Positions 1 to 64,000 of a stretch of 64,000 nucleotides of DNA are shown here, one piece after another (the first letter of the stretch is position 1; each line of letters opens with the position of its first letter). The stretch is from Spongiivirga citrea (GTDB taxonomy: Bacteria > Bacteroidota > Bacteroidia > Flavobacteriales > Flavobacteriaceae), in assembly GCF_010671565.1 (NCBI RefSeq), contig NZ_JAABOQ010000003.1:434001-498000 (forward strand), given 5' to 3'. The position numbers were made by a program, and so were the translations under genes. The notes beneath the pieces were generated by a model, which searched no databases, was not told where the DNA came from, and saw nothing but the letters and a program-made list of their open reading frames with translations.

Positions 1-3000
1 AAGATGAAGTGCTGTCTAATAAAAATCCGATAAATGCAGATTTAAATGTGCAATGGTTGCATGGTGCTCCGGCTAAAAATATTCGGGCTGAAGTAAAAGC
101 TAATTTTTCATCTAGCTATACCAGTTTTGAAAAATACCCCAAATACGTATTTAACGATCCTTCTAGAAAATTCTCCTCTCAGGAAATTGTGGTTTTTGAT
201 GGTGAATTGAATGAAGAAGGTAAAGCCAAAGTAAATAAAGAGCTGAATGTAGGAAGTAATGCTCCTGGAATGCTAAACATTGCGTTCTTAACCAGAGCTT
301 TCGAAAAAGGTGGTGATTTCTCAATTGATGCATTTAGTAAAAAATATTCCCCCTATGAATCATATATCGGCTTACGCTCACCAAAAAGTCAAGCCTATGG
401 TTCGTATTATACTGACGAAGACACCACTTTTGATATTGTTGTAGTCGATGAAAATGGGAAACCAGTGCAGCGCAATGGTGTTGAAATAAGAGTGTATCAA
501 GTAAAATGGCGCTGGTGGTGGAGCTCTTCGTATGATAATCTTTCTTCATACGCATCTAATAATTATCACAGACCTTTTATTACTAAAAAAGTCAATACCA
601 ATAGTAAGGGTGAAGCGAGCTTTACCATTAATGTTCCAGACGAAAATCGCGGACGGTATTTAATTCGCATATCCGATCCAAAAAGCGGTCATGCAACCGG
701 GCGAACAACTTACTTCTACAAAAACTGGTGGAAAAGTGACTGGTCGGCAGATAAAGATGCAGCAAGCATGCTTGTTTTTTCAACAGACAAGGAAAAATAT
801 AATGTTGGCGAAACCGCTACGGTTACTTTCCCTTCCGGAACTGAAGGCCGTGCTTTGTTAAGCATAGAAAACGGGACTGAAGTATTAGAAACAAAATGGA
901 TCAAAACGAAAGAAGGAGAGACAAAGGCTACGATTCCTATCACCAAGGAAATGGCGCCAAATGTATTTATCAATCTATCATTATTACAACCACATGCAGT
1001 TACCAGTAATGATTTACCCCTACGCTTATATGGTGTAATTCCCATTTTAGTTGAAGATACAAATACTAGGCTAGAGCCTGAAATTTCTATGCCAGATGCA
1101 CTACAACCTGAGCAAAAATTTACGGTTAAAGTGAGTGAAAAAAGCAAGAAAGCAATGACTTATACGGTTGCCGTTGTTGATGATGGGTTGTTGGATCTTA
1201 CTCGATTTAAAACGCCAAATGCTTGGGATGATTTTTATGCTCGTGAGGCCTTAGGCGTAAAAACATGGGATATTTTTGATCATGTCATCGGTGCTTATGG
1301 TGGCAGTATTGAACAGGTTTTTGCCATTGGTGGTGGCGATGGCTCAGGTGATGGTAAAAAGAAAAAGGCCAATCGCTTTAAACCCGTCGTGAAGTATTTA
1401 GGTCCTTTCAATTTGAAAAAGGGAGAAACCAAAAGTCATACTATCACGATGCCTAATTATGTAGGTTCAGTTCGTACCATGGTGGTGGCAGGTGATGCTA
1501 CCAAGTCGGCCTATGGAAATGCGCAAAAAACAACCCCGGTGAAAAAACCATTAATGGTATTGGCAACCTTACCAAGGAAATTGAGTCCGGGTGAAAAAGT
1601 AAGCCTTCCAATTAGTGTATTTGCAATGGAAGACAAGGTGAAAAACGTCAATATTAGTCTAAAATTAAGTGATGGTATTGCAGTAGTAGGTGAAAAAACT
1701 CAAAATGTTTCGTTTGCACGGCCCGATGAGAAAATGGTGTTTTTCGACTTAGATGTAAGCAAAGCAAAAGGCATTAATACCGTGCAAGTAATCGCTTCCG
1801 GAAATGGTGAAAAATCCACCTATGAAGTGGAGATCGATGTGATAAATCCGAATCCTGTTACTACTAAATTTAAAGATGTTGTATTAGAAGCGAATGCCTC
1901 TCAAAATATTTCGTTCGATACTTTTGGGGTGATAGGAACGAATGCTGCTCAAGTAGAATTCTCGACCTTACCTCCGATGGATTTTACCCGTCGTATGGAA
2001 TATCTTATTCAATATCCACATGGATGCGTTGAGCAAACGACGAGTAGTGTATTTCCACAACTGTTTCTAGCAGATATTTTCGATCTCACCTATGAGAAAA
2101 AACAGAAAATGGATAAGAATATTAAGAACGGAATTAATCGCCTGGCTCATTTTCAACAACCTAATGGCGGCATGAGCTATTGGATTGGGGAGAATTCGGC
2201 AAATGATTGGGGCACCAGTTATTCTGGGCATTTCATGATTGAAGCGGAAAAGAAAGGTTATACATTACCACTTACTTTTATGAGTAATTGGATCAAATAC
2301 CAAAAACAAGCTGCCCGCGATTGGAGACCAAGTTATAAGTACTACAGATCTGATGTTGCTCAGGCATATCGTCTATACACCTTAGCACTTTCAGGAAATC
2401 CTGACTTAGTATCGATGAACCGTTTAAGAGAGTTTTCTGAAATATCGAACGATGCTAAATGGCGATTAGCAGCAGCCTATGCCCTAGCCGGGCAAAAAGA
2501 AGCAGCCGACAAACTCATGGCAAAGGCAAATATCAATTTTAAGCCTGTTAAAGGTGACTATTACACCTATGGCTCTGTTGACAGAAACCGTGCAATGGCA
2601 TTAGAAACAATGGTTATTTCAGGAAATAGTAAAGCCAGAGAAGTTGCAGAATATATTGCGAAAGAGCTATCAACAAATCGTTGGATGAGTACACAAACCA
2701 CAGCATACAGCTTGCTAGCAATGGCAAAAATGGTAAAGAAAAACGGTGGAAAAGACCTTAACTTTACATATGTGCTAAATGAAGGGAAAAGCGAAGCTAT
2801 TAGCACCAAAAGTGCCATTGCGCAACGCGAACTTGGAATTAAAATGGGAACAAACACCATAACAATTACCAATAAAAAAGCCAATATTGTGTACGCTCGG
2901 GTGGTAACAGCAGGAAAATTACCACTGGGAGAAGAGACTGTTGAAAAACGAGGCCTAAGCTTATCGGTAACTTATAGCGATGCAAAAGGAAGCCCCATTG

Positions 3001-3374
3001 ATGTTACTAAACTGTCTCAAGGAACAGATATTTTAGCCAATATTACAGTTTCTAATTTGAAGAGAGAATCAGTAAAAGATATCGCATTGACCCAAATATT
3101 CCCATCTGGTTGGGAAATTGTAAATACACGATTTACAGCTTATGGAAATAACACAACGAATCAAGCTCGTTACACTGATATAAGAGATGATCGCGTTAAT
3201 TTCTATTTCGATTTAAGTAGAAGTGGTTCTACTGCCTCTACTAAAAAGTTTAGTGTATTGTTAAATGCTGCTTACTTAGGAAAGTATTATTTACCAGGCA
3301 CTCAGGCCGAAGCCATGTACGACAATGATTATTTTGTAAGGAATAAAGGGCAATGGGTGGAGATTGAGAAATAA
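1..3374 (+). CDS. alpha-2-macroglobulin family protein, C-terminal part (5' end outside window)
   Basis: This is a bacterial alpha-2-macroglobulin, an envelope-anchored protease trap thought to work with PBP1C when the wall is breached. The frame is open to the left window edge, so the GTG at position 9 is not the real start. About 1,120 residues remain, against roughly 1,600-1,900 for the family. A DxGLLxLTxFxTP motif lies near 1180-1215. The thioester motif GCVEQ is intact, with the Cys codon at 2025-2027, and an alpha-helical thioester domain follows. Intact CxEQ means covalent trapping should be possible. The pairing with pbpC downstream repeats the E. coli yfhM-pbpC arrangement, here interrupted by two small genes. 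Family assignment is firm; the missing N-terminus (lipobox, first MG domains) cannot be judged. Confidence 0.95.
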   Translation, partial: DEVLSNKNPINADLNVQWLHGAPAKNIRAEVKANFSSSYTSFEKYPKYVFNDPSRKFSSQEIVVFDGELNEEGKAKVNKELNVGSNAPGMLNIAFLTRAFEKGGDFSIDAFSKKYSPYESYIGLRSPKSQAYGSYYTDEDTTFDIVVVDENGKPVQRNGVEIRVYQVKWRWWWSSSYDNLSSYASNNYHRPFITKKVNTNSKGEASFTINVPDENRGRYLIRISDPKSGHATGRTTYFYKNWWKSDWSADKDAASMLVFSTDKEKYNVGETATVTFPSGTEGRALLSIENGTEVLETKWIKTKEGETKATIPITKEMAPNVFINLSLLQPHAVTSNDLPLRLYGVIPILVEDTNTRLEPEISMPDALQPEQKFTVKVSEKSKKAMTYTVAVVDDGLLDLTRFKTPNAWDDFYAREALGVKTWDIFDHVIGAYGGSIEQVFAIGGGDGSGDGKKKKANRFKPVVKYLGPFNLKKGETKSHTITMPNYVGSVRTMVVAGDATKSAYGNAQKTTPVKKPLMVLATLPRKLSPGEKVSLPISVFAMEDKVKNVNISLKLSDGIAVVGEKTQNVSFARPDEKMVFFDLDVSKAKGINTVQVIASGNGEKSTYEVEIDVINPNPVTTKFKDVVLEANASQNISFDTFGVIGTNAAQVEFSTLPPMDFTRRMEYLIQYPHGCVEQTTSSVFPQLFLADIFDLTYEKKQKMDKNIKNGINRLAHFQQPNGGMSYWIGENSANDWGTSYSGHFMIEAEKKGYTLPLTFMSNWIKYQKQAARDWRPSYKYYRSDVAQAYRLYTLALSGNPDLVSMNRLREFSEISNDAKWRLAAAYALAGQKEAADKLMAKANINFKPVKGDYYTYGSVDRNRAMALETMVISGNSKAREVAEYIAKELSTNRWMSTQTTAYSLLAMAKMVKKNGGKDLNFTYVLNEGKSEAISTKSAIAQRELGIKMGTNTITITNKKANIVYARVVTAGKLPLGEETVEKRGLSLSVTYSDAKGSPIDVTKLSQGTDILANITVSNLKRESVKDIALTQIFPSGWEIVNTRFTAYGNNTTNQARYTDIRDDRVNFYFDLSRSGSTASTKKFSVLLNAAYLGKYYLPGTQAEAMYDNDYFVRNKGQWVEIEK

Positions 3375-3380
3375 AAAAGA

Positions 3381-3456
3381 TTGTCCGTTCGAGCGCAGTC
3401 GAGAACTACCTCGACTTGTCTAAGATAGGTTTCGGCTGCGCTCAACCTGACAGTTT
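3381..3456. repeat. REP-like imperfect inverted repeat between convergent genes
   Basis: Two arms face each other: one contains gagcgcagtcgagaac and the other gtttcggctgcgctc, so the RNA could fold as a long imperfect hairpin. Short GC-rich elements with a CGACTGCGCTC core are familiar in intergenic spaces of flavobacterial genomes. It sits between the ends of the alpha-2-macroglobulin gene and the convergent small gene at 3459 and may end transcription from both sides. The repeat is visible directly; its function is inferred. Confidence 0.6.
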
Positions 3457-3458
3457 AA

Positions 3459-3743
3459 CTAATTATCCCAAGGCTTCTTGTTTTTAGCCTTCGGCCCTTG
3501 TAAAGGTTTTCTCTTGATAAAAGAAACCTTTTTAGTAGTCACGTTCTTTTTATCCCATGGTTTTTGATTCTTGAATGCAGGTCCAGTTAGCGGACTTGGC
3601 TTTTCGGCAACAACAACCGTGTTATTAGAATCATATTTAACTGAAGGATGTGCATTTTTATAAGCTGGGCCCGTTAGTTTTTTATCTTGGGCAAATGCGA
3701 AAGAACCTATTAGAAGCGAAATTGATAAAATTGCGTATTTCAT
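3459..3743 (-). CDS. small secreted protein with three GPxxKNxxP repeats
   Basis: I do not recognise a named family. The product is about 94 residues with a signal peptide (MKYAILSISLL, cleavage after FAFA). The mature part has three copies of the unit L-T/Q-G-P-x-x-K-N-x-x-P, the last two followed by WD: LTGPAYKNAHP, LTGPAFKNQKPWD and LQGPKAKNKKPWD. It is very basic and has no cysteines. A start four codons upstream (3755) is possible, but the internal Met gives a normal signal peptide. It lies antisense to and inside the alpha-2-macroglobulin/pbpC neighbourhood; an envelope or wall-associated role is only a guess. Confidence 0.7.
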   Translation of the reverse strand: MKYAILSISLLIGSFAFAQDKKLTGPAYKNAHPSVKYDSNNTVVVAEKPSPLTGPAFKNQKPWDKKNVTTKKVSFIKRKPLQGPKAKNKKPWDN

Positions 3744-3821
3744 AATTTGAAGCATTAAAAATTATCAATAGTAAAATTAATACATAATAAAATGAACGCA
3801 AAATACGAATGTGGTATTTAT

Positions 3822-4364
3822 ATGAAGATAGTATCATTTTTGCTATTCAGCTTTTTTACAAGTTGCGCAACTCATACTAATATAGCAAGTGGTGATATTT
3901 ATGAGGTTGTTAATGCCACCTTTAATAGAAACGGAAAACCAATAAAAGGAACGCTATACAAGAATATCATTTTAGATAAGGGAAAATCAGATAATTCCTT
4001 TCACTTAAATTGGAATGACATCTTATATCATGAAGCATTAACAGGAGCATTACCGATCCTTGATTCCGTCCCGCTTGAAAGCGAAAAACTCCTTTCACAA
4101 CAGGATCTCAATTATATGAGAAAACAGGCCAGCCAAAAACAACTTAAGCAATGGGACAAAAACAGACTTTCTTCTAAGGTAGCTCTCAGTAGAAACATTA
4201 GCAAATCAAAAAGTGTGTCCTTTCCTCTTTTTTCAATCGACAGAAAAGTAGCTATTATTTATACAGCTAGCCCATCAGGAGGAGATGTTCGGATTTTAAA
4301 AAAAGTAATGGGAGAATGGAAGCTTGCCTATGGAGGAATTGCTGGATTTATAGCATGTATGTAA
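3822..4364 (+). CDS. hypothetical lipoprotein upstream of pbpC
   Basis: Unrecognised lipoprotein of 180 residues. The start at 3822 is chosen over the ATG at 3792 because it gives a compact signal peptide (MKIVSFLLFSFF) ending in the lipobox TSC; the ten extra upstream residues are polar and break that pattern. The rest is soluble-looking, with a basic stretch near residues 110-140. It ends eight bases before the pbpC start, so the two are almost certainly cotranscribed, placing it in the alpha-2-macroglobulin/PBP1C envelope-defence context. No catalytic motif is visible. Confidence 0.75.
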   Translation: MKIVSFLLFSFFTSCATHTNIASGDIYEVVNATFNRNGKPIKGTLYKNIILDKGKSDNSFHLNWNDILYHEALTGALPILDSVPLESEKLLSQQDLNYMRKQASQKQLKQWDKNRLSSKVALSRNISKSKSVSFPLFSIDRKVAIIYTASPSGGDVRILKKVMGEWKLAYGGIAGFIACM

Positions 4365-4372
4365 CAAGATGA

Positions 4373-6724
4373 ATGAATAAAATTAAAAAGTACATAGCAA
4401 AAAATAAGCTCAAAAGCATTCTTTTACTTATGAGCTTAATCGCCTATGCCTTTTGCTTACCTGAACCTCTATTTAAAGATCCAACTGCAACAGTAATCGA
4501 TAGTGAAGATGGAGCGCTTCTGGGAGCCTTAATTGCTGATGATGGACAATGGCGATTTCCTTCCAACGATTCTGTTCCACAAAAATTTAAAGAATGTATA
4601 GTTCATTTTGAAGACGAATATTTTTACAAACATCCTGGGTTTAATCCTATTTCAATAGCCAAAGCACTTTCAGAAAACGTCTCTTCCGGCAAAGTAAAAC
4701 GAGGTGGTAGTACCTTAACACAACAAACCATCCGATTGGCTAGAAAAGGAAAAAGCCGAACCTATTTTGAAAAGGGAATCGAGCTAGTTATGGCAACTCG
4801 ATTGGAAATTAGACACTCGAAAGACAAGATTTTATCGCTTTATGCCTCGAACGCACCTTTCGGCGGAAATGTGGTTGGTTTAGATGCGGCTGCATGGCGT
4901 TATTTTGGCAGAAATACCCATGATCTTTCTTGGGCAGAGAATGCGACCTTAGCTGTTTTACCAAATGCGCCCAGCCTTATTTATCCTGGGAAAAATCAGG
5001 ATAGACTGCTTAAAAAAAGAAACCGATTGCTCAAAAAATTACTCGACAAAAAGGTTATCGATAGCCTGACTTATGAATTGTCTGTTTTAGAAACATTACC
5101 TCAAAAACCATATCCTATTCCGCAGTTGGCGCCTCATTTATTACAAAAAATCGCCCGAAAGAATAAAGGAAAACGCGTAAAAACCTCAATTAAGTCTGCT
5201 TTACAATATCAGACTAATGAGGTGGTAAAAAATAATTACAATAGCTTAAAGCAAAATGAAATATATAACATTGCCGTTTTAGTGCTTGATGTAAAAACGA
5301 GAAAAGTGCTTAGCTATGTAGGCAACGCACCAACCGACAAAGCACATCAAAAAGATGTTGACGTTATCGACAAAGCAAGAAGCACAGGGAGCATTATGAA
5401 ACCATTTCTATTCACATCGGTTTTAGACGCGGGTGATATGCTGCCAAATACCCTTGTTGCTGATGTTCCGACTCAAATTGCAGGTTACAATCCCGAGAAC
5501 TTTAATAAAGAATTTGACGGTGCTGTTTCTGCCAGTAAAGCCTTGTCGCGTTCATTAAATGTTCCATCAGTAAGAATGTTGCAAAGCTTCGGATTAGATC
5601 GATTTTATCACTACCTAAAAAAACTAGAACTACGTGATATTAAATACAATGCCAATCATTATGGCCTATCGTTAATCTTAGGCGGAGCCGAAAGTAATTT
5701 ATGGGATTTATGCAAAACCTATGCGGCATTTTCATCAACTCTAAATCACTTTAATCAAGAATCGAGCAACTACTATAGCAATGAGTTTTGCGAGCCAAGT
5801 TTTTTAGCAGAGGAGGAAATAGATTTTGGTTCCTTATCCAGAGAAAAGACCATTTTCGATGCCGGGTCAATTTACCTGACTTATGAATCGATGAAAGAAG
5901 TAAACCGGCCCGAGGAGGATGAAAATTGGGAATTTTTTGATGCTAGCAAACGAATCGCCTGGAAAACGGGAACCAGTTTTGGGTTTCGCGATGCTTGGGC
6001 TATTGGCACTACTAAAGATTATGTAGTTGGTGTGTGGGTTGGTAATGCTGATGGGGAGGGTCGACCAGGTTTAGTCGGTGTTCAAGCTGCAGCACCAATT
6101 TTATTTGACGTATTCGACTTGCTTCCTAATAGTCGATGGTTTTCGAAACCTTATGATGAAATGAGAGAAGTCCCTATCTGTACCAAAAGTGGCTATCGTG
6201 CAAGTGAATTATGCGAAGAAACGCAACAACGTTTTGTACAACTAAGCGGACTTAAAACAAAACCTTGTCCTTATCATGTCTGGGTACATTTGGATAAAGA
6301 AGAACAATATCAGATAAATTCTTCCTGCGAACCGTTGACCAATATGACCAATAAATCATGGTTTGTATTACCACCATTAATGGAATATTACTATCAACGA
6401 AAAAATCCATATTACAAACGGCTACCTAATTTTAGAAATGATTGTTTGGGTGAAAATACATTGACGATGGATTTTATTTATCCAAAAACAAATAGCAAAG
6501 TATTCTTGCCTAAAGACTTCTCGGGTGAAACAAATGAAGTTGTCTTTAAACTTGCCCATTCACAATCGGAAGCAACCGTTTTTTGGTATGTCGATGAGCA
6601 ATTTGTCGGCAGCACGAAAGGGATTCATGATTTTGCAGTAAAACCAAAACCTGGTAAACATTTAATTACTGTCGTTGATGAATTTGGTAATGAAGCTAAG
6701 AGACGAATTGAGATTGGGGAATAA
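4373..6724 (+). CDS. pbpC: penicillin-binding protein 1C (peptidoglycan glycosyltransferase/transpeptidase)
   Basis: This bifunctional class A PBP polymerises and cross-links peptidoglycan in the periplasm. An N-terminal membrane anchor spans about residues 13-30. The GT51 glycosyltransferase follows, with the catalytic Glu in EDEYFYKHPG (around residue 80) and RGGSTLTQQ. The transpeptidase domain has the SxxK nucleophile (SIMK, Ser about 340), an SxN box in SRSLNVPS, and KTGTS at about 531. The C-terminal hundred residues fit the BiPBP_C domain found in PBP1C. Length (783 aa) is normal. The start is eight bases after the preceding lipoprotein gene. Its association with an alpha-2-macroglobulin is the classic genomic pairing. 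Confidence 0.96.
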   Translation: MNKIKKYIAKNKLKSILLLMSLIAYAFCLPEPLFKDPTATVIDSEDGALLGALIADDGQWRFPSNDSVPQKFKECIVHFEDEYFYKHPGFNPISIAKALSENVSSGKVKRGGSTLTQQTIRLARKGKSRTYFEKGIELVMATRLEIRHSKDKILSLYASNAPFGGNVVGLDAAAWRYFGRNTHDLSWAENATLAVLPNAPSLIYPGKNQDRLLKKRNRLLKKLLDKKVIDSLTYELSVLETLPQKPYPIPQLAPHLLQKIARKNKGKRVKTSIKSALQYQTNEVVKNNYNSLKQNEIYNIAVLVLDVKTRKVLSYVGNAPTDKAHQKDVDVIDKARSTGSIMKPFLFTSVLDAGDMLPNTLVADVPTQIAGYNPENFNKEFDGAVSASKALSRSLNVPSVRMLQSFGLDRFYHYLKKLELRDIKYNANHYGLSLILGGAESNLWDLCKTYAAFSSTLNHFNQESSNYYSNEFCEPSFLAEEEIDFGSLSREKTIFDAGSIYLTYESMKEVNRPEEDENWEFFDASKRIAWKTGTSFGFRDAWAIGTTKDYVVGVWVGNADGEGRPGLVGVQAAAPILFDVFDLLPNSRWFSKPYDEMREVPICTKSGYRASELCEETQQRFVQLSGLKTKPCPYHVWVHLDKEEQYQINSSCEPLTNMTNKSWFVLPPLMEYYYQRKNPYYKRLPNFRNDCLGENTLTMDFIYPKTNSKVFLPKDFSGETNEVVFKLAHSQSEATVFWYVDEQFVGSTKGIHDFAVKPKPGKHLITVVDEFGNEAKRRIEIGE

Positions 6725-6757
6725 AAAAACCGCCCCATAGTAGGAGCGGTTTAAATT
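6722..6757 (+). terminator. hairpin terminator after pbpC, shared with convergent mscL
   Basis: The arms aaaccgcccc and ggagcggttt form a GC-rich stem flanked by A-rich and T-rich tracts. It lies directly after the pbpC stop codon and before the mscL 3' end, so it can act in both directions. The same stem sequence occurs at 21585-21625. Confidence 0.75.
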
Positions 6758-6795
6758 AGACATATAGAATAAGCAGCGTAGCGGCTGCGAAATTT

Positions 6796-7197
6796 TTATT
6801 TTTTCAATGCCTCTAGGATGTCTTTTAATAAATCATTGTCAGAAGGACCTGCTGGAGCAGCTGGCGGCTCTGGCTTCTTCATTTTATTGACAGCTTTTAC
6901 GATCATAAACATTACAAAAGCTACAATGATAAAATCGATTACGTTGGTAAGGAAAGTTCCATATTCCAGCCAAACTTCTCCGACCATTTCGCCGGCTTCA
7001 TTGGCGGTACCATCTTTGAGTTTCATACGTAAATCTTTAAAATCTGCATCGAAAAGTAGTCCGATTAATGGTGAAACGATTCCTCCGGTAAACGAAGCTA
7101 CCAACTTGTTAAAAGCGGCACCCATGACGAAACCAACGGCAATATCTACCAGGTTTCCTTTCATGGCGAAATCTTTAAACTCGCTTAAAAATCCCAT
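6796..7197 (-). CDS. mscL: large-conductance mechanosensitive channel MscL
   Basis: MscL is a homopentameric inner-membrane channel that opens under membrane tension to release solutes during osmotic downshock. The N-terminus MGFLSEFKDFAMKGN followed by VDIAVGFVMGAAF is the diagnostic amphipathic helix and first glycine/alanine-rich transmembrane segment. The second segment is near residues 85-108, followed by a basic MKK stretch and a C-terminal helix. The start at 7197 gives 133 residues, matching the family; the longer reading frame to 7230 would add 11 residues ahead of the conserved N-terminus. It is convergent with pbpC. Confidence 0.95.
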   Translation of the reverse strand: MGFLSEFKDFAMKGNLVDIAVGFVMGAAFNKLVASFTGGIVSPLIGLLFDADFKDLRMKLKDGTANEAGEMVGEVWLEYGTFLTNVIDFIIVAFVMFMIVKAVNKMKKPEPPAAPAGPSDNDLLKDILEALKK

Positions 7198-7287
7198 AAT
7201 TATTTTAATGTTAATTGGTTTATATGACAATAAATGTAGTCAAAAAACGACTCCTTTAACAAAATTTTTGAAAAAAGAAGCTTTATC

Positions 7288-8394
7288 TTATCGAAGAAAT
7301 GTTCGTTTTACTCGTTGAGATACCATTGTTAGCAGTTCATAAGAAATAGTCCCGATTAAGTTCGCAGCATCTTCAGCAGTGTGATCTTTATCAAATATGA
7401 TGACCTCATCGCCTTCCTTACAATCAATACCAGAAATATTGACCATGATCATATCCATACAGACATTACCAATTATCGAAGCTTTTTGATTATTGATGAT
7501 GACAAAACCTTTTTCATTACCAAAGTTTCGACTAATGCCATCCGCATGACCAATTGGGATAGTTGCTGTTTTTTCATATCCTTTTGAAACATACGCCCGG
7601 TTGTAGCCCACCGTTTCATTAGGTTCGATCATGTGAATTTGCGAAATTACCGATCTTAAACTCGCAACTGGTTTCAACTCTTTATTGAATTTGGGGTCAT
7701 TTCCATACCCGTATAAAGAAATTCCGCAACGCACCATATCAAATTGCGCCTCGGGATAATTTAAAACCCCCGATGAATTTAGTTGATGCATCATCATTTC
7801 ATAACCCAGTTTAGATTTAATCTCTGATGCAATTTTCTTGAAATTAGAAATTTGACCTAATGTGAATTCTCTTTCATTTTCATCTTCAGAAGCGGCTAAA
7901 TGGGAAAAAATGGATTTTACTTTTAATTCTGGTGCAGGTTTCAGGACCTCAACAATAAAATCAACATCATTTTCCCAAAAACCAAGTCGATTTAATCCAG
8001 TATTAAATTTTATATGAACAGGATAGTTTTTCTGGTTTTGATCTTTTGCAACTTTTGCAAACGCTCTTAGAATTCTTGGAGAATACAAACTAGGTTCTAG
8101 ACAACGGTCTATGATCTCTTTAAAATTAATGGGTTGTGGGTGAAGGACTAGAATGGGAGTCTCGATTCCTGCATTTCGCAAAGCAACGCCTTCATTTGTA
8201 TAAGCAACCGCCAAATAATCGGCTCCTAATTCCTCCAAAAACTTAGCTACTTCAGCTGCATCGCTACCATAACCAAAGGCCTTAACGACAGCCAGTAACT
8301 TAGTTTCTGGTTTTAAAAGCGATCGAATAAATCGATAATTGTGGGCCATCGCATTTAAATCGATTTGCAGTACTGTCTCTTGTGCAGCAGCCAT
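7288..8394 (-). CDS. alr: alanine racemase
   Basis: PLP-dependent conversion of L- to D-alanine for peptidoglycan precursors. The PLP lysine lies in the motif VVKAFGYG at about residue 38, the Bacteroidetes form of the usual VKANAYGHG. MVRCGISLYGYG and the IPIGHADG segment (IPxGYADG in many homologues) mark the second half. Length (368 aa) is normal. Its ATG overlaps the tdk stop by one base (TAATG), so translation is probably coupled to tdk. Confidence 0.95.
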   Translation of the reverse strand: MAAAQETVLQIDLNAMAHNYRFIRSLLKPETKLLAVVKAFGYGSDAAEVAKFLEELGADYLAVAYTNEGVALRNAGIETPILVLHPQPINFKEIIDRCLEPSLYSPRILRAFAKVAKDQNQKNYPVHIKFNTGLNRLGFWENDVDFIVEVLKPAPELKVKSIFSHLAASEDENEREFTLGQISNFKKIASEIKSKLGYEMMMHQLNSSGVLNYPEAQFDMVRCGISLYGYGNDPKFNKELKPVASLRSVISQIHMIEPNETVGYNRAYVSKGYEKTATIPIGHADGISRNFGNEKGFVIINNQKASIIGNVCMDMIMVNISGIDCKEGDEVIIFDKDHTAEDAANLIGTISYELLTMVSQRVKRTFLR

Positions 8395-9041
8395 TAATTA
8401 GCGGACTTTTTGTTTTCAGAATCGACTTGCTCGGCATCTTTCACTTCCATATTTCGCACTTTTTGGCGAAGCATTGCTTTATAGTAGGCAGCCCGACTTA
8501 GTGGCTCATACTCTTCGGTCTCACCTAGCATCACCAACTTATCATTTTCTGCTTTTCTAAAACTGTACTGTGCTAAATTCCCTGTTCGCGTACAAACGGC
8601 GTGTACTTTGGTTACGTATTCGGCTGTAGCCATAAGATTTGGCATGGGTCCAAACGGATTTCCTTTAAAATCCATATCTAATCCAGCAACAATCACCCGA
8701 ATACCTTTATTGGCGAGGTCATTGCAAACCGAGACAATCTCATCATCAAAAAACTGCGCTTCGTCAATACCAACAACATCACAATTATCAGCTAACAAAC
8801 GAATATTCGCCGCAGCCGGAACTGGTGTTGAGCGTATTTCATTATCATCATGAGAAACTACTTTTTCATCATCATAACGCACATCAATCGCAGGCTTAAA
8901 AATCTCAACTTTCTGTCGTGCGAATTGCGCTCGTTTTAACCTTCGTATCAATTCTTCGGTCTTTCCAGAAAACATCGAGCCGCAGATCACTTCGATCCAG
9001 CCAAATTGCTCTTTATGATTTACGGTGTTTTCGAGAAACAT
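8394..9041 (-). CDS. tdk: thymidine kinase
   Basis: Phosphorylates thymidine to dTMP in pyrimidine salvage. It has the P-loop GSMFSGKT (about residues 21-28) and the catalytic DEAQF motif (about 93-97). The C-terminal lasso region contains [14 protein letters not shown], where many type II thymidine kinases carry a CxxC zinc pair. Here the second Cys is absent, and the later Cys pair is replaced in SRAAYYK, so the structural zinc is probably lost. From memory this is usual in flavobacteria, so it is a lineage trait rather than damage. It is the first gene of a tdk-alr operon. Confidence 0.95.
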
Positions 9042-9124
9042 TTTGTAATTTTCTAGACGAAAACGTACAGAAGTTACGTTTCATTATAAGTGACACAAAC
9101 ATACATAAATAAAATACAAAAGCG

Positions 9125-9796
9125 ATGAAGCGGAAGTTGGAAAAAGAGTTGAATGATCTCGCAGTGCGAATTTTGAAAATGAAAGATGAAACGGATATTG
9201 TGATCTTGCAAAAAGAGGCAAAGCGTATTTATGAAAAACTGACCGTTATGCGGTTTTTAGAAACTAATTTTTCGGAGGATGAATTAGATCTGACAAAGGT
9301 GAATAAAAAAGAGGCTTTGGGTCGATTAAGTGAAAAGATGAATGTGCCTGAAGAAAACCCAAATCAAGAAGACATACGAAATTACCATATGATGGATACC
9401 ATTAAAGATATGGTTACCGAAATGCCAAAAGAAGAAACCTTAGATGATATTTTAAAAGATATTGTACCACCACCTGTTTTCGAGAAAAGCGATATGACCG
9501 AAGTGACGCCAACGGCTAGTGATATTATTGCAGAAAAAAGGGTGCAGTCTATTAACGATAGTTTTAAAAAGGAATTAAATATTGGACTTAACGATAAAAT
9601 TGCTTTTATCAAGCATTTGTTCGAAGGGAAAAGCGAAGCTTATGATGAAGCAGTAGCGGCAATTAATAAGAAAGATTCTTTTGATGATGCAGAGTCTTAC
9701 ATCAAGATCACCCTAAAACCAAAATACAATTATTGGTTAGGTAAAGAAGACTACGCCGACCGATTTATGGAAGTTGTCGAAAGTCGATTTGCTTAA
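9125..9796 (+). CDS. conserved hypothetical protein (acidic, helical)
   Basis: No family name recognised. The 223-residue protein is soluble, charged and largely helical by composition. The N-terminal 45 residues (KRKLEKELNDLAVRILKMKDE) look coiled-coil forming. A flexible acidic middle (about residues 85-135) contains PPPVFEKSD, and the C-terminal half is well conserved in style, ending KYNYWLGKEDYADRFMEVVESRF. No signal peptide and no catalytic motif. It is the first gene of a run toward rsmI and is divergent from tdk. The position beside tdk/rsmI is, from memory, common in flavobacteria, which argues for a real housekeeping gene. Confidence 0.8.
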   Translation: MKRKLEKELNDLAVRILKMKDETDIVILQKEAKRIYEKLTVMRFLETNFSEDELDLTKVNKKEALGRLSEKMNVPEENPNQEDIRNYHMMDTIKDMVTEMPKEETLDDILKDIVPPPVFEKSDMTEVTPTASDIIAEKRVQSINDSFKKELNIGLNDKIAFIKHLFEGKSEAYDEAVAAINKKDSFDDAESYIKITLKPKYNYWLGKEDYADRFMEVVESRFA

Positions 9797-9820
9797 AATC
9801 TAGAAACTAACTACACCTAA

Positions 9821-10192
9821 ATGAAAACCAAAACTATTATTTACTGGGTTGCCACTATATTGCTATGTGCGCTCATGACCTATTCCGCCAGTATGTACTT
9901 TAGTAATACTGAAATGATACAAGGCTATTTTGAAAGTCACGGATACCCGAGTTATATCGTAATCCCTTTGGCTATTGCCAAAATATTAGGAATTATTATG
10001 TTGCTTACGCGAAAGGTGCGTTGGTTGACAGATTGGGCTTATGCTGGTTTCTTTTTTGATTTGGTCTTGGCAGGTGGAGTGCATTATGTCCATAAAGAGG
10101 ATTTACTTTTTGTAATAGTTGGAATAGTGATGCTTTTTGTTTCATTTTTTCTAGGCAATCTAGTACGCCCTTATCCCACAAACAATGTCTAA
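9821..10192 (+). CDS. DoxX-like family membrane protein
   Basis: A 123-residue inner-membrane protein with four hydrophobic segments (about 7-25, 46-62, 70-88 and 95-115). It resembles the DoxX-like group: the first helix ends in YSASMYF, and a G-Y-P-S-Y-I-V-I-P segment precedes helix 2. The biochemical role of these small proteins is not settled. It starts 25 bases after the preceding gene and overlaps rsmI by eight bases, so it is part of the same transcript. Confidence 0.75.
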   Translation: MKTKTIIYWVATILLCALMTYSASMYFSNTEMIQGYFESHGYPSYIVIPLAIAKILGIIMLLTRKVRWLTDWAYAGFFFDLVLAGGVHYVHKEDLLFVIVGIVMLFVSFFLGNLVRPYPTNNV

Positions 10193-10859
10193 ACTATACA
10201 TTGTTCCTACCCCAATTGGTAATTTAAAAGACATGACCTTTCGTGCTATTGAAGTGCTGAAAGAGGTTGATCTTATTTTAGCAGAGGACACTAGGACTAG
10301 CGGAAAATTACTAAAGCATTACGAAATCGGAACGCATATGCAATCACACCATATGCACAACGAACATAAAACAGTTGACACCATTGTAAAGCGCATAAAA
10401 GACGGAGACCAAGTCGCATTAATTAGCGATGCCGGCACACCTGCAATATCTGACCCTGGGTTTTTATTGACCCGTGCCTGTATTGAAAATGACATTGAGG
10501 TAGAATGCCTTCCAGGAGCGACCGCTTTTGTACCGGCATTGGTAAATAGTGGACTTCCAAATGACAAATTTGTGTTCGAAGGTTTCCTTCCAGTTAAAAA
10601 AGGGCGTCAAACAAGACTGCAATTACTAGCCGAAGAAACGCGGACCATGGTTTTTTACGAATCTCCCCACAAACTATTGAAAACACTGGGAAACTTCAAA
10701 GAATATTTTTCTGAGAACAGACAGGTCTGTATATGCAGGGAGCTATCAAAAATGCATGAAGAGAACGTACGTGGAACAATAAATGAAGTGCTAGCACACT
10801 TTGAACAACATCCACCGAAAGGAGAGATCGTAATGGTGGTTGCTGGAAAAGGAAAGTGA
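10185..10859 (+). CDS. rsmI: 16S rRNA (cytidine(1402)-2'-O)-methyltransferase RsmI
   Basis: SAM-dependent 2'-O-methylation of C1402 in 16S rRNA, at the ribosomal P site. The tetrapyrrole-methylase fold is marked by PTPIGNLKDMTFRAIEVL near the N-terminus, AEDTRTSGKLL, and ISDAGTPAISDPG (about residues 79-91). At 224 aa it is slightly short because it lacks the C-terminal extension of some homologues. The start overlaps the DoxX-like gene by eight bases in another frame. Confidence 0.95.
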   Translation: MSKLYIVPTPIGNLKDMTFRAIEVLKEVDLILAEDTRTSGKLLKHYEIGTHMQSHHMHNEHKTVDTIVKRIKDGDQVALISDAGTPAISDPGFLLTRACIENDIEVECLPGATAFVPALVNSGLPNDKFVFEGFLPVKKGRQTRLQLLAEETRTMVFYESPHKLLKTLGNFKEYFSENRQVCICRELSKMHEENVRGTINEVLAHFEQHPPKGEIVMVVAGKGK

Positions 10860-10862
10860 TTT

Positions 10863-10985
10863 CAAACCACAAATAAGTCTCCCCTTGAGGCGAGATTTAG
10901 AGGGGTGTTAACCTAAAAGATAAATCTCTGAACAAATTACACCCATCCCCAGCCCTTCCCTCAAGGGAAGGGAGCTAAAATTTAA
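10863..10985. repeat. intergenic inverted-repeat elements after rsmI
   Basis: Two palindromic modules lie here. The first spans ccccttgagg to gaggggtgt, and a matching acaccc half follows 30-40 bases on. The second is the perfect hairpin cttccctcaagggaag near 10955-10970. Such CTCAAGGGG/ACACCCC elements are typical spacer sequences in flavobacterial genomes. They probably end or attenuate rsmI transcription. No coding potential is seen. Confidence 0.5.
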
Positions 10986-11024
10986 CTTAAATAACCTCAT
11001 ACAAGTGAAATACCTTCTAAATAA

Positions 11025-11744
11025 ATGACAATATCAAACCGAAATAAACAAATACTCATTCTGGTTCTTACCAGTATAGTTGTCTTAGTTATTTGGTATT
11101 TCCCACAACTCGGTCTTATTCGATATCCTTTTATGTTATTAGGCACTTGGTTTCATGAAATGGGACATGGGTTAACAAGTGTTTTGGTTGGTGCTCACTT
11201 CGACAGACTTGAAATATTCTCAAACGGAAGTGGCATTGCATACACAACTTATTATTCAGATGCTTGGATACCTATGAAGTTTGGTCGAGCTTTGGTTGCT
11301 GCAGGCGGACTTTTAGGCCCTGCGATTGCCGGAGGTGTTTTGGTAGTATTGTCATCAAAACCAAACTCAGCGAGGTGGGGAATGCGGTTTCTTATTGTTG
11401 TAATGGTTACTTCGGTTTTTCTTTATGTACGATCATCCACTGGAGTTTGGGTTCTTTTAATTATTAGCGCTTTACTCGGACTGATCTCATTTATTAAAAA
11501 CAAGAAGTTAACCCAATTAACCCTTTTGTTCTTGGGAATTCAAAGTACCTTAAGTACGTATTTGCAATTAGATTATCTGTTTACTGGAGAATTCATAATG
11601 GCAGGTAACACGATGAAATCAGACACTCAAAATATAGCGGAATCCCTTTTCGGGAGTTATTGGATGTGGGGAGTTGTCATTATCATGATTAGTATTCTGA
11701 TTCTTTGGAGAAGTTATCGTTATTATCTCATTCATTCTGAATAA
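11025..11744 (+). CDS. M50-like (site-2 type) membrane peptidase
   Basis: A polytopic inner-membrane protein of 239 residues with an HExxH zinc-binding motif, FHEMGHGLTSVLVG, at about residues 44-48 inside a hydrophobic segment. This is the arrangement of M50B-like intramembrane metallopeptidases. About six hydrophobic helices are visible, two of them between residues 95 and 150. A glycine-rich AAGGLLGPAIAGG stretch follows the active site. The substrate cannot be told. The UDG-like gene begins directly after its stop codon (TAA-ATG), so the two are cotranscribed. Confidence 0.8.
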   Translation: MTISNRNKQILILVLTSIVVLVIWYFPQLGLIRYPFMLLGTWFHEMGHGLTSVLVGAHFDRLEIFSNGSGIAYTTYYSDAWIPMKFGRALVAAGGLLGPAIAGGVLVVLSSKPNSARWGMRFLIVVMVTSVFLYVRSSTGVWVLLIISALLGLISFIKNKKLTQLTLLFLGIQSTLSTYLQLDYLFTGEFIMAGNTMKSDTQNIAESLFGSYWMWGVVIIMISILILWRSYRYYLIHSE

Positions 11745-12329
11745 ATGGACCTATTATCAAACGAAATATCATCTTGCGATCTCTGCAAAGCCCATTTGCC
11801 ACTAGAGCCTCGTCCGATTTTTAGCATATCCCCAAAATCAAAAATTGTAATTATTGCCCAAGCACCGGGTAAAATGGCACACGATAACCATATTGCTTGG
11901 AAAGATCCTAGTGGGAAACGATTAAGAAATTGGTTAGGTGTTACAGAAGATGAGTTTTATAATACTGAGAATTTTGCCATTATTCCCATGGGGTTTTGCT
12001 TCCCCGGAAAAGCAAAAACTGGTGATCTTCCTCCTAGAAAAGAATGCGCCCCAAAATGGCATCCACAGATACTAAAACAGTTTGAAAATGTAAAGTTGAC
12101 ATTGCTTATTGGTAGTTATTCTACATCCTATTATTTACCCAATGAAAAAAACAATCTTACCGAAAAAGTAAAAGACTATCACAAGTATTTACCAAACCAC
12201 TGGATACTACCACATCCTTCACCTGTAAATCGATTTTGGCGAGCTAAAAATCCTTGGTTTGAATTGGAGGTTATACCGAAGCTTCAAAAACGAGTTCAAG
12301 AGATTATAAAACAACAAATCCACGAATAA
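11745..12329 (+). CDS. uracil-DNA glycosylase family protein
   Basis: A 194-residue member of the uracil-DNA glycosylase superfamily. The N-terminal CDLCKAHLPLEPRP has a single CxxC rather than the four-Cys iron-sulfur set of family 4. Motif 1 reads IIAQAPGKMAHDNHIAW, followed by DPSGKRLRNWLG, and motif 2 is LPHPSPVNRFW. This arrangement fits the small UDG-like family seen in many bacteria; activity on uracil is not proven. It directly follows the M50 gene. Confidence 0.85.
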   Translation: MDLLSNEISSCDLCKAHLPLEPRPIFSISPKSKIVIIAQAPGKMAHDNHIAWKDPSGKRLRNWLGVTEDEFYNTENFAIIPMGFCFPGKAKTGDLPPRKECAPKWHPQILKQFENVKLTLLIGSYSTSYYLPNEKNNLTEKVKDYHKYLPNHWILPHPSPVNRFWRAKNPWFELEVIPKLQKRVQEIIKQQIHE

Positions 12330-12352
12330 TATTTCGTATTATCCATGGATTT
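12316..12352 (+). terminator. long hairpin between convergent genes
   Basis: A 16-bp stem (aaatccacgaataata paired with tattatccatggattt, two mismatches) closes a five-base loop. It overlaps the last codons of the UDG-like gene and precedes the convergent AhpD-like gene. No strong T tract follows, so termination efficiency is uncertain. Confidence 0.5.
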
Positions 12353-12370
12353 GAATATATATATTATGAT

Positions 12371-12973
12371 CTAATACTGAGAGCCATTGTGCTTCCCCTC
12401 ATTCCAACCATGTTTTCCAAGGTATTGTTCTCCACTTTCAATAGCACCCTCTTCAACATTGGTTCCCATACTATCATTCCAACGGTTTAGGTAACCAAAT
12501 AATGAGATTACGCCTAGCATTTCTACGATTTCGCCTTCATCCCAATGCTTGTATAAACGATCTTTTATTTCTTGATCAACTGCATTTGGCACCATCGAGG
12601 CTTGTAGTGAAAAATCAAGGGCTACACGCTCTGCTTCGCTAAACGCAGGATGTGTTCTATATTCCCAAATATTGTCTAGTTGTTCTTGTTCAGCTCCGTA
12701 TCGCTCTGCTGCGCGAATGGCATGTGCTTGGCAATAGCGACAACCTGTTGCGTTGCTGCTTACCCAAGCGATCATTCGTTTTAAAGCTGAGGTAACACGA
12801 CCTTCATTAGCCATCACAGCCTTGTTTAAATTAATAAACGCTTTACTGATGGCTGGACGACGTTGCATGGTTAAAACAGAGTTTGGGCAAAAGCCCAAAG
12901 TCTCATTAAAAAATTCCGCCAGCTCTCTGGTTTCCGGATCGTGTGATGGGTCTAATGGTGTTACTAATGCCAT
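12371..12973 (-). CDS. AhpD-like / carboxymuconolactone decarboxylase family peroxidase-related protein
   Basis: A soluble 200-residue helical protein with the redox motif CRYCQAHA (CxxC plus His, about residues 78-85), the signature of AhpD-like alkylhydroperoxidase and peroxidase-related proteins. The segment LNKAVMANEGRVTSALKRMIAWVSSNATGCRYC is the typical approach to the active site. It probably reduces a peroxide or other small oxidant with a thiol donor; the physiological partner is not visible. It is a single-gene unit convergent with the UDG-like gene. Confidence 0.85.
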   Translation of the reverse strand: MALVTPLDPSHDPETRELAEFFNETLGFCPNSVLTMQRRPAISKAFINLNKAVMANEGRVTSALKRMIAWVSSNATGCRYCQAHAIRAAERYGAEQEQLDNIWEYRTHPAFSEAERVALDFSLQASMVPNAVDQEIKDRLYKHWDEGEIVEMLGVISLFGYLNRWNDSMGTNVEEGAIESGEQYLGKHGWNEGKHNGSQY

Positions 12974-13267
12974 ATTTCTTTAATTAAAAATGTATAATGA
13001 AGAATTAATGTGGTGTTTTTTTGATCGGTGAGCAAGGTACAACTTCGCAGAGGGAAATTCCAATTTTTGAAATTCCAAATTGCAAAAAACTAAGCCGAAT
13101 TTGTAACAGCATTATTTTAGAATCTTCACCATATTAATGAGAACCTTTTTGCTTATAACTAGTTTATTAATTTCCATTTGTGACCATACTTAAATTGACA
13201 ATAAAGAGAAAGTCGTGCGCCATTATTGAGAACTCCTTTCCAGCAGTCGATTAAATAGAGAAATTTA

Positions 13268-13293
13268 GCAGACAAATACTTCTAATTTGCAGA
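13268..13293 (+). promoter_or_regulatory. candidate LytTR operator: GCAGA direct repeat, 21-bp spacing
   Basis: Two copies of GCAGA begin at 13268 and 13289, exactly 21 bases or two helical turns apart, each preceded by a T-rich run (tttaGCAGA and atttGCAGA). Paired direct repeats about 21 bases apart are the known architecture of LytTR-domain binding sites. The second half-site ends six bases before a promoter -33 element. The same pair occurs upstream of the next operon (15341-15366). The repeats are visible; binding by the neighbouring regulator is inferred. Confidence 0.55.
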
Positions 13294-13299
13294 ATACTT

Positions 13300-13330
13300 T
13301 TTGCACGAATAATGATATAATTGATTTTTG
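13300..13330 (+). promoter_or_regulatory. candidate promoter of the histidine kinase/LytTR operon
   Basis: TTTG at 13300-13303, a 19-base spacer, and GATTTTTG at 13323-13330, against the Bacteroidetes consensus TTTG-N19-21-TAnnTTTG. The -7 box differs at its first base. It lies 27 bases before the GTG start and just downstream of the GCAGA repeats, a typical position for activation. Confidence 0.5.
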
Positions 13331-13357
13331 CAAAAATTTATTAAGTAATTTAAAATT

Positions 13358-14383
13358 GTGAAAAAATCAATAATTATTGGGTTGCATATTGGGTTTTGGC
13401 TTTGCTATTTGGTCTTAACCATTGTTTTAGTTGTTCTTTCATTAGAAGGAGAAGAGAATGTTATTGTAGATGAAACAACGGAAAGGGTCCTATATTTTAC
13501 AGTAATTCCATCTTTTATTTCCTATTATTTGTTCTATTTTCTTGTATTTCCAAGAATTCGTGAAAAGCAATTTCTACTGTCCTCTATTTATGCTCTGTCT
13601 TTTGCTATTGGGGCATCTTTGATAGGAAATCTTTTAATTTATATTTTTTTAGGAATGGAGAACTTGACGGTACGAGAGCAATCTATGACCGTTGGTATCA
13701 TTTTCAGCTCTTTTGTTTGTTTTGCGACAGGTGTTGTGGCTCTGGTTACTAAAGGCTTTATAAGTTGGTATGAAGAATTAAAATTGAAAGAGGAGCTCAA
13801 GCAAAAGAACCACGAAATGGAAATGGCTTTGGTTAAATCACAACTAGACCCACACTTTTTGTTCAACACTCTCAATAATATTGACATCTTAATTTTAAAA
13901 GACGCAACTCAGGCTTCTAATTATTTGAACAAATTGTCTGATATAATGCGTTTTATGTTATTTGAAACAAAAACAGATAAAATTTTTCTGTCCAAAGAAA
14001 TCGAGTACATTGAAAAGTACATCGCTTTACAAAAAATTAGAACGACGAATAAGAATTATATCAATTTTGAAGTTAAGGGTTCTCCAAACGGTCAGACCAT
14101 TGCGCCAATGGTATTTCTTCCTTTTATTGAAAATGCCTTTAAACACACCACAAATAAGAAATTGGATAATGCCATACATATTACTATCCTAATTCAAAAG
14201 GACAGTATACAATTTGAATGCAAGAATAAGTTCAACCCTAATCGAAAATTGAAACAGGAACATAATGGTTTGGGTAATACACTTATTGAAAAACGACTGA
14301 GACTTCTTTATCCTGAAAAACACATTCTAGAAGTAGATAAAAGAAATGAGGAATATATCGTAAGCCTACTAATTACTCAATAG
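13358..14383 (+). CDS. LytS/YehU-type sensor histidine kinase
   Basis: A membrane sensor kinase of 341 residues. Four transmembrane segments occupy about residues 5-28, 43-65, 72-95 and 105-128, with no sizeable extracytoplasmic domain. A short coiled coil leads to the His_kinase (PF06580-type) domain, with the phosphoacceptor in LDPHFLFNTLNNID (His about 166). The ATPase N box is FIENAFKHT and the glycine box GLGNTLIEKRLRLLYP. Translation starts at GTG, 24 bases before the regulator gene after its stop. It should phosphorylate the LytTR regulator next door. Confidence 0.93.
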   Translation: MKKSIIIGLHIGFWLCYLVLTIVLVVLSLEGEENVIVDETTERVLYFTVIPSFISYYLFYFLVFPRIREKQFLLSSIYALSFAIGASLIGNLLIYIFLGMENLTVREQSMTVGIIFSSFVCFATGVVALVTKGFISWYEELKLKEELKQKNHEMEMALVKSQLDPHFLFNTLNNIDILILKDATQASNYLNKLSDIMRFMLFETKTDKIFLSKEIEYIEKYIALQKIRTTNKNYINFEVKGSPNGQTIAPMVFLPFIENAFKHTTNKKLDNAIHITILIQKDSIQFECKNKFNPNRKLKQEHNGLGNTLIEKRLRLLYPEKHILEVDKRNEEYIVSLLITQ

Positions 14384-14406
14384 AATAATAAAGAATATAA
14401 TCATTA

Positions 14407-15105
14407 ATGGAACTATATAAATGCATCATCATCGAAGACGAACCTTTAGCACTAGACAGGACTAAAGAATTTACTCAAAAAATACCCTTTCTTGAGCTAT
14501 CTGCCACATTCGATAATGCTCTTGACGGTCTTGCCTACTTAAAAACTAACAAAGTGGATGTACTATTTTTGGATATTAATATGGATGAGTTAACAGGAAT
14601 CGAATTATTGGAAAGTTCAAAAATAGACAGTCACGTAATTATTACTACGGCCTATCAAGAGTATGCCTTAAAAAGCTTTGAACTCAATGTGACCGACTAT
14701 TTATTAAAACCGTTTACGTTCAATCGTTTTATACAAGCTGTCAATAAAGTACAAGATAGTTTAGAGCAAAAAACAGAAAAGAAACTACCCGAATTTATTT
14801 TTGTAAAAACAGAAAATCGTCTAGAAAAAATTAATCTTAATGATATTTTATACATTGAAGGAATGCGAGACTACCGAAGAATTCATACTACAAATAAAAG
14901 AATTATGACACTGCAAAACTTTAAGGAATTTGAAGAAATTATTCCCTCTAATATTGTGTGTAGAGTGCATAAATCGTATATGGTTTCGTTGAGTAAAATA
15001 GAATCTATAGAACGAAATAGGATACGGATTGTTAATGAACTTATTCCCATTTCGGAAACCTATAAGACCAGTTTTTTTCAGCAAATAAGTAACAGTAAAT
15101 GGTAA
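14407..15105 (+). CDS. LytTR-family response regulator
   Basis: A DNA-binding response regulator of 232 residues. The receiver domain (1-120) has the acidic pocket IIEDEP and phosphoacceptor Asp at about 56 in LFLDINMDELTG, followed by the conserved TTAYQEYALKSFELNVTDYLLKPF. A linker leads to a LytTR domain (about 130-230) with FIFVKTENRLEKINLNDILYIEGMRDY and the CRVHKSYMVSLSKIESIERNRI element. It is cotranscribed with the upstream kinase. The paired GCAGA repeats upstream of its own operon and of the next one are its likely targets. Confidence 0.94.
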   Translation: MELYKCIIIEDEPLALDRTKEFTQKIPFLELSATFDNALDGLAYLKTNKVDVLFLDINMDELTGIELLESSKIDSHVIITTAYQEYALKSFELNVTDYLLKPFTFNRFIQAVNKVQDSLEQKTEKKLPEFIFVKTENRLEKINLNDILYIEGMRDYRRIHTTNKRIMTLQNFKEFEEIIPSNIVCRVHKSYMVSLSKIESIERNRIRIVNELIPISETYKTSFFQQISNSKW

Positions 15106-15156
15106 ATTCATAGCATAAGGACAAGATAAAGCCTGCAAAAATAGGTTCTGACGTAC

Positions 15157-15197
15157 AAAGCGATTCGTTTTAAATTAAAAACGAATCGCTTTTTTTA
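15157..15197 (+). terminator. rho-independent terminator of the two-component operon
   Basis: A near-perfect stem (aaagcgattcgtttt with aaaacgaatcgcttt) closes a short loop and is followed by seven T residues. It lies 50 bases after the LytTR regulator stop codon. Confidence 0.85.
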
Positions 15198-15340
15198 TTG
15201 GTAAATGCCCAGTCAACTCTTCACAACAAAATATGGATATTAAAATGACACTAATGACGTTGCAGCTAAGTGATTCACAATAATCACTTCAAATTTCCTT
15301 ACTGTTTTCTTCAAAAATAGAGCTCAAAGCAAAATATTTT

Positions 15341-15366
15341 GCAGACTAAAAATACCAGTTCGCAGA
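15341..15366 (+). promoter_or_regulatory. second candidate LytTR operator: GCAGA direct repeat, 21-bp spacing
   Basis: GCAGA begins at 15341 and again at 15362, the same 21-base spacing as upstream of the kinase gene, with T-rich or TC flanks (ttttGCAGA and gttcGCAGA). It lies 99 bases before the ATG of the three-gene operon at 15465. A weak promoter match lies downstream, with CTTG at 15380-15383 and GTTGTTTG at 15401-15408. This suggests the adjacent operon is the regulator's target. Confidence 0.5.
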
Positions 15367-15464
15367 TAGCTATACCCACCTTGCATAGTAAAGTTTTTTA
15401 GTTGTTTGGATATGCTCACATTTGTCTCATAATCAAATGTTTAATTAACTAAAAATATTTTGTT

Positions 15465-16097
15465 ATGACTAAATTAATAGTTTTCATTCTCTGCGCGTCA
15501 TTAGAAGTGACAGCACAAATAAAAGTACCAAATGGCAACTTCAATCAATTTGAAACCATTAGTACTAATAAACACGTTTATGATGTACCTAAAGGTTGGA
15601 AAGAGCATCAAAAAAATGACGCATGGAGACAAGACAATGGACGCGGTTTTGCGTACAAATACGATTTACCAGATGCAAACGGAAATGCCCTTGCTTTACA
15701 TAGGGAGTATTTTGTCCAAACCAATGCAATACTTACAAGTTTTTTAATTCCTGAAAACAAAGAAAACCTCCGATTGGTTGGGCGCTATAAATTTTCAGGC
15801 TCAGATATTGATACTGCGAAGGATACCTTATGTATTACGGTTTTTTCTTCTGAAAGGCCAATAAAAACTGTTTCTGATACACTTCCGGAAAAGGCAGTGG
15901 CTTTAAATATAACTACTCCAAAAGCACAATTCGAATGGTTTCATCTTGATGTAAACAAAATTCAAAAGAACAATTATCTAACCATCATCATTCAACTTAA
16001 ATCTGGTAGCGATGATAGTTACTATTGGGGACAGTCTAATGCCGTACTAGATGATTTAAAATTTATAACCATTCAAAACTTAACGCAGATAGATTAA
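15465..16097 (+). CDS. hypothetical secreted protein
   Basis: Unrecognised 210-residue exported protein with a signal peptide (MTKLIVFILCASLEVTAQ). The mature part starts KVPNGNFNQFE and contains VPKGWKEH, AYKYDLPDANGNALALH and, near the end, WGQSNAVLDDLKF. That pattern resembles a jelly-roll beta-sandwich of carbohydrate-binding type: an opening NGxFE plus a closing AVLDDLKF strand. No catalytic residues are evident. It is the first gene of a three-gene operon behind the candidate LytTR operator. Confidence 0.7.
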   Translation: MTKLIVFILCASLEVTAQIKVPNGNFNQFETISTNKHVYDVPKGWKEHQKNDAWRQDNGRGFAYKYDLPDANGNALALHREYFVQTNAILTSFLIPENKENLRLVGRYKFSGSDIDTAKDTLCITVFSSERPIKTVSDTLPEKAVALNITTPKAQFEWFHLDVNKIQKNNYLTIIIQLKSGSDDSYYWGQSNAVLDDLKFITIQNLTQID

Positions 16098-16132
16098 AGG
16101 AATTTATCTAACAAACTATAAAATATTTCATT

Positions 16133-16540
16133 ATGAACACACAAAATACAGATCCAAGAGTACTTCTATCCACCTTATGGATTGTCATTCTATTTAATAT
16201 GATAATTAGAGACCTGCACGAGTTTTTACGTGAAGGCTATATAGAACAAATGATGACCCTCAATATACCTCAAACTACAATGCTACTTTATGGCTTTATA
16301 GCTCAAATTCCCATTCTTATGATACTCTTGTCAAGAACATTGAAAAACAAGGCTAACAAATGGTACAATACAGTTGCTGCTACTATTGCTTCTCTGGGAA
16401 TTCTAAGCACCTTGCCAACAGCCGATATGGATGACATTTTCTTTGTGGTAGTTGAAAATATTCTTCTTCTCATAATTCTGCGAATAGCTTGGAAATTGCC
16501 ACCATCTGAAAAAATTATCACCTCTAAAAATAAGCTATGA
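16133..16540 (+). CDS. small four-helix membrane protein (DUF6326-like)
   Basis: A 135-residue inner-membrane protein with four hydrophobic segments (about 9-25, 48-70, 80-97 and 105-122). The opening DPRVLLSTLWIVILFNMIIRDLHEF and the central LYGFIAQIPILMILLSR look like the DUF6326 group from Bacteroidetes; that name is from memory and not verified. Its stop overlaps the next start by four bases (ATGA), so the two are translationally coupled. Function unknown. Confidence 0.7.
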   Translation: MNTQNTDPRVLLSTLWIVILFNMIIRDLHEFLREGYIEQMMTLNIPQTTMLLYGFIAQIPILMILLSRTLKNKANKWYNTVAATIASLGILSTLPTADMDDIFFVVVENILLLIILRIAWKLPPSEKIITSKNKL

Positions 16541-17346
16541 TTACTAAAATCTATTTGAAGGGATTAGTAGTACTAATGACCTGTTTTTTGAATAGTCAAT
16601 TTGAAACTGTAAATAGCAAGTCAAATTATACAAGGCTTAGTGAGCAATTAGCAATGGACTTTCAAGAAATTTTTGAATTTTCTGAAAAAATGAAGCTCTA
16701 TGGAGTCACGCAAAAAAAATTTGAAATCTTTTTTCAGAAGGGAGCTATGGAGTCTTTCAATTTTCATCAGTCATCTCATTATATTAAACAGTCTGACGTA
16801 AATCGAATGATTGAAAAGAAACTCATTCACCACCAAGACATAAAACACCCATTGAAAAAACCATCTAAGAGTAATTCCAAAAGCTTAAAAAGTTCGGATG
16901 TTTTAAATACATTTTCTGGTCAATGGAGTGGCAAGTGGAAATCGATGAATGCAAGGCATCTTTGGCTTCCGTTCAAAGAAGTTAATTTTAAAATTAATGA
17001 GGTATCTAAAATAATCGGTTTTCAAACTTGTTTTACCGGAGATGGCTTTGGGTGGAATTATTTGATTCGGAAAGGGGAAGAGGCAATCATCTTGGGCCAC
17101 GTATATCATTTTAATGCAAAAGGAACATTAGATTATGAAAATCCACATTACGCATTTTTAAATGACCAAAGCCAACTTACTTGGGTTTCGGATAATCACG
17201 TGTACTATGAATTTGTATGTGAAGACAAAAAATGTTCTAAAAGTAAACACTACGTTATTACAGCAATGCCTTACTCAAATAGCAATGAATTAAAATTTGG
17301 CACTCCCATTCAAGCAATTTATATCTCAGAAAATAATTCAAACTGA
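16537..17346 (+). CDS. hypothetical exported protein, last gene of the LytTR-linked operon
   Basis: Unrecognised 269-residue protein. The N-terminal hydrophobic stretch (about 6-20) suggests a signal peptide or anchor. Residues 25-110 are polar and His/Lys-rich (HQSSHYIKQ, KLIHHQDIKHPLKKPSK). From about 125 a beta-rich domain begins with FSGQWSGKWKSMNARHLWLPF and includes GWNYLIRKGEEAIILGHVYHFNAKG and a Cys pair in FVCEDKKCSK. It is joined to the preceding membrane protein by an ATGA overlap, suggesting the two products work together. Function unknown. Confidence 0.7.
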   Translation: MITKIYLKGLVVLMTCFLNSQFETVNSKSNYTRLSEQLAMDFQEIFEFSEKMKLYGVTQKKFEIFFQKGAMESFNFHQSSHYIKQSDVNRMIEKKLIHHQDIKHPLKKPSKSNSKSLKSSDVLNTFSGQWSGKWKSMNARHLWLPFKEVNFKINEVSKIIGFQTCFTGDGFGWNYLIRKGEEAIILGHVYHFNAKGTLDYENPHYAFLNDQSQLTWVSDNHVYYEFVCEDKKCSKSKHYVITAMPYSNSNELKFGTPIQAIYISENNSN

Positions 17347-17522
17347 TTATTGAAGATTGATTATCTAGATATAGTAGTAATTGTACTAATAAGGGGTTAT
17401 TCATAATAAAAATTTACGTCTATCTTCTTTTTTCAATGTTCTCGAAAAACAGTTTTTTAATCTTCTACTTAATTTCTAATTTGGAATTTGTACATTGAAT
17501 TTTTGGAATTTCTTTAAAAATT

Positions 17523-19211
17523 ATGCGCTGGACATTACAAGCTAAACCCTCATCAGAAAAAGTTACTGTTCTTAAAAAATCCCTGGGCGTTGATGAGATT
17601 GTGGCATCGCTTTTGGTGCAGCGCGGCATTGAAACCTATGAAGAAGCCAAGCAGTTTTTTCGCCCAACTTTAGATGATCTTCACGATCCTTTTTTAATGA
17701 AGGATATGCAAAAAGCAGTCGACCGGATTGAAAAGGCAATGACCTCTGGAGAAGCGGTCATGGTTTATGGTGATTATGATGTTGATGGTACTACTTCTGT
17801 TGCATTGGTATCTTCCTATTTACAATCAGTGTACCCAAATGTGACTACCTATATTCCAGATCGATATGATGAAGGTTATGGTGTTTCATATAAAGGTATT
17901 GATTATGCTGATGACAATGGAATTAGCTTAATAATTGCACTAGACTGCGGTATAAAAGCCATTGAAAAAGTGGCGTATGCAAAAGAAAAAGGAATCGATT
18001 TTATCATTTGCGATCATCACAGGCCAGGCGATACCATTCCTGATGCCGTTGCTGTTTTGGATGCTAAGCAAGAAGATTGCAACTATCCATACGATGAGCT
18101 ATGTGGTTGTGGTGTAGGTTTTAAATTGATACAGGGGTTGGCACCATTATTCGAACAAACTATTGAAGATCTAATCCCATATTTAGATTTGGTTGCCACT
18201 GCTATAGGAGCCGATATTGTTCCTATTACCGGCGAAAATCGAGTTTTAGCGCATTTTGGTTTGCAGGTGATTAACTCCAATCCTAGACTAGGCTTTAAAG
18301 CCATTATTAATCAGATTAAAAAAGAAAGACTCACCATTACCGATGTTGTTTTTATTATCGCTCCGCGAATTAATGCCGCTGGTAGAATGAAGCACGGTTT
18401 ACACGCGGTAGAATTATTGACCGAAACCAATATTGAAACGGCAATGGATTATGCTTCTCAAATTGAAACCTATAACACCGACAGACGATCAGCCGATAAA
18501 GAAATTACTGCTCAAGCCTTGTTGCAAATTGAAGAAAATAAGGAACAAGAGAGACTAACTACTGTCGTATATCATGAAACCTGGCATAAAGGAGTTATTG
18601 GTATAGTAGCTTCTAGGTTAACCGAGACCTACTACCGGCCCACTTTGGTATTTACCAAAAGTGGCGATAAGCTGGCCGCTTCAGCAAGATCGGTAAAAGG
18701 GTTTGATGTATACAATGCATTACATGAGTGCTCAGAATACATCGAACAATTTGGCGGACATAAATACGCAGCGGGCCTAACCTTATTGCCAGAACAGTAC
18801 GAAGGTTTTAAAAACAAGTTCGAGGAAGTGGTAAGCAATACGATTGACAAACAGCTACTGACTCCAGAATTGTCAATCATCCAAGAGTTAAAATTAGAGC
18901 ATATCACACCAAAATTCTATCGCATTTTAAAACAGTTTGCACCCTTCGGACCTGGAAATATGACGCCTGTTTTTATGAGTCAACAAGTGCAGGATACCGG
19001 TTATGGTAAATGTGTCGGGGCAGACGAAAGTCATTTAAGACTTACCATGTCGCAAAATCAGTCACAACCTATCGTGGGAATCGGTTTTGGCTTAGGAGAT
19101 AAAAAAGATCTTATAACAAAACGAAAGCCTTTTGATGTTGCTTATACCATTGATGAAAATGAATGGAACGGGAATGTGAGTTTGCAGTTGAAGATTAAGG
19201 ATATTAAGTAA
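17523..19211 (+). CDS. recJ: single-stranded-DNA-specific exonuclease RecJ
   Basis: RecJ is the 5'-3' single-strand exonuclease of recombination and mismatch repair. The DHH phosphoesterase motifs are intact: VYGDYDVDGTTSVAL (motif I, about residues 79-93), LDCGIKA, and the DHH core ICDHHRPGD (about 163-171). The DHHA1 domain shows the glycine-rich FGGHKYAAGLTL (about 415-426), followed by an OB-type C-terminus ending NVSLQLKIKDIK. Length (562 aa) is normal. It is preceded by a short AT-rich spacer with tttggaattt repeats. Confidence 0.95.
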   Translation: MRWTLQAKPSSEKVTVLKKSLGVDEIVASLLVQRGIETYEEAKQFFRPTLDDLHDPFLMKDMQKAVDRIEKAMTSGEAVMVYGDYDVDGTTSVALVSSYLQSVYPNVTTYIPDRYDEGYGVSYKGIDYADDNGISLIIALDCGIKAIEKVAYAKEKGIDFIICDHHRPGDTIPDAVAVLDAKQEDCNYPYDELCGCGVGFKLIQGLAPLFEQTIEDLIPYLDLVATAIGADIVPITGENRVLAHFGLQVINSNPRLGFKAIINQIKKERLTITDVVFIIAPRINAAGRMKHGLHAVELLTETNIETAMDYASQIETYNTDRRSADKEITAQALLQIEENKEQERLTTVVYHETWHKGVIGIVASRLTETYYRPTLVFTKSGDKLAASARSVKGFDVYNALHECSEYIEQFGGHKYAAGLTLLPEQYEGFKNKFEEVVSNTIDKQLLTPELSIIQELKLEHITPKFYRILKQFAPFGPGNMTPVFMSQQVQDTGYGKCVGADESHLRLTMSQNQSQPIVGIGFGLGDKKDLITKRKPFDVAYTIDENEWNGNVSLQLKIKDIK

Positions 19212-19235
19212 ATTCATTACTAGTATATTTATAAA

Positions 19236-21140
19236 ATGAACAGACAGGGCCGTCAACAATTAAATTACGGGGTTTTTCTCCTATTTTTTTTAGTTGTTTC
19301 TTCCGCTCAAGCTCAATTAGGTTTTTGTTCAGGAGATAAAGGCGATCCCATTTTTGAAGAAGACTTCGGAACTGGCATGATAAATGGTCCAGCTCTTCCA
19401 GCAGGTTTTACCACTTACACTTATGTGCCTGCCGCCCCAGAAGATGGCTTTTACACCATTTCGAATAATGTGGGGCAATTAGACTCTTGGCATCTCAATA
19501 CTCCTGATCACACGCCAGATGATACCAACGGAAAGGCATTTATAGTGAATGCAAGTTTTACCGCTGATGAATTTTTTAGAAGACCCATTACCGGCTTATG
19601 TGAAAATACCTTTTATGAATTTTCAGCTTGGCTCATGAATTTGTATGATCGCGATTTTGGTTTCTGTCCGAATAACGGAATCCCAGTGAATGTACGATTT
19701 GAAATATGGGATGAAACAGATACCAATTTGCTAGCTAGCGGAGATACGGGAAATATTGATTCCACTGGTAACCCTGTTTGGGATCAATACGGATTGGTAT
19801 TTCAAACAGCATCAGGCCAAGAAACAGTCATTTTAAAAATGATAAATAATGGTGATGGTGGTTGTGGTAATGACCTTGCTATTGATGATATTGCTTTTGC
19901 TTCTTGCGGAGATACCACAAACATTACGGCAGACATCACCACAGAAAGCGAATTTGTAACCTGCAATGTCAATATTCCTGTTACCGCTACTTTTACCGCT
20001 ACTCCCGATTTTTCAGTTTTTTCAACCCATGTATTTCAATGGCAACAAAGTCTTGACCAAGAGTTGTGGACAGATATCCCCGGAGCAACAACAAATACCT
20101 ATACAGCAAGCGCAGTAGAAACTACCTATTATCGCGTTAACGTTGCGACGGATGTTGTCAATCTTGGTAGTCCGTTTTGTTCATCGGTATCGCAACCATT
20201 CGTTGTTGAAATTATCCCACAACCTGTTGCTCCCGTAAGCAATGGCGATCTAACAATTTGCGAAGACGGGGTAATTACGGGCCTATCTGTAACCGGACAA
20301 GCACGTGAACAAATTAGGTGGTTTGATGCCGCAGCTGGTGGTAACATGTTAGCAACAGGCACAAGCTTCATTCCTACCGAAGCTGGTACTTTTTATGCCG
20401 AAGCATTTGTAAACGGGTCCGGCTGTTCAAGCCCAAATAGAACTGCAGTTGCGCTGGCAATAGAAGACCTACCTGTTTTTGATGTTGATGAAGAACAACT
20501 CAGTATATGCATTGATCAAGAATCGGTGTTGTTAGATGCATTTTTGAATAATGTAAGCTATGTTTGGAGCACAGGTGAAAATACTTCGGCTATTAGTGTT
20601 GATACTCCTGGTGAATATTCTGTTACCGTTACCAATGCCGCACAATGCTCTGCAACGAAGCGTTTTATTGTAACGGGAATAGAGTCTCCTATTTTTAGCG
20701 ATGACAGCTTTTCCGATGTTGATTCTGTAATACTAAAGACAGAAAATGAGGGAGATTTTGAGTATTCTTTAGACGGATCGTTTTACCAAGATTCTAATTT
20801 TTTCCAGTTTGTCCCTGGCGGAGTTTATACCGCCTATGCCAGAAACAAAAATGGGTGTGAAATAACTACCAGAGAATTTCATCATCTTCAAATCCCGAAA
20901 TTTTTCACTCCCAATAATGATGGCTTTCATGATACTTTTAGCATCGGTGGTTTAGATTTTTTCACATCATATAGTGTTTCAATTTTTAATCGGTACGGCA
21001 AGCTTATTAAATCCAGTAATGGTAATTCTTTCGAATGGAATGGGAACTATTTAGGACAACCTCTTCCGGCAGATGATTACTGGTATTATCTTACTATTGA
21101 GGATAGCATCTTCCAGGGACATTTCAGTTTGAAACGCTAA
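19236..21140 (+). CDS. T9SS type B sorting domain-containing surface protein
   Basis: A 634-residue secreted protein. The signal peptide (about 1-27) ends SSAQAQ. Residues 30-225 form a jelly-roll-like domain (PIFEEDFGTG, WHLNTPDHTPDDTNGKAFIVNASF, AIDDIAFASCG) similar to those in flavobacterial adhesins. Next come Ig-like/PKD-type segments with paired cysteines. The last 85 residues are the gliding-motility-associated C-terminal domain: FFTPNNDGFHDTF, IFNRYGKL, WNGNYLGQPLPADDYWYYL. That domain directs export by T9SS and cell-surface attachment. The likely role is adhesion or polymer binding. It starts 25 bases after recJ. Confidence 0.92.
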   Translation: MNRQGRQQLNYGVFLLFFLVVSSAQAQLGFCSGDKGDPIFEEDFGTGMINGPALPAGFTTYTYVPAAPEDGFYTISNNVGQLDSWHLNTPDHTPDDTNGKAFIVNASFTADEFFRRPITGLCENTFYEFSAWLMNLYDRDFGFCPNNGIPVNVRFEIWDETDTNLLASGDTGNIDSTGNPVWDQYGLVFQTASGQETVILKMINNGDGGCGNDLAIDDIAFASCGDTTNITADITTESEFVTCNVNIPVTATFTATPDFSVFSTHVFQWQQSLDQELWTDIPGATTNTYTASAVETTYYRVNVATDVVNLGSPFCSSVSQPFVVEIIPQPVAPVSNGDLTICEDGVITGLSVTGQAREQIRWFDAAAGGNMLATGTSFIPTEAGTFYAEAFVNGSGCSSPNRTAVALAIEDLPVFDVDEEQLSICIDQESVLLDAFLNNVSYVWSTGENTSAISVDTPGEYSVTVTNAAQCSATKRFIVTGIESPIFSDDSFSDVDSVILKTENEGDFEYSLDGSFYQDSNFFQFVPGGVYTAYARNKNGCEITTREFHHLQIPKFFTPNNDGFHDTFSIGGLDFFTSYSVSIFNRYGKLIKSSNGNSFEWNGNYLGQPLPADDYWYYLTIEDSIFQGHFSLKR

Positions 21141-21229
21141 ACTCTTTGGGGAAATGGTTCTTTAATTAAATATTATTTATATTTAGTCTAAATAAAATTA
21201 ATATCTTTATCTCATCAATCATCACTACT

Positions 21230-21580
21230 ATGCAAGAGATTAAAAAGATATATCACAATGACATCGGAATAGGGTTTTATTGGAAAAAAGAGGAGAATTC
21301 CTCTCAAAAGAAAGTACAACTAGTGTTTAGAGATACGGGCTTCTACTTAACCCTTTCTCAATTAAAGGAGTTTTCCTCTATCATAGAACATACCACTAAA
21401 AATGATGCTTGTACGAATTGCCCTCACACCAATTGTAGAAGTATTTTGCTTAAAACACCGGCATCTTTCATAGAACTCGCTGTTAACAAAACTGAGTTAC
21501 ATGGAGTACTTGATTTGGTAAAAGGAGTCCTGTTCAAGATTGAAATGCAACAATTAATGGATGGTATTTGTAAGAACTAA
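21230..21580 (+). CDS. small conserved hypothetical protein with a CxxC-x3-C motif
   Basis: A 116-residue cytoplasmic protein with no signal or membrane segment. The middle carries CTNCPHTNC (about residues 63-71), preceded by a lone H and followed by basic RSILL; the three cysteines could bind a metal. From memory, proteins of this size and shape are widespread in flavobacteria (possibly the DUF6686 group), but I cannot confirm the family. It forms its own transcription unit closed by the terminator at 21585. Confidence 0.7.
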   Translation: MQEIKKIYHNDIGIGFYWKKEENSSQKKVQLVFRDTGFYLTLSQLKEFSSIIEHTTKNDACTNCPHTNCRSILLKTPASFIELAVNKTELHGVLDLVKGVLFKIEMQQLMDGICKN

Positions 21581-21584
21581 ACAT

Positions 21585-21625
21585 AAAAAAACCGCCCCCT
21601 TTTTGAAGTAGTAGGAGCGGTTTTC
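21585..21625. terminator. bidirectional hairpin terminator
   Basis: A-rich tract, stem arms aaaaccgcccc and ggagcggtttt, then T-rich. It separates the convergent genes at 21230 and 21651 and uses the same stem as the terminator after pbpC. Confidence 0.75.
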
Positions 21626-21650
21626 CAAACTAAATAACCAACCAAAATTT

Positions 21651-22595
21651 TTAACTCTTATTCTTATTTCTTTTGACCTTAACTTTCATAGTCTTGTTAA
21701 CGGTCTTTTTACGTTTTTTACTTGTTGTTGCCCCCGTCTTTGATTCTTGTTTTAAGAAAGGTGTATATCCTCTGCCTTTAAACTCATAGATCGTTTCTGA
21801 ATCCGGGTGGTACAATTCGATTGTGTTGTCATTAATAACGTACAATTCGAAGTAGTCATTGCCTAGAAAATCATAATCTAGTGTTAAGGTTTTAATCTTG
21901 GCTTCGCCTGCAATATCAAACACTTCATAAATACCTTCATAATCGTATTGTACGTTGCTTAAAGGTGTACCACTTCTATCTGTAGACGATAAAAAAGTAT
22001 CTCCATTACCATCGCCTAAAAAGGCTAAAAAGTTCTCATCATCAAAATCATTTAAGGCGCCTTCTTCGCTTACAAATGTCTTTTCCCAAGCATTATATTC
22101 TTGTAAGAAATACCGAATATTGTCATAGAATACAAAGTCATAATCAAAGTTGTATTCCTGGTATCCAGTTAAATAATAGCTTGTATTACTTGAGCGATCA
22201 TAGATCTCTATTCTGTTATCACCTCTCTGAAAAATCTCCAGTTTCCAAAGTCCATCAATGTCATGATCGATCTCCACAAATTTGCTATAGGTATCGTAAC
22301 TACCAATATCTATTCCTAAACCGTTACCACGATTTCCGATACCGACTAAGTTGTTGTTGGCATACATTGTATAGTTGTTATCAAAAGAAACCGTAAAGGC
22401 TCTTTGTAAAAATGGCACTTCGCCATTACCTCGTGTCTCGTTTATATTTACATACCATAAATCATATGAAATAAGAAGTTCACCTAAAGTAACATCAGGT
22501 ACAACCACAAAATCGTCATCTTCTATGATAGCAACACATGAGCTAAATAATAAGCTCGTCATTGCAAAAACCGTAAGTAATTTAGCTATCTTCAT
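21651..22595 (-). CDS. hypothetical lipoprotein
   Basis: A 314-residue lipoprotein with signal peptide MKIAKLLTVFAMTSLLFS and lipobox SSC (Cys about 20). The mature protein starts with an acidic patch (EDDD) and is rich in Asp, Asn, Tyr and Phe, with a beta-sheet character suggesting two related halves (LWYVNINETRG and NVQYDYEGIYEVFDI). The last 40 residues are extremely basic (KKRKKTVNKTMKVKVKRNKNK), unusual for a lipoprotein and possibly a nucleic-acid- or LPS-binding tail. No family recognised. Confidence 0.75.
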   Translation of the reverse strand: MKIAKLLTVFAMTSLLFSSCVAIIEDDDFVVVPDVTLGELLISYDLWYVNINETRGNGEVPFLQRAFTVSFDNNYTMYANNNLVGIGNRGNGLGIDIGSYDTYSKFVEIDHDIDGLWKLEIFQRGDNRIEIYDRSSNTSYYLTGYQEYNFDYDFVFYDNIRYFLQEYNAWEKTFVSEEGALNDFDDENFLAFLGDGNGDTFLSSTDRSGTPLSNVQYDYEGIYEVFDIAGEAKIKTLTLDYDFLGNDYFELYVINDNTIELYHPDSETIYEFKGRGYTPFLKQESKTGATTSKKRKKTVNKTMKVKVKRNKNKS

Positions 22596-22669
22596 GATCT
22601 ATTCGTTTTTTGATTTGATAGATGTATTTCAAACAGCATGCCAAAAATATAAGTGTCTAATAATCAATA

Positions 22670-22700
22670 TTTTAAGTTAACTTAGAGTTGCTTAATTTTG
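22670..22700 (+). promoter_or_regulatory. candidate promoter of gpsA
   Basis: TTTT at 22670-22673, a 19-base spacer and a perfect -7 box TAATTTTG at 22693-22700 (consensus TAnnTTTG), 20 bases before the gpsA start. The -33 element is one base off TTTG. Confidence 0.45.
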
Positions 22701-22719
22701 TAAGAATTAAAACTAAAGG

Positions 22720-23715
22720 ATGAGTGATTTTCCTAAAATTGCCGTATTGGGCGGTGGTAGCTGGGCTACTGCAATTGTTAAAATGCTATCAGAAAATTTA
22801 GATGAAATAGGATGGTATATGCGCAGTGTTTATGCTAAAGAACATCTGATTAATGAACAGCATAATCCTAATTATTTAAGCGCCGTCGAGTTTAATACTG
22901 ATAAGCTAAAACTAAGTAATGATATTAATGAGATTGTCGCCTATGCTGATTATCTAATTTTTGCCATTCCTTCTGCGTTCTTGAATGCGGAATTGGAAAA
23001 ATTAACTGAATCATTAGATGATAAAATCATCTTTTCTGCAATTAAAGGTATTGTTCCTGAAACCAGTAAGATTGTGGGGGAACATTTTCACGATATATAC
23101 AATATCCCTTTTGAAAATATTGGGGTTATTACTGGACCTTGTCATGCAGAGGAGGTGGCTTTAGAGCGTTTATCTTACTTAACGATTGCTTGTGATGACG
23201 AGAAAAAAGCAAAAATTATTGCAAATGCTCTAGCAAGTAAATACATTAAAACCAAAGTAACTGAAGATATTATCGGTACAGAATATGCTGCTGTTTTAAA
23301 GAATATATATGCCATTGCCGCAGGGATTGCTCATGGTTTGGGCTATGGCGATAATTTTCAAAGTGTTTTAATGAGTAATGCTATAAGAGAGATGAGTCGG
23401 TTCATTAAAAAAGTGCATAAAATGAAACGAAACATTAATAACTCCGCTTATTTGGGAGACCTTTTGGTAACCGGATACTCCGTTTTTAGTAGAAACCGTT
23501 TGTTCGGTAATATGATCGGAAAAGGCTACACTGTAAAATCGGCGCAAATGGAAATGAATATGATTGCAGAAGGATATTACGCAGTAAAAAGCGCTTATAA
23601 ACTGAATCAAAAAAATGGCGCAGATACTCCAATTATTGATGCGGTAAATGCCATTTTATATCAACATAAAGAACCTAAAAAGGTGTTTAAAAAATTGTCT
23701 CAGAAGTTGGATTGA
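22720..23715 (+). CDS. gpsA: NAD(P)H-dependent glycerol-3-phosphate dehydrogenase
   Basis: Reduces dihydroxyacetone phosphate to sn-glycerol-3-phosphate, the backbone of phospholipids. The Rossmann motif is VLGGGSWATAI (about residues 9-19). The substrate/catalytic region has GPCHAEEVA (about 139) and the lysine-containing EYAAVLKNIYAIAAGIAHGLGYGDN (about 188-212). Length (331 aa) is normal. The last eleven residues, KVFKKLSQKLD, are encoded a second time at 26397-26432 next to the downstream paralogue (see that scar). The present 3' end may be a recombination product. Confidence 0.95.
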   Translation: MSDFPKIAVLGGGSWATAIVKMLSENLDEIGWYMRSVYAKEHLINEQHNPNYLSAVEFNTDKLKLSNDINEIVAYADYLIFAIPSAFLNAELEKLTESLDDKIIFSAIKGIVPETSKIVGEHFHDIYNIPFENIGVITGPCHAEEVALERLSYLTIACDDEKKAKIIANALASKYIKTKVTEDIIGTEYAAVLKNIYAIAAGIAHGLGYGDNFQSVLMSNAIREMSRFIKKVHKMKRNINNSAYLGDLLVTGYSVFSRNRLFGNMIGKGYTVKSAQMEMNMIAEGYYAVKSAYKLNQKNGADTPIIDAVNAILYQHKEPKKVFKKLSQKLD

Positions 23716-23768
23716 CAAATCATCACTTTCCTTCGAGAAGTGAAACAAATTTCAAAAAATTGAATAGA

Positions 23769-26270
23769 ATGCATACTACAACTAATTTAAGGGTACTGTG
23801 CATAATATTATGGCTTTCTTTTTCCCCAAGAATGAGTTCTCAAAATTCATTGCTTACAGAAGACCAAGAAAATCAATTGGTACTATCTGTTTTAGAATAT
23901 GCTGACGAGGTACCAAGCCAGCTGATTTATTTGCAAACGGATAAAGACATTTACGAAACCCAAGAGAATATTTGGTTTCATGCATTGCTTAAAAATGCGC
24001 AAAGTTTAGAATCTGATACTTCCGCTGATGTATTTTTTCTTTTATTAATTAATAGTGAGAATGAAGTAGTTACCAATGCGAAATTTTCTATAAATAATGG
24101 AGTTGCTAAGGGTAATCTTTATATTCAGGATTTCTTAAATTCGGGGGCGTATCACTTGGTAGGCTATACGAAAGAATCTATTAATCGGGATCTCCGATTT
24201 TATAAAACCATTAAGCAACTAGAAATTAAAGAAACTTTAATACCAAAAGTACTGGTATCCTTTAAAGAAGAGGCTAACGAAAATGGTCAACTCCAATTGT
24301 ATTTCGATCTCAAAACTCGATCCGGAGCTGCAGCTACCGATATTAAAATTCGGTTAAAAGGAATAACAAATCTCAAAGAGAAAATACTTACCAGAGCAAC
24401 AACAGATAGTTTAGGTAAAGCTACTCTTGTTGTTGACCCTGAAAAAGTATCTCAGCATAAAAAAGTCGTATATGAACTAATTGGGAAGAAAAACCTTAAA
24501 CAAAGAGCTCCACTTTTCCTAACGTTAGAAAATGACAAAGCACCTGAAATTAGGTTTTACCCAGAATCTGGTTCTCTATTGAATTCGTTAAATCAAAGGG
24601 TTGGATTCAAAGCAATAAAAAAAAGCGGGAAACCTACAGATTTTAAAGGTGTTTTACTAGAAGATGATCTGGTACTAGACACTATTAGCACTAACTTTTA
24701 TGGTATGGGTTCTTTTTGGTTACATCCGAAAAAAGAAAAGCGATATCGCCTTCGATCGTTAAGCAGTGACAACCATTTTTATGAGCTTCCAGTTGTTGAA
24801 AAAACAGGTTTTCTTTTTCAGTTAGACAGTATAGGTGCTAATTATATGAAGTTAGATTTCAGTACTAATGACCTATCTAATTATGGAGGAGAGATTTTTA
24901 TCAGACTACAGTCGAAAGGTTACATATACTGGATGGGAAAGGGAAAGTTAATGAAACAAAAACAGACTTTTTCTATTCCAATAGATAAAGCTCCAACGGG
25001 AATCATTGAATTGACGGTGTTTAATAAACAGCTGGAAAAACTATACACACGACTAATTTATCTGAAAGCAAATCATCATTTATATGTTCATCAACTGAAT
25101 AATTTAGAAAAGTCCTATAAGCCAAAATCGAAGGTTGTTGTGCAACTAAAGGTAAAGGATCATCATGGGTTGCCAAAGAAAGCCAAGCTAAATGTCCGAG
25201 TACTAGATCATTTATATGATAATGTAGTTGATGATCGAAATATGTCATCCTTTTTTCAACTGGAAAGTCAGTTGAAAGATCAAACTTTGAAACCAGGAAT
25301 TTACTTTAGGAATACGACTACAAAGGCTGATTCTCTAAATTTACTATTGCTAAACACAGAAAGAGATTCTTATCTATGGAGTTCTGATACCGCCAGAAAA
25401 CACGGGACATTTAATATTCAAGAAAATGTTGTTGGCAAAGTAATGGTTACATCAAAAACAGGAACTTTAATACCCAGTGGCTCTAGTGAAATTCAACTAT
25501 TTACTACTCGCGGTGTTATTCTTTTTAAAACGAATGAGAAAGGAATGTTTCGAATCACGAAAGAGGTTCTAAATCATTTTAAAGGAGAAACGCTCTTTAT
25601 AAAAACAACCACGCCCAAGGAGATTATACAAATATTGAAAAATGACAATAATATTTTTCAAAATGAGAAAATTGAATTGAGTTTACCGCAGTTTTATACT
25701 CTAAAGAATTTTGAAAAAAACAGCAGTTTGGAAGATCAGATTAGGAGTTTTAACTTGAACAGCATGAACTATCTCGACGAAGTTGTGGTTAAGGCACAAT
25801 ACACCAGTCGCAATAAAAACGCCGTTATTTACGGGGTGTTTATGGGGCGAATTTTTGACTACGTTTGTGTAGAGTATAATATATTAAACTGTACAAATCA
25901 TAAGCAAGGTTATCCACCTGTTGACGGTGAAATTTATTCTGATAACCTTGGAAACCGAAAAGTTTATTATGCTCCAGAGAAGGATAAGGAAGTAACTAGC
26001 AATAACAAGCCTAAAGATTTTGTTGCGATCAACTCTTTTTATCCTGAAAAATCATTTGAAGAAGTCATCTATAAAAACTCGGAAGACCGTCTAGATTTTG
26101 ATAATCGCAAAACCCTGTATTGGGATACCAATATAACGACAGATGATGATGGCAAAGCGACTATTACTTTCTTCACTTCAGATAATCGAGGAGTTTACAA
26201 AGGTTTTGTAGACGTGTATACCGATGATGGGTTATTTGGCGTATATGAGTTTATTATTAATGTTTATTGA
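23769..26270 (+). CDS. MG2-like secreted protein, copy A (tandem paralogue)
   Basis: A large exported protein of 833 residues with a signal peptide (MHTTTNLRVLCIILWLSFSP). The ATG at 23769 is preferred over a TTG at 23712 that would overlap gpsA. The mature N-terminus holds a macroglobulin-MG2-like segment (IYLQTDKDIYETQENIWF), and a second Ig-like domain spans about 130-240. The middle resembles Bacteroidetes proteins linking MG2 and carboxypeptidase-regulatory-like folds. Near 660-670 there is LDEVVVKA, a short match to TonB plug starts, and the end reads DNRGVYKGFVDVYTDDGLFGVYEF. There is no thioester and no beta-barrel. Copy B (26491) keeps the same architecture at about half identity. 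Function unknown; it probably acts in the periplasm or at the surface. Confidence 0.8.
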   Translation: MHTTTNLRVLCIILWLSFSPRMSSQNSLLTEDQENQLVLSVLEYADEVPSQLIYLQTDKDIYETQENIWFHALLKNAQSLESDTSADVFFLLLINSENEVVTNAKFSINNGVAKGNLYIQDFLNSGAYHLVGYTKESINRDLRFYKTIKQLEIKETLIPKVLVSFKEEANENGQLQLYFDLKTRSGAAATDIKIRLKGITNLKEKILTRATTDSLGKATLVVDPEKVSQHKKVVYELIGKKNLKQRAPLFLTLENDKAPEIRFYPESGSLLNSLNQRVGFKAIKKSGKPTDFKGVLLEDDLVLDTISTNFYGMGSFWLHPKKEKRYRLRSLSSDNHFYELPVVEKTGFLFQLDSIGANYMKLDFSTNDLSNYGGEIFIRLQSKGYIYWMGKGKLMKQKQTFSIPIDKAPTGIIELTVFNKQLEKLYTRLIYLKANHHLYVHQLNNLEKSYKPKSKVVVQLKVKDHHGLPKKAKLNVRVLDHLYDNVVDDRNMSSFFQLESQLKDQTLKPGIYFRNTTTKADSLNLLLLNTERDSYLWSSDTARKHGTFNIQENVVGKVMVTSKTGTLIPSGSSEIQLFTTRGVILFKTNEKGMFRITKEVLNHFKGETLFIKTTTPKEIIQILKNDNNIFQNEKIELSLPQFYTLKNFEKNSSLEDQIRSFNLNSMNYLDEVVVKAQYTSRNKNAVIYGVFMGRIFDYVCVEYNILNCTNHKQGYPPVDGEIYSDNLGNRKVYYAPEKDKEVTSNNKPKDFVAINSFYPEKSFEEVIYKNSEDRLDFDNRKTLYWDTNITTDDDGKATITFFTSDNRGVYKGFVDVYTDDGLFGVYEFIINVY

Positions 26271-26282
26271 ATACGTATTGAC

Positions 26283-26393
26283 TTATTGAACCAAAACCCC
26301 TCGAAGTTTCATATTTGGGATATTTTGCAATGCTCTTACGTTGATGGTATTTTTTCTAAAAAGGAATTTCTTGTCATATAGCATTCCATCGGC
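26283..26393 (-). pseudogene. 3' fragment of a relative of the 131-aa gene at 29009
   Basis: Thirty-six codons plus stop encode a C-terminus matching the live protein at 29009-29404 in 32 of 36 positions (changes K/Q, T/N, Q/R and G/D). Thirteen further codons and the stop differ only synonymously. The fragment lies tail to tail after copy A exactly as the live gene lies after copy B. It has no 5' part: the coding sequence stops at the junction with the gpsA fragment at about 26394. It was clearly under protein-level selection until it was truncated. Confidence 0.85.
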
Positions 26394-26396
26394 GAA

Positions 26397-26432
26397 AAGG
26401 TGTTTAAAAAGCTATCTCAAAAATTGGATTAA
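26397..26432 (+). pseudogene. duplicate of the gpsA 3' end
   Basis: Twelve codons reading KVFKKLSQKLD-stop, identical in protein to the end of gpsA (23680-23715). They differ at six bases, all synonymous or in the stop codon (TAA for TGA). Shared sequence begins at aaaaggtg (26395), abutting the fragment of the 131-aa gene. The distance from this stop to the copy B start is close to that from the real gpsA stop to copy A (58 against 53 bases), so the flank moved together with the paralogue. Confidence 0.85.
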
Positions 26433-26490
26433 AATTAACAGCTCCTCAAGCTGTTGTTTAGTATTTTTAGAATGCTAAACTGTGTTTTAT

Positions 26491-29007
26491 ATGATGACCC
26501 CGAATACTATATTCAAAAAATATTTGAGGCCTTTCGTATTTTTTTGTTTAGTAGCTATTCCTTTTTTAGCACAGACGCAGATTCATCTCACTGAAAAAGA
26601 AGAACAAACTCTTATTATACCTCAGGTAAAACACAATCAAACTATTCCTGAACAATCTATTTATTTACAAACTGACAAAGATATTTATGAAACACAGGAG
26701 AACCTCTGGTTTAATGCAATCATAAAGAACGCTGTTACACTCAAAAATGATACTAATTCTTCTATTTTTTATTTGTCAATTATTGATGAAAATAAAAAAC
26801 CAATTATAAATGCTAAATATCCAATTATAGATGGTCAGGTTGATGGATATCTTTTTTTAAAAGAGGTTTTACAACCAGGATTTTACAATTTGGTAGGTTA
26901 CACAAACCGTTCAATTAGGGATCGCTCCCAACTTTATCATACCACTAAACAAATAGAAATAAAAGAGCATATCATTCCTAAAATTTTATACAAGCAACAA
27001 AATGCTTTGGTTATTAATAATCAAACACAACTTGACCTAGAGGTGTTGCCTCGAACTGGGTTGTCTACCAAAAATATTAAGGTGCGATTGATTGGTACAA
27101 AAGGAAATAAAAGCACTATACTAGGAAAAGGTAATACCGATCAACAAGGAAATGTGAGGTTGCTGGTAAATCATGACGAAGCGATACCCTTCTCAAACTA
27201 TTTTTTAGAGACAATAGCGAAGCAGCAAGAAAAGCAGGTCGATCCGTTTCAATTAAATCTTGGGCGGGAATCCAAAAAAACGATTAAGTTTTATACCCAA
27301 AACAGTTCGCTGATCGATGGAATTTCGCAAACAATTTCATTTCAATGTCATGACCGAAATGGCGTTCCCACAAGTCTAGAAGCAATATTATTGGAAAATA
27401 ATAAAGTAATTGATACGCTAAAAACAAACCTAAACGGATTGGGTCAATTTCAAATCACCCCAAAATTAAAAACACAATATCAACTGCTACCACGTGGAGA
27501 AGAAATACTTGATTACCAATTTCCCAAAATCGAAAGTAAAGGGGCCATTTTTACTGTTGAGAATGTAAGTAGGCAATTATTAGAATTACAATTTAAAACG
27601 AACTCCTTGAAAGAGTACAAGGGAAACTTTTATGTTCGATTGCAATCCCGCGGTTTTATTCATTATATAGGAAAGGGAGAATTTATTAAAACAAATCAAC
27701 GCATTAAAATACCCATTGGCAAACTTCCCTCTGGTATCGCAGAAGTATCTATTGTAGACAAAGAAATGAATTCATTATTTAATAGATTAGTTTATGTACA
27801 CCCAGAACAAAAGCTTTATATAACTCAACAAAATAGTTTAGAAAATCAGTATTACACAAAATCAAAAGTGCGATTACAATTAAGAGTTACTGATCAACGT
27901 AATCGCCCTTTAAGTGCAAAGTTTAACATTCGCGTATATGATCATCTCTATAATGTCGACCATATAGATCGAAATATTGCTTCATTCTATCATCTGGAAA
28001 GTGTTTTAAATGAACCTATTTACAACGCAGGAACTTATTTTTTACCTGAAGCAAACAACGATTTAATAGTTCAACTGGTGAATACCATTCCTGCCAAAAA
28101 TTACATTTGGTCAATTAACGAACAAGCTACGAACCATGGTAAATTCCACATTCAAGAAACTGTGGTGGGGAAGCTTATGAAACGTACCGAAAATGGAACT
28201 TTGGTTCCTGTCGCGTTTGGCGAAGTTCAATTATTTAGCCCAAAAGCTATAACTGCTTTAAATACTGACGAAACGGGCATGTTTAAAATTCCTAAAGAAC
28301 TCCTCATTTCGTCACGTGGGGAACGACTTTTTGTAAAAAGCCTTCAACCAAATACTATTATTGAACTATTAAAAAACGACAATACTATTTTCAATGATGA
28401 AGCGGTGAGAAATCAATTTCCAATTCAGCTACAATATGCGTCTAAAAACGAATCAACAGAAATGCTCGAAGATCAAATACGTTATTTTGATATTAATAGC
28501 ATTAATTTTCTGGATGAAGTCGTGGTTAAAGCCAAGCATAAAAATAGGGTAAAGGATGAGCAAGATATTGTTGAATATGTTGGAACAGGTGGGAATTACG
28601 TTTGTTATGAATATAATGTATTCAATTGTGTCAATCACAGATCAGGAAGACCTCCAGAATTTGGTAAGGTCTATAGAGATAATTATGGTAGAAGAATAGT
28701 CTTCCGAGCCTCAAAGGCAAAGAGTGTGAGTCCCAATATAAATAAACCGAAGGATTATGTTATTATTCAATCATTTTACCCTAAAAAGAATTTTAAACAA
28801 CCTCAATACATTAATCAAGAGGACGAGTTAGAATTGGATAACCGAAAAACTTTATTCTGGGAGAGCGGTATTCAAGCAGACCAAAATGGTAATATCGATC
28901 TTTCCTTTTATACCTCAGACAATAGAGGTAAATATAAAGGAATTGTCGATGTTTATACAGATGACGGACAATTCGGTGTTTATGAGTTTAGTATTAACGT
29001 ATACTAA
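26491..29007 (+). CDS. MG2-like secreted protein, copy B (tandem paralogue)
   Basis: Paralogue of the preceding gene, 838 residues from the ATG at 26491 (a GTG at 26482 is also possible). The signal peptide (FVFFCLVAIPFLAQTQ) is followed by the near-identical IYLQTDKDIYETQENLWF. Residues near 650-660 read LDEVVVKAKH, and the closing DNRGKYKGIVDVYTDDGQFGVYEF matches copy A. A Cys pair in YVCYEYNVFNCVNH is conserved in both. Overall identity by eye is about 45-50 %, much lower than expected if the scar between them marked a recent simple duplication. It is convergent with the 131-aa gene, whose stop lies one base after its own. Confidence 0.8.
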   Translation: MMTPNTIFKKYLRPFVFFCLVAIPFLAQTQIHLTEKEEQTLIIPQVKHNQTIPEQSIYLQTDKDIYETQENLWFNAIIKNAVTLKNDTNSSIFYLSIIDENKKPIINAKYPIIDGQVDGYLFLKEVLQPGFYNLVGYTNRSIRDRSQLYHTTKQIEIKEHIIPKILYKQQNALVINNQTQLDLEVLPRTGLSTKNIKVRLIGTKGNKSTILGKGNTDQQGNVRLLVNHDEAIPFSNYFLETIAKQQEKQVDPFQLNLGRESKKTIKFYTQNSSLIDGISQTISFQCHDRNGVPTSLEAILLENNKVIDTLKTNLNGLGQFQITPKLKTQYQLLPRGEEILDYQFPKIESKGAIFTVENVSRQLLELQFKTNSLKEYKGNFYVRLQSRGFIHYIGKGEFIKTNQRIKIPIGKLPSGIAEVSIVDKEMNSLFNRLVYVHPEQKLYITQQNSLENQYYTKSKVRLQLRVTDQRNRPLSAKFNIRVYDHLYNVDHIDRNIASFYHLESVLNEPIYNAGTYFLPEANNDLIVQLVNTIPAKNYIWSINEQATNHGKFHIQETVVGKLMKRTENGTLVPVAFGEVQLFSPKAITALNTDETGMFKIPKELLISSRGERLFVKSLQPNTIIELLKNDNTIFNDEAVRNQFPIQLQYASKNESTEMLEDQIRYFDINSINFLDEVVVKAKHKNRVKDEQDIVEYVGTGGNYVCYEYNVFNCVNHRSGRPPEFGKVYRDNYGRRIVFRASKAKSVSPNINKPKDYVIIQSFYPKKNFKQPQYINQEDELELDNRKTLFWESGIQADQNGNIDLSFYTSDNRGKYKGIVDVYTDDGQFGVYEFSINVY

Positions 29008-29008
29008 T

Positions 29009-29404
29009 TCATTTAACCAATACCCCTCGAAGTTTCATAGTGGGGATGTTCTGCAAAGCTTGGACATTGATGGTGTTTTTTCTGAATAAGAATTTCTTAT
29101 CATATAACATTCCACCTGCAAAAAAAGTGACTTGAAATTCATTGTTAAGTGCTAGTACTTCTTCTTGCATCAACTCGATCTTGGCGAATGACTTTCCTTC
29201 AATTCTTGGAAAGCTATGACGCATCGTTGATGTCTTTTTGTTTTCATCATAGCCTTTAGAAACTACTAAGACAGTTTCAACAGCATCAGTACGGTCATTA
29301 ATTATATAGGCATTCCAATCATTCCACTCAAACTCGGCATTGTACTCTTGCACAACGGCAACATACACATGTTTTACTTCAGGTATTTGAATGTCTTTTC
29401 TCAC
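29009..29404 (-). CDS. conserved hypothetical protein next to pheS
   Basis: A 131-residue soluble protein, beta-rich (KHVYVAVVQEYNAEFEWNDWNAYIINDRTD), with MRHSFPRIEGKSFAKIELMQEEVLALNNEFQVTFF. From memory it is conserved beside pheS in flavobacteria and often mislabelled as a PheS subunit, but it carries no aminoacyl-tRNA synthetase motif. It ends one base from copy B on the other strand and begins one base after the pheS stop, so it is probably cotranscribed with pheS. A diverged 36-codon copy of its 3' end survives at 26283-26393. Confidence 0.8.
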   Translation of the reverse strand: MRKDIQIPEVKHVYVAVVQEYNAEFEWNDWNAYIINDRTDAVETVLVVSKGYDENKKTSTMRHSFPRIEGKSFAKIELMQEEVLALNNEFQVTFFAGGMLYDKKFLFRKNTINVQALQNIPTMKLRGVLVK

Positions 29405-29405
29405 C

Positions 29406-30425
29406 TTATAAAGCCGACTTAAACTGCTCTAGAAATCGAATGTCATTTTCGCTTAGCAAACGAATATCCGGTATTTGATGAAGTAATAGGGCTATTCGAT
29501 CGATTCCCATACCGAAAGCGAAACCTGAGTATTCTTTTGAATCAATTCCGCAATTTTCTAATACTTGAGGATCTACCATACCACAGCCCATAATTTCTAA
29601 CCAACCAGTACCTTTGGTCATTTTGTAGTCAGTTTCTGTTTCCAGGCCCCAGTATACATCAACTTCTGCGCTTGGTTCTGTAAACGGGAAATATGATGGA
29701 CGTAGTCTAATTTTCGACTTGCCAAACATCTCCGTTGTAAAATATTGTAGTGTCTGCTTAAGATCAGCAAATGATACATCCTTGTCTATGTACAATCCTT
29801 CTACTTGATGAAAAAAGCAGTGTGAACGCGCTGAAATAGCTTCATTACGATATACACGTCCTGGTGAGATTGTACGAATAGGTGGTTTGTTATTTTCCAT
29901 ATAACGCACCTGAACAGATGAGGTGTGGGTACGCAATAAAATATCTGGATTAGTTTGCACGAAAAACGTGTCCTGCATATCTCTAGCCGGGTGATATTCC
30001 GGCAAGTTAAGTGCAGTAAAGTTATGCCAGTCATCTTCGATTTCTGGCCCTTCAGATACGTTGAATCCAATACGAGAAAAGATATCGATGATCTGATTTT
30101 TTACGATAGAAATTGGATGGCGTGCTCCGATCTCAATAGGATTTCCAGGTCGGGTTAAATCACCATATAAACCAGATTGCTCGGTAGAAGTTTCTAACGA
30201 AGATTTCGCCTCTTCAATCTTATTTTTTACAAGATTCTGTAGCGTATTCACTACCTGGCCAAAATCTTTTTTCTGGTCAGCCGGAACGTTTTTAAATTCA
30301 GTAAAAAAGTCTTTGATTAATCCCTTTCTACCCAAATATTTTATACGGAATTCTTCTACTTTTTCCTTGGTGTCAGCAGTAAACTGTTCAACCTCTGCAA
30401 TATGTTCTTTAATCGTATCGAGCAT
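29406..30425 (-). CDS. pheS: phenylalanine--tRNA ligase, alpha subunit
   Basis: The catalytic alpha subunit of the heterotetrameric PheRS. The N-terminal coiled coil (about 1-85) binds tRNA. The class II motifs follow: motif 2 in RVYRNEAISARSHCFFHQVEGLYID and motif 3 in GFAFGMGIDRIALLLHQIPDIR near the C-terminus. The start at 30425 (MLDTIKEHIAEVE) gives the usual 339 residues; eight extra upstream residues in the longer frame are not family-like. The beta subunit gene is not in the window. Confidence 0.95.
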   Translation of the reverse strand: MLDTIKEHIAEVEQFTADTKEKVEEFRIKYLGRKGLIKDFFTEFKNVPADQKKDFGQVVNTLQNLVKNKIEEAKSSLETSTEQSGLYGDLTRPGNPIEIGARHPISIVKNQIIDIFSRIGFNVSEGPEIEDDWHNFTALNLPEYHPARDMQDTFFVQTNPDILLRTHTSSVQVRYMENNKPPIRTISPGRVYRNEAISARSHCFFHQVEGLYIDKDVSFADLKQTLQYFTTEMFGKSKIRLRPSYFPFTEPSAEVDVYWGLETETDYKMTKGTGWLEIMGCGMVDPQVLENCGIDSKEYSGFAFGMGIDRIALLLHQIPDIRLLSENDIRFLEQFKSAL

Positions 30426-30537
30426 CGTCAACGTTATTTCGAGCGCCAAATTTAGCTATTTTTTGGGCATAAGATGCTATATACGTAGTTATATAAGAGA
30501 ATATTTGTTGAACTTTATTAATAGGCATCCAAATTTA

Positions 30538-31200
30538 CTAACGTAGCTCATGAATATCCTTTTCAGTAAAAGTTCTAAAGGCAAACTTAAAACCTTCGTA
30601 AGCGGCGATTCCGTAGAATACAATATCCATAAAACTAAAAGTCTCAGTCATAATAGGTATTAATTGACCATAATCAAAAACACCTAAAACTTCAAAAACA
30701 CCCATTCCTTCAATACTTCCTAAATATCCAACTATGCTAAAAAAGTTGCCTAACAAGCAGCTCAATATTGCTATTAGGCCACCAGTAATTCCAAAAATTG
30801 GATCAATTCCTTTCCCCGCAAAGCGCATTGACAAACCGACACCTGCACCAATTGCTATAGCCATATATCCAATTTGGTATCCTGTAGCTACAGTAATTAC
30901 TCCCCATAATACTGCGCCTAGAAGCCCTACAACAATACCTACAATTAGTGCAGCAGGATAATTTTGTTCAGCTCTAAACCGTGTTAAATTCTCTTCAGAT
31001 AAATTGTGGATTACATCTTCATGCTGAACGGGCTCTTCATCGTCTAATTTTTCAACAATAGATTTGTCATAATTGTAGTCCTTACATTCGTTTTCAAAAT
31101 CAGCCACTCTGCCTGTTAGGTTACAAACAAGTCCAATATTGAAATCTAATCTTCTATTCAAACATTTTTTACAAAAGCCTAGTTGCTCTTCTTTAGTCAT
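30538..31200 (-). CDS. membrane protein with N-terminal cysteine motif
   Basis: A 220-residue protein. The N-terminus has FCKKCLNRRLDFNIGLVCNLTGRVADFENECKDY, a four-cysteine zinc-ribbon-like module that recurs at the start of many small flavobacterial membrane proteins. A polar linker (about 45-80) is followed by three to four hydrophobic segments between about 83 and 165 with glycine-rich turns (AGKGIDPIFGITGG), and a further short hydrophobic stretch near 195. No enzymatic motif. It is a single-gene unit between pheS and the 118-aa gene. Confidence 0.75.
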   Translation of the reverse strand: MTKEEQLGFCKKCLNRRLDFNIGLVCNLTGRVADFENECKDYNYDKSIVEKLDDEEPVQHEDVIHNLSEENLTRFRAEQNYPAALIVGIVVGLLGAVLWGVITVATGYQIGYMAIAIGAGVGLSMRFAGKGIDPIFGITGGLIAILSCLLGNFFSIVGYLGSIEGMGVFEVLGVFDYGQLIPIMTETFSFMDIVFYGIAAYEGFKFAFRTFTEKDIHELR

Positions 31201-31323
31201 TTCTAATTTATTTTAGGTTAGTTGCGACTAAATATAGGAATATTTTCTATTAGTTGTTAACTAACATGAACAACAACCTATAAGGGATTGACCCAAAGAA
31301 TTTTAGATATAAAATTGAATTTG

Positions 31324-31680
31324 TTAGGAAATGTACTCCCGCTCTAAAAAATATCCAACAATCGCCTCTTTCATTAAGATCGATTGCTCACCTGCTTTTA
31401 GACTCGGTAATTGCTCTTTTACTTTGTAGTGAGGCCAACCATCATCATCAAAAAAATCAAACTCATAAAACCCATAGGGTTCTAACAATCGGCATATGGC
31501 AATATGCATCAGGTTTAGCTTTTCATCCTTCTTGAAACTGCGGTGTAATTGCCCCAGTTCTTGTACACCCACTAAATATATAATGCCGTCGAGGTCGAGG
31601 TCTTCTCCTTCCGAAAACTGATCGGATAATTTGTTGACCAATAGCTCCCACCGTTCTTTTAATTCTTCATCTCTCGTCAT
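31324..31680 (-). CDS. conserved hypothetical protein (118 aa)
   Basis: A small acidic cytoplasmic protein without signal or membrane segments. Readable features are ERWELLVNKLSDQF at the start, LDLDGIIYLVGVQELGQLHRSFKKDEKLNLMHIAICRLL in the middle and FDDDGWPHYKV. The compact globular pattern and strong amphipathic helices suggest a real gene. It lies 41 bases downstream of the FAD oxidoreductase gene in the same direction, so cotranscription is likely. No family name recognised. Confidence 0.75.
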   Translation of the reverse strand: MTRDEELKERWELLVNKLSDQFSEGEDLDLDGIIYLVGVQELGQLHRSFKKDEKLNLMHIAICRLLEPYGFYEFDFFDDDGWPHYKVKEQLPSLKAGEQSILMKEAIVGYFLEREYIS

Positions 31681-31721
31681 AGTTTACAAAAGTAGTATTT
31701 GCAGCACTTCTAACAGCCAAT

Positions 31722-32837
31722 TTAGCTGACTAATTCGGCCAATTCTCGTCCTATCAAGCTTCCAATAGCTACGCCCATTCCACCAAGTCTGACTCCGCAT
31801 AAAACATTATCGCTAACCGGCTTTACAATTGCTTCTTTTTGGTTTTCTACTCCCATTATGCCGCTCCAACGCCTATCTATTTCGAAGTCGTCATTGGGCA
31901 ATATTGTTGTTCGAAGTAGTTCTTCCAACTTATTTTGAATCTGAGTTGTGACCTCCAAATCAGTTGTTGTTTCTCCTTTAAAATCAAGATTCCGGCCACC
32001 GCCAAACAAGATTCGATTATCGACATTTCTAAAATAATAGTAGCCTCTATCCAGATGAAAAGTGCCTTTTATATGCAAATCTTTTATCGGCTTTGTGATC
32101 AATACTTGCGCTCTAGCCGGCTTTACTTTATGTATACCTAGTTTTGATGAAAAACCGTTTGTGGCAATTAGCAGTTTTCTTGTGGTTAATTGAAACTGAT
32201 CTGTATTTACATGTACCCGTTCTTCTTGATCTTGGTAATCTTGTACCAATACATTGTTCAAGATAAAAATGCCATTTTTGCGCGCTTTCTCAAGCAATGA
32301 ACTCATCATTTTTCCCGTATCGATCTGCCCTTCAAACTGATTGAAAATAAGATTCGGTTCTACTTTTTCAAATCCAAACTCATTCTTCCTAATTGAAAAA
32401 ACTTCCTCATTAAAAATGGGGTTTAGAAGTTCGTTGAGATATGGAATTTTATCCAGACACATTTCTTGTAACTCGGTATCTGTATCGGTAAACAGTTCAT
32501 ATCCGCCATTGGATTCAAAATTGAGATTTGTGTCACCGATGGTTTTCCGCAACGCGGCAAGACCCTTCCATCGCTTTTCAACCAATTTTACCACTTCATC
32601 TTCTGTATGCGAGTTAAGGTCATCTAATAATTCTGACGCACTACCGAAGCATGCAAACCCTGCATTTTTGGTGCTTGCACCTTGTGGCAAAACTCCTTTT
32701 TCTAGAATCAGTACTTTACTAGTAGGATATTGCTCCTTTAGTTGAAGCGCGCAACTCAAACCCACAATTCCGCTACCTACAATGGTGAAGTCGATATTAG
32801 AAAGCCAAGTTTTATGTTCCCAGTAGCTTAGTTGCAT
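31722..32837 (-). CDS. FAD-dependent oxidoreductase (DAO family)
   Basis: A flavoprotein of 371 residues with the N-terminal dinucleotide-binding motif FTIVGSGIVGLSCALQL (about 17-33) and LILEKG for the ribose contact. KNAGFACFGSASELLDDL and the late RLGGMGVAIGSLIGRELAEL, where FAD's pyrophosphate is held again, place it in the D-amino-acid oxidase/glycine oxidase superfamily. RRWSGIMGVENQKEAIVKP is typical of the substrate-side C-terminus. The amine substrate is not predictable. No signal peptide; cytoplasmic. Confidence 0.9.
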   Translation of the reverse strand: MQLSYWEHKTWLSNIDFTIVGSGIVGLSCALQLKEQYPTSKVLILEKGVLPQGASTKNAGFACFGSASELLDDLNSHTEDEVVKLVEKRWKGLAALRKTIGDTNLNFESNGGYELFTDTDTELQEMCLDKIPYLNELLNPIFNEEVFSIRKNEFGFEKVEPNLIFNQFEGQIDTGKMMSSLLEKARKNGIFILNNVLVQDYQDQEERVHVNTDQFQLTTRKLLIATNGFSSKLGIHKVKPARAQVLITKPIKDLHIKGTFHLDRGYYYFRNVDNRILFGGGRNLDFKGETTTDLEVTTQIQNKLEELLRTTILPNDDFEIDRRWSGIMGVENQKEAIVKPVSDNVLCGVRLGGMGVAIGSLIGRELAELVS

Positions 32838-32920
32838 AGTCCAAATTTAGATTTACAAATTACGATTTTAGATTGACCGCTATCATAAACCTAATATTGC
32901 AATAAGAATTGATGCTAACT

Positions 32921-32952
32921 TAAAAAGCCTCGAAAAAATTCGAGGCTTTTTA
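32921..32952 (-). terminator. rho-independent terminator after accC
   Basis: A 12-13 bp stem (aaaaagcctcgaa with ttcgaggcttttt) with a short A-rich loop lies 17 bases beyond the accC stop codon. It ends the fabH-accB-accC transcript. Confidence 0.85.
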
Positions 32953-32968
32953 ATAATTTAAATATTCT

Positions 32969-34321
32969 TTAGTCTTCTTTTTGTGGTTCCATTTCAAAAT
33001 CATCCATAAATGCTGTGGTATAATTTCCTGACACATAATCAGGATGGTCCATTAGTTGACGATGGAACGGAATTGTCGTTTTAATCCCTTCGATAACGAA
33101 TTCATCTAAAGCCCGCTTCATTTTGTTGATTGCCTCTTCACGTGTTTGCGCAGTTGTAATCAACTTAGCTATCATAGAATCGTAGTTAGGCGGAATAATA
33201 TATCCTGAATACACATGGGTATCTAAACGAATACCATGACCTCCTGGCGCATGCATATTGGTAATTCTGCCCGGTGAAGGTCTAAAGTTGTTATACGGAT
33301 CTTCAGCATTAATGCGACACTCGATAGAATGTAATTTTGGCGTATAGTTTTTTCCAGAAATTGGTACTCCAGCAGCAACTAAAATCTGCTCACGAATTAA
33401 ATCGAAGTCAATTACCTGTTCAGTAATCGGGTGTTCTACTTGAATACGTGTATTCATTTCCATAAAGTAGAAGTTTCTGTGTTTATCTACCAAAAATTCT
33501 ACTGTACCAGCACCTTCATATTTAATAAATTCTGAAGCTTTTACCGCCGCATCTCCCATTTTCTTACGAAGCTTGTCCGTCATAAATGGAGATGGAGTTT
33601 CTTCGGTTAATTTCTGGTGACGACGTTGTACTGAGCAGTCTCTTTCTGATAAATGACAAGCTTTTCCTCTTGAATCACCTACAATCTGAATTTCTATATG
33701 GCGTGGCTCTTCAATAAGCTTTTCCATATACATACCGTCATTTCCAAATGCTGCAGCTGATTCTTGTCTAGCGCTATCCCAAGCCTTTTTTAGATCTTCC
33801 TTTTTCCAAACAGCACGCATTCCTTTACCACCACCTCCAGCAGTAGCTTTAAGCATTACGGGATATCCTGTTTTTTCAGCTAGCTTTTCACATTCTTTAA
33901 AGTCCTTGATAATTCCATCAGAACCTGGAACGGTTGGCACTTTTGCTGCTTTCATGGTTGCCTTAGCCGTAGCTTTGTCTCCCATTTTTTCGATCATCTC
34001 GGCAGACGCTCCGATAAATTTAATATCGTGCTCTTCACAGATTTTTGAGAACTTAGAATTCTCGGATAAAAATCCATATCCTGGGTGAATAGCATCGGCA
34101 TTGGTAATCTCTGCCGCAGCTATAATATTTGATACTTTTAAATAGGATTCACTACTTGGTGCAGGACCGATACAAACAGCTTCATCTGCAAAACGAACGT
34201 GTAAACTTTCGGCATCAGCTGTAGAATAAACTGCTACAGTTTGGATACCCATCTCTTTACAAGTACGGATAATACGAAGTGCAATCTCGCCTCGGTTGGC
34301 AATTAATATCTTCTTAAACAT
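32969..34321 (-). CDS. accC: acetyl-CoA carboxylase, biotin carboxylase subunit
   Basis: ATP-dependent carboxylation of the biotin on AccB, the first half-reaction of acetyl-CoA carboxylase. The start at 34321 ([17 protein letters not shown]) is canonical; the longer frame to 34360 adds 13 non-conserved residues. The ATP-grasp glycine loop [15 protein letters not shown] is at about 159-173, and the active-site stretch [17 protein letters not shown] at about 287-303. Length (450 aa) is typical. Last gene of the fabH-accB-accC operon. Confidence 0.96.
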
Positions 34322-34396
34322 ATCGATATAAATAATCAAACTCCAAATCCCGAACCCCAATTACTGGGTGCCGGATATTGGACATTGGAATTTAAC

Positions 34397-34891
34397 TTAA
34401 GATGGATCTACAAGGAATAAAGGTTGATCAAACTCCACTGGTGAAGAGTCGTCTACCAATATTTTTACAATCTTACCTGAAATCTCTGATTCGATTTCAT
34501 TAAATAGCTTCATCGCTTCGATTACACAAAGTACATCGCCTTCAGAAATACTTTTACCCACCTCAACAAAAGATGGCTTATCTGGTGATGGTTTTCTGTA
34601 GAAAGTACCGATAATTGGCGATTTAATAGTTACATACTTTGAATCGTCGGATTGCGGGGTCTCAGCGGCGGCAGGAGCAGCTGGTGCTGGCGCAGCAGCC
34701 GGAGCAGCTGGTGCTTGTGGCATTGCCGCAGCAACTGGTACTTGTTGTAAAATAGTGGTTTCGCCTCCACGGCTGTCACCTTCTGTTCCTGTTTTAATGG
34801 TGATCTTAATATCATCCATTTCTAACTTAACTTCGCTCGCGCCAGATTTTGCTACGAACTTGATCAGGTTTTGAATTTCTTTTAGTTCCAT
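34397..34891 (-). CDS. accB: acetyl-CoA carboxylase biotin carboxyl carrier protein
   Basis: Carries biotin between carboxylase and carboxyltransferase. A helical N-terminal region (1-35) is followed by an Ala/Pro hinge (about 52-80, many PAAPA units), then the biotinyl domain (84-164) with biotin attachment at Lys about 128 in VIEAMKLFNEIE. The thumb-type SPIIGTFYRKPSPDKPSF is present. It sits between fabH and accC. Confidence 0.95.
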   Translation of the reverse strand: MELKEIQNLIKFVAKSGASEVKLEMDDIKITIKTGTEGDSRGGETTILQQVPVAAAMPQAPAAPAAAPAPAAPAAAETPQSDDSKYVTIKSPIIGTFYRKPSPDKPSFVEVGKSISEGDVLCVIEAMKLFNEIESEISGKIVKILVDDSSPVEFDQPLFLVDPS

Positions 34892-34921
34892 ATAGTGTTT
34901 AGTTAGGAGTACTTGTTGGTT

Positions 34922-35917
34922 TTAAGAGTTATAAGCCCAGGTTAGATAGATAGCGCCCCATGTGAAGCCACCACCGAAAGCTGCAAAAACCAGCTTATCA
35001 CCTTTTTTTAGTTTCTTTTCGTAATCGAATAATAATAATGGCAAGGTAGCAGAGGTCGTATTGCCATAGTTCTCAATATTCTTCATCACCTTATCATCTG
35101 ATAACCCTGCTCTTTTGGCAGTAGCATCGATAATACGCATGTTTGCCTGATGTGGGACAAGCCAGTTTACATCATCTTTTGTAAGATCGTTACGTTGCAT
35201 GATCTTTTCGCTTACATCGGCCATATTAGAAACAGCAAATTTGAAAACGGTTTTCCCGTCTTGCTTCACGAAGTGTTTCCCTTCGCGAACTGTTTCTTCA
35301 GTAGCCGGCATAACCGATCCTCCTGCTGCAACGTTTAAGAATTCGCGGCCTACACCATTCCCTCTTAAATATTCATCTTGTAAGCCAAAACCTTCTTCAT
35401 TTGGCTCAAAAAGAACAGCACCTGCACCATCTCCAAAGATGATGCAGGTGGTTCTGTCTTTATAATTTATGATTGAGGACATTTTATCTGCCCCAATGAG
35501 TAGTACCTTTTTATAGCGCCCCGATTCAATATAACTGGATGCTGTAGACATACCATATAAAAAACTAGAGCAAGCCGCTTCAAGGTCGAACCCAAATGCA
35601 TTATCTGCACCAATTTCTGATGCAACATATACCGCTGTAGCTGCAGCTTGCATGTCGGGTGTAGCTGTTGCTACAATAACCATGTCTATTTCTTTGGGAT
35701 CGGTGCCACTTTTAGAGAGTAAATCTTGAGCAGCTTTGATGGCCATAAAGGAAGCTCCTTTATCCTTGTCTTTAAGAATGCGACGTTCTTTGATTCCTGT
35801 TCTGGAAGTAATCCATTCATCGTTGGTATCTACCATGGTTTCCAAAATCTGGTTGGTTAACCGGTATTCCGGAAGATAAGCTCCTACAGCGGTAATAGCT
35901 GCCTTGGTTTTACTCAT
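34922..35917 (-). CDS. fabH: beta-ketoacyl-ACP synthase III
   Basis: Condenses acetyl-CoA (or a branched primer) with malonyl-ACP to initiate fatty acid synthesis. The catalytic triad is visible: Cys116 in LEAACSSFLYG, His in VPHQANMRI (about 256), and Asn in ENYGNTTSAT (about 286). The GDGAGAVL loop and the ITSRTGIKERRI CoA-binding segment are present. Normal length (331 aa). It opens the operon with accB 30 bases downstream, behind a terminator that separates it from rpmF. Confidence 0.95.
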   Translation of the reverse strand: MSKTKAAITAVGAYLPEYRLTNQILETMVDTNDEWITSRTGIKERRILKDKDKGASFMAIKAAQDLLSKSGTDPKEIDMVIVATATPDMQAAATAVYVASEIGADNAFGFDLEAACSSFLYGMSTASSYIESGRYKKVLLIGADKMSSIINYKDRTTCIIFGDGAGAVLFEPNEEGFGLQDEYLRGNGVGREFLNVAAGGSVMPATEETVREGKHFVKQDGKTVFKFAVSNMADVSEKIMQRNDLTKDDVNWLVPHQANMRIIDATAKRAGLSDDKVMKNIENYGNTTSATLPLLLFDYEKKLKKGDKLVFAAFGGGFTWGAIYLTWAYNS

Positions 35918-36085
35918 ATCATCGTTTTAGTTGGGTTCTTTTAGAGTCCAAAACATTCAAAAAAGTGTGGAAAATTACTAAAAATATGACTAAACGAGCC
36001 AAAAACGCAGCATTTTTAACAAGAAAGTGCGTTTTTTGCCTAAACTCGTTATTTTCAAGAAATTAGATGAAAACGGATATAGCAG

Positions 36086-36120
36086 CATAAAAAAACTCCC
36101 ACCTAAGTGAGAGTTATGCT
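36086..36120 (-). terminator. terminator between rpmF and fabH
   Basis: Read on the minus strand, an 8-bp stem (actctcac/gtgggagt) is followed by at least six T residues. It lies just after the rpmF stop, so the ribosomal and fatty-acid genes, often treated as one cluster, are at least partly separated here. Confidence 0.7.
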
Positions 36121-36138
36121 GTTACAAAGCTTAAAAAA

Positions 36139-36336
36139 TTAAGCTGCTGCTTCCTCAGTATTATCGATTAGCACTTTGCCTCGGTAGTACAATTTTCCTT
36201 CGTGCCAGTGCGCTCTATGATATAGGTGCGCTTCTCCAGTCGTTTTATCAATTGCAATTTGAGGTGCAGTGGCTTTGTAATGAGTACGTCTTTTGTCTCT
36301 TCTCGTTTTAGAGATTTTTCTTTTAGGATGTGCCAT
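36139..36336 (-). CDS. rpmF: 50S ribosomal protein L32
   Basis: A small basic ribosomal protein of 65 residues, starting [22 protein letters not shown], the bL32 signature. The usual zinc cysteines are absent; the corresponding region reads [21 protein letters not shown], so this is the cysteine-free (C-minus) form. It follows the DUF177 gene by nine bases, the standard yceD-rpmF pairing. Confidence 0.95.
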
Positions 36337-36345
36337 TGTACTTAA

Positions 36346-36879
36346 TTATTTATCCGTTAATAGTTTTTTTAATGTATTCCACCGGGGATCTATTTCCCCT
36401 GAATTTTCATCAGTTTGTTTTGGCTGAAGCTCTTCTAACTTTTCTAATATTTCTGATTTTAAACTACCGTCTTCAATACCAGGATGCACTCTTTTTGTTG
36501 GAATGCTTAGCACAATCATTTCATAAATATATTGTGCAATATTAATTTGATATTCGCCATGTGGTAAAACGAGTAACTCTTCATTTTCATCATTGTACTC
36601 ATCACCAAACTTTACTACCAAACTAAGTGACCCTGTGGTATCTTGATCATACGGCTCATTGGTACTATCGCAATTGATATTTACCAAGCCATTTGATGTA
36701 AATTCTAACTCGAGCATATTGCTTTTCTTTTCAAGCAATACATCGACTTTAATAGCTACATCATTAAAATCATCATATTCAAAAGTCTCAAAGAACGTCT
36801 TGCCTATTTGATATTCAAACTGATGTTTTCCTACTTTCAACCCAACAAATGGGATATTATATTCCTTCAACTGCTTCAT
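36346..36879 (-). CDS. DUF177 family protein (YceD-like)
   Basis: A 177-residue soluble protein of the DUF177/YceD family, linked to 23S rRNA or ribosomal-subunit biogenesis in plants and bacteria and almost always upstream of rpmF. Features are the N-terminal LKEYNIPFVGLKVGKHQFEYQIG, an acidic middle with a single Cys (NINCDSTNEPY), and the closing DPRWNTLKKLL typical of the family. A perfect -7 box lies 45 bases upstream. Confidence 0.88.
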   Translation of the reverse strand: MKQLKEYNIPFVGLKVGKHQFEYQIGKTFFETFEYDDFNDVAIKVDVLLEKKSNMLELEFTSNGLVNINCDSTNEPYDQDTTGSLSLVVKFGDEYNDENEELLVLPHGEYQINIAQYIYEMIVLSIPTKRVHPGIEDGSLKSEILEKLEELQPKQTDENSGEIDPRWNTLKKLLTDK

Positions 36880-36924
36880 ATCGCAACATCAAGTTCAAAA
36901 AAACACCTTACTTAAAGGCGGGTG

Positions 36925-36932
36925 CAAAGATA
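36925..36932 (-). promoter_or_regulatory. candidate -7 element of the yceD-rpmF promoter
   Basis: On the minus strand this reads TATCTTTG, an exact match to the Bacteroidetes -7 consensus TAnnTTTG, 45 bases before the DUF177 start codon. No convincing TTTG -33 element lies 19-21 bases upstream, so support is partial. Confidence 0.35.
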
Positions 36933-37020
36933 TAAAAAATAATAAGTTTTAATGCTGGTTATCAACTTTTTTGTGTTGATAAATTTATATCTTCTATTCG
37001 GCATCTTTTTCGGTTATAAT

Positions 37021-37437
37021 TTAAACCTGTCTTTTCTTAAAAAGGCCAAAAACAAATAGCAAGTTTAGTATGAAAGCCAGTATTTGAGCAATAAATAGCG
37101 ATAGCACAATTAACTGTATGTTATAAAAATAAAATGACACCACTGCAGTTAATACAATTGCTCCTAAATGAATAGAAGACAATATTACTGACGTCTTTCT
37201 TTTTACTATTTGAATAATGAGATAAGACAGCAATGCAATTATAGGGCATATTAAGGCGAAGAGTGTGATCCAGAAACTAAGGTCGACAGCATAGTTTACG
37301 GTTTGGTTGTAGCCTGGTTTTAAATCGAATGTCCCCGAAATTAAGCTTAGCAAGACATAGGTAACTAACGTTAGAAAAAACATTCGATTTTCTAACAGGT
37401 ATTTTATAGTGTAATTCGGTCTGTCGGTTTCACTCAT
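37021..37437 (-). CDS. small four-helix membrane protein
   Basis: A 138-residue membrane protein with four hydrophobic segments (about 17-38, 50-74, 86-105 and 108-130). Short charged ends include NYTIKYLLENRMFF at the start and LFKKRQV at the end, putting both termini probably in the cytoplasm. No family recognised. It lies between the DUF177 gene and the surface-protein block. Confidence 0.65.
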   Translation of the reverse strand: MSETDRPNYTIKYLLENRMFFLTLVTYVLLSLISGTFDLKPGYNQTVNYAVDLSFWITLFALICPIIALLSYLIIQIVKRKTSVILSSIHLGAIVLTAVVSFYFYNIQLIVLSLFIAQILAFILNLLFVFGLFKKRQV

Positions 37438-37533
37438 TTATATATAATTTGCCCCGCAAAAATATATTAATATTCTTCGATGATAAATCAATTTTTAATG
37501 CAACTACATATTCGAAACAAATTGAAAGTTGCT

Positions 37534-38745
37534 TCAATCTTGCTGCTTTTTCAATTCGGAAATAATCTTACTCTGCTCTTCAGTTTGTTTAGGAATATTA
37601 TATGTCCACCAAAATTTAGTATTAAAACTCTTTGCTTGATTTTCAATACTTGTATTACTATCCATATTTCTGTTAAATGGATAGTCTTTAGTATCAATAA
37701 TTATGTTGTTAATGAAAAGCTCCTTTTTAGGATACTTTGTAAATAGCAATTTAGTTGATTCCAAGCCATCATAAATTTTCCAAGTATCCTCTTCCTTTTG
37801 ATATTTGAGATACATCTTTCCTTTATATTCCTGATATTCGAAAATGACATTATAATATACTTGCAAAGCGCCATTTGACAACTTTCTAGACCATGACCTA
37901 CCGTTTACCGACTGTCGTGTTAACTCCATTCGTACGAATGCGAAGGTTTTAGTGTCTATAAATAAAGTGGCATTTTGATAAGGTTTGTCGATGCCTTTTA
38001 TTTTATACACGAAACCGTCATCATAGGGTAAAACAGCTTCAATTTCATATTTCCAGCCTTTCTTCCCTTTGATAGGCCCATAATCAAATCGGATAAAATC
38101 GTCTTCAACTAGATCGATTAGTGAGTTTTTACGATCCCATTGTTCGTTCCATTTATTTTTTTGAGAAAGGTAGTTGGACTTTACTTCAACCAACTCAATT
38201 AAGGGTTCTCTTTTTACGGAATTGCCTTGGTATAAAAATTTAGCTGCGCACTCTAAATACTCAACATGCCTTTTATCTTCTTTTTGAAGATCGCGGACAT
38301 AACCTTCTAGAAGGTAGGGCCGGGTAGGGTAGTTGTTTTTGATTTGGGAATATGCTTTTTTTACAATTTGCTTGGCACTAAGTTTTTTCTTTTTTGAAAC
38401 TGTAATTGTAACCTCATCGAGGTTCACGGTTTCGGAAGATAAAAACAGTTGTTCGTTTTCGATGAAGGTGTCTAGCTGCTTTGAAATAGTTTGATAGCCA
38501 ATTATAGATATTATGACATTGCTAGCTTCATAACCGTGAGGTATATGAAATATGAAAAATCCATCGTCGTTTGTAGTTGTTCCTATTGGCTGCCCTTCAA
38601 TATAAATGGAAACAAAGGGAATTGGCTCTGATGTTTTCTTGTCTAAAATTTGGCCGGTAAGTGTACTTATATTTTCCTGAGCAAATGATACAGAAAATTT
38701 GAAGACTATGATAATTAAAAAATGAAGTCTAATAAGGTTTTTCAT
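37534..38745 (-). CDS. carboxypeptidase-regulatory-like domain protein
   Basis: An exported protein of 403 residues. The signal peptide (about 1-22, ending SFAQ) is followed by a CarbopepD_reg_2 beta-sandwich (about 25-110): TLTGQILDKKTSEPIPFVSIYIEG, GTTTNDDGFFIFHIP, LDEVTITV. The rest is a DUF5686-like, TonB-receptor-related periplasmic region without a barrel, with KKLSAKQIVKKAYSQIKNNYPTRPYLLEGYVRD as its conserved opening. Function unknown; this architecture is common at Bacteroidetes outer surfaces. Confidence 0.82.
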   Translation of the reverse strand: MKNLIRLHFLIIIVFKFSVSFAQENISTLTGQILDKKTSEPIPFVSIYIEGQPIGTTTNDDGFFIFHIPHGYEASNVIISIIGYQTISKQLDTFIENEQLFLSSETVNLDEVTITVSKKKKLSAKQIVKKAYSQIKNNYPTRPYLLEGYVRDLQKEDKRHVEYLECAAKFLYQGNSVKREPLIELVEVKSNYLSQKNKWNEQWDRKNSLIDLVEDDFIRFDYGPIKGKKGWKYEIEAVLPYDDGFVYKIKGIDKPYQNATLFIDTKTFAFVRMELTRQSVNGRSWSRKLSNGALQVYYNVIFEYQEYKGKMYLKYQKEEDTWKIYDGLESTKLLFTKYPKKELFINNIIIDTKDYPFNRNMDSNTSIENQAKSFNTKFWWTYNIPKQTEEQSKIISELKKQQD

Positions 38746-38800
38746 ATTTATTGAAACGATTTAGGCATAGTTTTGTTACATCGTTCCCTTAGCTGTCAAA

Positions 38801-38834
38801 ATAAAAAACCTCCTTGCTTATCGCAAAGAGGTTG
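38801..38834 (-). terminator. terminator of the 54-aa membrane-protein gene
   Basis: On the minus strand a stem aacctctttgc/gcaaggaggtt with a five-base loop is followed by six T residues. It lies about 28 bases after the stop codon of the small gene at 38862, which supports that gene being a separate transcript. Confidence 0.8.
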
Positions 38835-38861
38835 TATATGAAAAAGACGTGTTTGTCTAAA

Positions 38862-39026
38862 TTATCCTAATAAAGAAACTATTGCGTTGTACGCAAAAGT
38901 TGTCAAGCCTAAAGCAATGATTGTAAGATATGCCCAAGTAAATGTCTTCACAGTAACTGCTTCGACACCTTTTACATTACTTAATTTTCTTTTGTAGGCC
39001 TCTTTAAATACTAAAACTGCTTGCAT
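38862..39026 (-). CDS. 54-residue single-helix membrane protein
   Basis: A small gene. It reads MQAVLVFKEAYKRKLSNVKG at the start, then a basic/polar stretch, and a hydrophobic helix (about 33-53) ending IVSLLG. Support comes from a normal ATG, a clean terminator with a T tract just downstream, and amino-acid composition typical of a membrane microprotein (positive-inside N-terminus). No family recognised. It is flanked by the carboxypeptidase-like gene and the HExxH lipoprotein gene. Confidence 0.65.
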   Translation of the reverse strand: MQAVLVFKEAYKRKLSNVKGVEAVTVKTFTWAYLTIIALGLTTFAYNAIVSLLG

Positions 39027-39201
39027 GATGTTTGAGGGATTTAGTTAATAATTCCTTTAAAAAATATGACGCAAACCTAACTTAGATAATACGTTGACCC
39101 TACCTCTTTTCGGTTAACTACCAGTAAATGGATATGAAAAACACAAATTGGGTTTATGTGTGCCAAAAATCGGATATAGAACCAGCTATTTTCTAAAAAT
39201 T

Positions 39202-40341
39202 TTAATTGCCCTTAATATTTCCATCTACTACCGTCACATTAAAAGATGCTCGACCTCCCGTAGCTCTCCAAAAATTGCTAGAGTTACCCCAGGTGTTTGC
39301 ATCAGGCGCAGCGGCTCTGGTAAAATTTTCAAGATCATCATTTAACGAAGTTATTTCGTCATCTGTCAATACTGCTTTTGAGATTACCACAACTAAGCCA
39401 TTAAAGTCTTTTTGAGAATCTTGACTGTTAGGAATACGTTCACCATGAGTGGTAATCAAGTCTTCGGCTGTATAGGTAGTTATTGCTGTTGCTGTAAATT
39501 CTCCTGCATTAGTAGTTCGTTCGGGGTTTTCAGCTACCTGTAAATCCTCCAGCTCATCAGTAGTAATAAGTCCCATTAAATATAGTTCAACATTTCCATA
39601 AGGAACTGAATTTCCCCCATTAGCAAAGGTTCCAAAATTATTAGAGCCTGACATACTTGCTTGATAGGTGTTATTTCCTAGACTGGTTAAGGTACTAAAA
39701 CCCCCTAACTGGCCTCCAGCACTCGAAAAGCCCCAATGCCCTCCAACTGTTGTCGGAATAAAGTTCTTATTTGCCCAATAGTGTACTATTTCGTGTAAAA
39801 AAGGACCGTTCCTAATATACCGAGTTCGTGGCATATGCAAAACTCCTTTAAGGGTAGCGGTAGAACCAAAAGCTTGTGTATTATTATACGTATTACCCCC
39901 TAATCCTTGTACGTCTAACTTAGCTGGTGTATGTCGACCAAAATAAAGTCCTGGCGGTTGGTCGGCTTCGTTTGATAGAATAATTATAAAATCGAAGTCA
40001 TCATCGAAATACTCATATACCTTTTTAGTGATATCTTGAACATTACCCGTCTCATCTAGATATGAATTGTAATCTACCTCTGACAAAATAAGATTTGTAA
40101 ACCGTCGATCTTCATCTAAAGTAAAACCATCTTCAAAAGTAATTGTACCTGTTGTCGGCCCTGGATCACCAGAACCATGATCGCCACCGTTACCATCTCC
40201 TGGATCATCAGGCTCTTCTGTCATTCCATCAGGATCTGATGTTGTTGGCTCATCTTTGTCGCAAGAAATTACCAGCATTATTATTAAAAGTAGTGGCGCA
40301 ACAAGAAAGCTGAGCTTTAGCTGTAGGTTTTTTCGGTTCAT
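39202..40341 (-). CDS. lipoprotein with an HExxH metallopeptidase-like motif
   Basis: A 379-residue lipoprotein. The signal peptide ends in the lipobox VISC (Cys about 27), then an acidic, Gly/Pro/Asp-rich linker (about 28-68). The globular part has FLHEIVHYWANKN (about residue 186), an HExxH zinc motif, followed by GGHWGFSSAGGQLGGF, where the downstream His may be a third ligand. This fits an uncharacterised surface metallopeptidase; I cannot place it in a MEROPS family. It lies 29 bases upstream of pdxA's stop on the same strand, so it may be read through from pdxA. Confidence 0.75.
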   Translation of the reverse strand: MNRKNLQLKLSFLVAPLLLIIMLVISCDKDEPTTSDPDGMTEEPDDPGDGNGGDHGSGDPGPTTGTITFEDGFTLDEDRRFTNLILSEVDYNSYLDETGNVQDITKKVYEYFDDDFDFIIILSNEADQPPGLYFGRHTPAKLDVQGLGGNTYNNTQAFGSTATLKGVLHMPRTRYIRNGPFLHEIVHYWANKNFIPTTVGGHWGFSSAGGQLGGFSTLTSLGNNTYQASMSGSNNFGTFANGGNSVPYGNVELYLMGLITTDELEDLQVAENPERTTNAGEFTATAITTYTAEDLITTHGERIPNSQDSQKDFNGLVVVISKAVLTDDEITSLNDDLENFTRAAAPDANTWGNSSNFWRATGGRASFNVTVVDGNIKGN

Positions 40342-40370
40342 TGATGTTGGGTTTTGAGGTCGTGAGGCTA

Positions 40371-41423
40371 CTAGCGTTTTTGTTCCCTTTTAAACTTTCT
40401 CAAAGGGTTTGCACTAAGCTCCTTATACTCAGAACGCTTTTTATAAATTGATATTGCTTTAAAAACCGCCTCTTCAAACGAGCTATGATCGGCTTGTCCT
40501 TTTCCCGCAATCTCATAAGCAGTGCCGTGATCGGGTGAGGTACGCACATGACTTAACCCCGCTGTGTAGTTAACACCTTGACCAAAAGAAAGGGTTTTAA
40601 AAGGAATTAAGCCTTGGTCGTGATAGGCGGCAATAACAGCATCAAACTTCTTATAATTGTCCGATCCAAAAAAACTATCAGCGGCATAAGGGCCATAGGT
40701 CAACATCCCTTTTTCATTAAGGCTTTTAAGCGTAGGTTTTAAAACCTCATCATCTTCTTTACCTATAACACCATTATCACCAACATGTGGGTTGATTCCC
40801 AAAACGGCAATCTTAGGTTTACGAATACCAAAATCAACCTGTAATGATTTATTGATTGTGCTTAATTTCTTGGTAATCAATTCTTCGGTTATATTACTAG
40901 AAACATCTTTTACAGCAACATGGTCGGTTAACAATCCTACTCGAAGCGAATTTGTGATCATGAACATAAGACTATCACCTTCAAGTTCCTGGTCTAAATA
41001 ATCAGTATGCCCAGGGAACTTAAAATCATCAGCTTGAATATTTGACTTACTAATTGGTGCAGTCACTAACACATCAATCTCATTATTCTTCAAAGCCTTG
41101 GTCGCTGCTTTCAACGATTTAATCGCATACGCACCAATTTTCTCATCTTCTTGTCCAAAATTAATATCGACACTTTCTCGCCAAACATTAACGACATTAA
41201 CCTTATTATGTACTGCCTTTGTAGCATCATCAACTCCAAAAATGTCAACTTGAAGATTCAGGTGTTTCTTTATGTACGAAAGAATTTTTGCTGATGCAAA
41301 GATCACTGGAGTACACAACTCGAGCATACGCCTATCTTGAAAAGTTTTCAAAACGACTTCACTACCTATTCCATTTAGATCTCCTATAGAAATCCCCACT
41401 TTTATCTTTTCTTTACTTTGCAT
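40371..41423 (-). CDS. pdxA: 4-hydroxythreonine-4-phosphate dehydrogenase
   Basis: PdxA makes the aminoacetone-phosphate precursor of pyridoxine 5'-phosphate. It has GISIGDLNGIGSEV at the N-terminus (about 10-23), VTAPISKSNIQ, FPGHTDYLDQEL and the metal-site region AAYHDQGLIPFKTLSFGQGVNYTAGLSHVRTSPDHGTAYEIAGKG. Length (350 aa) is slightly above the family mean. Divergent from ribE with a 62-base gap. Confidence 0.95.
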   Translation of the reverse strand: MQSKEKIKVGISIGDLNGIGSEVVLKTFQDRRMLELCTPVIFASAKILSYIKKHLNLQVDIFGVDDATKAVHNKVNVVNVWRESVDINFGQEDEKIGAYAIKSLKAATKALKNNEIDVLVTAPISKSNIQADDFKFPGHTDYLDQELEGDSLMFMITNSLRVGLLTDHVAVKDVSSNITEELITKKLSTINKSLQVDFGIRKPKIAVLGINPHVGDNGVIGKEDDEVLKPTLKSLNEKGMLTYGPYAADSFFGSDNYKKFDAVIAAYHDQGLIPFKTLSFGQGVNYTAGLSHVRTSPDHGTAYEIAGKGQADHSSFEEAVFKAISIYKKRSEYKELSANPLRKFKREQKR

Positions 41424-41445
41424 AAAGTTGATCTGCTTTTTGTAC

Positions 41446-41467
41446 TACTTTTGATACTGCAAATGTA
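41446..41467. promoter_or_regulatory. candidate divergent promoters of pdxA and ribE (-7 boxes)
   Basis: TACTTTTG on the plus strand (41446-41453) precedes ribE by 33 bases. TACATTTG on the minus strand (41460-41467) precedes pdxA by 37 bases. Both match TAnnTTTG exactly, but well-spaced TTTG -33 elements are not obvious on either side. If both are real, the two promoters face apart with their -7 boxes only six bases apart. Confidence 0.35.
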
Positions 41468-41485
41468 CTTTAATTATATAGAATT

Positions 41486-42073
41486 ATGTTTACTGGTATT
41501 GTCGAAGCCCTAGGAGTTGTAAGCCGTCTTGAAAATGAAAAAGAGAATCTTCATATCACCATAAATAACAAGCTGGCTCATGAACTAAAAATTGATCAAA
41601 GTGTTATGCATAACGGCGTGTGCTTGACCGTTGTGGCTATTAATAATGACGAGTACACGGTTACCGCAATAAAAGAAACGCTGGAAAAAACTAATATAGG
41701 TACTTTAAAGATTGGTGATATTGTAAATCTTGAACGTGCGATGCAATTGGGAGCCAGATTAGATGGTCATATTGTACAAGGTCACGTTGACCAAATAGCA
41801 ACCTGCACTAATATAAAAGATGAAAACGGCAGCTGGGTTTTTAGCTTTGAATACGATCCCTCACTTAATAACATTACTATCGAGAAAGGATCGATTACTA
41901 TAAACGGAACGAGTTTAACTGTTGTTGACTCAAAAGCGAACGGATTTAGTGTCGCCATTATTCCTTTTACGTACGAACACACAAATTTTAAAAACTTTAA
42001 ACAGGGTACTATCGTCAATTTAGAATTTGATGTAATTGGAAAGTACGTTGCAAGACTTCATCAACTGCGTTGA
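41486..42073 (+). CDS. ribE: riboflavin synthase, alpha subunit
   Basis: Dismutates two 6,7-dimethyl-8-ribityllumazine molecules to riboflavin. Two lumazine-binding repeats are visible: the first starts MFTGIVEALGVV and the second begins about residue 96 at LDGHIVQGHVD. SITINGTSLTVVD and the first-repeat counterpart VMHNGVCLTVVA align as the paired substrate loops. Length (195 aa) is normal. Divergent from pdxA, a common flavobacterial arrangement. Confidence 0.95.
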   Translation: MFTGIVEALGVVSRLENEKENLHITINNKLAHELKIDQSVMHNGVCLTVVAINNDEYTVTAIKETLEKTNIGTLKIGDIVNLERAMQLGARLDGHIVQGHVDQIATCTNIKDENGSWVFSFEYDPSLNNITIEKGSITINGTSLTVVDSKANGFSVAIIPFTYEHTNFKNFKQGTIVNLEFDVIGKYVARLHQLR

Positions 42074-42230
42074 TTTTCAACACTTTTGCTTAAAATCACT
42101 TCTATTGTTGTTGCAAACAATAGTCTCAAAACAGTATTATTTTGGTTTAATTTGTGTGTTTAATCGGTAAAAAATGTTTTTTATCGAAATACACTATGCG
42201 TACATAACAACTTTATCCTCCACATCGCCA

Positions 42231-42238
42231 TATATTTG
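42231..42238 (+). promoter_or_regulatory. candidate -7 element upstream of the 42296 gene
   Basis: TATATTTG is an exact match to TAnnTTTG and sits 58 bases before the ATG at 42296. It overlaps the alternative start at 42236, which argues for the downstream start. No clear -33 TTTG is seen at the right distance. Confidence 0.35.
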
Positions 42239-42295
42239 TACCACCAAATCGAAAGACCATCTTACTTAACATTAAACATAATATTGAAAATTAAA

Positions 42296-42664
42296 ATGAT
42301 CAACCCGGTTACCTTTTTTTACTCTAAAATCTATACATACATAACCTACGCTGGTATTACTGAAGTGAACCCACACTTGCAGTCATCATTAATAGTAACA
42401 GCAACCCTCTGTTATTATTTACAACAAGCCATCAACTTGTTACCATTTGAACTTAACCCTACAGCACAGCTTATAACATTATTGTTATGTCCCCTTAGCC
42501 TATTTATATGCTATACATATTATAACAACGACGGTAGAGAGAAACAGCTTGAACGACTGAATCTAAATGAAAATGAAGATGAAAGAAGCCTAAACAATGC
42601 CTTAACAATTGCACTTGTTGTGCCAATGTTGGTTTTCTTTACCGTTACTGTTTTTAACCTATAA
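42296..42664 (+). CDS. small hypothetical membrane protein
   Basis: A 122-residue membrane protein from the ATG at 42296 (MINPVTFFYSKIYTY); the 20 extra upstream codons overlap a likely promoter. Hydrophobic segments lie at about 28-48, 56-73 and 100-120. Between the second and third there is a charged loop, NNDGREKQLERLNLNENEDERSLNN. No family recognised. A strong terminator follows. Confidence 0.65.
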   Translation: MINPVTFFYSKIYTYITYAGITEVNPHLQSSLIVTATLCYYLQQAINLLPFELNPTAQLITLLLCPLSLFICYTYYNNDGREKQLERLNLNENEDERSLNNALTIALVVPMLVFFTVTVFNL

Positions 42665-42721
42665 CAGCCCCCTGCCCTTAATCTGTTAATTAACATTTTT
42701 AAGAACCGTACCTAAAACAAA

Positions 42722-42756
42722 GAGAACCCCTTTTCTTACGAAAAGGGGTTTTTAAT
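42722..42756. terminator. strong bidirectional terminator
   Basis: Perfect stem aaccccttttc/gaaaaggggtt with a four-base loop and flanking A and T runs. It separates the gene at 42296 from the convergent subtilase gene ending at 42770. Confidence 0.85.
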
Positions 42757-42769
42757 TCGGTCCAAATGA

Positions 42770-45589
42770 TTATCGAGCTTGGGTATTTACGAGCAACTTT
42801 CCGCTTTTATAGTTTTTCTTTGATGATTCGATATTATATAGATAAATTCCTGACTGTAATGATTGGATATCAACAAAATCGCGATCAGACGTAATTTCTT
42901 GGCGTAGAAGTAATCGCCCTTTTAAATCATACAGTTCAAGAATGACAACCTCTTCATCTTCTTTACTACTATAAACATTAAACCCTTTGTCAATTATCGG
43001 GTTTGGAAAAAGTAAATAAGGCTCTTTATCTGTAAAATAAAACGCACTTAAAATATCTGAGTTAATAATACTTCCTGCTACCGTATTAATTCGGAATTGA
43101 TAGTTGTTTTGACCCAAACTAGGATCATCATCTTGCACAGTGATAAAAGCACTTGAAAGATCAGTCAGTGTTTCAATTAATTGTTCTTGTCCGCCAGCCA
43201 AAATTCTATATACCGATATGCTTTCAATATTACTTAGACTGCCTAACTCGCTTGTTAACAAAACGGCACTTTTATCCTCAGTTAACTCGGCAAAGGCGAT
43301 AGTAAAATAACAGTTTTCAGTAAAATTTTGATGATTTATTGTTGGACTCCTGATTCCATCAGTAGTTTCGTTTAAAATAGGAGACACAGCAAAAAACGGA
43401 CTTTCATAAGCGGTTTTTTGAAAAGTGAAAAGCGTGTCTGCTACCTGCGCCACTTCTTCTAGCTGACGACCTTGTAAATTATAAATACGATAGTTGCTTA
43501 TTGCATCATTTTTAGGCCAACTTAGTTCAACCACGCCTTCACAATTTAACGGAACCCGAAGATTAAAAGCCTTGGTAATTGTAAATGGCGAAGACAGATA
43601 GTCAACATTACCAACCGTCATTCGTAATTGGGCAGTCCCAGTAAAATCCTCTGGTGGATTCCATTGATAAAAACCAGCATCAATATTCACTTCAGCATTA
43701 ATTGGTTGCCAGACACCTTCATTATTATATTGAACAGACAAAATTCCTATAGTATTTTCTGAAAAAGACTGAGCCCAGCGCAAGGCATAAACGAACTCGC
43801 CATTGTAAGGATAATTCTCATTTTCTAGTGGATATGTCCAAGAAAATTGATCGGTTTCCTCCCAACTATACGCAAGCGAAAAAGCTTGGTCGCTAACCAA
43901 AGTATTTCCTATTACGCTTATTGTATAATTTCCTGGTGTAATCGTTTCCAATCCTATCTGTTCGATATTATTTAACGCATCAACCCCCCTTGTTGCGGGA
44001 TTTTGAATTGCGCTTGCATTTGCTTCAATATTTAATACCCATGGAAGCGTTTCTTGGCTGGTTGGACTCGTAAGCTTTAAATCCAGATCATTAATCAATG
44101 CCATATTATCATTAACGTTGGCGGCAGGATCGGTCCAAGCTAAAGTGATCTTTAAGTTTGTGGCACTTTCGGGAATATCAATGATAAATGTTTTGGTTTG
44201 ATTGGAGGAAATAACATCATTAATATACGATCCCTCCTTAACGATATCAACAGCCTTTTTCGCATTTAAACTGCCGTAACCTGATGAAAAATCGGGTCCT
44301 TGAGGACCAATATCATCAGCAGCATTTATAAGTACTGCTTTTATTAGGGAAGCGGCTGGTAAACTCCCTGTCTCATTTTCATAGGCTTCCTGTACTAAGT
44401 TTGCAGCACCAGAAACCATAGCCGCTGTATTCGATGTGCCTTCAAAACTATAGCCAACTAATTCGGGTTTAATCCGGCCATCATATGCAGGCCCTTTTGA
44501 TGAGAAATCAGTTACCTGATTCAACTCGTCCATTGCACCAACTAGCAAGGTGTTTTTAGACATTTTAAAATTCCCTGTGATATTCGCGAAGCCAGCAATC
44601 CCAGAATACGCTCCGTTTTCTGAAGTTTCCAATCCGCTATTTCCTGAAGAGAAAACATGTAGCATTTGTGGGTTTTGAGCTACTAAATTGTCATATTCAA
44701 AAGCGAGTTCGCCATAAAAATTCTCGATCTCAGTGCCATACGAATGATTTTGAATACGCACTTGAGCGTTGTCTAAGATCATTTGAGAATCGGGAAACAC
44801 TTCGTTAAAATCGGATAAAAAGATGGTTGCCTCAGAAGAAACCCCAAGGCTCGTTGCAGAACTATTTCCTAAGCCGCTGATAATCGTTGACATATCGGTA
44901 GCGTGATCATCCACAATTTCAGAAATGATAGGTGAATCGACATTTTTCCCAATTAGATCTATATCTTCCTGTCTAGATTGATTGTCTTTTACCCCAATTG
45001 TCTTAGTACTTCCTTTAAGTTCGGGAAAAGCATTTTTTAAGGTATTTATGCCGTTTATGGTTGTATTAAAATCATTAACTACTGACTCTTGCTTTGGATA
45101 AATAGCCTCATTCCCCACATAAATTACATCGGGGTTATTTAAAACCGCCTTATTAATGACTTCAATATTTGTTTTGACTACCAATCTTCCATTTTGTTGT
45201 TTTATAATATCTGCATTGTATGCTCTTAGAGTGTTAGCAATAGTTCTAGTATTCGCTTTTGATTTTATGATGAAGATCCTTTTGCTGTTATTATTAAACG
45301 AGAAGTTGTTAGATAATTTCCAGTTATTATTAACAGGAGTAAATTCAGAATGCATTATTTCTGAAAATACAATATGATGATTTTTATCTAGACGTCTTAT
45401 AACTTCATGATCAGCCCCCTTTTCATCATTATGGAGGTGAATTAAATAATAATTTGACGGTTCTTTCTTATCCTTGGAAGCAGATTCTATATCCGCCAAA
45501 TAATCCCATTTTTTACAGCTAGAAAGTTGCTGTCCGATGCTTGACCAGATCGCACAAAAAAGACATACGAACGAGAAGAAATACTTCAT
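42770..45589 (-). CDS. secreted subtilisin-like (S8) serine protease with T9SS type A sorting domain
   Basis: A 939-residue exocellular protease. The signal peptide is about 1-19 (YFFSFVCLFCAIWSSIG). The S8 domain (about 200-470) has a diverged His motif DDHATDMSTIISGLG (HGTHVAG in most subtilases) and the nucleophile motif FEGTSNTAAMVSGAANL, so the Ser is intact. The Asp motif is less clear (TIGVKDNQS). A proprotein-convertase-like beta domain follows (AWTDPAANVNDNMALINDLDL). Fibronectin-type segments continue, and the T9SS type A sorting domain occupies the last 75 residues (LFPNPIIDKGFNVYS, YDLKGRLLLRQ, LQSGIYLYNI). It probably degrades environmental protein. Confidence 0.92.
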   Translation of the reverse strand: MKYFFSFVCLFCAIWSSIGQQLSSCKKWDYLADIESASKDKKEPSNYYLIHLHNDEKGADHEVIRRLDKNHHIVFSEIMHSEFTPVNNNWKLSNNFSFNNNSKRIFIIKSKANTRTIANTLRAYNADIIKQQNGRLVVKTNIEVINKAVLNNPDVIYVGNEAIYPKQESVVNDFNTTINGINTLKNAFPELKGSTKTIGVKDNQSRQEDIDLIGKNVDSPIISEIVDDHATDMSTIISGLGNSSATSLGVSSEATIFLSDFNEVFPDSQMILDNAQVRIQNHSYGTEIENFYGELAFEYDNLVAQNPQMLHVFSSGNSGLETSENGAYSGIAGFANITGNFKMSKNTLLVGAMDELNQVTDFSSKGPAYDGRIKPELVGYSFEGTSNTAAMVSGAANLVQEAYENETGSLPAASLIKAVLINAADDIGPQGPDFSSGYGSLNAKKAVDIVKEGSYINDVISSNQTKTFIIDIPESATNLKITLAWTDPAANVNDNMALINDLDLKLTSPTSQETLPWVLNIEANASAIQNPATRGVDALNNIEQIGLETITPGNYTISVIGNTLVSDQAFSLAYSWEETDQFSWTYPLENENYPYNGEFVYALRWAQSFSENTIGILSVQYNNEGVWQPINAEVNIDAGFYQWNPPEDFTGTAQLRMTVGNVDYLSSPFTITKAFNLRVPLNCEGVVELSWPKNDAISNYRIYNLQGRQLEEVAQVADTLFTFQKTAYESPFFAVSPILNETTDGIRSPTINHQNFTENCYFTIAFAELTEDKSAVLLTSELGSLSNIESISVYRILAGGQEQLIETLTDLSSAFITVQDDDPSLGQNNYQFRINTVAGSIINSDILSAFYFTDKEPYLLFPNPIIDKGFNVYSSKEDEEVVILELYDLKGRLLLRQEITSDRDFVDIQSLQSGIYLYNIESSKKNYKSGKLLVNTQAR

Positions 45590-45926
45590 TTTGTTTAATG
45601 AGTAATTTTTATTAATTCAACACAATTTATGAAAAAAGAGCATCAAATTTAGTTAAATACTAAATTTCCTACAATTAATTAGGAAAATACCCTTCGGTAT
45701 TGCGAATAGTGCAATTCGTCGATCAGCCCTCTGAACATCATTGCTGATCGATGAACGTAATTGATGATTTTACAGTTTTTCAATTAAAAAACTAAGAAAT
45801 CTCTATTTTTTTGTGACATTTTAACTAATTATTTGAAAAATATCTATTCTTCCTTATCTTTATAGGGTTCTTTTAAATATATGCTTCAATTTTAAAAATC
45901 AAACATTAACCAAAATTAACTTAGCG
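45590..45926. other. 337-bp divergent intergenic region, subtilase / M57 peptidase
   Basis: No gene. It contains an inverted repeat CGATCAGC...GCTGATCG (45720-45750), a smaller palindrome tttcct...aggaaa near 45666, and a good promoter toward the M57 gene (listed). The inverted repeat could be a regulator site or a leader structure of either divergent transcript. Confidence 0.5.
45832..45862 (+). promoter_or_regulatory. candidate promoter of the M57 peptidase gene
   Basis: TTTG at 45832-45835, exactly 19 bases, then TATCTTTA at 45855-45862 (one base off TAnnTTTG), 64 bases before the ATG. Spacing fits the Bacteroidetes sigma factor consensus. Confidence 0.5.
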
Positions 45927-46766
45927 ATGAAAAAAGTTAGTAAACTGGTTGTATTGTCCTTATTATCTATAGGATTATTTACAACTTCATGTGAAAAAGA
46001 AAACACAGACCTTATCGAAGACGACGCGAGTATCGAAGTCTCCGAAGAAATTAAAGCCAAATTAACCTCATTGGCTTTCAATCCGTCCGATGTACAAGTA
46101 ACTGATTTTGTTTTACCAGACGGTTCAACAGAAAAACGTTACCTAGTAGAAGGAGATATTGCCCTTTCTAAAGAGTATATCGAAACTATGGAACTAAATG
46201 GCGGAGTAACAAGTGAGCAATATAGAACCAACAATTTAGTTAGCGCACCAAGAACACTTCGTGTAATTGGTTACACCGGTGGTGGTGGTTTCGGGCTTAG
46301 CCAAAGTGGACGCACTGGATTGCAATGGGCAATTAATAATTATAACCGTGAAAATCTTGAACTTAATTTTCAATTAGATTTCGGAACTAACTATCAATCT
46401 TACGATATAGTAGTTTATAATAATCCGAACCAAAGTGGTTCAGGTGGTTCTGCTGGTTTTCCTTCAAACGGAAACCCAAATAAGTTTGTACAAATTTATG
46501 GCCTTAGTGGATCTAGCAACAATGTAAATGAACATGTAATTGCTCATGAAATTGGTCACTCTGTTGGGTTTAGACACACCGACTACTTTAGTCGTCAAAG
46601 TTGTGGTCAAAACGTAAACGAAGGACAAGCTGGAGTTGGTGCGGTACGTATTCCTGGAACACCTGCCGGTTTTGACCCAGGATCTATTATGTTAGCTTGC
46701 TTTAGTAACAGTACAGACGGCGAGTGGAACAACAATGATATTATTGCATTAAATTTCTTGTACTAA
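45927..46766 (+). CDS. M57 family metallopeptidase (dual-action HEIGH type), lipoprotein
   Basis: A 279-residue lipoprotein. The signal peptide MKKVSKLVVLSLLSIGLFTT runs into the lipobox TSC (Cys about 22). An acidic linker and a pro-like region (about 25-100) follow. The catalytic motif is VIAHEIGHSVGFRHTDY (about 205), the HEIGHxxGxxH zinc site of M57 peptidases, and a methionine-turn-like SIMLACF follows. Asn/Gly-rich loops are typical of marine secreted enzymes. It is divergent from the subtilase gene. Confidence 0.92.
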   Translation: MKKVSKLVVLSLLSIGLFTTSCEKENTDLIEDDASIEVSEEIKAKLTSLAFNPSDVQVTDFVLPDGSTEKRYLVEGDIALSKEYIETMELNGGVTSEQYRTNNLVSAPRTLRVIGYTGGGGFGLSQSGRTGLQWAINNYNRENLELNFQLDFGTNYQSYDIVVYNNPNQSGSGGSAGFPSNGNPNKFVQIYGLSGSSNNVNEHVIAHEIGHSVGFRHTDYFSRQSCGQNVNEGQAGVGAVRIPGTPAGFDPGSIMLACFSNSTDGEWNNNDIIALNFLY

Positions 46767-46796
46767 TCAATTAAACAGTATATATTTTAAAGAATC

Positions 46797-46830
46797 AAAG
46801 CGCAGCCAAATGGCTGCGCTTTTTTTATGG
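46797..46830 (+). terminator. rho-independent terminator after the M57 gene
   Basis: Perfect stem aaagcgcagcca/tggctgcgcttt with a short loop and a run of seven T residues. Confidence 0.88.
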
Positions 46831-46914
46831 GTATTTGACAAAATACTATTTTACTGGTGTTTAAAAAAATTGCTACTTTTAAAAGGCTAATAATCAACCT
46901 TAACACCAACTGCC

Positions 46915-47529
46915 ATGTTCCTTCTTTTTCTAAAGAGGTTAAGCCTTTTCCTCATTTGCATAAGTGCATTCGCTTTAACTGGATGCGAACCAAAAAAAGA
47001 ATCCTTATTTAATGGCAAAAACCTCGACGGCTGGAAGGCCTATGGTACAGAAAAATGGTATGTGCAAGATGGTGAACTTATATGTGAAAGTGGTTCTGAT
47101 GCGCAATACGGTTACTTAGCTACTACTGAATTCTACGACAATTTTGTGCTTTCTCTTGAATTTAAACAAGAAGCTGATGGTAATAGCGGAGTGTTCTTTC
47201 GTTCTACTATAGAAGGAACGAAAGTGAGTGGATGGCAAGTTGAAGTGGCACCACCAAATAAGGCTACAGGAGGTATTTACGAATCGTATGGTCGTGGTTG
47301 GCTTATTAAACCAGAGTCTTATAAAGAACGAGCCTTGAAAATGGGTGAATGGAATACAATGGAAATACGAGTTGAAGGTCCTGTGGTCACTACTTGGCTA
47401 AATGGGATAGAAATGATTCAACTATCGGACAATAAAATAGGAGAAGGAAAAGGGAGTATCGCATTACAAATTCATGATGGCGGAGGTATAAAAGTAAAGT
47501 GGAAAAATATCTATATACAACAACTATGA
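46915..47529 (+). CDS. DUF1080 protein, 3-keto-glycoside hydrolase type, lipoprotein A
   Basis: A 204-residue lipoprotein with signal peptide and lipobox ALTGC (Cys about 24). The fold is the concanavalin-like DUF1080/3-keto-disaccharide hydrolase domain: LFNGKNLDGWKAYG at the start, YDNFVLSLEFKQEADGNSGVFFRS, and WNTMEIRVEGPVVTTWLNGIEM. Related proteins act on 3-oxidised glycosides made by Gfo/Idh/MocA enzymes. It overlaps the next gene by four bases (ATGA), showing translational coupling to exactly such an oxidoreductase. Confidence 0.88.
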   Translation: MFLLFLKRLSLFLICISAFALTGCEPKKESLFNGKNLDGWKAYGTEKWYVQDGELICESGSDAQYGYLATTEFYDNFVLSLEFKQEADGNSGVFFRSTIEGTKVSGWQVEVAPPNKATGGIYESYGRGWLIKPESYKERALKMGEWNTMEIRVEGPVVTTWLNGIEMIQLSDNKIGEGKGSIALQIHDGGGIKVKWKNIYIQQL

Positions 47530-48875
47530 GTTCAAACAACCGAAGAAGTTTCATCAAAAAAGCTGGACTTGCAAGCTTAGGGGCTATGTCAACACCAATA
47601 CTTAGCTCAGCGGCTGACAACAGTACTTTTCAATTACTAAAAAGGGCGACCAATTTTACGAGCAAAGCTACCCTTAATTATGCGGTTATAGGCGCAGGAA
47701 TAATGGGTATGGAAAACCTTAAGACCGCCCTGATGCATGAGGGTGTCAACTTTGTTGCTGTATGTGATTTATATGAAGGAAGGATTGCTGATATTAAAAA
47801 AGAATATGGTAAAAACATATATTCATCCTATGACTATAAAGATATTTTAAAACGAAAAGATGTTGATGTTGTTATCATTGGGACACCGGATCATTGGCAC
47901 AAACAAATAGCAATTGATGCGCTGAATGCCGGTAAGCATGTGTATTGCGAAAAACCAATGGTGCATAGTGTTAAAGAAGGAATGGATTTGATTAATGCTT
48001 GGAAAAAGTCGGGCAAAATCATGATGGTAGGAAGTCAAGGTTTATCATCACTAGGAAATGAAAAAGCAAAAGAGCTTTTGGCCGCTGGCGCCATAGGAGA
48101 ACTAAATTATGCTGAAGGTTTCTGGGCGCGGCATTCGCCCGTTGGGGCATGGCAATATGCTATTCCTGATGATGCTTCGTTAAAAACTGTGCGATGGAAA
48201 AAATATATTTCCAATACTACTGACAGACCTTTTGATGCCATGCGCTTTTTTAGGTGGCGTAATTATTTGGATTATGGAACAGGAATGTCAGGAGATTTGT
48301 TTGTTCATTTATTCTCCAGTCTACACTTCATTACAAACTCAAAAGGGCCGAACAAAATAAGTGCGCTTGGGGGATTACGTTATTGGAAAGACGGGCGTGA
48401 AGTACCCGATGTTCTTTTAGGTTCATTTAGCTATCCTGAAGCAAAAGAACATCCAGGATTTAATCTATCGCTACGGTGTAATTTTGTAGACGGCACTAGT
48501 GGTACCACTTACTTACGAATTGTAGGAAGCAAAGGCTCTATGGATGTAAAATGGCGAGAGGTTGTTTTACGCACTAATAATGTATCGACTGACGATCCTT
48601 TCGAATTGGCTAAAATGAAAGAAAAAGGAATTCAACCAACCCAACGCAAGAAGATATTACCACCAACTGAAACTGTTTTTAAGGCGGAAGAAGGGTATAA
48701 AGGAGCTCATTACGATCATCATGGTAATATGATGAATGCCATTAGAAATAACGGCAGCGTTATCGAAGACCCTATTTTCGGATTTAGAGCTGCTGCTCCT
48801 GCCTTATTGTGTAACGACAGCTACTTTAATGACCAATTTATGAAATGGGATCCTGAAAACATGAAAGTAATTTAG
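47526..48875 (+). CDS. Gfo/Idh/MocA family oxidoreductase with Tat signal
   Basis: A 449-residue NAD(P)-dependent sugar dehydrogenase. The twin-arginine signal SNNRRSFIKKAGLASLGA at the N-terminus implies export already folded with cofactor. The start at 47526 gives the ATGA overlap with the upstream DUF1080 gene; the longer frame is less natural. The Rossmann motif is AVIGAGIMGMENLK (about 56-69), and the active-site lysine lies in the conserved VYCEKPMVHSVKEG (about 141-154). Family members oxidise a sugar C3 hydroxyl. Flanking DUF1080 genes on both sides suggest a glycoside 3-oxidation/hydrolysis route. Confidence 0.9.
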   Translation: MSSNNRRSFIKKAGLASLGAMSTPILSSAADNSTFQLLKRATNFTSKATLNYAVIGAGIMGMENLKTALMHEGVNFVAVCDLYEGRIADIKKEYGKNIYSSYDYKDILKRKDVDVVIIGTPDHWHKQIAIDALNAGKHVYCEKPMVHSVKEGMDLINAWKKSGKIMMVGSQGLSSLGNEKAKELLAAGAIGELNYAEGFWARHSPVGAWQYAIPDDASLKTVRWKKYISNTTDRPFDAMRFFRWRNYLDYGTGMSGDLFVHLFSSLHFITNSKGPNKISALGGLRYWKDGREVPDVLLGSFSYPEAKEHPGFNLSLRCNFVDGTSGTTYLRIVGSKGSMDVKWREVVLRTNNVSTDDPFELAKMKEKGIQPTQRKKILPPTETVFKAEEGYKGAHYDHHGNMMNAIRNNGSVIEDPIFGFRAAAPALLCNDSYFNDQFMKWDPENMKVI

Positions 48876-48896
48876 CCATTGAAATTCTTATAAAAC

Positions 48897-48922
48897 AAAC
48901 CTGCCTGCCGATAGGCAGGTTC
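48897..48922. repeat. GC-rich hairpin between operon genes
   Basis: The stem aacctgcc/ggcaggtt encloses the loop tgccgata, between the oxidoreductase and the second DUF1080 gene. This hairpin is common in flavobacterial spacers; here it may stabilise the upstream mRNA or attenuate the downstream gene. Confidence 0.6.
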
Positions 48923-48936
48923 CAATATTAAAAGTT

Positions 48937-49689
48937 ATGTCTCATAATTTCTTTAAAATTTCCAAATTCGGACTATCCCTTATTGTTCTTGGTCTATTGG
49001 CTTTTTCTTGTAAGGAAAAACCAAAAAAAGAAGAGGTTCCTATTGCCGAAGAAAAGGTCGAACCCGAACAAACATGGATCGCTCTTTTTGATGGCACCTC
49101 AACAGATGGCTGGCGCGGTTTCAACTCAGAAACATTACCTAAAAGTTGGGTGATTGAAGACGGCTGTTTAAAATCGTTAGGCACAGGTGGGGATCTTGGT
49201 GGTGACATCGTTTATGGTGCTAAAGAATTTGAAAATTTTATTCTAAAAATGGAATGGAAAATTTCAGAGGCAGGCAATAGTGGTATTTTTTATCATGTAC
49301 AGGAAGGTGAACAGTACGAGTCGCCATATCAAAATGCGCCAGAATATCAAGTCTTAGATGATATTGGTTTCCCTCCTCCCTTAGAAGATTGGCAAAAACT
49401 AGGCGCTGATTATGCGATGTACCCTGCAGATACAACTCAAAAGATTGTAAAACCGGCGGGTGAATGGAATACCTCTAAAATTGTCTTCACGACTGATAAT
49501 GTTGAGTATTGGTTAAATGGGAAAAAGGTCGTACAGTTTGATCCTTGGTCAGACGACTGGAACGAACGAAAAGCCGAAGGCAAATGGAAGGATTATCCTG
49601 ATTATGGTGTTGCCAAAAAAGGATTGATCGGACTACAAGACCATGGAAGTTTTATTTGGTACAAGAATATTAAGATAAAGGAGCTTTAG
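48937..49689 (+). CDS. DUF1080 protein, 3-keto-glycoside hydrolase type, lipoprotein B
   Basis: A 250-residue lipoprotein (lipobox LAFSC, Cys about 25) with a short Lys/Glu-rich linker. The DUF1080 domain has LFDGTSTDGWRGFN, ENFILKMEWKISEAGNSGIFYHV and the C-terminal GLIGLQDHGSFIWYKNIKIKEL, fuller than in lipoprotein A. It lies 61 bases after the oxidoreductase gene, behind a hairpin. The two DUF1080 proteins probably differ in substrate or step. Confidence 0.88.
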   Translation: MSHNFFKISKFGLSLIVLGLLAFSCKEKPKKEEVPIAEEKVEPEQTWIALFDGTSTDGWRGFNSETLPKSWVIEDGCLKSLGTGGDLGGDIVYGAKEFENFILKMEWKISEAGNSGIFYHVQEGEQYESPYQNAPEYQVLDDIGFPPPLEDWQKLGADYAMYPADTTQKIVKPAGEWNTSKIVFTTDNVEYWLNGKKVVQFDPWSDDWNERKAEGKWKDYPDYGVAKKGLIGLQDHGSFIWYKNIKIKEL

Positions 49690-49757
49690 TTTATCTCGTT
49701 CTTTAGTGATCCTTGATACATATTAAAGGTAAATAGTTTTTTGCTTATTTATAACAA

Positions 49758-49797
49758 ATAAAACCCTCGTCAAATAAATATGACGAGGGTTTTTAGT
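49758..49797. terminator. bidirectional terminator
   Basis: Stem aaaccctcgtca/tgacgagggttt with an A-rich loop, then a T run. It ends the DUF1080 operon and the convergent His-ladder lipoprotein gene. Confidence 0.85.
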
Positions 49798-49831
49798 TTA
49801 AGAATTATTCTGTTTAATTGTTGCAATTGCT

Positions 49832-50323
49832 TTATTCCGAGGCTTTGTCTTTATCTTCTGCCATCATTTTTTCATCCTCTTTCAAAACACGTTCATGTTC
49901 AGCTTTGATTTTTTCATGTTCTTGCTCCATTGTTTCATGTTCAGCTTTCATTGCTTCGTGTTCGCTAGTCATTTCTTCTAACGACATTTCTCCTGAACCG
50001 TGTTTAGTTTCTAACTCAGCATGGTTTAGGATTAGTGATTCGTGCGATGTAATTAGCTGTTTATGTTTAGCTAGTATTGCACTGTGCGCTTTTTCCATCT
50101 CTAAATGGATGGAATCATTTTCTATTGTCTGATGCGCTGCTAGCATTTTTTCGTGGCTATCACTCATGGCGTCATGTGTTTTGCTCATCGCATCATGAGA
50201 TGCTTCCATTAACTTATGCTCCTCAACCATTGCCTTGTGCTCCGGTGTTTCGGCTGGGTTTTGTTTACAGGAAAAAGCAAATAAAACTGCAGCAAAAAGT
50301 ACTAATTTGATTGGTGCTTTCAT
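49832..50323 (-). CDS. lipoprotein with a histidine heptad ladder (predicted coiled coil)
   Basis: A 163-residue lipoprotein with signal peptide and lipobox AFSC (Cys about 19). After the linker, 16 histidines recur at strict seven-residue steps (HxxMxxxH, HxxMxxxH and so on), with Met, Leu or Ile three residues after most of them. The only breaks are one nine-residue step and one double (14-residue) step. The pattern predicts a long parallel coiled coil with one face lined by His and Met, a plausible metal-binding surface (copper, zinc or nickel). The rest is Glu/Lys/Ala-rich. No family name recognised, no enzymatic motif. Confidence 0.78.
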   Translation of the reverse strand: MKAPIKLVLFAAVLFAFSCKQNPAETPEHKAMVEEHKLMEASHDAMSKTHDAMSDSHEKMLAAHQTIENDSIHLEMEKAHSAILAKHKQLITSHESLILNHAELETKHGSGEMSLEEMTSEHEAMKAEHETMEQEHEKIKAEHERVLKEDEKMMAEDKDKASE

Positions 50324-50448
50324 ATTGATAATTATTTAGTTTATGTGTAACTATTACTTGCTATTTGTGCAACTTACATCTTAAGCTACAAATGAATATT
50401 AAGTAATTGATTATCTCTTTAGGATATACGTCCTAATCGACCAACTAG

Positions 50449-50952
50449 ATGTTGCTAAAGATTTTGTCAATACTCAATGACATGATTAAAAAGAAACATC
50501 ATGTGGTATCTTATGCTTATACCCTACAGGAAAACGATCCTGCCAAATATGTATTTAAACAAGCATGTAAAGATGGTAAAATAGCATTGAGTTATGAGAG
50601 CGGAAAACTAGGTAATGTTCAAAAAGAAGCGGTTATCTTGATTACTGATGGTGTGTATCGCATGCTAGAAGAATTGACGATGTATCCGAAATCTGTTGAA
50701 AGTGCAAGTACTAGTTTTGCGAGTCTGAATAACCAAAAATATATTGATGCCGATGTTAGTGGCATATTTTATAGTGATCTTAAAGCTGGTGATGCCGTAA
50801 AAAAAGGTGATCGAGTGGGTTATATTACAGATGAATTTGGAAAAGTCATTTCTAGACAAAAAGCGCCAGTTTCGGGAATCGTTTTATACAAAATAGCAAT
50901 ACCACCAGTTAATATTGATGATACAATTATGTGTATTAGCTATAAAGAATGA
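50449..50952 (+). pseudogene. 5'-truncated succinylglutamate desuccinylase/aspartoacylase-like gene
   Basis: The 167-residue frame matches only the C-terminal part of the M14-type AstE/AspA family: YESGKLGNVQKEAVILITDGVYRMLEELTMY (end of the catalytic domain), then the barrel-like domain with AGDAVKKGDRVGYITDEFGKVI, APVSGIVLYKI and PPVNIDDTIMCI. The zinc ligands and most of the catalytic core are missing, and a stop codon stands directly before the ATG. It is therefore a decayed remnant, though still in frame. A second, shorter copy of the C-terminal domain lies at 55335. Confidence 0.72.
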
Positions 50953-51430
50953 TTAGTTATTGCTTTAATTACTCTTTTTCTAAGCCATCTAAATCTCTGA
51001 TGTGAAAGAAGCTCGAGGTGTTCCAAATTCGTTATAGGAGGGAGAGGTATAAATACATAAACAACTCCAAAGGCGTCGCATGAAGGTTTCAAGTTTTTTT
51101 ATGCCGTAGGAGGTGTATGGAATAGTGATCACTTATCAATCTTTAAAAAAAACAGGCGGCCTAAACGATAATTAAGCCACCTGCTTGAGTAAGTGGGGGT
51201 TGTTAAATGTATAGTTACTCTACTATCTCATAACTCACTACTTCTGTAATAATCCTAGGGGATCTATGCCAAAATATGGCTAAAATTCATTCAGTTTGAC
51301 ATATTCTAAATTGCTATTTCACTGATACTTTTCTCTGCTTTTAAAGAAGCACCCAGACCAACTTGCTTCTTTAAACATCTACTTTTATGACTATTCATAA
51401 TCTTATCCTATTAATTAGGGCCTACTAATT
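50953..51430. other. 478-bp intergenic region
   Basis: No convincing gene. A minus-strand 30-codon reading frame near 51300-51400 is too short to call. The only clear feature is the hairpin with a T tract at 51143-51183 (listed). Confidence 0.5.
51143..51183 (-). terminator. minus-strand terminator downstream of the T9SS type B gene
   Basis: On the minus strand, a stem of about 12 bp (caggtggcttaa/ttaggccgcctg, two mismatches) is followed by eight T residues. It lies about 250 bases beyond the gene ending at 51431, leaving a long 3' untranslated region. Confidence 0.6.
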
Positions 51431-52498
51431 CTAATAGTTAATATATATCCATCCCGCTAGTCGAGAGGTTCTTTCTTGACCGAGGTCTATTACATAATAA
51501 TAAGTCCCAACGGGAAGTTTTGATCCTATCCCAATAACATGTTTACTCGTCGAAGTTCCTTCCCAATTATTTGAATACCCCTTTGCACTAAATACTTCAT
51601 GCCCCCACCTATTAAAGAGTTGAACATTATTATTTGGAAAAAGGGTGATGTTTTCTATGACCCAGGTATCATTAATGCCATCACCATCTGGAGAAAATGC
51701 TTTCAACACCCTAACTCCACATAAATCTGGGTCTAACAAATCCAAAATTCCATCATTATCACAATCTCCATTATGTACATTCCCGTTTTCATCTAGATTT
51801 TCTTCACTATCTGAGCTTCCGTCTCCATCACTATCGGCATTTCTAGGATCAGATCCTAGATCTACTTCCAGTCCATCATCTATTCCATCACCATCGGTGT
51901 CGTTATTATTGAGATCGGTACCTAAAATCTGTTCTTCTTCATTATCAAGCCCGTCTGCATCTGAATCTGAATCCGTTGGATTGGTTCCGTTGATTATTTC
52001 ATCCCCATCGTATATCCCGTCACCATCACTATCAGCCCTTAATGGATCGGTTCCGACTATAGCTTCTTCTGCATTGGTCAATCCATCATTATCTTGGTCA
52101 TAACTATTTTCTGTATTATCAACAGTTAGTGTTACTACTGCTACCGCACTTTCATAGCTGTTTATAGTTTCTGTCACAGATACTGTAGTAGTTACATCAT
52201 CTGTACTTGTAACCCTAAAGTCAGAATTTGTTGAATTGTCGGGATCTGTAGTAGAAATTGGCCTAGTCAATTTGGCATCACTATACCATCGTAGGTTTGT
52301 TCCAATAGCTGCAGGTAACCTAAAAATGGTGTCTCCTAAAGTATTAAATCTGCTTAAAAAATCGCCAGGGCTCATCGCTTGAGCTACTGCACTATAATTC
52401 TTAGCAGAAAACTCAAGACCTGCATTAATTCCTAATGACTCTATAGAATTCCCCTTGTAGGATGTTATATAATCAGTAATTGCAGTTTGCGAAAACAT
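51431..52498 (-). CDS. T9SS type B protein with thrombospondin type 3 calcium repeats; start uncertain
   Basis: A secreted protein of at least 355 residues. From about 130, DxDxDG-type thrombospondin-3 repeats ([46 protein letters not shown]) should bind several Ca2+ ions. The end is a type B sorting domain ([45 protein letters not shown]). The ATG at 52498 falls inside a signal peptide: the frame continues upstream as [17 protein letters not shown] to about 52550, with no ATG, GTG or TTG before a stop at 52583-52585. Either an ATT start is used or the 5' end is damaged. Confidence 0.78.
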
Positions 52499-52797
52499 TG
52501 ATTGGTAACAGATTACAAAAAATAAAAGCGAACAGCTCTTTTTAAATCTTAAAAATGAGAAATGACTAATAATTAATTGTTTTTATAAAATTTAGTATTC
52601 GCATTCCAGGGGTTATGCCCTTAGACGCTTTGGGTATTCGTGGCTTTTGCCTATATCACAGATTCACAGATATTTAATATTTGCGCATTGATTGTCAGAA
52701 GGTTTATACTGCCAATATTTAATTCTGCAATATAATTTTGAAGAGTACTTTTAGGTTGTGGGATGCCGTCAAAAAGCGTGTGGAAAAGCCGTAATTG

Positions 52798-53478
52798 TTA
52801 AATCAATTCCTTTTCTCTCGCCACTTTTAGTAATTCTTCATTGTCGCTTTTTTCAATTCCTAAAAGTGTTTTGATGTTATTTTTGCGCTTTTCTATAGCA
52901 CTAAGTGAGAGGTTAATATATTGAGGAAGATTTTTCGTTTTTATCCCTTTTGAAAGATAACTAAGGATTTTCAAATTAACCTCATCTAACAATTCATTGT
53001 TATGTATACGATTTCTTAAATAGCGATGTATTGTGCTACTATAATAAGTTTGATTATTTAAAATAGTTTTTAATGCCGTTTGAAGCATTTCGGGGGTTAC
53101 ATCACTCTTAACAAGCAAACCGTCTGGGTTAATCTTCTTTATCAATCTGTTTATTAACAAGTTGTCACTTAAAGAAGTAATAAAAACAATTCTGCTGTCC
53201 GGAAACCAGTGTTTTGCCCTAAATGCCACGTCCTCACCAGATGTTATTTTCCCATCTACCGACTCTGGTATTCTAATATCGATAAGAAGAAGATTATATG
53301 GAGATAGTTTCTCTGCTTGGATAAGCTTTTTCCTTGCATTATCACCATTAGTCGCTACATCAATATGGAGCTCATAATCTTCCGAAAAAGTATCATTTAA
53401 TATTCTTTTATAACTATCTACGACTAGGGGGTGGTCTTCTGTTATTAATACATTTATCCTGCTTTTCATTTTTTCCAC
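52798..53478 (-). CDS. LuxR/NarL-type response regulator, paralogue 1
   Basis: A 226-residue response regulator. The receiver domain has acidic residues in LITEDHP, phosphoacceptor Asp about 67 in LLLIDIRIPE and the switch Thr/Ser in IVFITSLSD. The C-terminal HTH carries LSLSAIEKRKNNIKTLLGIEKS (about 188-209), where most NarL proteins have SxxTVxxHxxxIxxKL; the AIEKRK recognition helix is a Bacteroidetes variant. No histidine kinase gene is adjacent. It shares architecture and HTH with the gene at 53622. Targets unknown. Confidence 0.88.
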   Translation of the reverse strand: MEKMKSRINVLITEDHPLVVDSYKRILNDTFSEDYELHIDVATNGDNARKKLIQAEKLSPYNLLLIDIRIPESVDGKITSGEDVAFRAKHWFPDSRIVFITSLSDNLLINRLIKKINPDGLLVKSDVTPEMLQTALKTILNNQTYYSSTIHRYLRNRIHNNELLDEVNLKILSYLSKGIKTKNLPQYINLSLSAIEKRKNNIKTLLGIEKSDNEELLKVAREKELI

Positions 53479-53621
53479 TTATCATTAAAGTATGTTAAAA
53501 TATGTTAAATTCTAGAGTTGCGAAAATTACATGCTACAATAAATACCCAAGTACAGTGGTTCAATATGAAAATTATGGTAAAACCGTAATTATGAAGTTG
53601 CCGTAGTGATTAGGTAATGTA

Positions 53622-54296
53622 CTAAATAAATCCTCTGGTTCGAGCTTCTTCAATTAACTTATCGTCACCACCACTTTCAATATCAAAAAAAGCCTTTATC
53701 TTGTTTTTTCTCTTTTCAATTGCACTAAGTGATAAGTTAATATGATCTGAAAGATCTTTAGTCCTTATTCCCTTAGATATTCCGAGTAAGATCTTAAGGT
53801 TTATATCGTCTAGCAAGAATTCATTTTGAATCCGTTTTTTTAATATTTCATTTACCTTACCACAATAAAATGTCTGCTTTTGAGCCAATGCTAAAAAGCA
53901 CGCATAAAGAATATCTGGTGTAAGTCCAGTTTTAATAATTAATGATTCCGGGTCAATATTTTTAATCGTTTCTCTAATAGTAGGACCATCATTTATAGAA
54001 CTGAGTATGACTAGTCTTGCACTAGGAAATGATTCTTTTAATTTAGAAACGAACTCAAAACCTGTGGTTAAAACTTCTGTTTTTTCAGATGGAAAGTGAA
54101 TATCGCTAATAATTAGATCATACGGTTTCGAATTCTTTCTACTTGCTATACAATCGAGTCCTTCTTTTATGGAGTAAGCTGCATTTATTGAAACTTTTGG
54201 GTTTCCCCTAAGTCTAAATGCTTTTATAACTTTCTTACAAGCATCAACACACATGGGGAGACTATCCACTATTAAAACACATATTTCTCTCTTCAT
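53622..54296 (-). CDS. LuxR/NarL-type response regulator, paralogue 2
   Basis: A 224-residue paralogue of the regulator at 52798. Phosphoacceptor Asp about 65 in LIISDIHFPS, switch Ser in LVILSSIND, HTH LSLSAIEKRKNKIKAFFDIESG. The acidic pocket has VDS instead of the usual two adjacent acids, so Mg2+ binding and phosphorylation may be weaker than in paralogue 1. The two genes are 143 bases apart in the same direction; both lack a neighbouring kinase. Confidence 0.87.
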   Translation of the reverse strand: MKREICVLIVDSLPMCVDACKKVIKAFRLRGNPKVSINAAYSIKEGLDCIASRKNSKPYDLIISDIHFPSEKTEVLTTGFEFVSKLKESFPSARLVILSSINDGPTIRETIKNIDPESLIIKTGLTPDILYACFLALAQKQTFYCGKVNEILKKRIQNEFLLDDINLKILLGISKGIRTKDLSDHINLSLSAIEKRKNKIKAFFDIESGGDDKLIEEARTRGFI

Positions 54297-54829
54297 TGTC
54301 TGGGTTGGTTATTGAAATTCTGTTTAACATTATTAAACGTGTAAACTTATTAACACTTGACAAAATAAAAGAGATTTTTGAAATAATTGTATCAACTATA
54401 TCGTTAAAATGTAATAAAAATCAGTTTAAATGCTTTTTCTAATGTTTTTAAGAAGAAATGAACACCCTCTTGTAAGGTTAAACAAAATTGAAAGTACGGA
54501 TTTATGAAGTGGAGTTTCGAATAATTTGAATTAAAAAGGCACAATCGCACCCATCTTTTTTACGGATTAACCGTAAGGTGTCAAGAAAACTAGCTGCTAC
54601 ATTTGTGGTCTCAAGGTTAAGGTAGTAAACCCTCTCACGAACACCTATGATCTCGTACTAGTATTACCTTTTTTAGTTATGAAATAATAGGGGGCTATAT
54701 AATTTGTTTGTGAGAGGTTACTTAACGGGAATCATTTCTTTTCCCTAATTATGCTCCGAACAATTCGAATTCCCTAACATCATCATCGAGATAATCTCGG
54801 CAACCCTTATTCTTATCCCTTTCGAATTG
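54297..54829. other. 533-bp intergenic region
   Basis: No gene found on either strand. It includes a spaced inverted repeat (cctctcacgaac near 54631 and gtttgtgagagg near 54706) and a sequence ttttttacggattaaccgtaagg near 54557-54580. Related accgtaatt fragments occur near 52788 and 53583, beside the two regulator genes. Meaning unclear. Confidence 0.45.
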
Positions 54830-55024
54830 ATGAACAGAAAAAGCATCAAGGCTTTTTCTACTAGGGCAGTTGGTCAATTATTAGCTACAATTGTTTGTTT
54901 AATGACTTCTTTATGGTTTCTTTCGATTATACATGCCATTAATTTTTTACTAATGCTCCGTGGATATATAAAATGGAAAAAAGAAGTGTGTAATTCTATT
55001 AATGTGGCAACGACTAAAATATAA
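54830..55024 (+). CDS. possible small membrane protein upstream of thioredoxin
   Basis: A 64-residue frame starting MNRKSIKAFSTRAVG with one or two hydrophobic segments (about 17-45), then LRGYIKWKKEV. The composition is membrane-like and it ends 14 bases before the thioredoxin ATG, as in an operon. It could equally be a remnant of a longer membrane protein: nothing conserved is recognised and the N-terminus is abrupt. Confidence 0.4.
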   Translation: MNRKSIKAFSTRAVGQLLATIVCLMTSLWFLSIIHAINFLLMLRGYIKWKKEVCNSINVATTKI

Positions 55025-55038
55025 ATAATCTTCGTTTT

Positions 55039-55335
55039 ATGAAATCAAGTTTTTCCGATATACTTAAAAGCGCACCAACAGTACTAGTCGATTTTTATGC
55101 TGATTGGTGTGGACCTTGTAAATCTTTAGCTCCTATTTTAAAACAAGTAAAAGATGAGCTTGGTGATGATATTAAAATTGTAAAAATTGATGTTGATAAA
55201 AATCAGCCGTTAGCTGCTACTTATCAAGTTCAAGGTGTGCCTACACTGATACTTTATAAAGATGGAAAGCAAGTATGGCGCCAGTCAGGGGTTATCCCAA
55301 AACATCAATTAATTCAGATTATTAAAGGAAATTAA
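55039..55335 (+). CDS. trxA: thioredoxin
   Basis: A 98-residue cytoplasmic thioredoxin with the redox centre DWCGPCKSL (Cys about 24 and 27), the cis-Pro loop GVPTLILYKDG and the conserved Asp in LVDFYADW. It is shorter than the 105-110 residues usual for housekeeping thioredoxin, with a trimmed N-terminus. Its TAA overlaps the ATG of the following fragment by one base. Given the accessory surroundings, a second housekeeping copy elsewhere is likely. Confidence 0.92.
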   Translation: MKSSFSDILKSAPTVLVDFYADWCGPCKSLAPILKQVKDELGDDIKIVKIDVDKNQPLAATYQVQGVPTLILYKDGKQVWRQSGVIPKHQLIQIIKGN

Positions 55336-55571
55336 TGATAATTCTTATTTCGCCCGAAGAAACGGGCGAGAATGAAATTGATGTGTTACATCAAATTTTT
55401 GAAGCTGGAGACATCGTTAAAAAAGGAGAAAAGGTTGGTTATATTACTGATGAATTTGAAGAGACCATCTCGGAATTCAAAGCCCGAGTTTCTAGAACTA
55501 TTTTATATAAAATAGCCACACCCCCGGCTAATATTGATGATACACTCATATGTATTCGCTATAAAGAATAA
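55335..55571 (+). pseudogene. C-terminal fragment of an aspartoacylase/succinylglutamate desuccinylase-like gene
   Basis: A 78-residue frame whose last 58 residues (FEAGDIVKKGEKVGYITDEFEETI, ISxFKAxVSRTILYKIATPPANIDDTLICI) align along their whole length with the end of the fragment at 50449-50952, at roughly two-thirds identity. Only the C-terminal barrel-sandwich domain remains; the first 20 residues show no match. The one-base TAATG overlap with thioredoxin would couple its translation, so it may still be made as a small protein, but it cannot be a peptidase. Confidence 0.68.
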
Positions 55572-55698
55572 GACAATTTTCACTTGCTGGCGATAATTCG
55601 GAATTCATTCTCCGCTGTAGCAAAGCAGAGGGCCTGAAAAAATTTTGTAACACTTTCGACAAACCGTGGTATTTCTATAAAATATTAATACCACAATC

Positions 55699-56775
55699 AT
55701 GTCACAATCAATCAAAAAAAACTGGCTTATTGGCTGTCTCGTAATTTTTACAATCGGCTTAAATGCTCAAAAACCCAACAAGAAAGATACTGGAGTACAT
55801 ATGGTGTCTTTTAGTATGTATGGAAACAATCCTGATGTTACTTCAGGACAATGGTTTGCTACCATTGAAAATGGGGAAATCTGTTTTCAACTGACTAAAA
55901 GAAAGGGAAACCAAGGCTCTTTTAATATCAACATTTGTTATCCTCAAGCATCGTTTGCCAATTTTGGTGAATCTAAAGACCGTTTTATCTGGAAACGAGA
56001 AAGTGGGACCATGGTTTTAAATGGCAGTTTTAATGAAAAACAAGCTATGGGCACTTACCAACTTTCAATAAACGATGATTTCCGTAGTTTTCTAAAACAT
56101 CAAGGAATATTGATGAGTGGTAATGACGACTATTCTTTTTTTAAGCTTTTTCTTGGGGATGTTACTAAATCGTATGTAACCGGCTTAAAAAAGTTTGATT
56201 ACCCTTCGCCTTCTATTAAACAACTTGCTAAACTAGGTTTGCATAGTGTTAGTTTAGATTATATCGAAGCCATATCGAAAACAAAATACCGTGATGTCGA
56301 TTTAGATATGATCTACAAGTTTGCAATACACGGTGTTACTATAGACTACATCAATGCGTTGAATAAAATAGGTTATGGTGATATCCAAGCTAACATGCTC
56401 AAAAAGTTTGCAGTTCATAAGATTAGTATTGATTATATTAAGCAACTTGCAGCAGCAGGCTATAGTGATCTTGATGCTGACATGATCAAAAAATTTAAGA
56501 TTCATGATGTAAGCCCTGCTTATATTAAAAGTCTTTCCGCTGCTGGGTATAACAACTTGTCGCCAAATGACTTGAAGAACCTTGCAACTCATCATATCGA
56601 TATTGACTATATTAAATCATTAGTCAATACTTCAATTGATAAACCCAGTGCTTCACAAATCAAGAAAGCCAAAATTCATCATGTCACGTCAGATTTTATC
56701 GAAAATGAAATTAAGAAAGGAAGGATCTCGAAAGATCTTTCCTACTATATCAAGCTAAAAAGACGCAGAATTTAA
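55699..56775 (+). CDS. secreted protein with six 29-residue helical repeats
   Basis: A 358-residue exported protein. The signal peptide (about 1-23, ending LNAQ) is followed by a beta-rich N-terminal domain (about 28-150: GQWFATIENGEICFQL, GSFNEKQAMGTYQLSI). From about 170, six tandem 29-residue units with the core K-F-x-I-H-x-V-x-x-D-Y-I-x-x-L-x-x-x-G-Y-x-D-L continue to about 340. Such repeats are seen in bacterial proteins linked to peptidase or BlaR-type sensing; their role is not established. The gene is convergent with the ABC exporter operon. Confidence 0.78.
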   Translation: MSQSIKKNWLIGCLVIFTIGLNAQKPNKKDTGVHMVSFSMYGNNPDVTSGQWFATIENGEICFQLTKRKGNQGSFNINICYPQASFANFGESKDRFIWKRESGTMVLNGSFNEKQAMGTYQLSINDDFRSFLKHQGILMSGNDDYSFFKLFLGDVTKSYVTGLKKFDYPSPSIKQLAKLGLHSVSLDYIEAISKTKYRDVDLDMIYKFAIHGVTIDYINALNKIGYGDIQANMLKKFAVHKISIDYIKQLAAAGYSDLDADMIKKFKIHDVSPAYIKSLSAAGYNNLSPNDLKNLATHHIDIDYIKSLVNTSIDKPSASQIKKAKIHHVTSDFIENEIKKGRISKDLSYYIKLKRRRI

Positions 56776-56796
56776 TGAGATTATTTATCAAGTTCG

Positions 56797-56825
56797 AAAT
56801 CCACTTGCTTCAGGCAGGTGGATTT
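56797..56825. terminator. hairpin between the repeat-protein gene and the ABC operon
   Basis: A 12-bp stem (aaatccacttgc/gcaggtggattt, one G-T pair) closes a five-base loop. The flanks are AT-rich without a long T run. It separates convergent transcripts. Confidence 0.65.
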
Positions 56826-56843
56826 TAAATTATATCAAAAGTA

Positions 56844-57506
56844 TTACACCATTCTCCCGTCTAATAAGTTGATCGTTCGGGTACCGTACTCAGCATTTTT
56901 TTCTGAATGTGTTACTTGAATAATCGTCACACCTTCCTCATTTAATTCCTTAAAAATTCCCATAATCTCTTCCCCTTGACTTGAGTTTAAGTTCCCGGTA
57001 GGTTCATCAGCCAAAATAAGTTTAGGGTTCGATATCAATGCTCTTGCAATACCAACCAGCTGTTGTTGCCCTCCGCTTAATTGAGTTGGAAAAAGGTCTT
57101 TTTTACCAACGATGTTGAATCGGTCTAACATATCAGCCACCATAGCTTTGCGTTCAGAACCTTTTAGTTTTTTATAAAGCAACGGCATTTCTAGGTTTTC
57201 CTGCACAGTCAATTCATCTAGTAAATGATAGGATTGAAATACAAAGCCAATGTATCTTTTGTAGAGATCAGCTCGATGCTTTTCTTTTAGATCATGAACT
57301 GATTCATCCATAAAATTGTATTCACCTTCATTAAAACCATCAAGCATTCCTATGACATTTAGTAAAGTGGTTTTACCTGAGCCAGAAGGTCCCATAATTG
57401 ATATAAACTCCCCCTCTTCGACATTAAAATTTATGTCTTTTAACAAGAATGTTTGCTGGCCTCCTGTTTTGACCCATTTAAATATGTTGTTTAATTGTAG
57501 TAACAT
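56844..57506 (-). CDS. ABC transporter ATP-binding protein (MacB/LolD type)
   Basis: A 220-residue ATPase. Walker A GPSGSGKTTL is at about 39-48, the ABC signature LSGGQQQLVGIARAL at about 138-152, Walker B LILADEPTG with catalytic Glu at about 162, and the H-loop His in QVTHSE. It belongs to the MacB/LolD group that powers FtsX-like permeases in exporting molecules or moving lipoproteins. It is the last gene of a same-strand run with three large permeases and should energise all of them. Confidence 0.93.
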   Translation of the reverse strand: MLLQLNNIFKWVKTGGQQTFLLKDINFNVEEGEFISIMGPSGSGKTTLLNVIGMLDGFNEGEYNFMDESVHDLKEKHRADLYKRYIGFVFQSYHLLDELTVQENLEMPLLYKKLKGSERKAMVADMLDRFNIVGKKDLFPTQLSGGQQQLVGIARALISNPKLILADEPTGNLNSSQGEEIMGIFKELNEEGVTIIQVTHSEKNAEYGTRTINLLDGRMV

Positions 57507-57574
57507 AATGTTGTTTCTTTTATCTATTTGATTGATTCTTTATTTTTCTGAGTATACTTATTATAATGATATAA

Positions 57575-59977
57575 CTATTCCGTCTTTAAATTATCAATTA
57601 CTTTATTATTTGAAGCCTTTAGGGTTTGTATAAAAATAAGCATCAAGCTAGTTCCCGCTACAATCAAAATTCCCCAAAAGAAAGCTGAAAATCCGATAGT
57701 GATTTTATACACATAATTTTGAAGCCAAAGCGTAATTATATAGTACGATAGTGGAATAGCAAATACGATTGCAAACACCATTACTACCGCAAACTCCTTA
57801 ACAAATAACTGACTAATATTACGTTTAGAAGCACCTAAGACTTTACGTACTCCTATTTCTTTTATTCGCTTTTGAATGCTGAGTGATACCAAACCAAATA
57901 CCCCGAGTAACACAATTATAAAAGCTAACACAGAAGCACTATATGACGCTTTTCGTAATTGCAATTCATTGGTATATAGCGTCGCTAAAGTTTCATCAAA
58001 AAAGTCAAACTTGAACGGTGCGTTGGGCATTAATTCTTGCCATTTTGATTTTATCATTGCCAATTGACCCTGCATATTTCCCGGTCTTAGCTTAAAAGTA
58101 AAATAACGGTAATACAGTGCTGCTTTTACATCAACATATACTTGTGGTTTTATAGGCGTATGTAAGGATTCAAAATGAATATTACCGATTACGCCTACTA
58201 CCGTAAGTGGTTCTTCTTGATTGACATTTTTTAGCTGCTTCCCGATTGCCATTTCAGGGCTTTCAAAACCTAAAGATTTTACAGCTTGCTCATTAATTAA
58301 AACAGCATCGGCATTTGGTACTCCTTTTTCAAAAACTGCTCCTGCTAATAAGGGGATTTGATATGTGTCAAGGTAATTTTCATCGATCATCATACCCTGT
58401 GATACTACTTTAGATTCAGATGATGCATCTGATCTGTACAATTGAAGTTGGAATCCGTTATTGCCATTCGGAATTTCATAGGATAGACTTGCATTCGACA
58501 CCTCAGGCAAAGTTTCAAACTCATTTCTGATTGTGATCATTTTCTTCACCCCATCTTCTGTCCAATCTCGTGGTGTAGCCGCCGAAACAAGGTATTCTTT
58601 TTGGTAGCCAAGATCTTTTTCAAAAAAGAAATCGATTTGTTTGGTGATTAAAAAAGCGGCTATTAAAACGACTAAGGCTAGCGTAAATTGAAAGCCTACA
58701 AGTAGCTTTCGTACAAAAATCGTCTTGCTTGATATTTGCAATTTTCCTTTTAAAGATTGAATGGGTTGCAGAGCAGAAAGAATAAATGCAGGATACACTC
58801 CAGCAACTAATCCAATAGTCAAGGCAATAAAAAATGGTATAGCAATAAAATAGCCCGGAAATGCGGAAAGTGGAATAATTTCTTTACCTATAACCTGCTC
58901 AAATAAACCCCCTAAAAAAGGATAAGCACCAACCGCCAAAAAAGTCGCAATGCTAACTAGTATTATTGACTCAGCTAAAAATTGAAAAACAAGTTGTTTC
59001 TTTTTTCCACCTAAGACTTTACGGATACCTATTTCTCGCATACGGTCACTTGAAAAGCTTACCGCAATGTTTATAAAATTAATAATCGCCATACCAATAA
59101 TAAACAGTCCTATAAAACCTAACGTGTAGAGCATTCGCTTTACCAACCCACTATTCTTGTTCAAATAATAATCGGTTAGTTTTACTGGGACGATGGTTAG
59201 GTTATTTCTTGTTCCTTCGGAAGCGTGGTCATTTAAAATATTTCGTAGTGGCTGTTCTAAATCTTTTGGTGTAACACTAGGTTGTAGCTCTACATAAGAC
59301 AAAAAAATGGGCAACTCCCAATTATCAAAGTCGGCGCGATCAAAAAATTGAGATGAGTTTTTTGCGATGAAAAATCCGTTATAGGCATCGTTAATGTAAG
59401 AGATTGAATTCTCATTTAAGTCAGCTAAAACTCCAGTGATTTTAAAATCTTGAAGTGCTCCTGAAAAATTTTCAATGGCAACTGTTTCACCTACTACTTG
59501 TACCTTACCAAAATATTTAATGGCTTTTTCTTCAGTTATTACTAGTGAGAATGGCTCGTTAAAAACTGTAGACGCATCGCCTTGTAGCAATTCAAAACCA
59601 AATTGATCGAGTAAAGATGGATCTCCAATCTGAATTCCTTCTCTTAACTTTGTATTTTCTTTAACAACGACTGATCGAATTCCATCCCATCTATAGTAAT
59701 TAGCAACTAAATGCGGATATGTTTCTTTTAGTATTGCAGCAGGAGGTCCTAAAGACACAAAATCAGGTCCCATATTTTGGTCTGTCCACTTACTGGTTAG
59801 TATGTATTGATTATCTGCGTTTTTAAGACTTCTATTTACATGATATTCTTGCCAAACATAAGCACCAATTAATAACACAAAAGCAATGCCTGCAAAAAGA
59901 CCTAAAATGTTAATGCATGCATATAGAGGTCTCTTTCTTAGACTCCTCCAGGCTATTTTTAGATAGTTTTTAAGCAT
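57575..59977 (-). CDS. ABC transporter permease, MacB/FtsX type (1)
   Basis: An 800-residue permease with the Bacteroidetes duplicated arrangement. The N-terminal TM (about 20-40) is followed by a MacB periplasmic core (about 45-270) and four TMs between about 285 and 450. The conserved DRMREIGIRKVLGGKKKQLVFQFLAES lies after TM2. A second periplasmic domain and a C-terminal FtsX domain follow, with KRIKEIGVRKVLGASKRNISQLF. It ends 68 bases before the ATPase gene. Substrate unknown. Confidence 0.92.
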   Translation of the reverse strand: MLKNYLKIAWRSLRKRPLYACINILGLFAGIAFVLLIGAYVWQEYHVNRSLKNADNQYILTSKWTDQNMGPDFVSLGPPAAILKETYPHLVANYYRWDGIRSVVVKENTKLREGIQIGDPSLLDQFGFELLQGDASTVFNEPFSLVITEEKAIKYFGKVQVVGETVAIENFSGALQDFKITGVLADLNENSISYINDAYNGFFIAKNSSQFFDRADFDNWELPIFLSYVELQPSVTPKDLEQPLRNILNDHASEGTRNNLTIVPVKLTDYYLNKNSGLVKRMLYTLGFIGLFIIGMAIINFINIAVSFSSDRMREIGIRKVLGGKKKQLVFQFLAESIILVSIATFLAVGAYPFLGGLFEQVIGKEIIPLSAFPGYFIAIPFFIALTIGLVAGVYPAFILSALQPIQSLKGKLQISSKTIFVRKLLVGFQFTLALVVLIAAFLITKQIDFFFEKDLGYQKEYLVSAATPRDWTEDGVKKMITIRNEFETLPEVSNASLSYEIPNGNNGFQLQLYRSDASSESKVVSQGMMIDENYLDTYQIPLLAGAVFEKGVPNADAVLINEQAVKSLGFESPEMAIGKQLKNVNQEEPLTVVGVIGNIHFESLHTPIKPQVYVDVKAALYYRYFTFKLRPGNMQGQLAMIKSKWQELMPNAPFKFDFFDETLATLYTNELQLRKASYSASVLAFIIVLLGVFGLVSLSIQKRIKEIGVRKVLGASKRNISQLFVKEFAVVMVFAIVFAIPLSYYIITLWLQNYVYKITIGFSAFFWGILIVAGTSLMLIFIQTLKASNNKVIDNLKTE

Positions 59978-60041
59978 GCTTTTTGATTTAATCTATTCTT
60001 TTCTATTTACACTTTCTTGTAATCATTTACCGTACATCATT

Positions 60042-62411
60042 TTATTCTGTTCGTAAGTTTTTTATGGGGTTAGACAAGGCGGTTGTAATACTTTGATAAC
60101 TAACTGTTGTAAGTGTAATTAAGAAAACGGTAATAGCTGCTATTGCAAACATCCACCATGAAATATTGATATGGTACGCAAATACCTGTAACCATTCATT
60201 CAAATAATACCATGATAATGGAATAGCGATTACAAGGGCAAGTAAAACCAGCTTAAAGAAATCTTTTGACAAGAGGTTTACCAAACTTATTGTGGTAGCT
60301 CCCAACACTTTTCTAATTCCTATTTCTTTGATTCTTTGCTCCGCCATAAAAGCAGACAAACCGTAAATACCCAGGCATGAAATGAAAATAGCAAGGATGG
60401 CTAACATATTAAATATCATACCCATTTTTTGTTCCCCGTTATACATGTTTTCTAAATCAGTGTCTAAGAAAGAATACGTAAATGGGAAAGCAGGGTTTAA
60501 CTCTGTATAAATATTTTCAAGAGCCTCAATACTCGCTTGGGTCTGGTTTATCGTGGTGCGTATCGCTAAAAACCGAGCGTCATTATTGCGTTGTGTCAAA
60601 ACCAGTGGTTCAATATCGTATTGCAACGGTTTAAAATGAAAGTCTTTAACAACACCTATAACTTGTGCATCGATGTCATTAAAGGCAAATTTTTCGCCAA
60701 TAATATTGTCGAGGTTTTTACCCATTAACTTCATCAACGTCTCATTGATTACAAGGTTTTTACCGTTGATGTTAAATTGATCATTGAAACCTCTCCCTGC
60801 CAATAATTCAATACCAAATAAATCTATAAATCTATCATCCATTCTTAAATCAGGAACCACCAGACCATCATTTTCATCTTTTCCTTCCCAAGATATATCA
60901 GTCGTACCCGTATCCAAGTCTGTTGGCATATTACTAAAAACTGAATAATTTTTTAAAAGCGGATTTTGCTGTAAAGTTGCCTTCAAAGCATCTTGCTTTT
61001 CACGCATTTCGCCTCTAAAAGGAATTATAATCATATTACTTTTGTCAAAGCCCAGATTCTTATCTTTAATAAAATTTAGTTGATTATAGACCACCGCCGT
61101 ACCCACTATTAAAACAGTTGAAATAACAAATTGCATAGTCACCAGGCCGTTTCTGAAAAACAAATTCCCTCCCGTTTTTTTTAGGTTGCCTTGAAGTACT
61201 TTAATCGGATTAAATCCTGATAAATATAATGCTGGATAGCTACCTGCAAAAAAGCCCGTTACTAAAACGATGACTAAAAGACCCAGCCATAAATAGCCAT
61301 CAGTAATATCAATACTCAATACTTTTCCTGAAATTTCATTAAAAAATGGTAAAGCCAATAAGACCAAGCCAACAGCAATTAGTAAGGAAATACAAGACAG
61401 CAACATAGACTCACTTAAAAACTGAAGTATTAGTTGACCTCTATGGGCGCCAATCGCTTTCCGCATACCAACTTCTTTAGCTCTTTTTGCAGAACGGGCT
61501 GTTGAAAGATTCATAAAATTGATACAGGCCACCACTAAAATGAAAAGAGCAACAATAAAAAATATATTAACATATTGAATGTTTCCGTGTCCAGCAACAT
61601 CTAACTGCAAATCCGAATATAAATGAATATCTGCTAAGGGTTGAAGTCGAAAATTAAAAATGTCATTGTCTAACCGCTCATCTGCAATAGCATTAATCTT
61701 TGCTTCTAAATCGCTTACTCCTGTATCAGAAAGCGCTACATTTTTGTTTAATTTAAAATAAGAGTAATAATCAAAATTCCCCCAAGTTTTATTTACGAAA
61801 TTTTTATTTTCCTTGGCAATGGTTGCCGTAGGAGCTATAAAATCAAATTTGAAATGTGAATTAGGCGGTAAATCTTTGAGTACACCTGTAACCTTCCAGT
61901 TTTTTGAATCATTAAATTTGATTGTTTGACCCAAAGCATCTTCTTCACCAAAATACTTTTTGGCCATAGACTCTGTCAATACTATGGTATTAGGATCTTT
62001 AAGAGCTGTACTTTTTGCCCCTCGTACCAAAGGAAAATCAAAAAAAGAAAGAAAATTATTATCAACGTACATGAAGTTTTTCTCTTCATATACAGTATCA
62101 TCCACGTTAAAAAGTACATCTTGAAATTTTGTAATTCTAACTATAGATTCAATTTCTGACAGTTCATCTCTTAGATCAGGTCCCATTCCGGCGGAAGAAA
62201 CTGCTGTCTTAAAATCTCCAGAATTGACAATAAATCGGTATGTTCTTTCAGAGTCTATATGAAATTGATCATAGCTTACTTCATTTTGTACCCATAATAA
62301 AATAAGAATACTACAGGCCATACCAGTTGATAGGCCAAGAACATTAAGAATAGAAAAAGATTTACTCTTAACAAGGTTCCTCCAAGCGATTTTGATATAG
62401 TTCTTAAACAT
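60042..62411 (-). CDS. ABC transporter permease, MacB/FtsX type (2)
   Basis: A 789-residue paralogue of the neighbouring permease, with the same two periplasmic domains and eight TMs. It has FMNLSTARSAKRAKEVGMRKAIGAHRGQLILQFLSES near 300 and EQRIKEIGIRKVLGATTISLVNLL near 690, the two coupling-helix-like motifs that meet the ATPase. It lies 64 bases upstream of permease 1 in the operon. Divergent sequence suggests a different substrate or partner subunit. Confidence 0.92.
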   Translation of the reverse strand: MFKNYIKIAWRNLVKSKSFSILNVLGLSTGMACSILILLWVQNEVSYDQFHIDSERTYRFIVNSGDFKTAVSSAGMGPDLRDELSEIESIVRITKFQDVLFNVDDTVYEEKNFMYVDNNFLSFFDFPLVRGAKSTALKDPNTIVLTESMAKKYFGEEDALGQTIKFNDSKNWKVTGVLKDLPPNSHFKFDFIAPTATIAKENKNFVNKTWGNFDYYSYFKLNKNVALSDTGVSDLEAKINAIADERLDNDIFNFRLQPLADIHLYSDLQLDVAGHGNIQYVNIFFIVALFILVVACINFMNLSTARSAKRAKEVGMRKAIGAHRGQLILQFLSESMLLSCISLLIAVGLVLLALPFFNEISGKVLSIDITDGYLWLGLLVIVLVTGFFAGSYPALYLSGFNPIKVLQGNLKKTGGNLFFRNGLVTMQFVISTVLIVGTAVVYNQLNFIKDKNLGFDKSNMIIIPFRGEMREKQDALKATLQQNPLLKNYSVFSNMPTDLDTGTTDISWEGKDENDGLVVPDLRMDDRFIDLFGIELLAGRGFNDQFNINGKNLVINETLMKLMGKNLDNIIGEKFAFNDIDAQVIGVVKDFHFKPLQYDIEPLVLTQRNNDARFLAIRTTINQTQASIEALENIYTELNPAFPFTYSFLDTDLENMYNGEQKMGMIFNMLAILAIFISCLGIYGLSAFMAEQRIKEIGIRKVLGATTISLVNLLSKDFFKLVLLALVIAIPLSWYYLNEWLQVFAYHINISWWMFAIAAITVFLITLTTVSYQSITTALSNPIKNLRTE

Positions 62412-62448
62412 TAGTTTTTTGATTTATTTATAGTGATTGATGATTTTG

Positions 62449-64000
62449 TTATTCCGCTCGTAAACTTTTCACAGGATTTGCAATTGCCGCTTTAAAAACC
62501 TGCGCTCCGACCGTAATAAATGCAATAAGAATGGCAACAAATGCGGCAGCGACAAATAATTGCCACCCTATACTAATTCGGTATGCAAAATTCTCAAGCC
62601 ATCGATTTCCTAAAAACCATGCTAACGGACTCGCAACCAACATTGCCAACATTACTAGCCTTAAAAAGTCTTTTAGTTGCATTGAGGTAATACTAAATAT
62701 TGATGCTCCCAGAACACGTCTTATTCCAACTTCCTTTTTGCGCTGTTCTGTCGTGAAAGAAGCAAGCCCAAATAAACCAATACAAGCGATGAAAATGGCA
62801 ATTAACATGAATCCATATACAACAGTTGAAGTTTGTTTTTCTGCCTTGTAATTGGTGTTAAATCGCTCATCTAAAAAAGTATATTCAAAGGGTGTATCTG
62901 GATTTACTTTGTTCCAAACACTTTCAATACTTTTAATGGTTGCTGCTAAATTTTGATCGTTTAAAGTCGCAATAAAATAGCTTGGCTGATTATCGCCAAG
63001 ACTTGCTAGGGCATAAGCGTCAATAGGTTCGTGTAGACTTTTAAAATTAAAGTCTTTTACCACACCTATAATTTCCATTTCACTTTTAATAGCCCCTCGC
63101 TCGTAAAAGACTCTTTTGCCTATCGCTGTTTCAGCTGTGTATCCTACTTTTCTGACCGCAGTTTCATTTAAGATTAATGAAAGTGAATCTACCGTATTGT
63201 TTTTAGTAAAATCACGCCCAGCTATTAAAGTGTAACCAAGCGTTTGAGTATAGTCGTCCAGTACTTGTGCATAACGCGTCCAAGTAGCATTTTCATTGGT
63301 TTGTTCTTCACCATAAAATGAGGTGTCACTTAATATTTGAATACCGGGATATGCATCTCCTGCTGTTGCAGATAGGATATTAGGATCTTTTAAAAGCTCG
63401 TTTTTTAAAGTTGAATAATTTTCTGCTGCATTTGGGTTACTGTATGGGATTAGTAATTGTCGTTCTTTTTTAAAACCCATGTCTTTGTTTTGCAAAAACT
63501 CCATTTGTTGCCATATTACACCGCCTACTAGAATTAGTGCTGCTGATATGGTAAACTGAAATACAACCAATCCTTTACGAATGTTTTTAGCAGAAATTGT
63601 GTTAATCAATTTGCCTTTTAAAACAGTTATAGGTTTAAAAGATGATAAGTAAAAGGCGGGATATAGGCCTGAAAGCAATCCTGTTATTAAGGCTAAACCT
63701 CCTATAAAAATTAAAAGACTTGGATATTGGGTAAGTACTAATTCTTTATTGGTAATGTCGTTAAAAAACGGCATGAAAAGCATAACTAGTACAATTGCAA
63801 TTACCAATGAGATTAAACATAGCAGCAACGATTCTCCTAAAAATTGAAAAACCAACGAATTTTTGTTCGCTCCTAGTACTTTTCGCATACCAACTTCTTT
63901 AGCCCTTTTTTCTGATCGAGCAGTGGACAAGTTCATGAAGTTTATGCAGGCAATAATTAGTAAAAAAGCCGCTATAGCACTAAAAATATAAATGTAGGTC
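62449..64000 (-). CDS. ABC transporter permease, MacB/FtsX type (3), 5' part outside window
   Basis: The C-terminal 517 residues of a third permease of the same family. The frame is open to the window edge, reading IYIFSAIAAFLLIIACINFMNLSTARSEKRAKEVGMRKVLGANKNSLVFQFL. The Met at 63936 is internal, by comparison with the paralogue, where the same motif lies near residue 300. A second motif, EQRKKEVGIRRVLGASIFSITSM, precedes the last TMs. It is 37 bases upstream of permease 2. Three permeases per ATPase is typical of these Bacteroidetes export clusters. Confidence 0.92.
   Translation of the reverse strand, partial: TYIYIFSAIAAFLLIIACINFMNLSTARSEKRAKEVGMRKVLGANKNSLVFQFLGESLLLCLISLVIAIVLVMLFMPFFNDITNKELVLTQYPSLLIFIGGLALITGLLSGLYPAFYLSSFKPITVLKGKLINTISAKNIRKGLVVFQFTISAALILVGGVIWQQMEFLQNKDMGFKKERQLLIPYSNPNAAENYSTLKNELLKDPNILSATAGDAYPGIQILSDTSFYGEEQTNENATWTRYAQVLDDYTQTLGYTLIAGRDFTKNNTVDSLSLILNETAVRKVGYTAETAIGKRVFYERGAIKSEMEIIGVVKDFNFKSLHEPIDAYALASLGDNQPSYFIATLNDQNLAATIKSIESVWNKVNPDTPFEYTFLDERFNTNYKAEKQTSTVVYGFMLIAIFIACIGLFGLASFTTEQRKKEVGIRRVLGASIFSITSMQLKDFLRLVMLAMLVASPLAWFLGNRWLENFAYRISIGWQLFVAAAFVAILIAFITVGAQVFKAAIANPVKSLRAE

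Follow-up and report, generated by a model that had tools for sequence, protein, structure and literature searches.

A fused pair of gene tails between two divergent MG2-like genes of Spongiivirga citrea suggests import of a second allele

The analyzed window, 64,000 nucleotides of a contig belonging to a 4.15-Mb Flavobacteriaceae genome, contains two tandem MG2-like genes separated by a scar at 26283-26432, in which the 3' end of a second gene for a 131-aa protein, in reverse orientation, is joined to a second gpsA 3' end. Comparison with the intact genes at the same locus shows that both tail versions diverged under protein-level constraint in two lineages before they were fused, and that the fusion is late relative to the time at which the two source lineages separated. 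We consider it likely that a single import from a close, unsampled relative produced the locus, with homologous exchange in an intact flank and an illegitimate join at a run of four adenines. The transfer, its direction, its entry route and the homologous-plus-illegitimate mechanism are what we infer from this arrangement.

Results

Organization of the locus and composition of the scar

The gene order in the window is gpsA, MG2-like copy A, scar, MG2-like copy B and, on the reverse strand, the 131-aa gene and pheS. The gpsA gene (22720-23715, forward) encodes an intact NAD-dependent glycerol-3-phosphate dehydrogenase (Pfam PF01210/PF07479), 81-83% identical in amino acids to its best relatives. 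Copy A (23769-26270, forward) and copy B (26491-29007, forward) encode intact proteins of 833 and 838 aa, respectively, each with a signal-peptide-like start; for copy A we take the ATG at 23769, and the TTG at 23712 chosen by the ORF caller overlaps the gpsA stop. The 131-aa gene (29009-29404, reverse) is intact and conserved in Flavobacteriaceae, and its protein gave no match in Pfam and NCBIfam searches. In relatives it often adjoins pheS, found here at 29406-30425 (reverse; PF01409). Neither gpsA nor the 131-aa gene has a second full copy in the genome, and the arrangement occurs at one locus only.

The first part of the scar (26283-26396, reverse) corresponds to 37 codons plus a TAA stop of the 131-aa gene. 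Over these 38 codons, 93 of 114 nucleotides are identical to the intact copy, with 15 codons changed synonymously only and four with a replacement. The preliminary description had recognized this match but cut it two codons short; its counts of 13 synonymous-only and four replacement codons are reproduced when the last 36 codons, stop included, are compared, the other 19 being identical. The second part (26397-26432, forward) comprises 11 codons plus a TAA stop, and its native counterpart is the last 36 nt of gpsA. Here 30 of 36 nucleotides are identical and, as described before, the six base changes leave the protein unaltered; one of them makes the stop TAA instead of TGA. There are no indels across the 150 bp. 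Both matches far exceed chance: searched in its own genome, the 131-aa tail has an E-value of 1.2e-15, and the local alignment scores of 74 for the 131-aa end and 26 for the gpsA end compare with shuffle maxima of 15 and 18. The 131-aa fragment in the scar is not a gene, since it lacks a start codon and its frame closes just upstream.

At the joint, only the AAAA at 26395-26398 (forward) is common to both partners, and the flanks are otherwise unrelated. A longer microhomology, aaaaggtg, had been proposed, but this is gpsA sequence; the intact 131-aa gene has aaaaaaagtg at the corresponding site. Repeat-mediated tandem duplication would call for repeats of at least tens of bases at the duplication ends, and these are absent. 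The joint, with few common bases and no extended homology, has the form expected of one of the two junctions in a product of homology-facilitated illegitimate recombination. Differences in the 131-aa fragment extend all the way to the joint (26389, 26391 and 26394).

Two adjacent hairpins follow the gpsA tail and precede copy B (26437-26480, forward; -17.1 kcal/mol, z -3.9). The first occupies the position of a gpsA terminator and may act as one. Only a weak hairpin precedes copy A, whereas the pair just before copy B is strong and back-to-back.

Other paralogous or similar sequences were observed elsewhere in the window. Two short ORFs (50449-50952 and 55335-55571) have a common 57-codon end (75% nucleotide identity, pS 0.51, pN 0.18) and are possibly two remnants of related genes; the former has a weak match to the C-terminal part of DoeB-type deacylases, far below cut-off (E 0.003). 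Response regulator-like paralogues with a helix-turn-helix end are adjacent at 52798-53478 and 53622-54296, and three consecutive MacB/FtsX-type permease-like paralogues occupy 57575-63936, adjoined by an ABC ATPase at 56844-57506.

The tails diverged as functional sequences

The changes in the scar are strongly biased toward synonymous positions. Across both parts, 20 of 24 changed codons are synonymous, one stop-codon change per part being counted among these, and not spread at random over codon positions, the outcome that the preliminary description had named as contrary to its reading. When we mutated the intact tails neutrally to the same number of differences, with transition bias from 1 to 8, the mean was 17-19 replacement codons versus the four observed, and none of 4000 runs reached four or fewer. 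Letting half of the differences arise as drift in dead DNA gave four or fewer replacements in 1.1% of runs; with a quarter, the simulations are compatible with the observed pattern. Pairs of functional relatives at similar nucleotide distance have on average 6.3 replacement codons, so that the scar, with four, shows no sign of later drift. The dN/dS estimate proposed earlier points the same way (dS about 1.4-1.7, dN 0.05), with synonymous divergence near saturation. The tails are short, and the error is accordingly wide.

Comparison with relatives gave a consistent result. Averaged over 69 relatives, the scar is identical at 65.3 of 114 nucleotides and the intact 131-aa gene at 65.4. In the phylogeny, the scar and native 131-aa ends are sisters (support 100/96) on branches of 0.11 and 0.13, a divergence about that between species of one genus in the same tree. 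Decaying DNA should lack codon bias and lie further from relatives than the intact gene does; the scar does neither. Given the synonymous bias, the equality of relative rates and the sister position on equal branches, nearly all of the tail divergence accumulated in different genomes, with both versions still functional. The earlier claim that the fragments diverged as functional orthologues rather than as dead DNA is thus borne out. Gene conversion keeping the scar similar to the native genes was also considered and rejected, since it would yield no synonymous bias.

The MG2-like pair and its slot

For copy A, the MG2 domain match is below the Pfam cut-off (E 4e-4). Copies A and B group together as closest known relatives (support 100/99), yet they are only 42% identical in amino acids, with silent sites saturated. 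The longest exact runs inside the repeated unit are today 11 bp in MG2, 18 bp in the 131-aa tail and 14 bp in the gpsA tail. The two genes are positioned alike: they begin 53 bp (A) and 58 bp (B) past gpsA stops and end 12 and 1 bp before 131-aa stops. Such tight placement, with a gpsA end on one side and a 131-aa end on the other, is as would be expected for two alleles of one slot.

A Kordia pair (two genomes) provides a calibration, with the nearest MG2 proteins 59% identical and the 131-aa protein 84%. Fast evolution of MG2 is therefore usual, as far as this single calibration goes. Under the same calibration, the A/B divergence exceeds that predicted from the tails; the MG2 alleles may thus have a separate history, perhaps with earlier exchange. 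MG2 homologues in other genera are at most 35% identical in amino acids and are located outside the gpsA/131-aa slot.

Many Flavobacteriaceae have gpsA and the 131-aa gene in convergent orientation, separated by only a few to about 40 bp. In others, unrelated genes fill the slot, for example glpD-like and glpK-like genes in locus L062; in Aquimarina, gpsA is at another location. MG2 was not found in the slot of any examined relative with gpsA and the 131-aa gene linked, nor were duplicated tails above chance found in other loci with an occupied slot. The contents, mutually unrelated, vary by genus (loci L062, L065, L070, L072, L073, L076, L115, L126, L160 and L165) and, named by eye from translations, include a decarboxylase-like gene (L065) and a PEP carboxykinase-like gene (L073). 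The slot thus looks as if it were a favored insertion site. Going further, lineages might keep exchanging and stacking unrelated or highly divergent surface-protein genes there, with MG2 being replaced rather than inherited. We think this is probably not the case; if true, such exchange would account for MG2 copies far more divergent than their flanks.

Searches for a donor and for means of entry

We found no donor of MG2 copy B among GTDB genome contigs, where the best gpsA matches (82-83%) are in Aquimarina and relatives. The scar DNA likewise found no donor in 395 relatives, the best outside match being 75% (genome G165). In these searches, the genus is represented by this genome alone. Codon use and GC content do not differ between copies A and B, and neither is marked as foreign.

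The genome lacks Ku, and Ku-dependent end joining at the joint is accordingly rejected; it does have homologues of ComEC and DprA. This combination fits transformation and a microhomology join, and is compatible with competence without proving it. Natural transformation is documented within the family in two reports on Riemerella (PMC8459023, PMC7965970). Flavobacterium johnsoniae is described as non-competent under the conditions tried.

Discussion

Import of a divergent gpsA-MG2-131 segment is the simplest account of the locus because the tails evolved apart as working orthologues, each version in its own genome. The preliminary description had already favored import, and on this point the functional divergence of the tails supports it; the microhomology that it invoked is shorter than stated, at 4 bp. 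The events might have run as follows. Two related bacteria would each have carried one MG2-like gene between convergent gpsA and 131-aa genes, in the order gpsA, MG2, 131-aa, pheS, and a linear fragment of one genome would have entered the other. With copy A as the foreign one, homologous recombination would have occurred at one end, inside gpsA or upstream; with copy B as the foreign one, it would have occurred within the 131-aa gene or beyond, on the pheS side. The other end would have been joined illegitimately at the 4-bp A run, so that a site 114 nt before the end of the 131-aa gene met one 36 nt before the end of gpsA. Exchange at the homologous end would repair the broken neighbor, leaving gpsA and the 131-aa gene whole, and the product would be two divergent MG2 alleles in tandem with the double-tail scar between them. 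Both genes are indeed intact, as homologous exchange in the flank predicts. The crossover lay most likely outside the repeated unit, since the exact runs inside it are so short, while exchange in a flank (gpsA or upstream; the 131-aa gene or further out) could draw on long stretches of homology.

The same final order, with both scar parts coming from the donor, could have arisen if a relative's gpsA-tail/MG2/131-tail segment had closed on itself at the AAAA and this circle had been integrated through one crossover. In an E. coli conjugation study directed at homology-facilitated illegitimate recombination, single-crossover duplications in fact made up the majority of recombinants, spanning 109-950 bp in the sequenced clones (PMC3240628). 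Such a crossover would need to fall inside the unit, where the exact runs are poor substrates for homologous recombination. We regard a donor circle as unlikely, and one-ended homology with an illegitimate join is favored over it only by the length of homology available.

A two-step history is somewhat less probable still: tandem duplication of the gpsA-tail/MG2/131-tail unit within one lineage, followed by replacement of one copy with a relative's allele through homologous recombination. Each step is common, and the MG2 and tail differences would result as observed, but the differences continue up to the joint, and the second exchange would have had to end almost exactly there. An ancient duplication within the lineage, with the MG2 copies and the scar diverging since in one genome, would suit the fact that A and B are nearest relatives and very divergent. 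A dead scar should, however, have accumulated replacements, indels and a longer branch, none of which is seen, and even half of its differences arising by drift would seldom leave so few replacement codons. The substitution pattern largely refutes this scenario, which we hold to be very improbable, and tandem duplication followed by decay within the lineage is rejected. Lastly, a chimeric contig uniting two strains, by misassembly or contamination, could put two divergent alleles side by side, but we give this almost no credence, as the 4 bp common at the joint are too short for an assembler overlap, the assembly lacks another full copy of gpsA or of the 131-aa gene, and contamination is 0.5%.

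Under the favored import by one-ended homology, the scar is a natural record of a second, divergent allele added beside the resident one. The codon pattern within 150 bp can tell import from duplication with no donor genome needed, and the same test could be automated for other tandem paralogues. A literature search returned no direct precedent for natural xenologous tandem scars, which is weak evidence. The process itself is already known, and the scar would be a natural, well-preserved example of it: homology-facilitated illegitimate recombination has been described in S. pneumoniae, A. baylyi, P. stutzeri and E. coli conjugation (PMC3240628). As in those systems, the locus would combine one homologous end with one illegitimate join, adding DNA beside a homologous gene; they are, however, mainly laboratory crosses with markers, whereas here the process would have to be read from a scar that formed in nature and separates divergent alleles. 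The locus also resembles the merodiploids formed by transformation in S. pneumoniae, in which import leaves a tandem duplication whose copies can differ, but these involve longer repeats and unequal crossing-over between chromatids instead of four common bases at a joint (PMC3784515). Finally, partial duplications produced in a single crossover by truncated circular molecules resemble the locus in how the parts are ordered around a truncated joint, although they require homology inside the unit, which is poor at this locus (PMC3240628).
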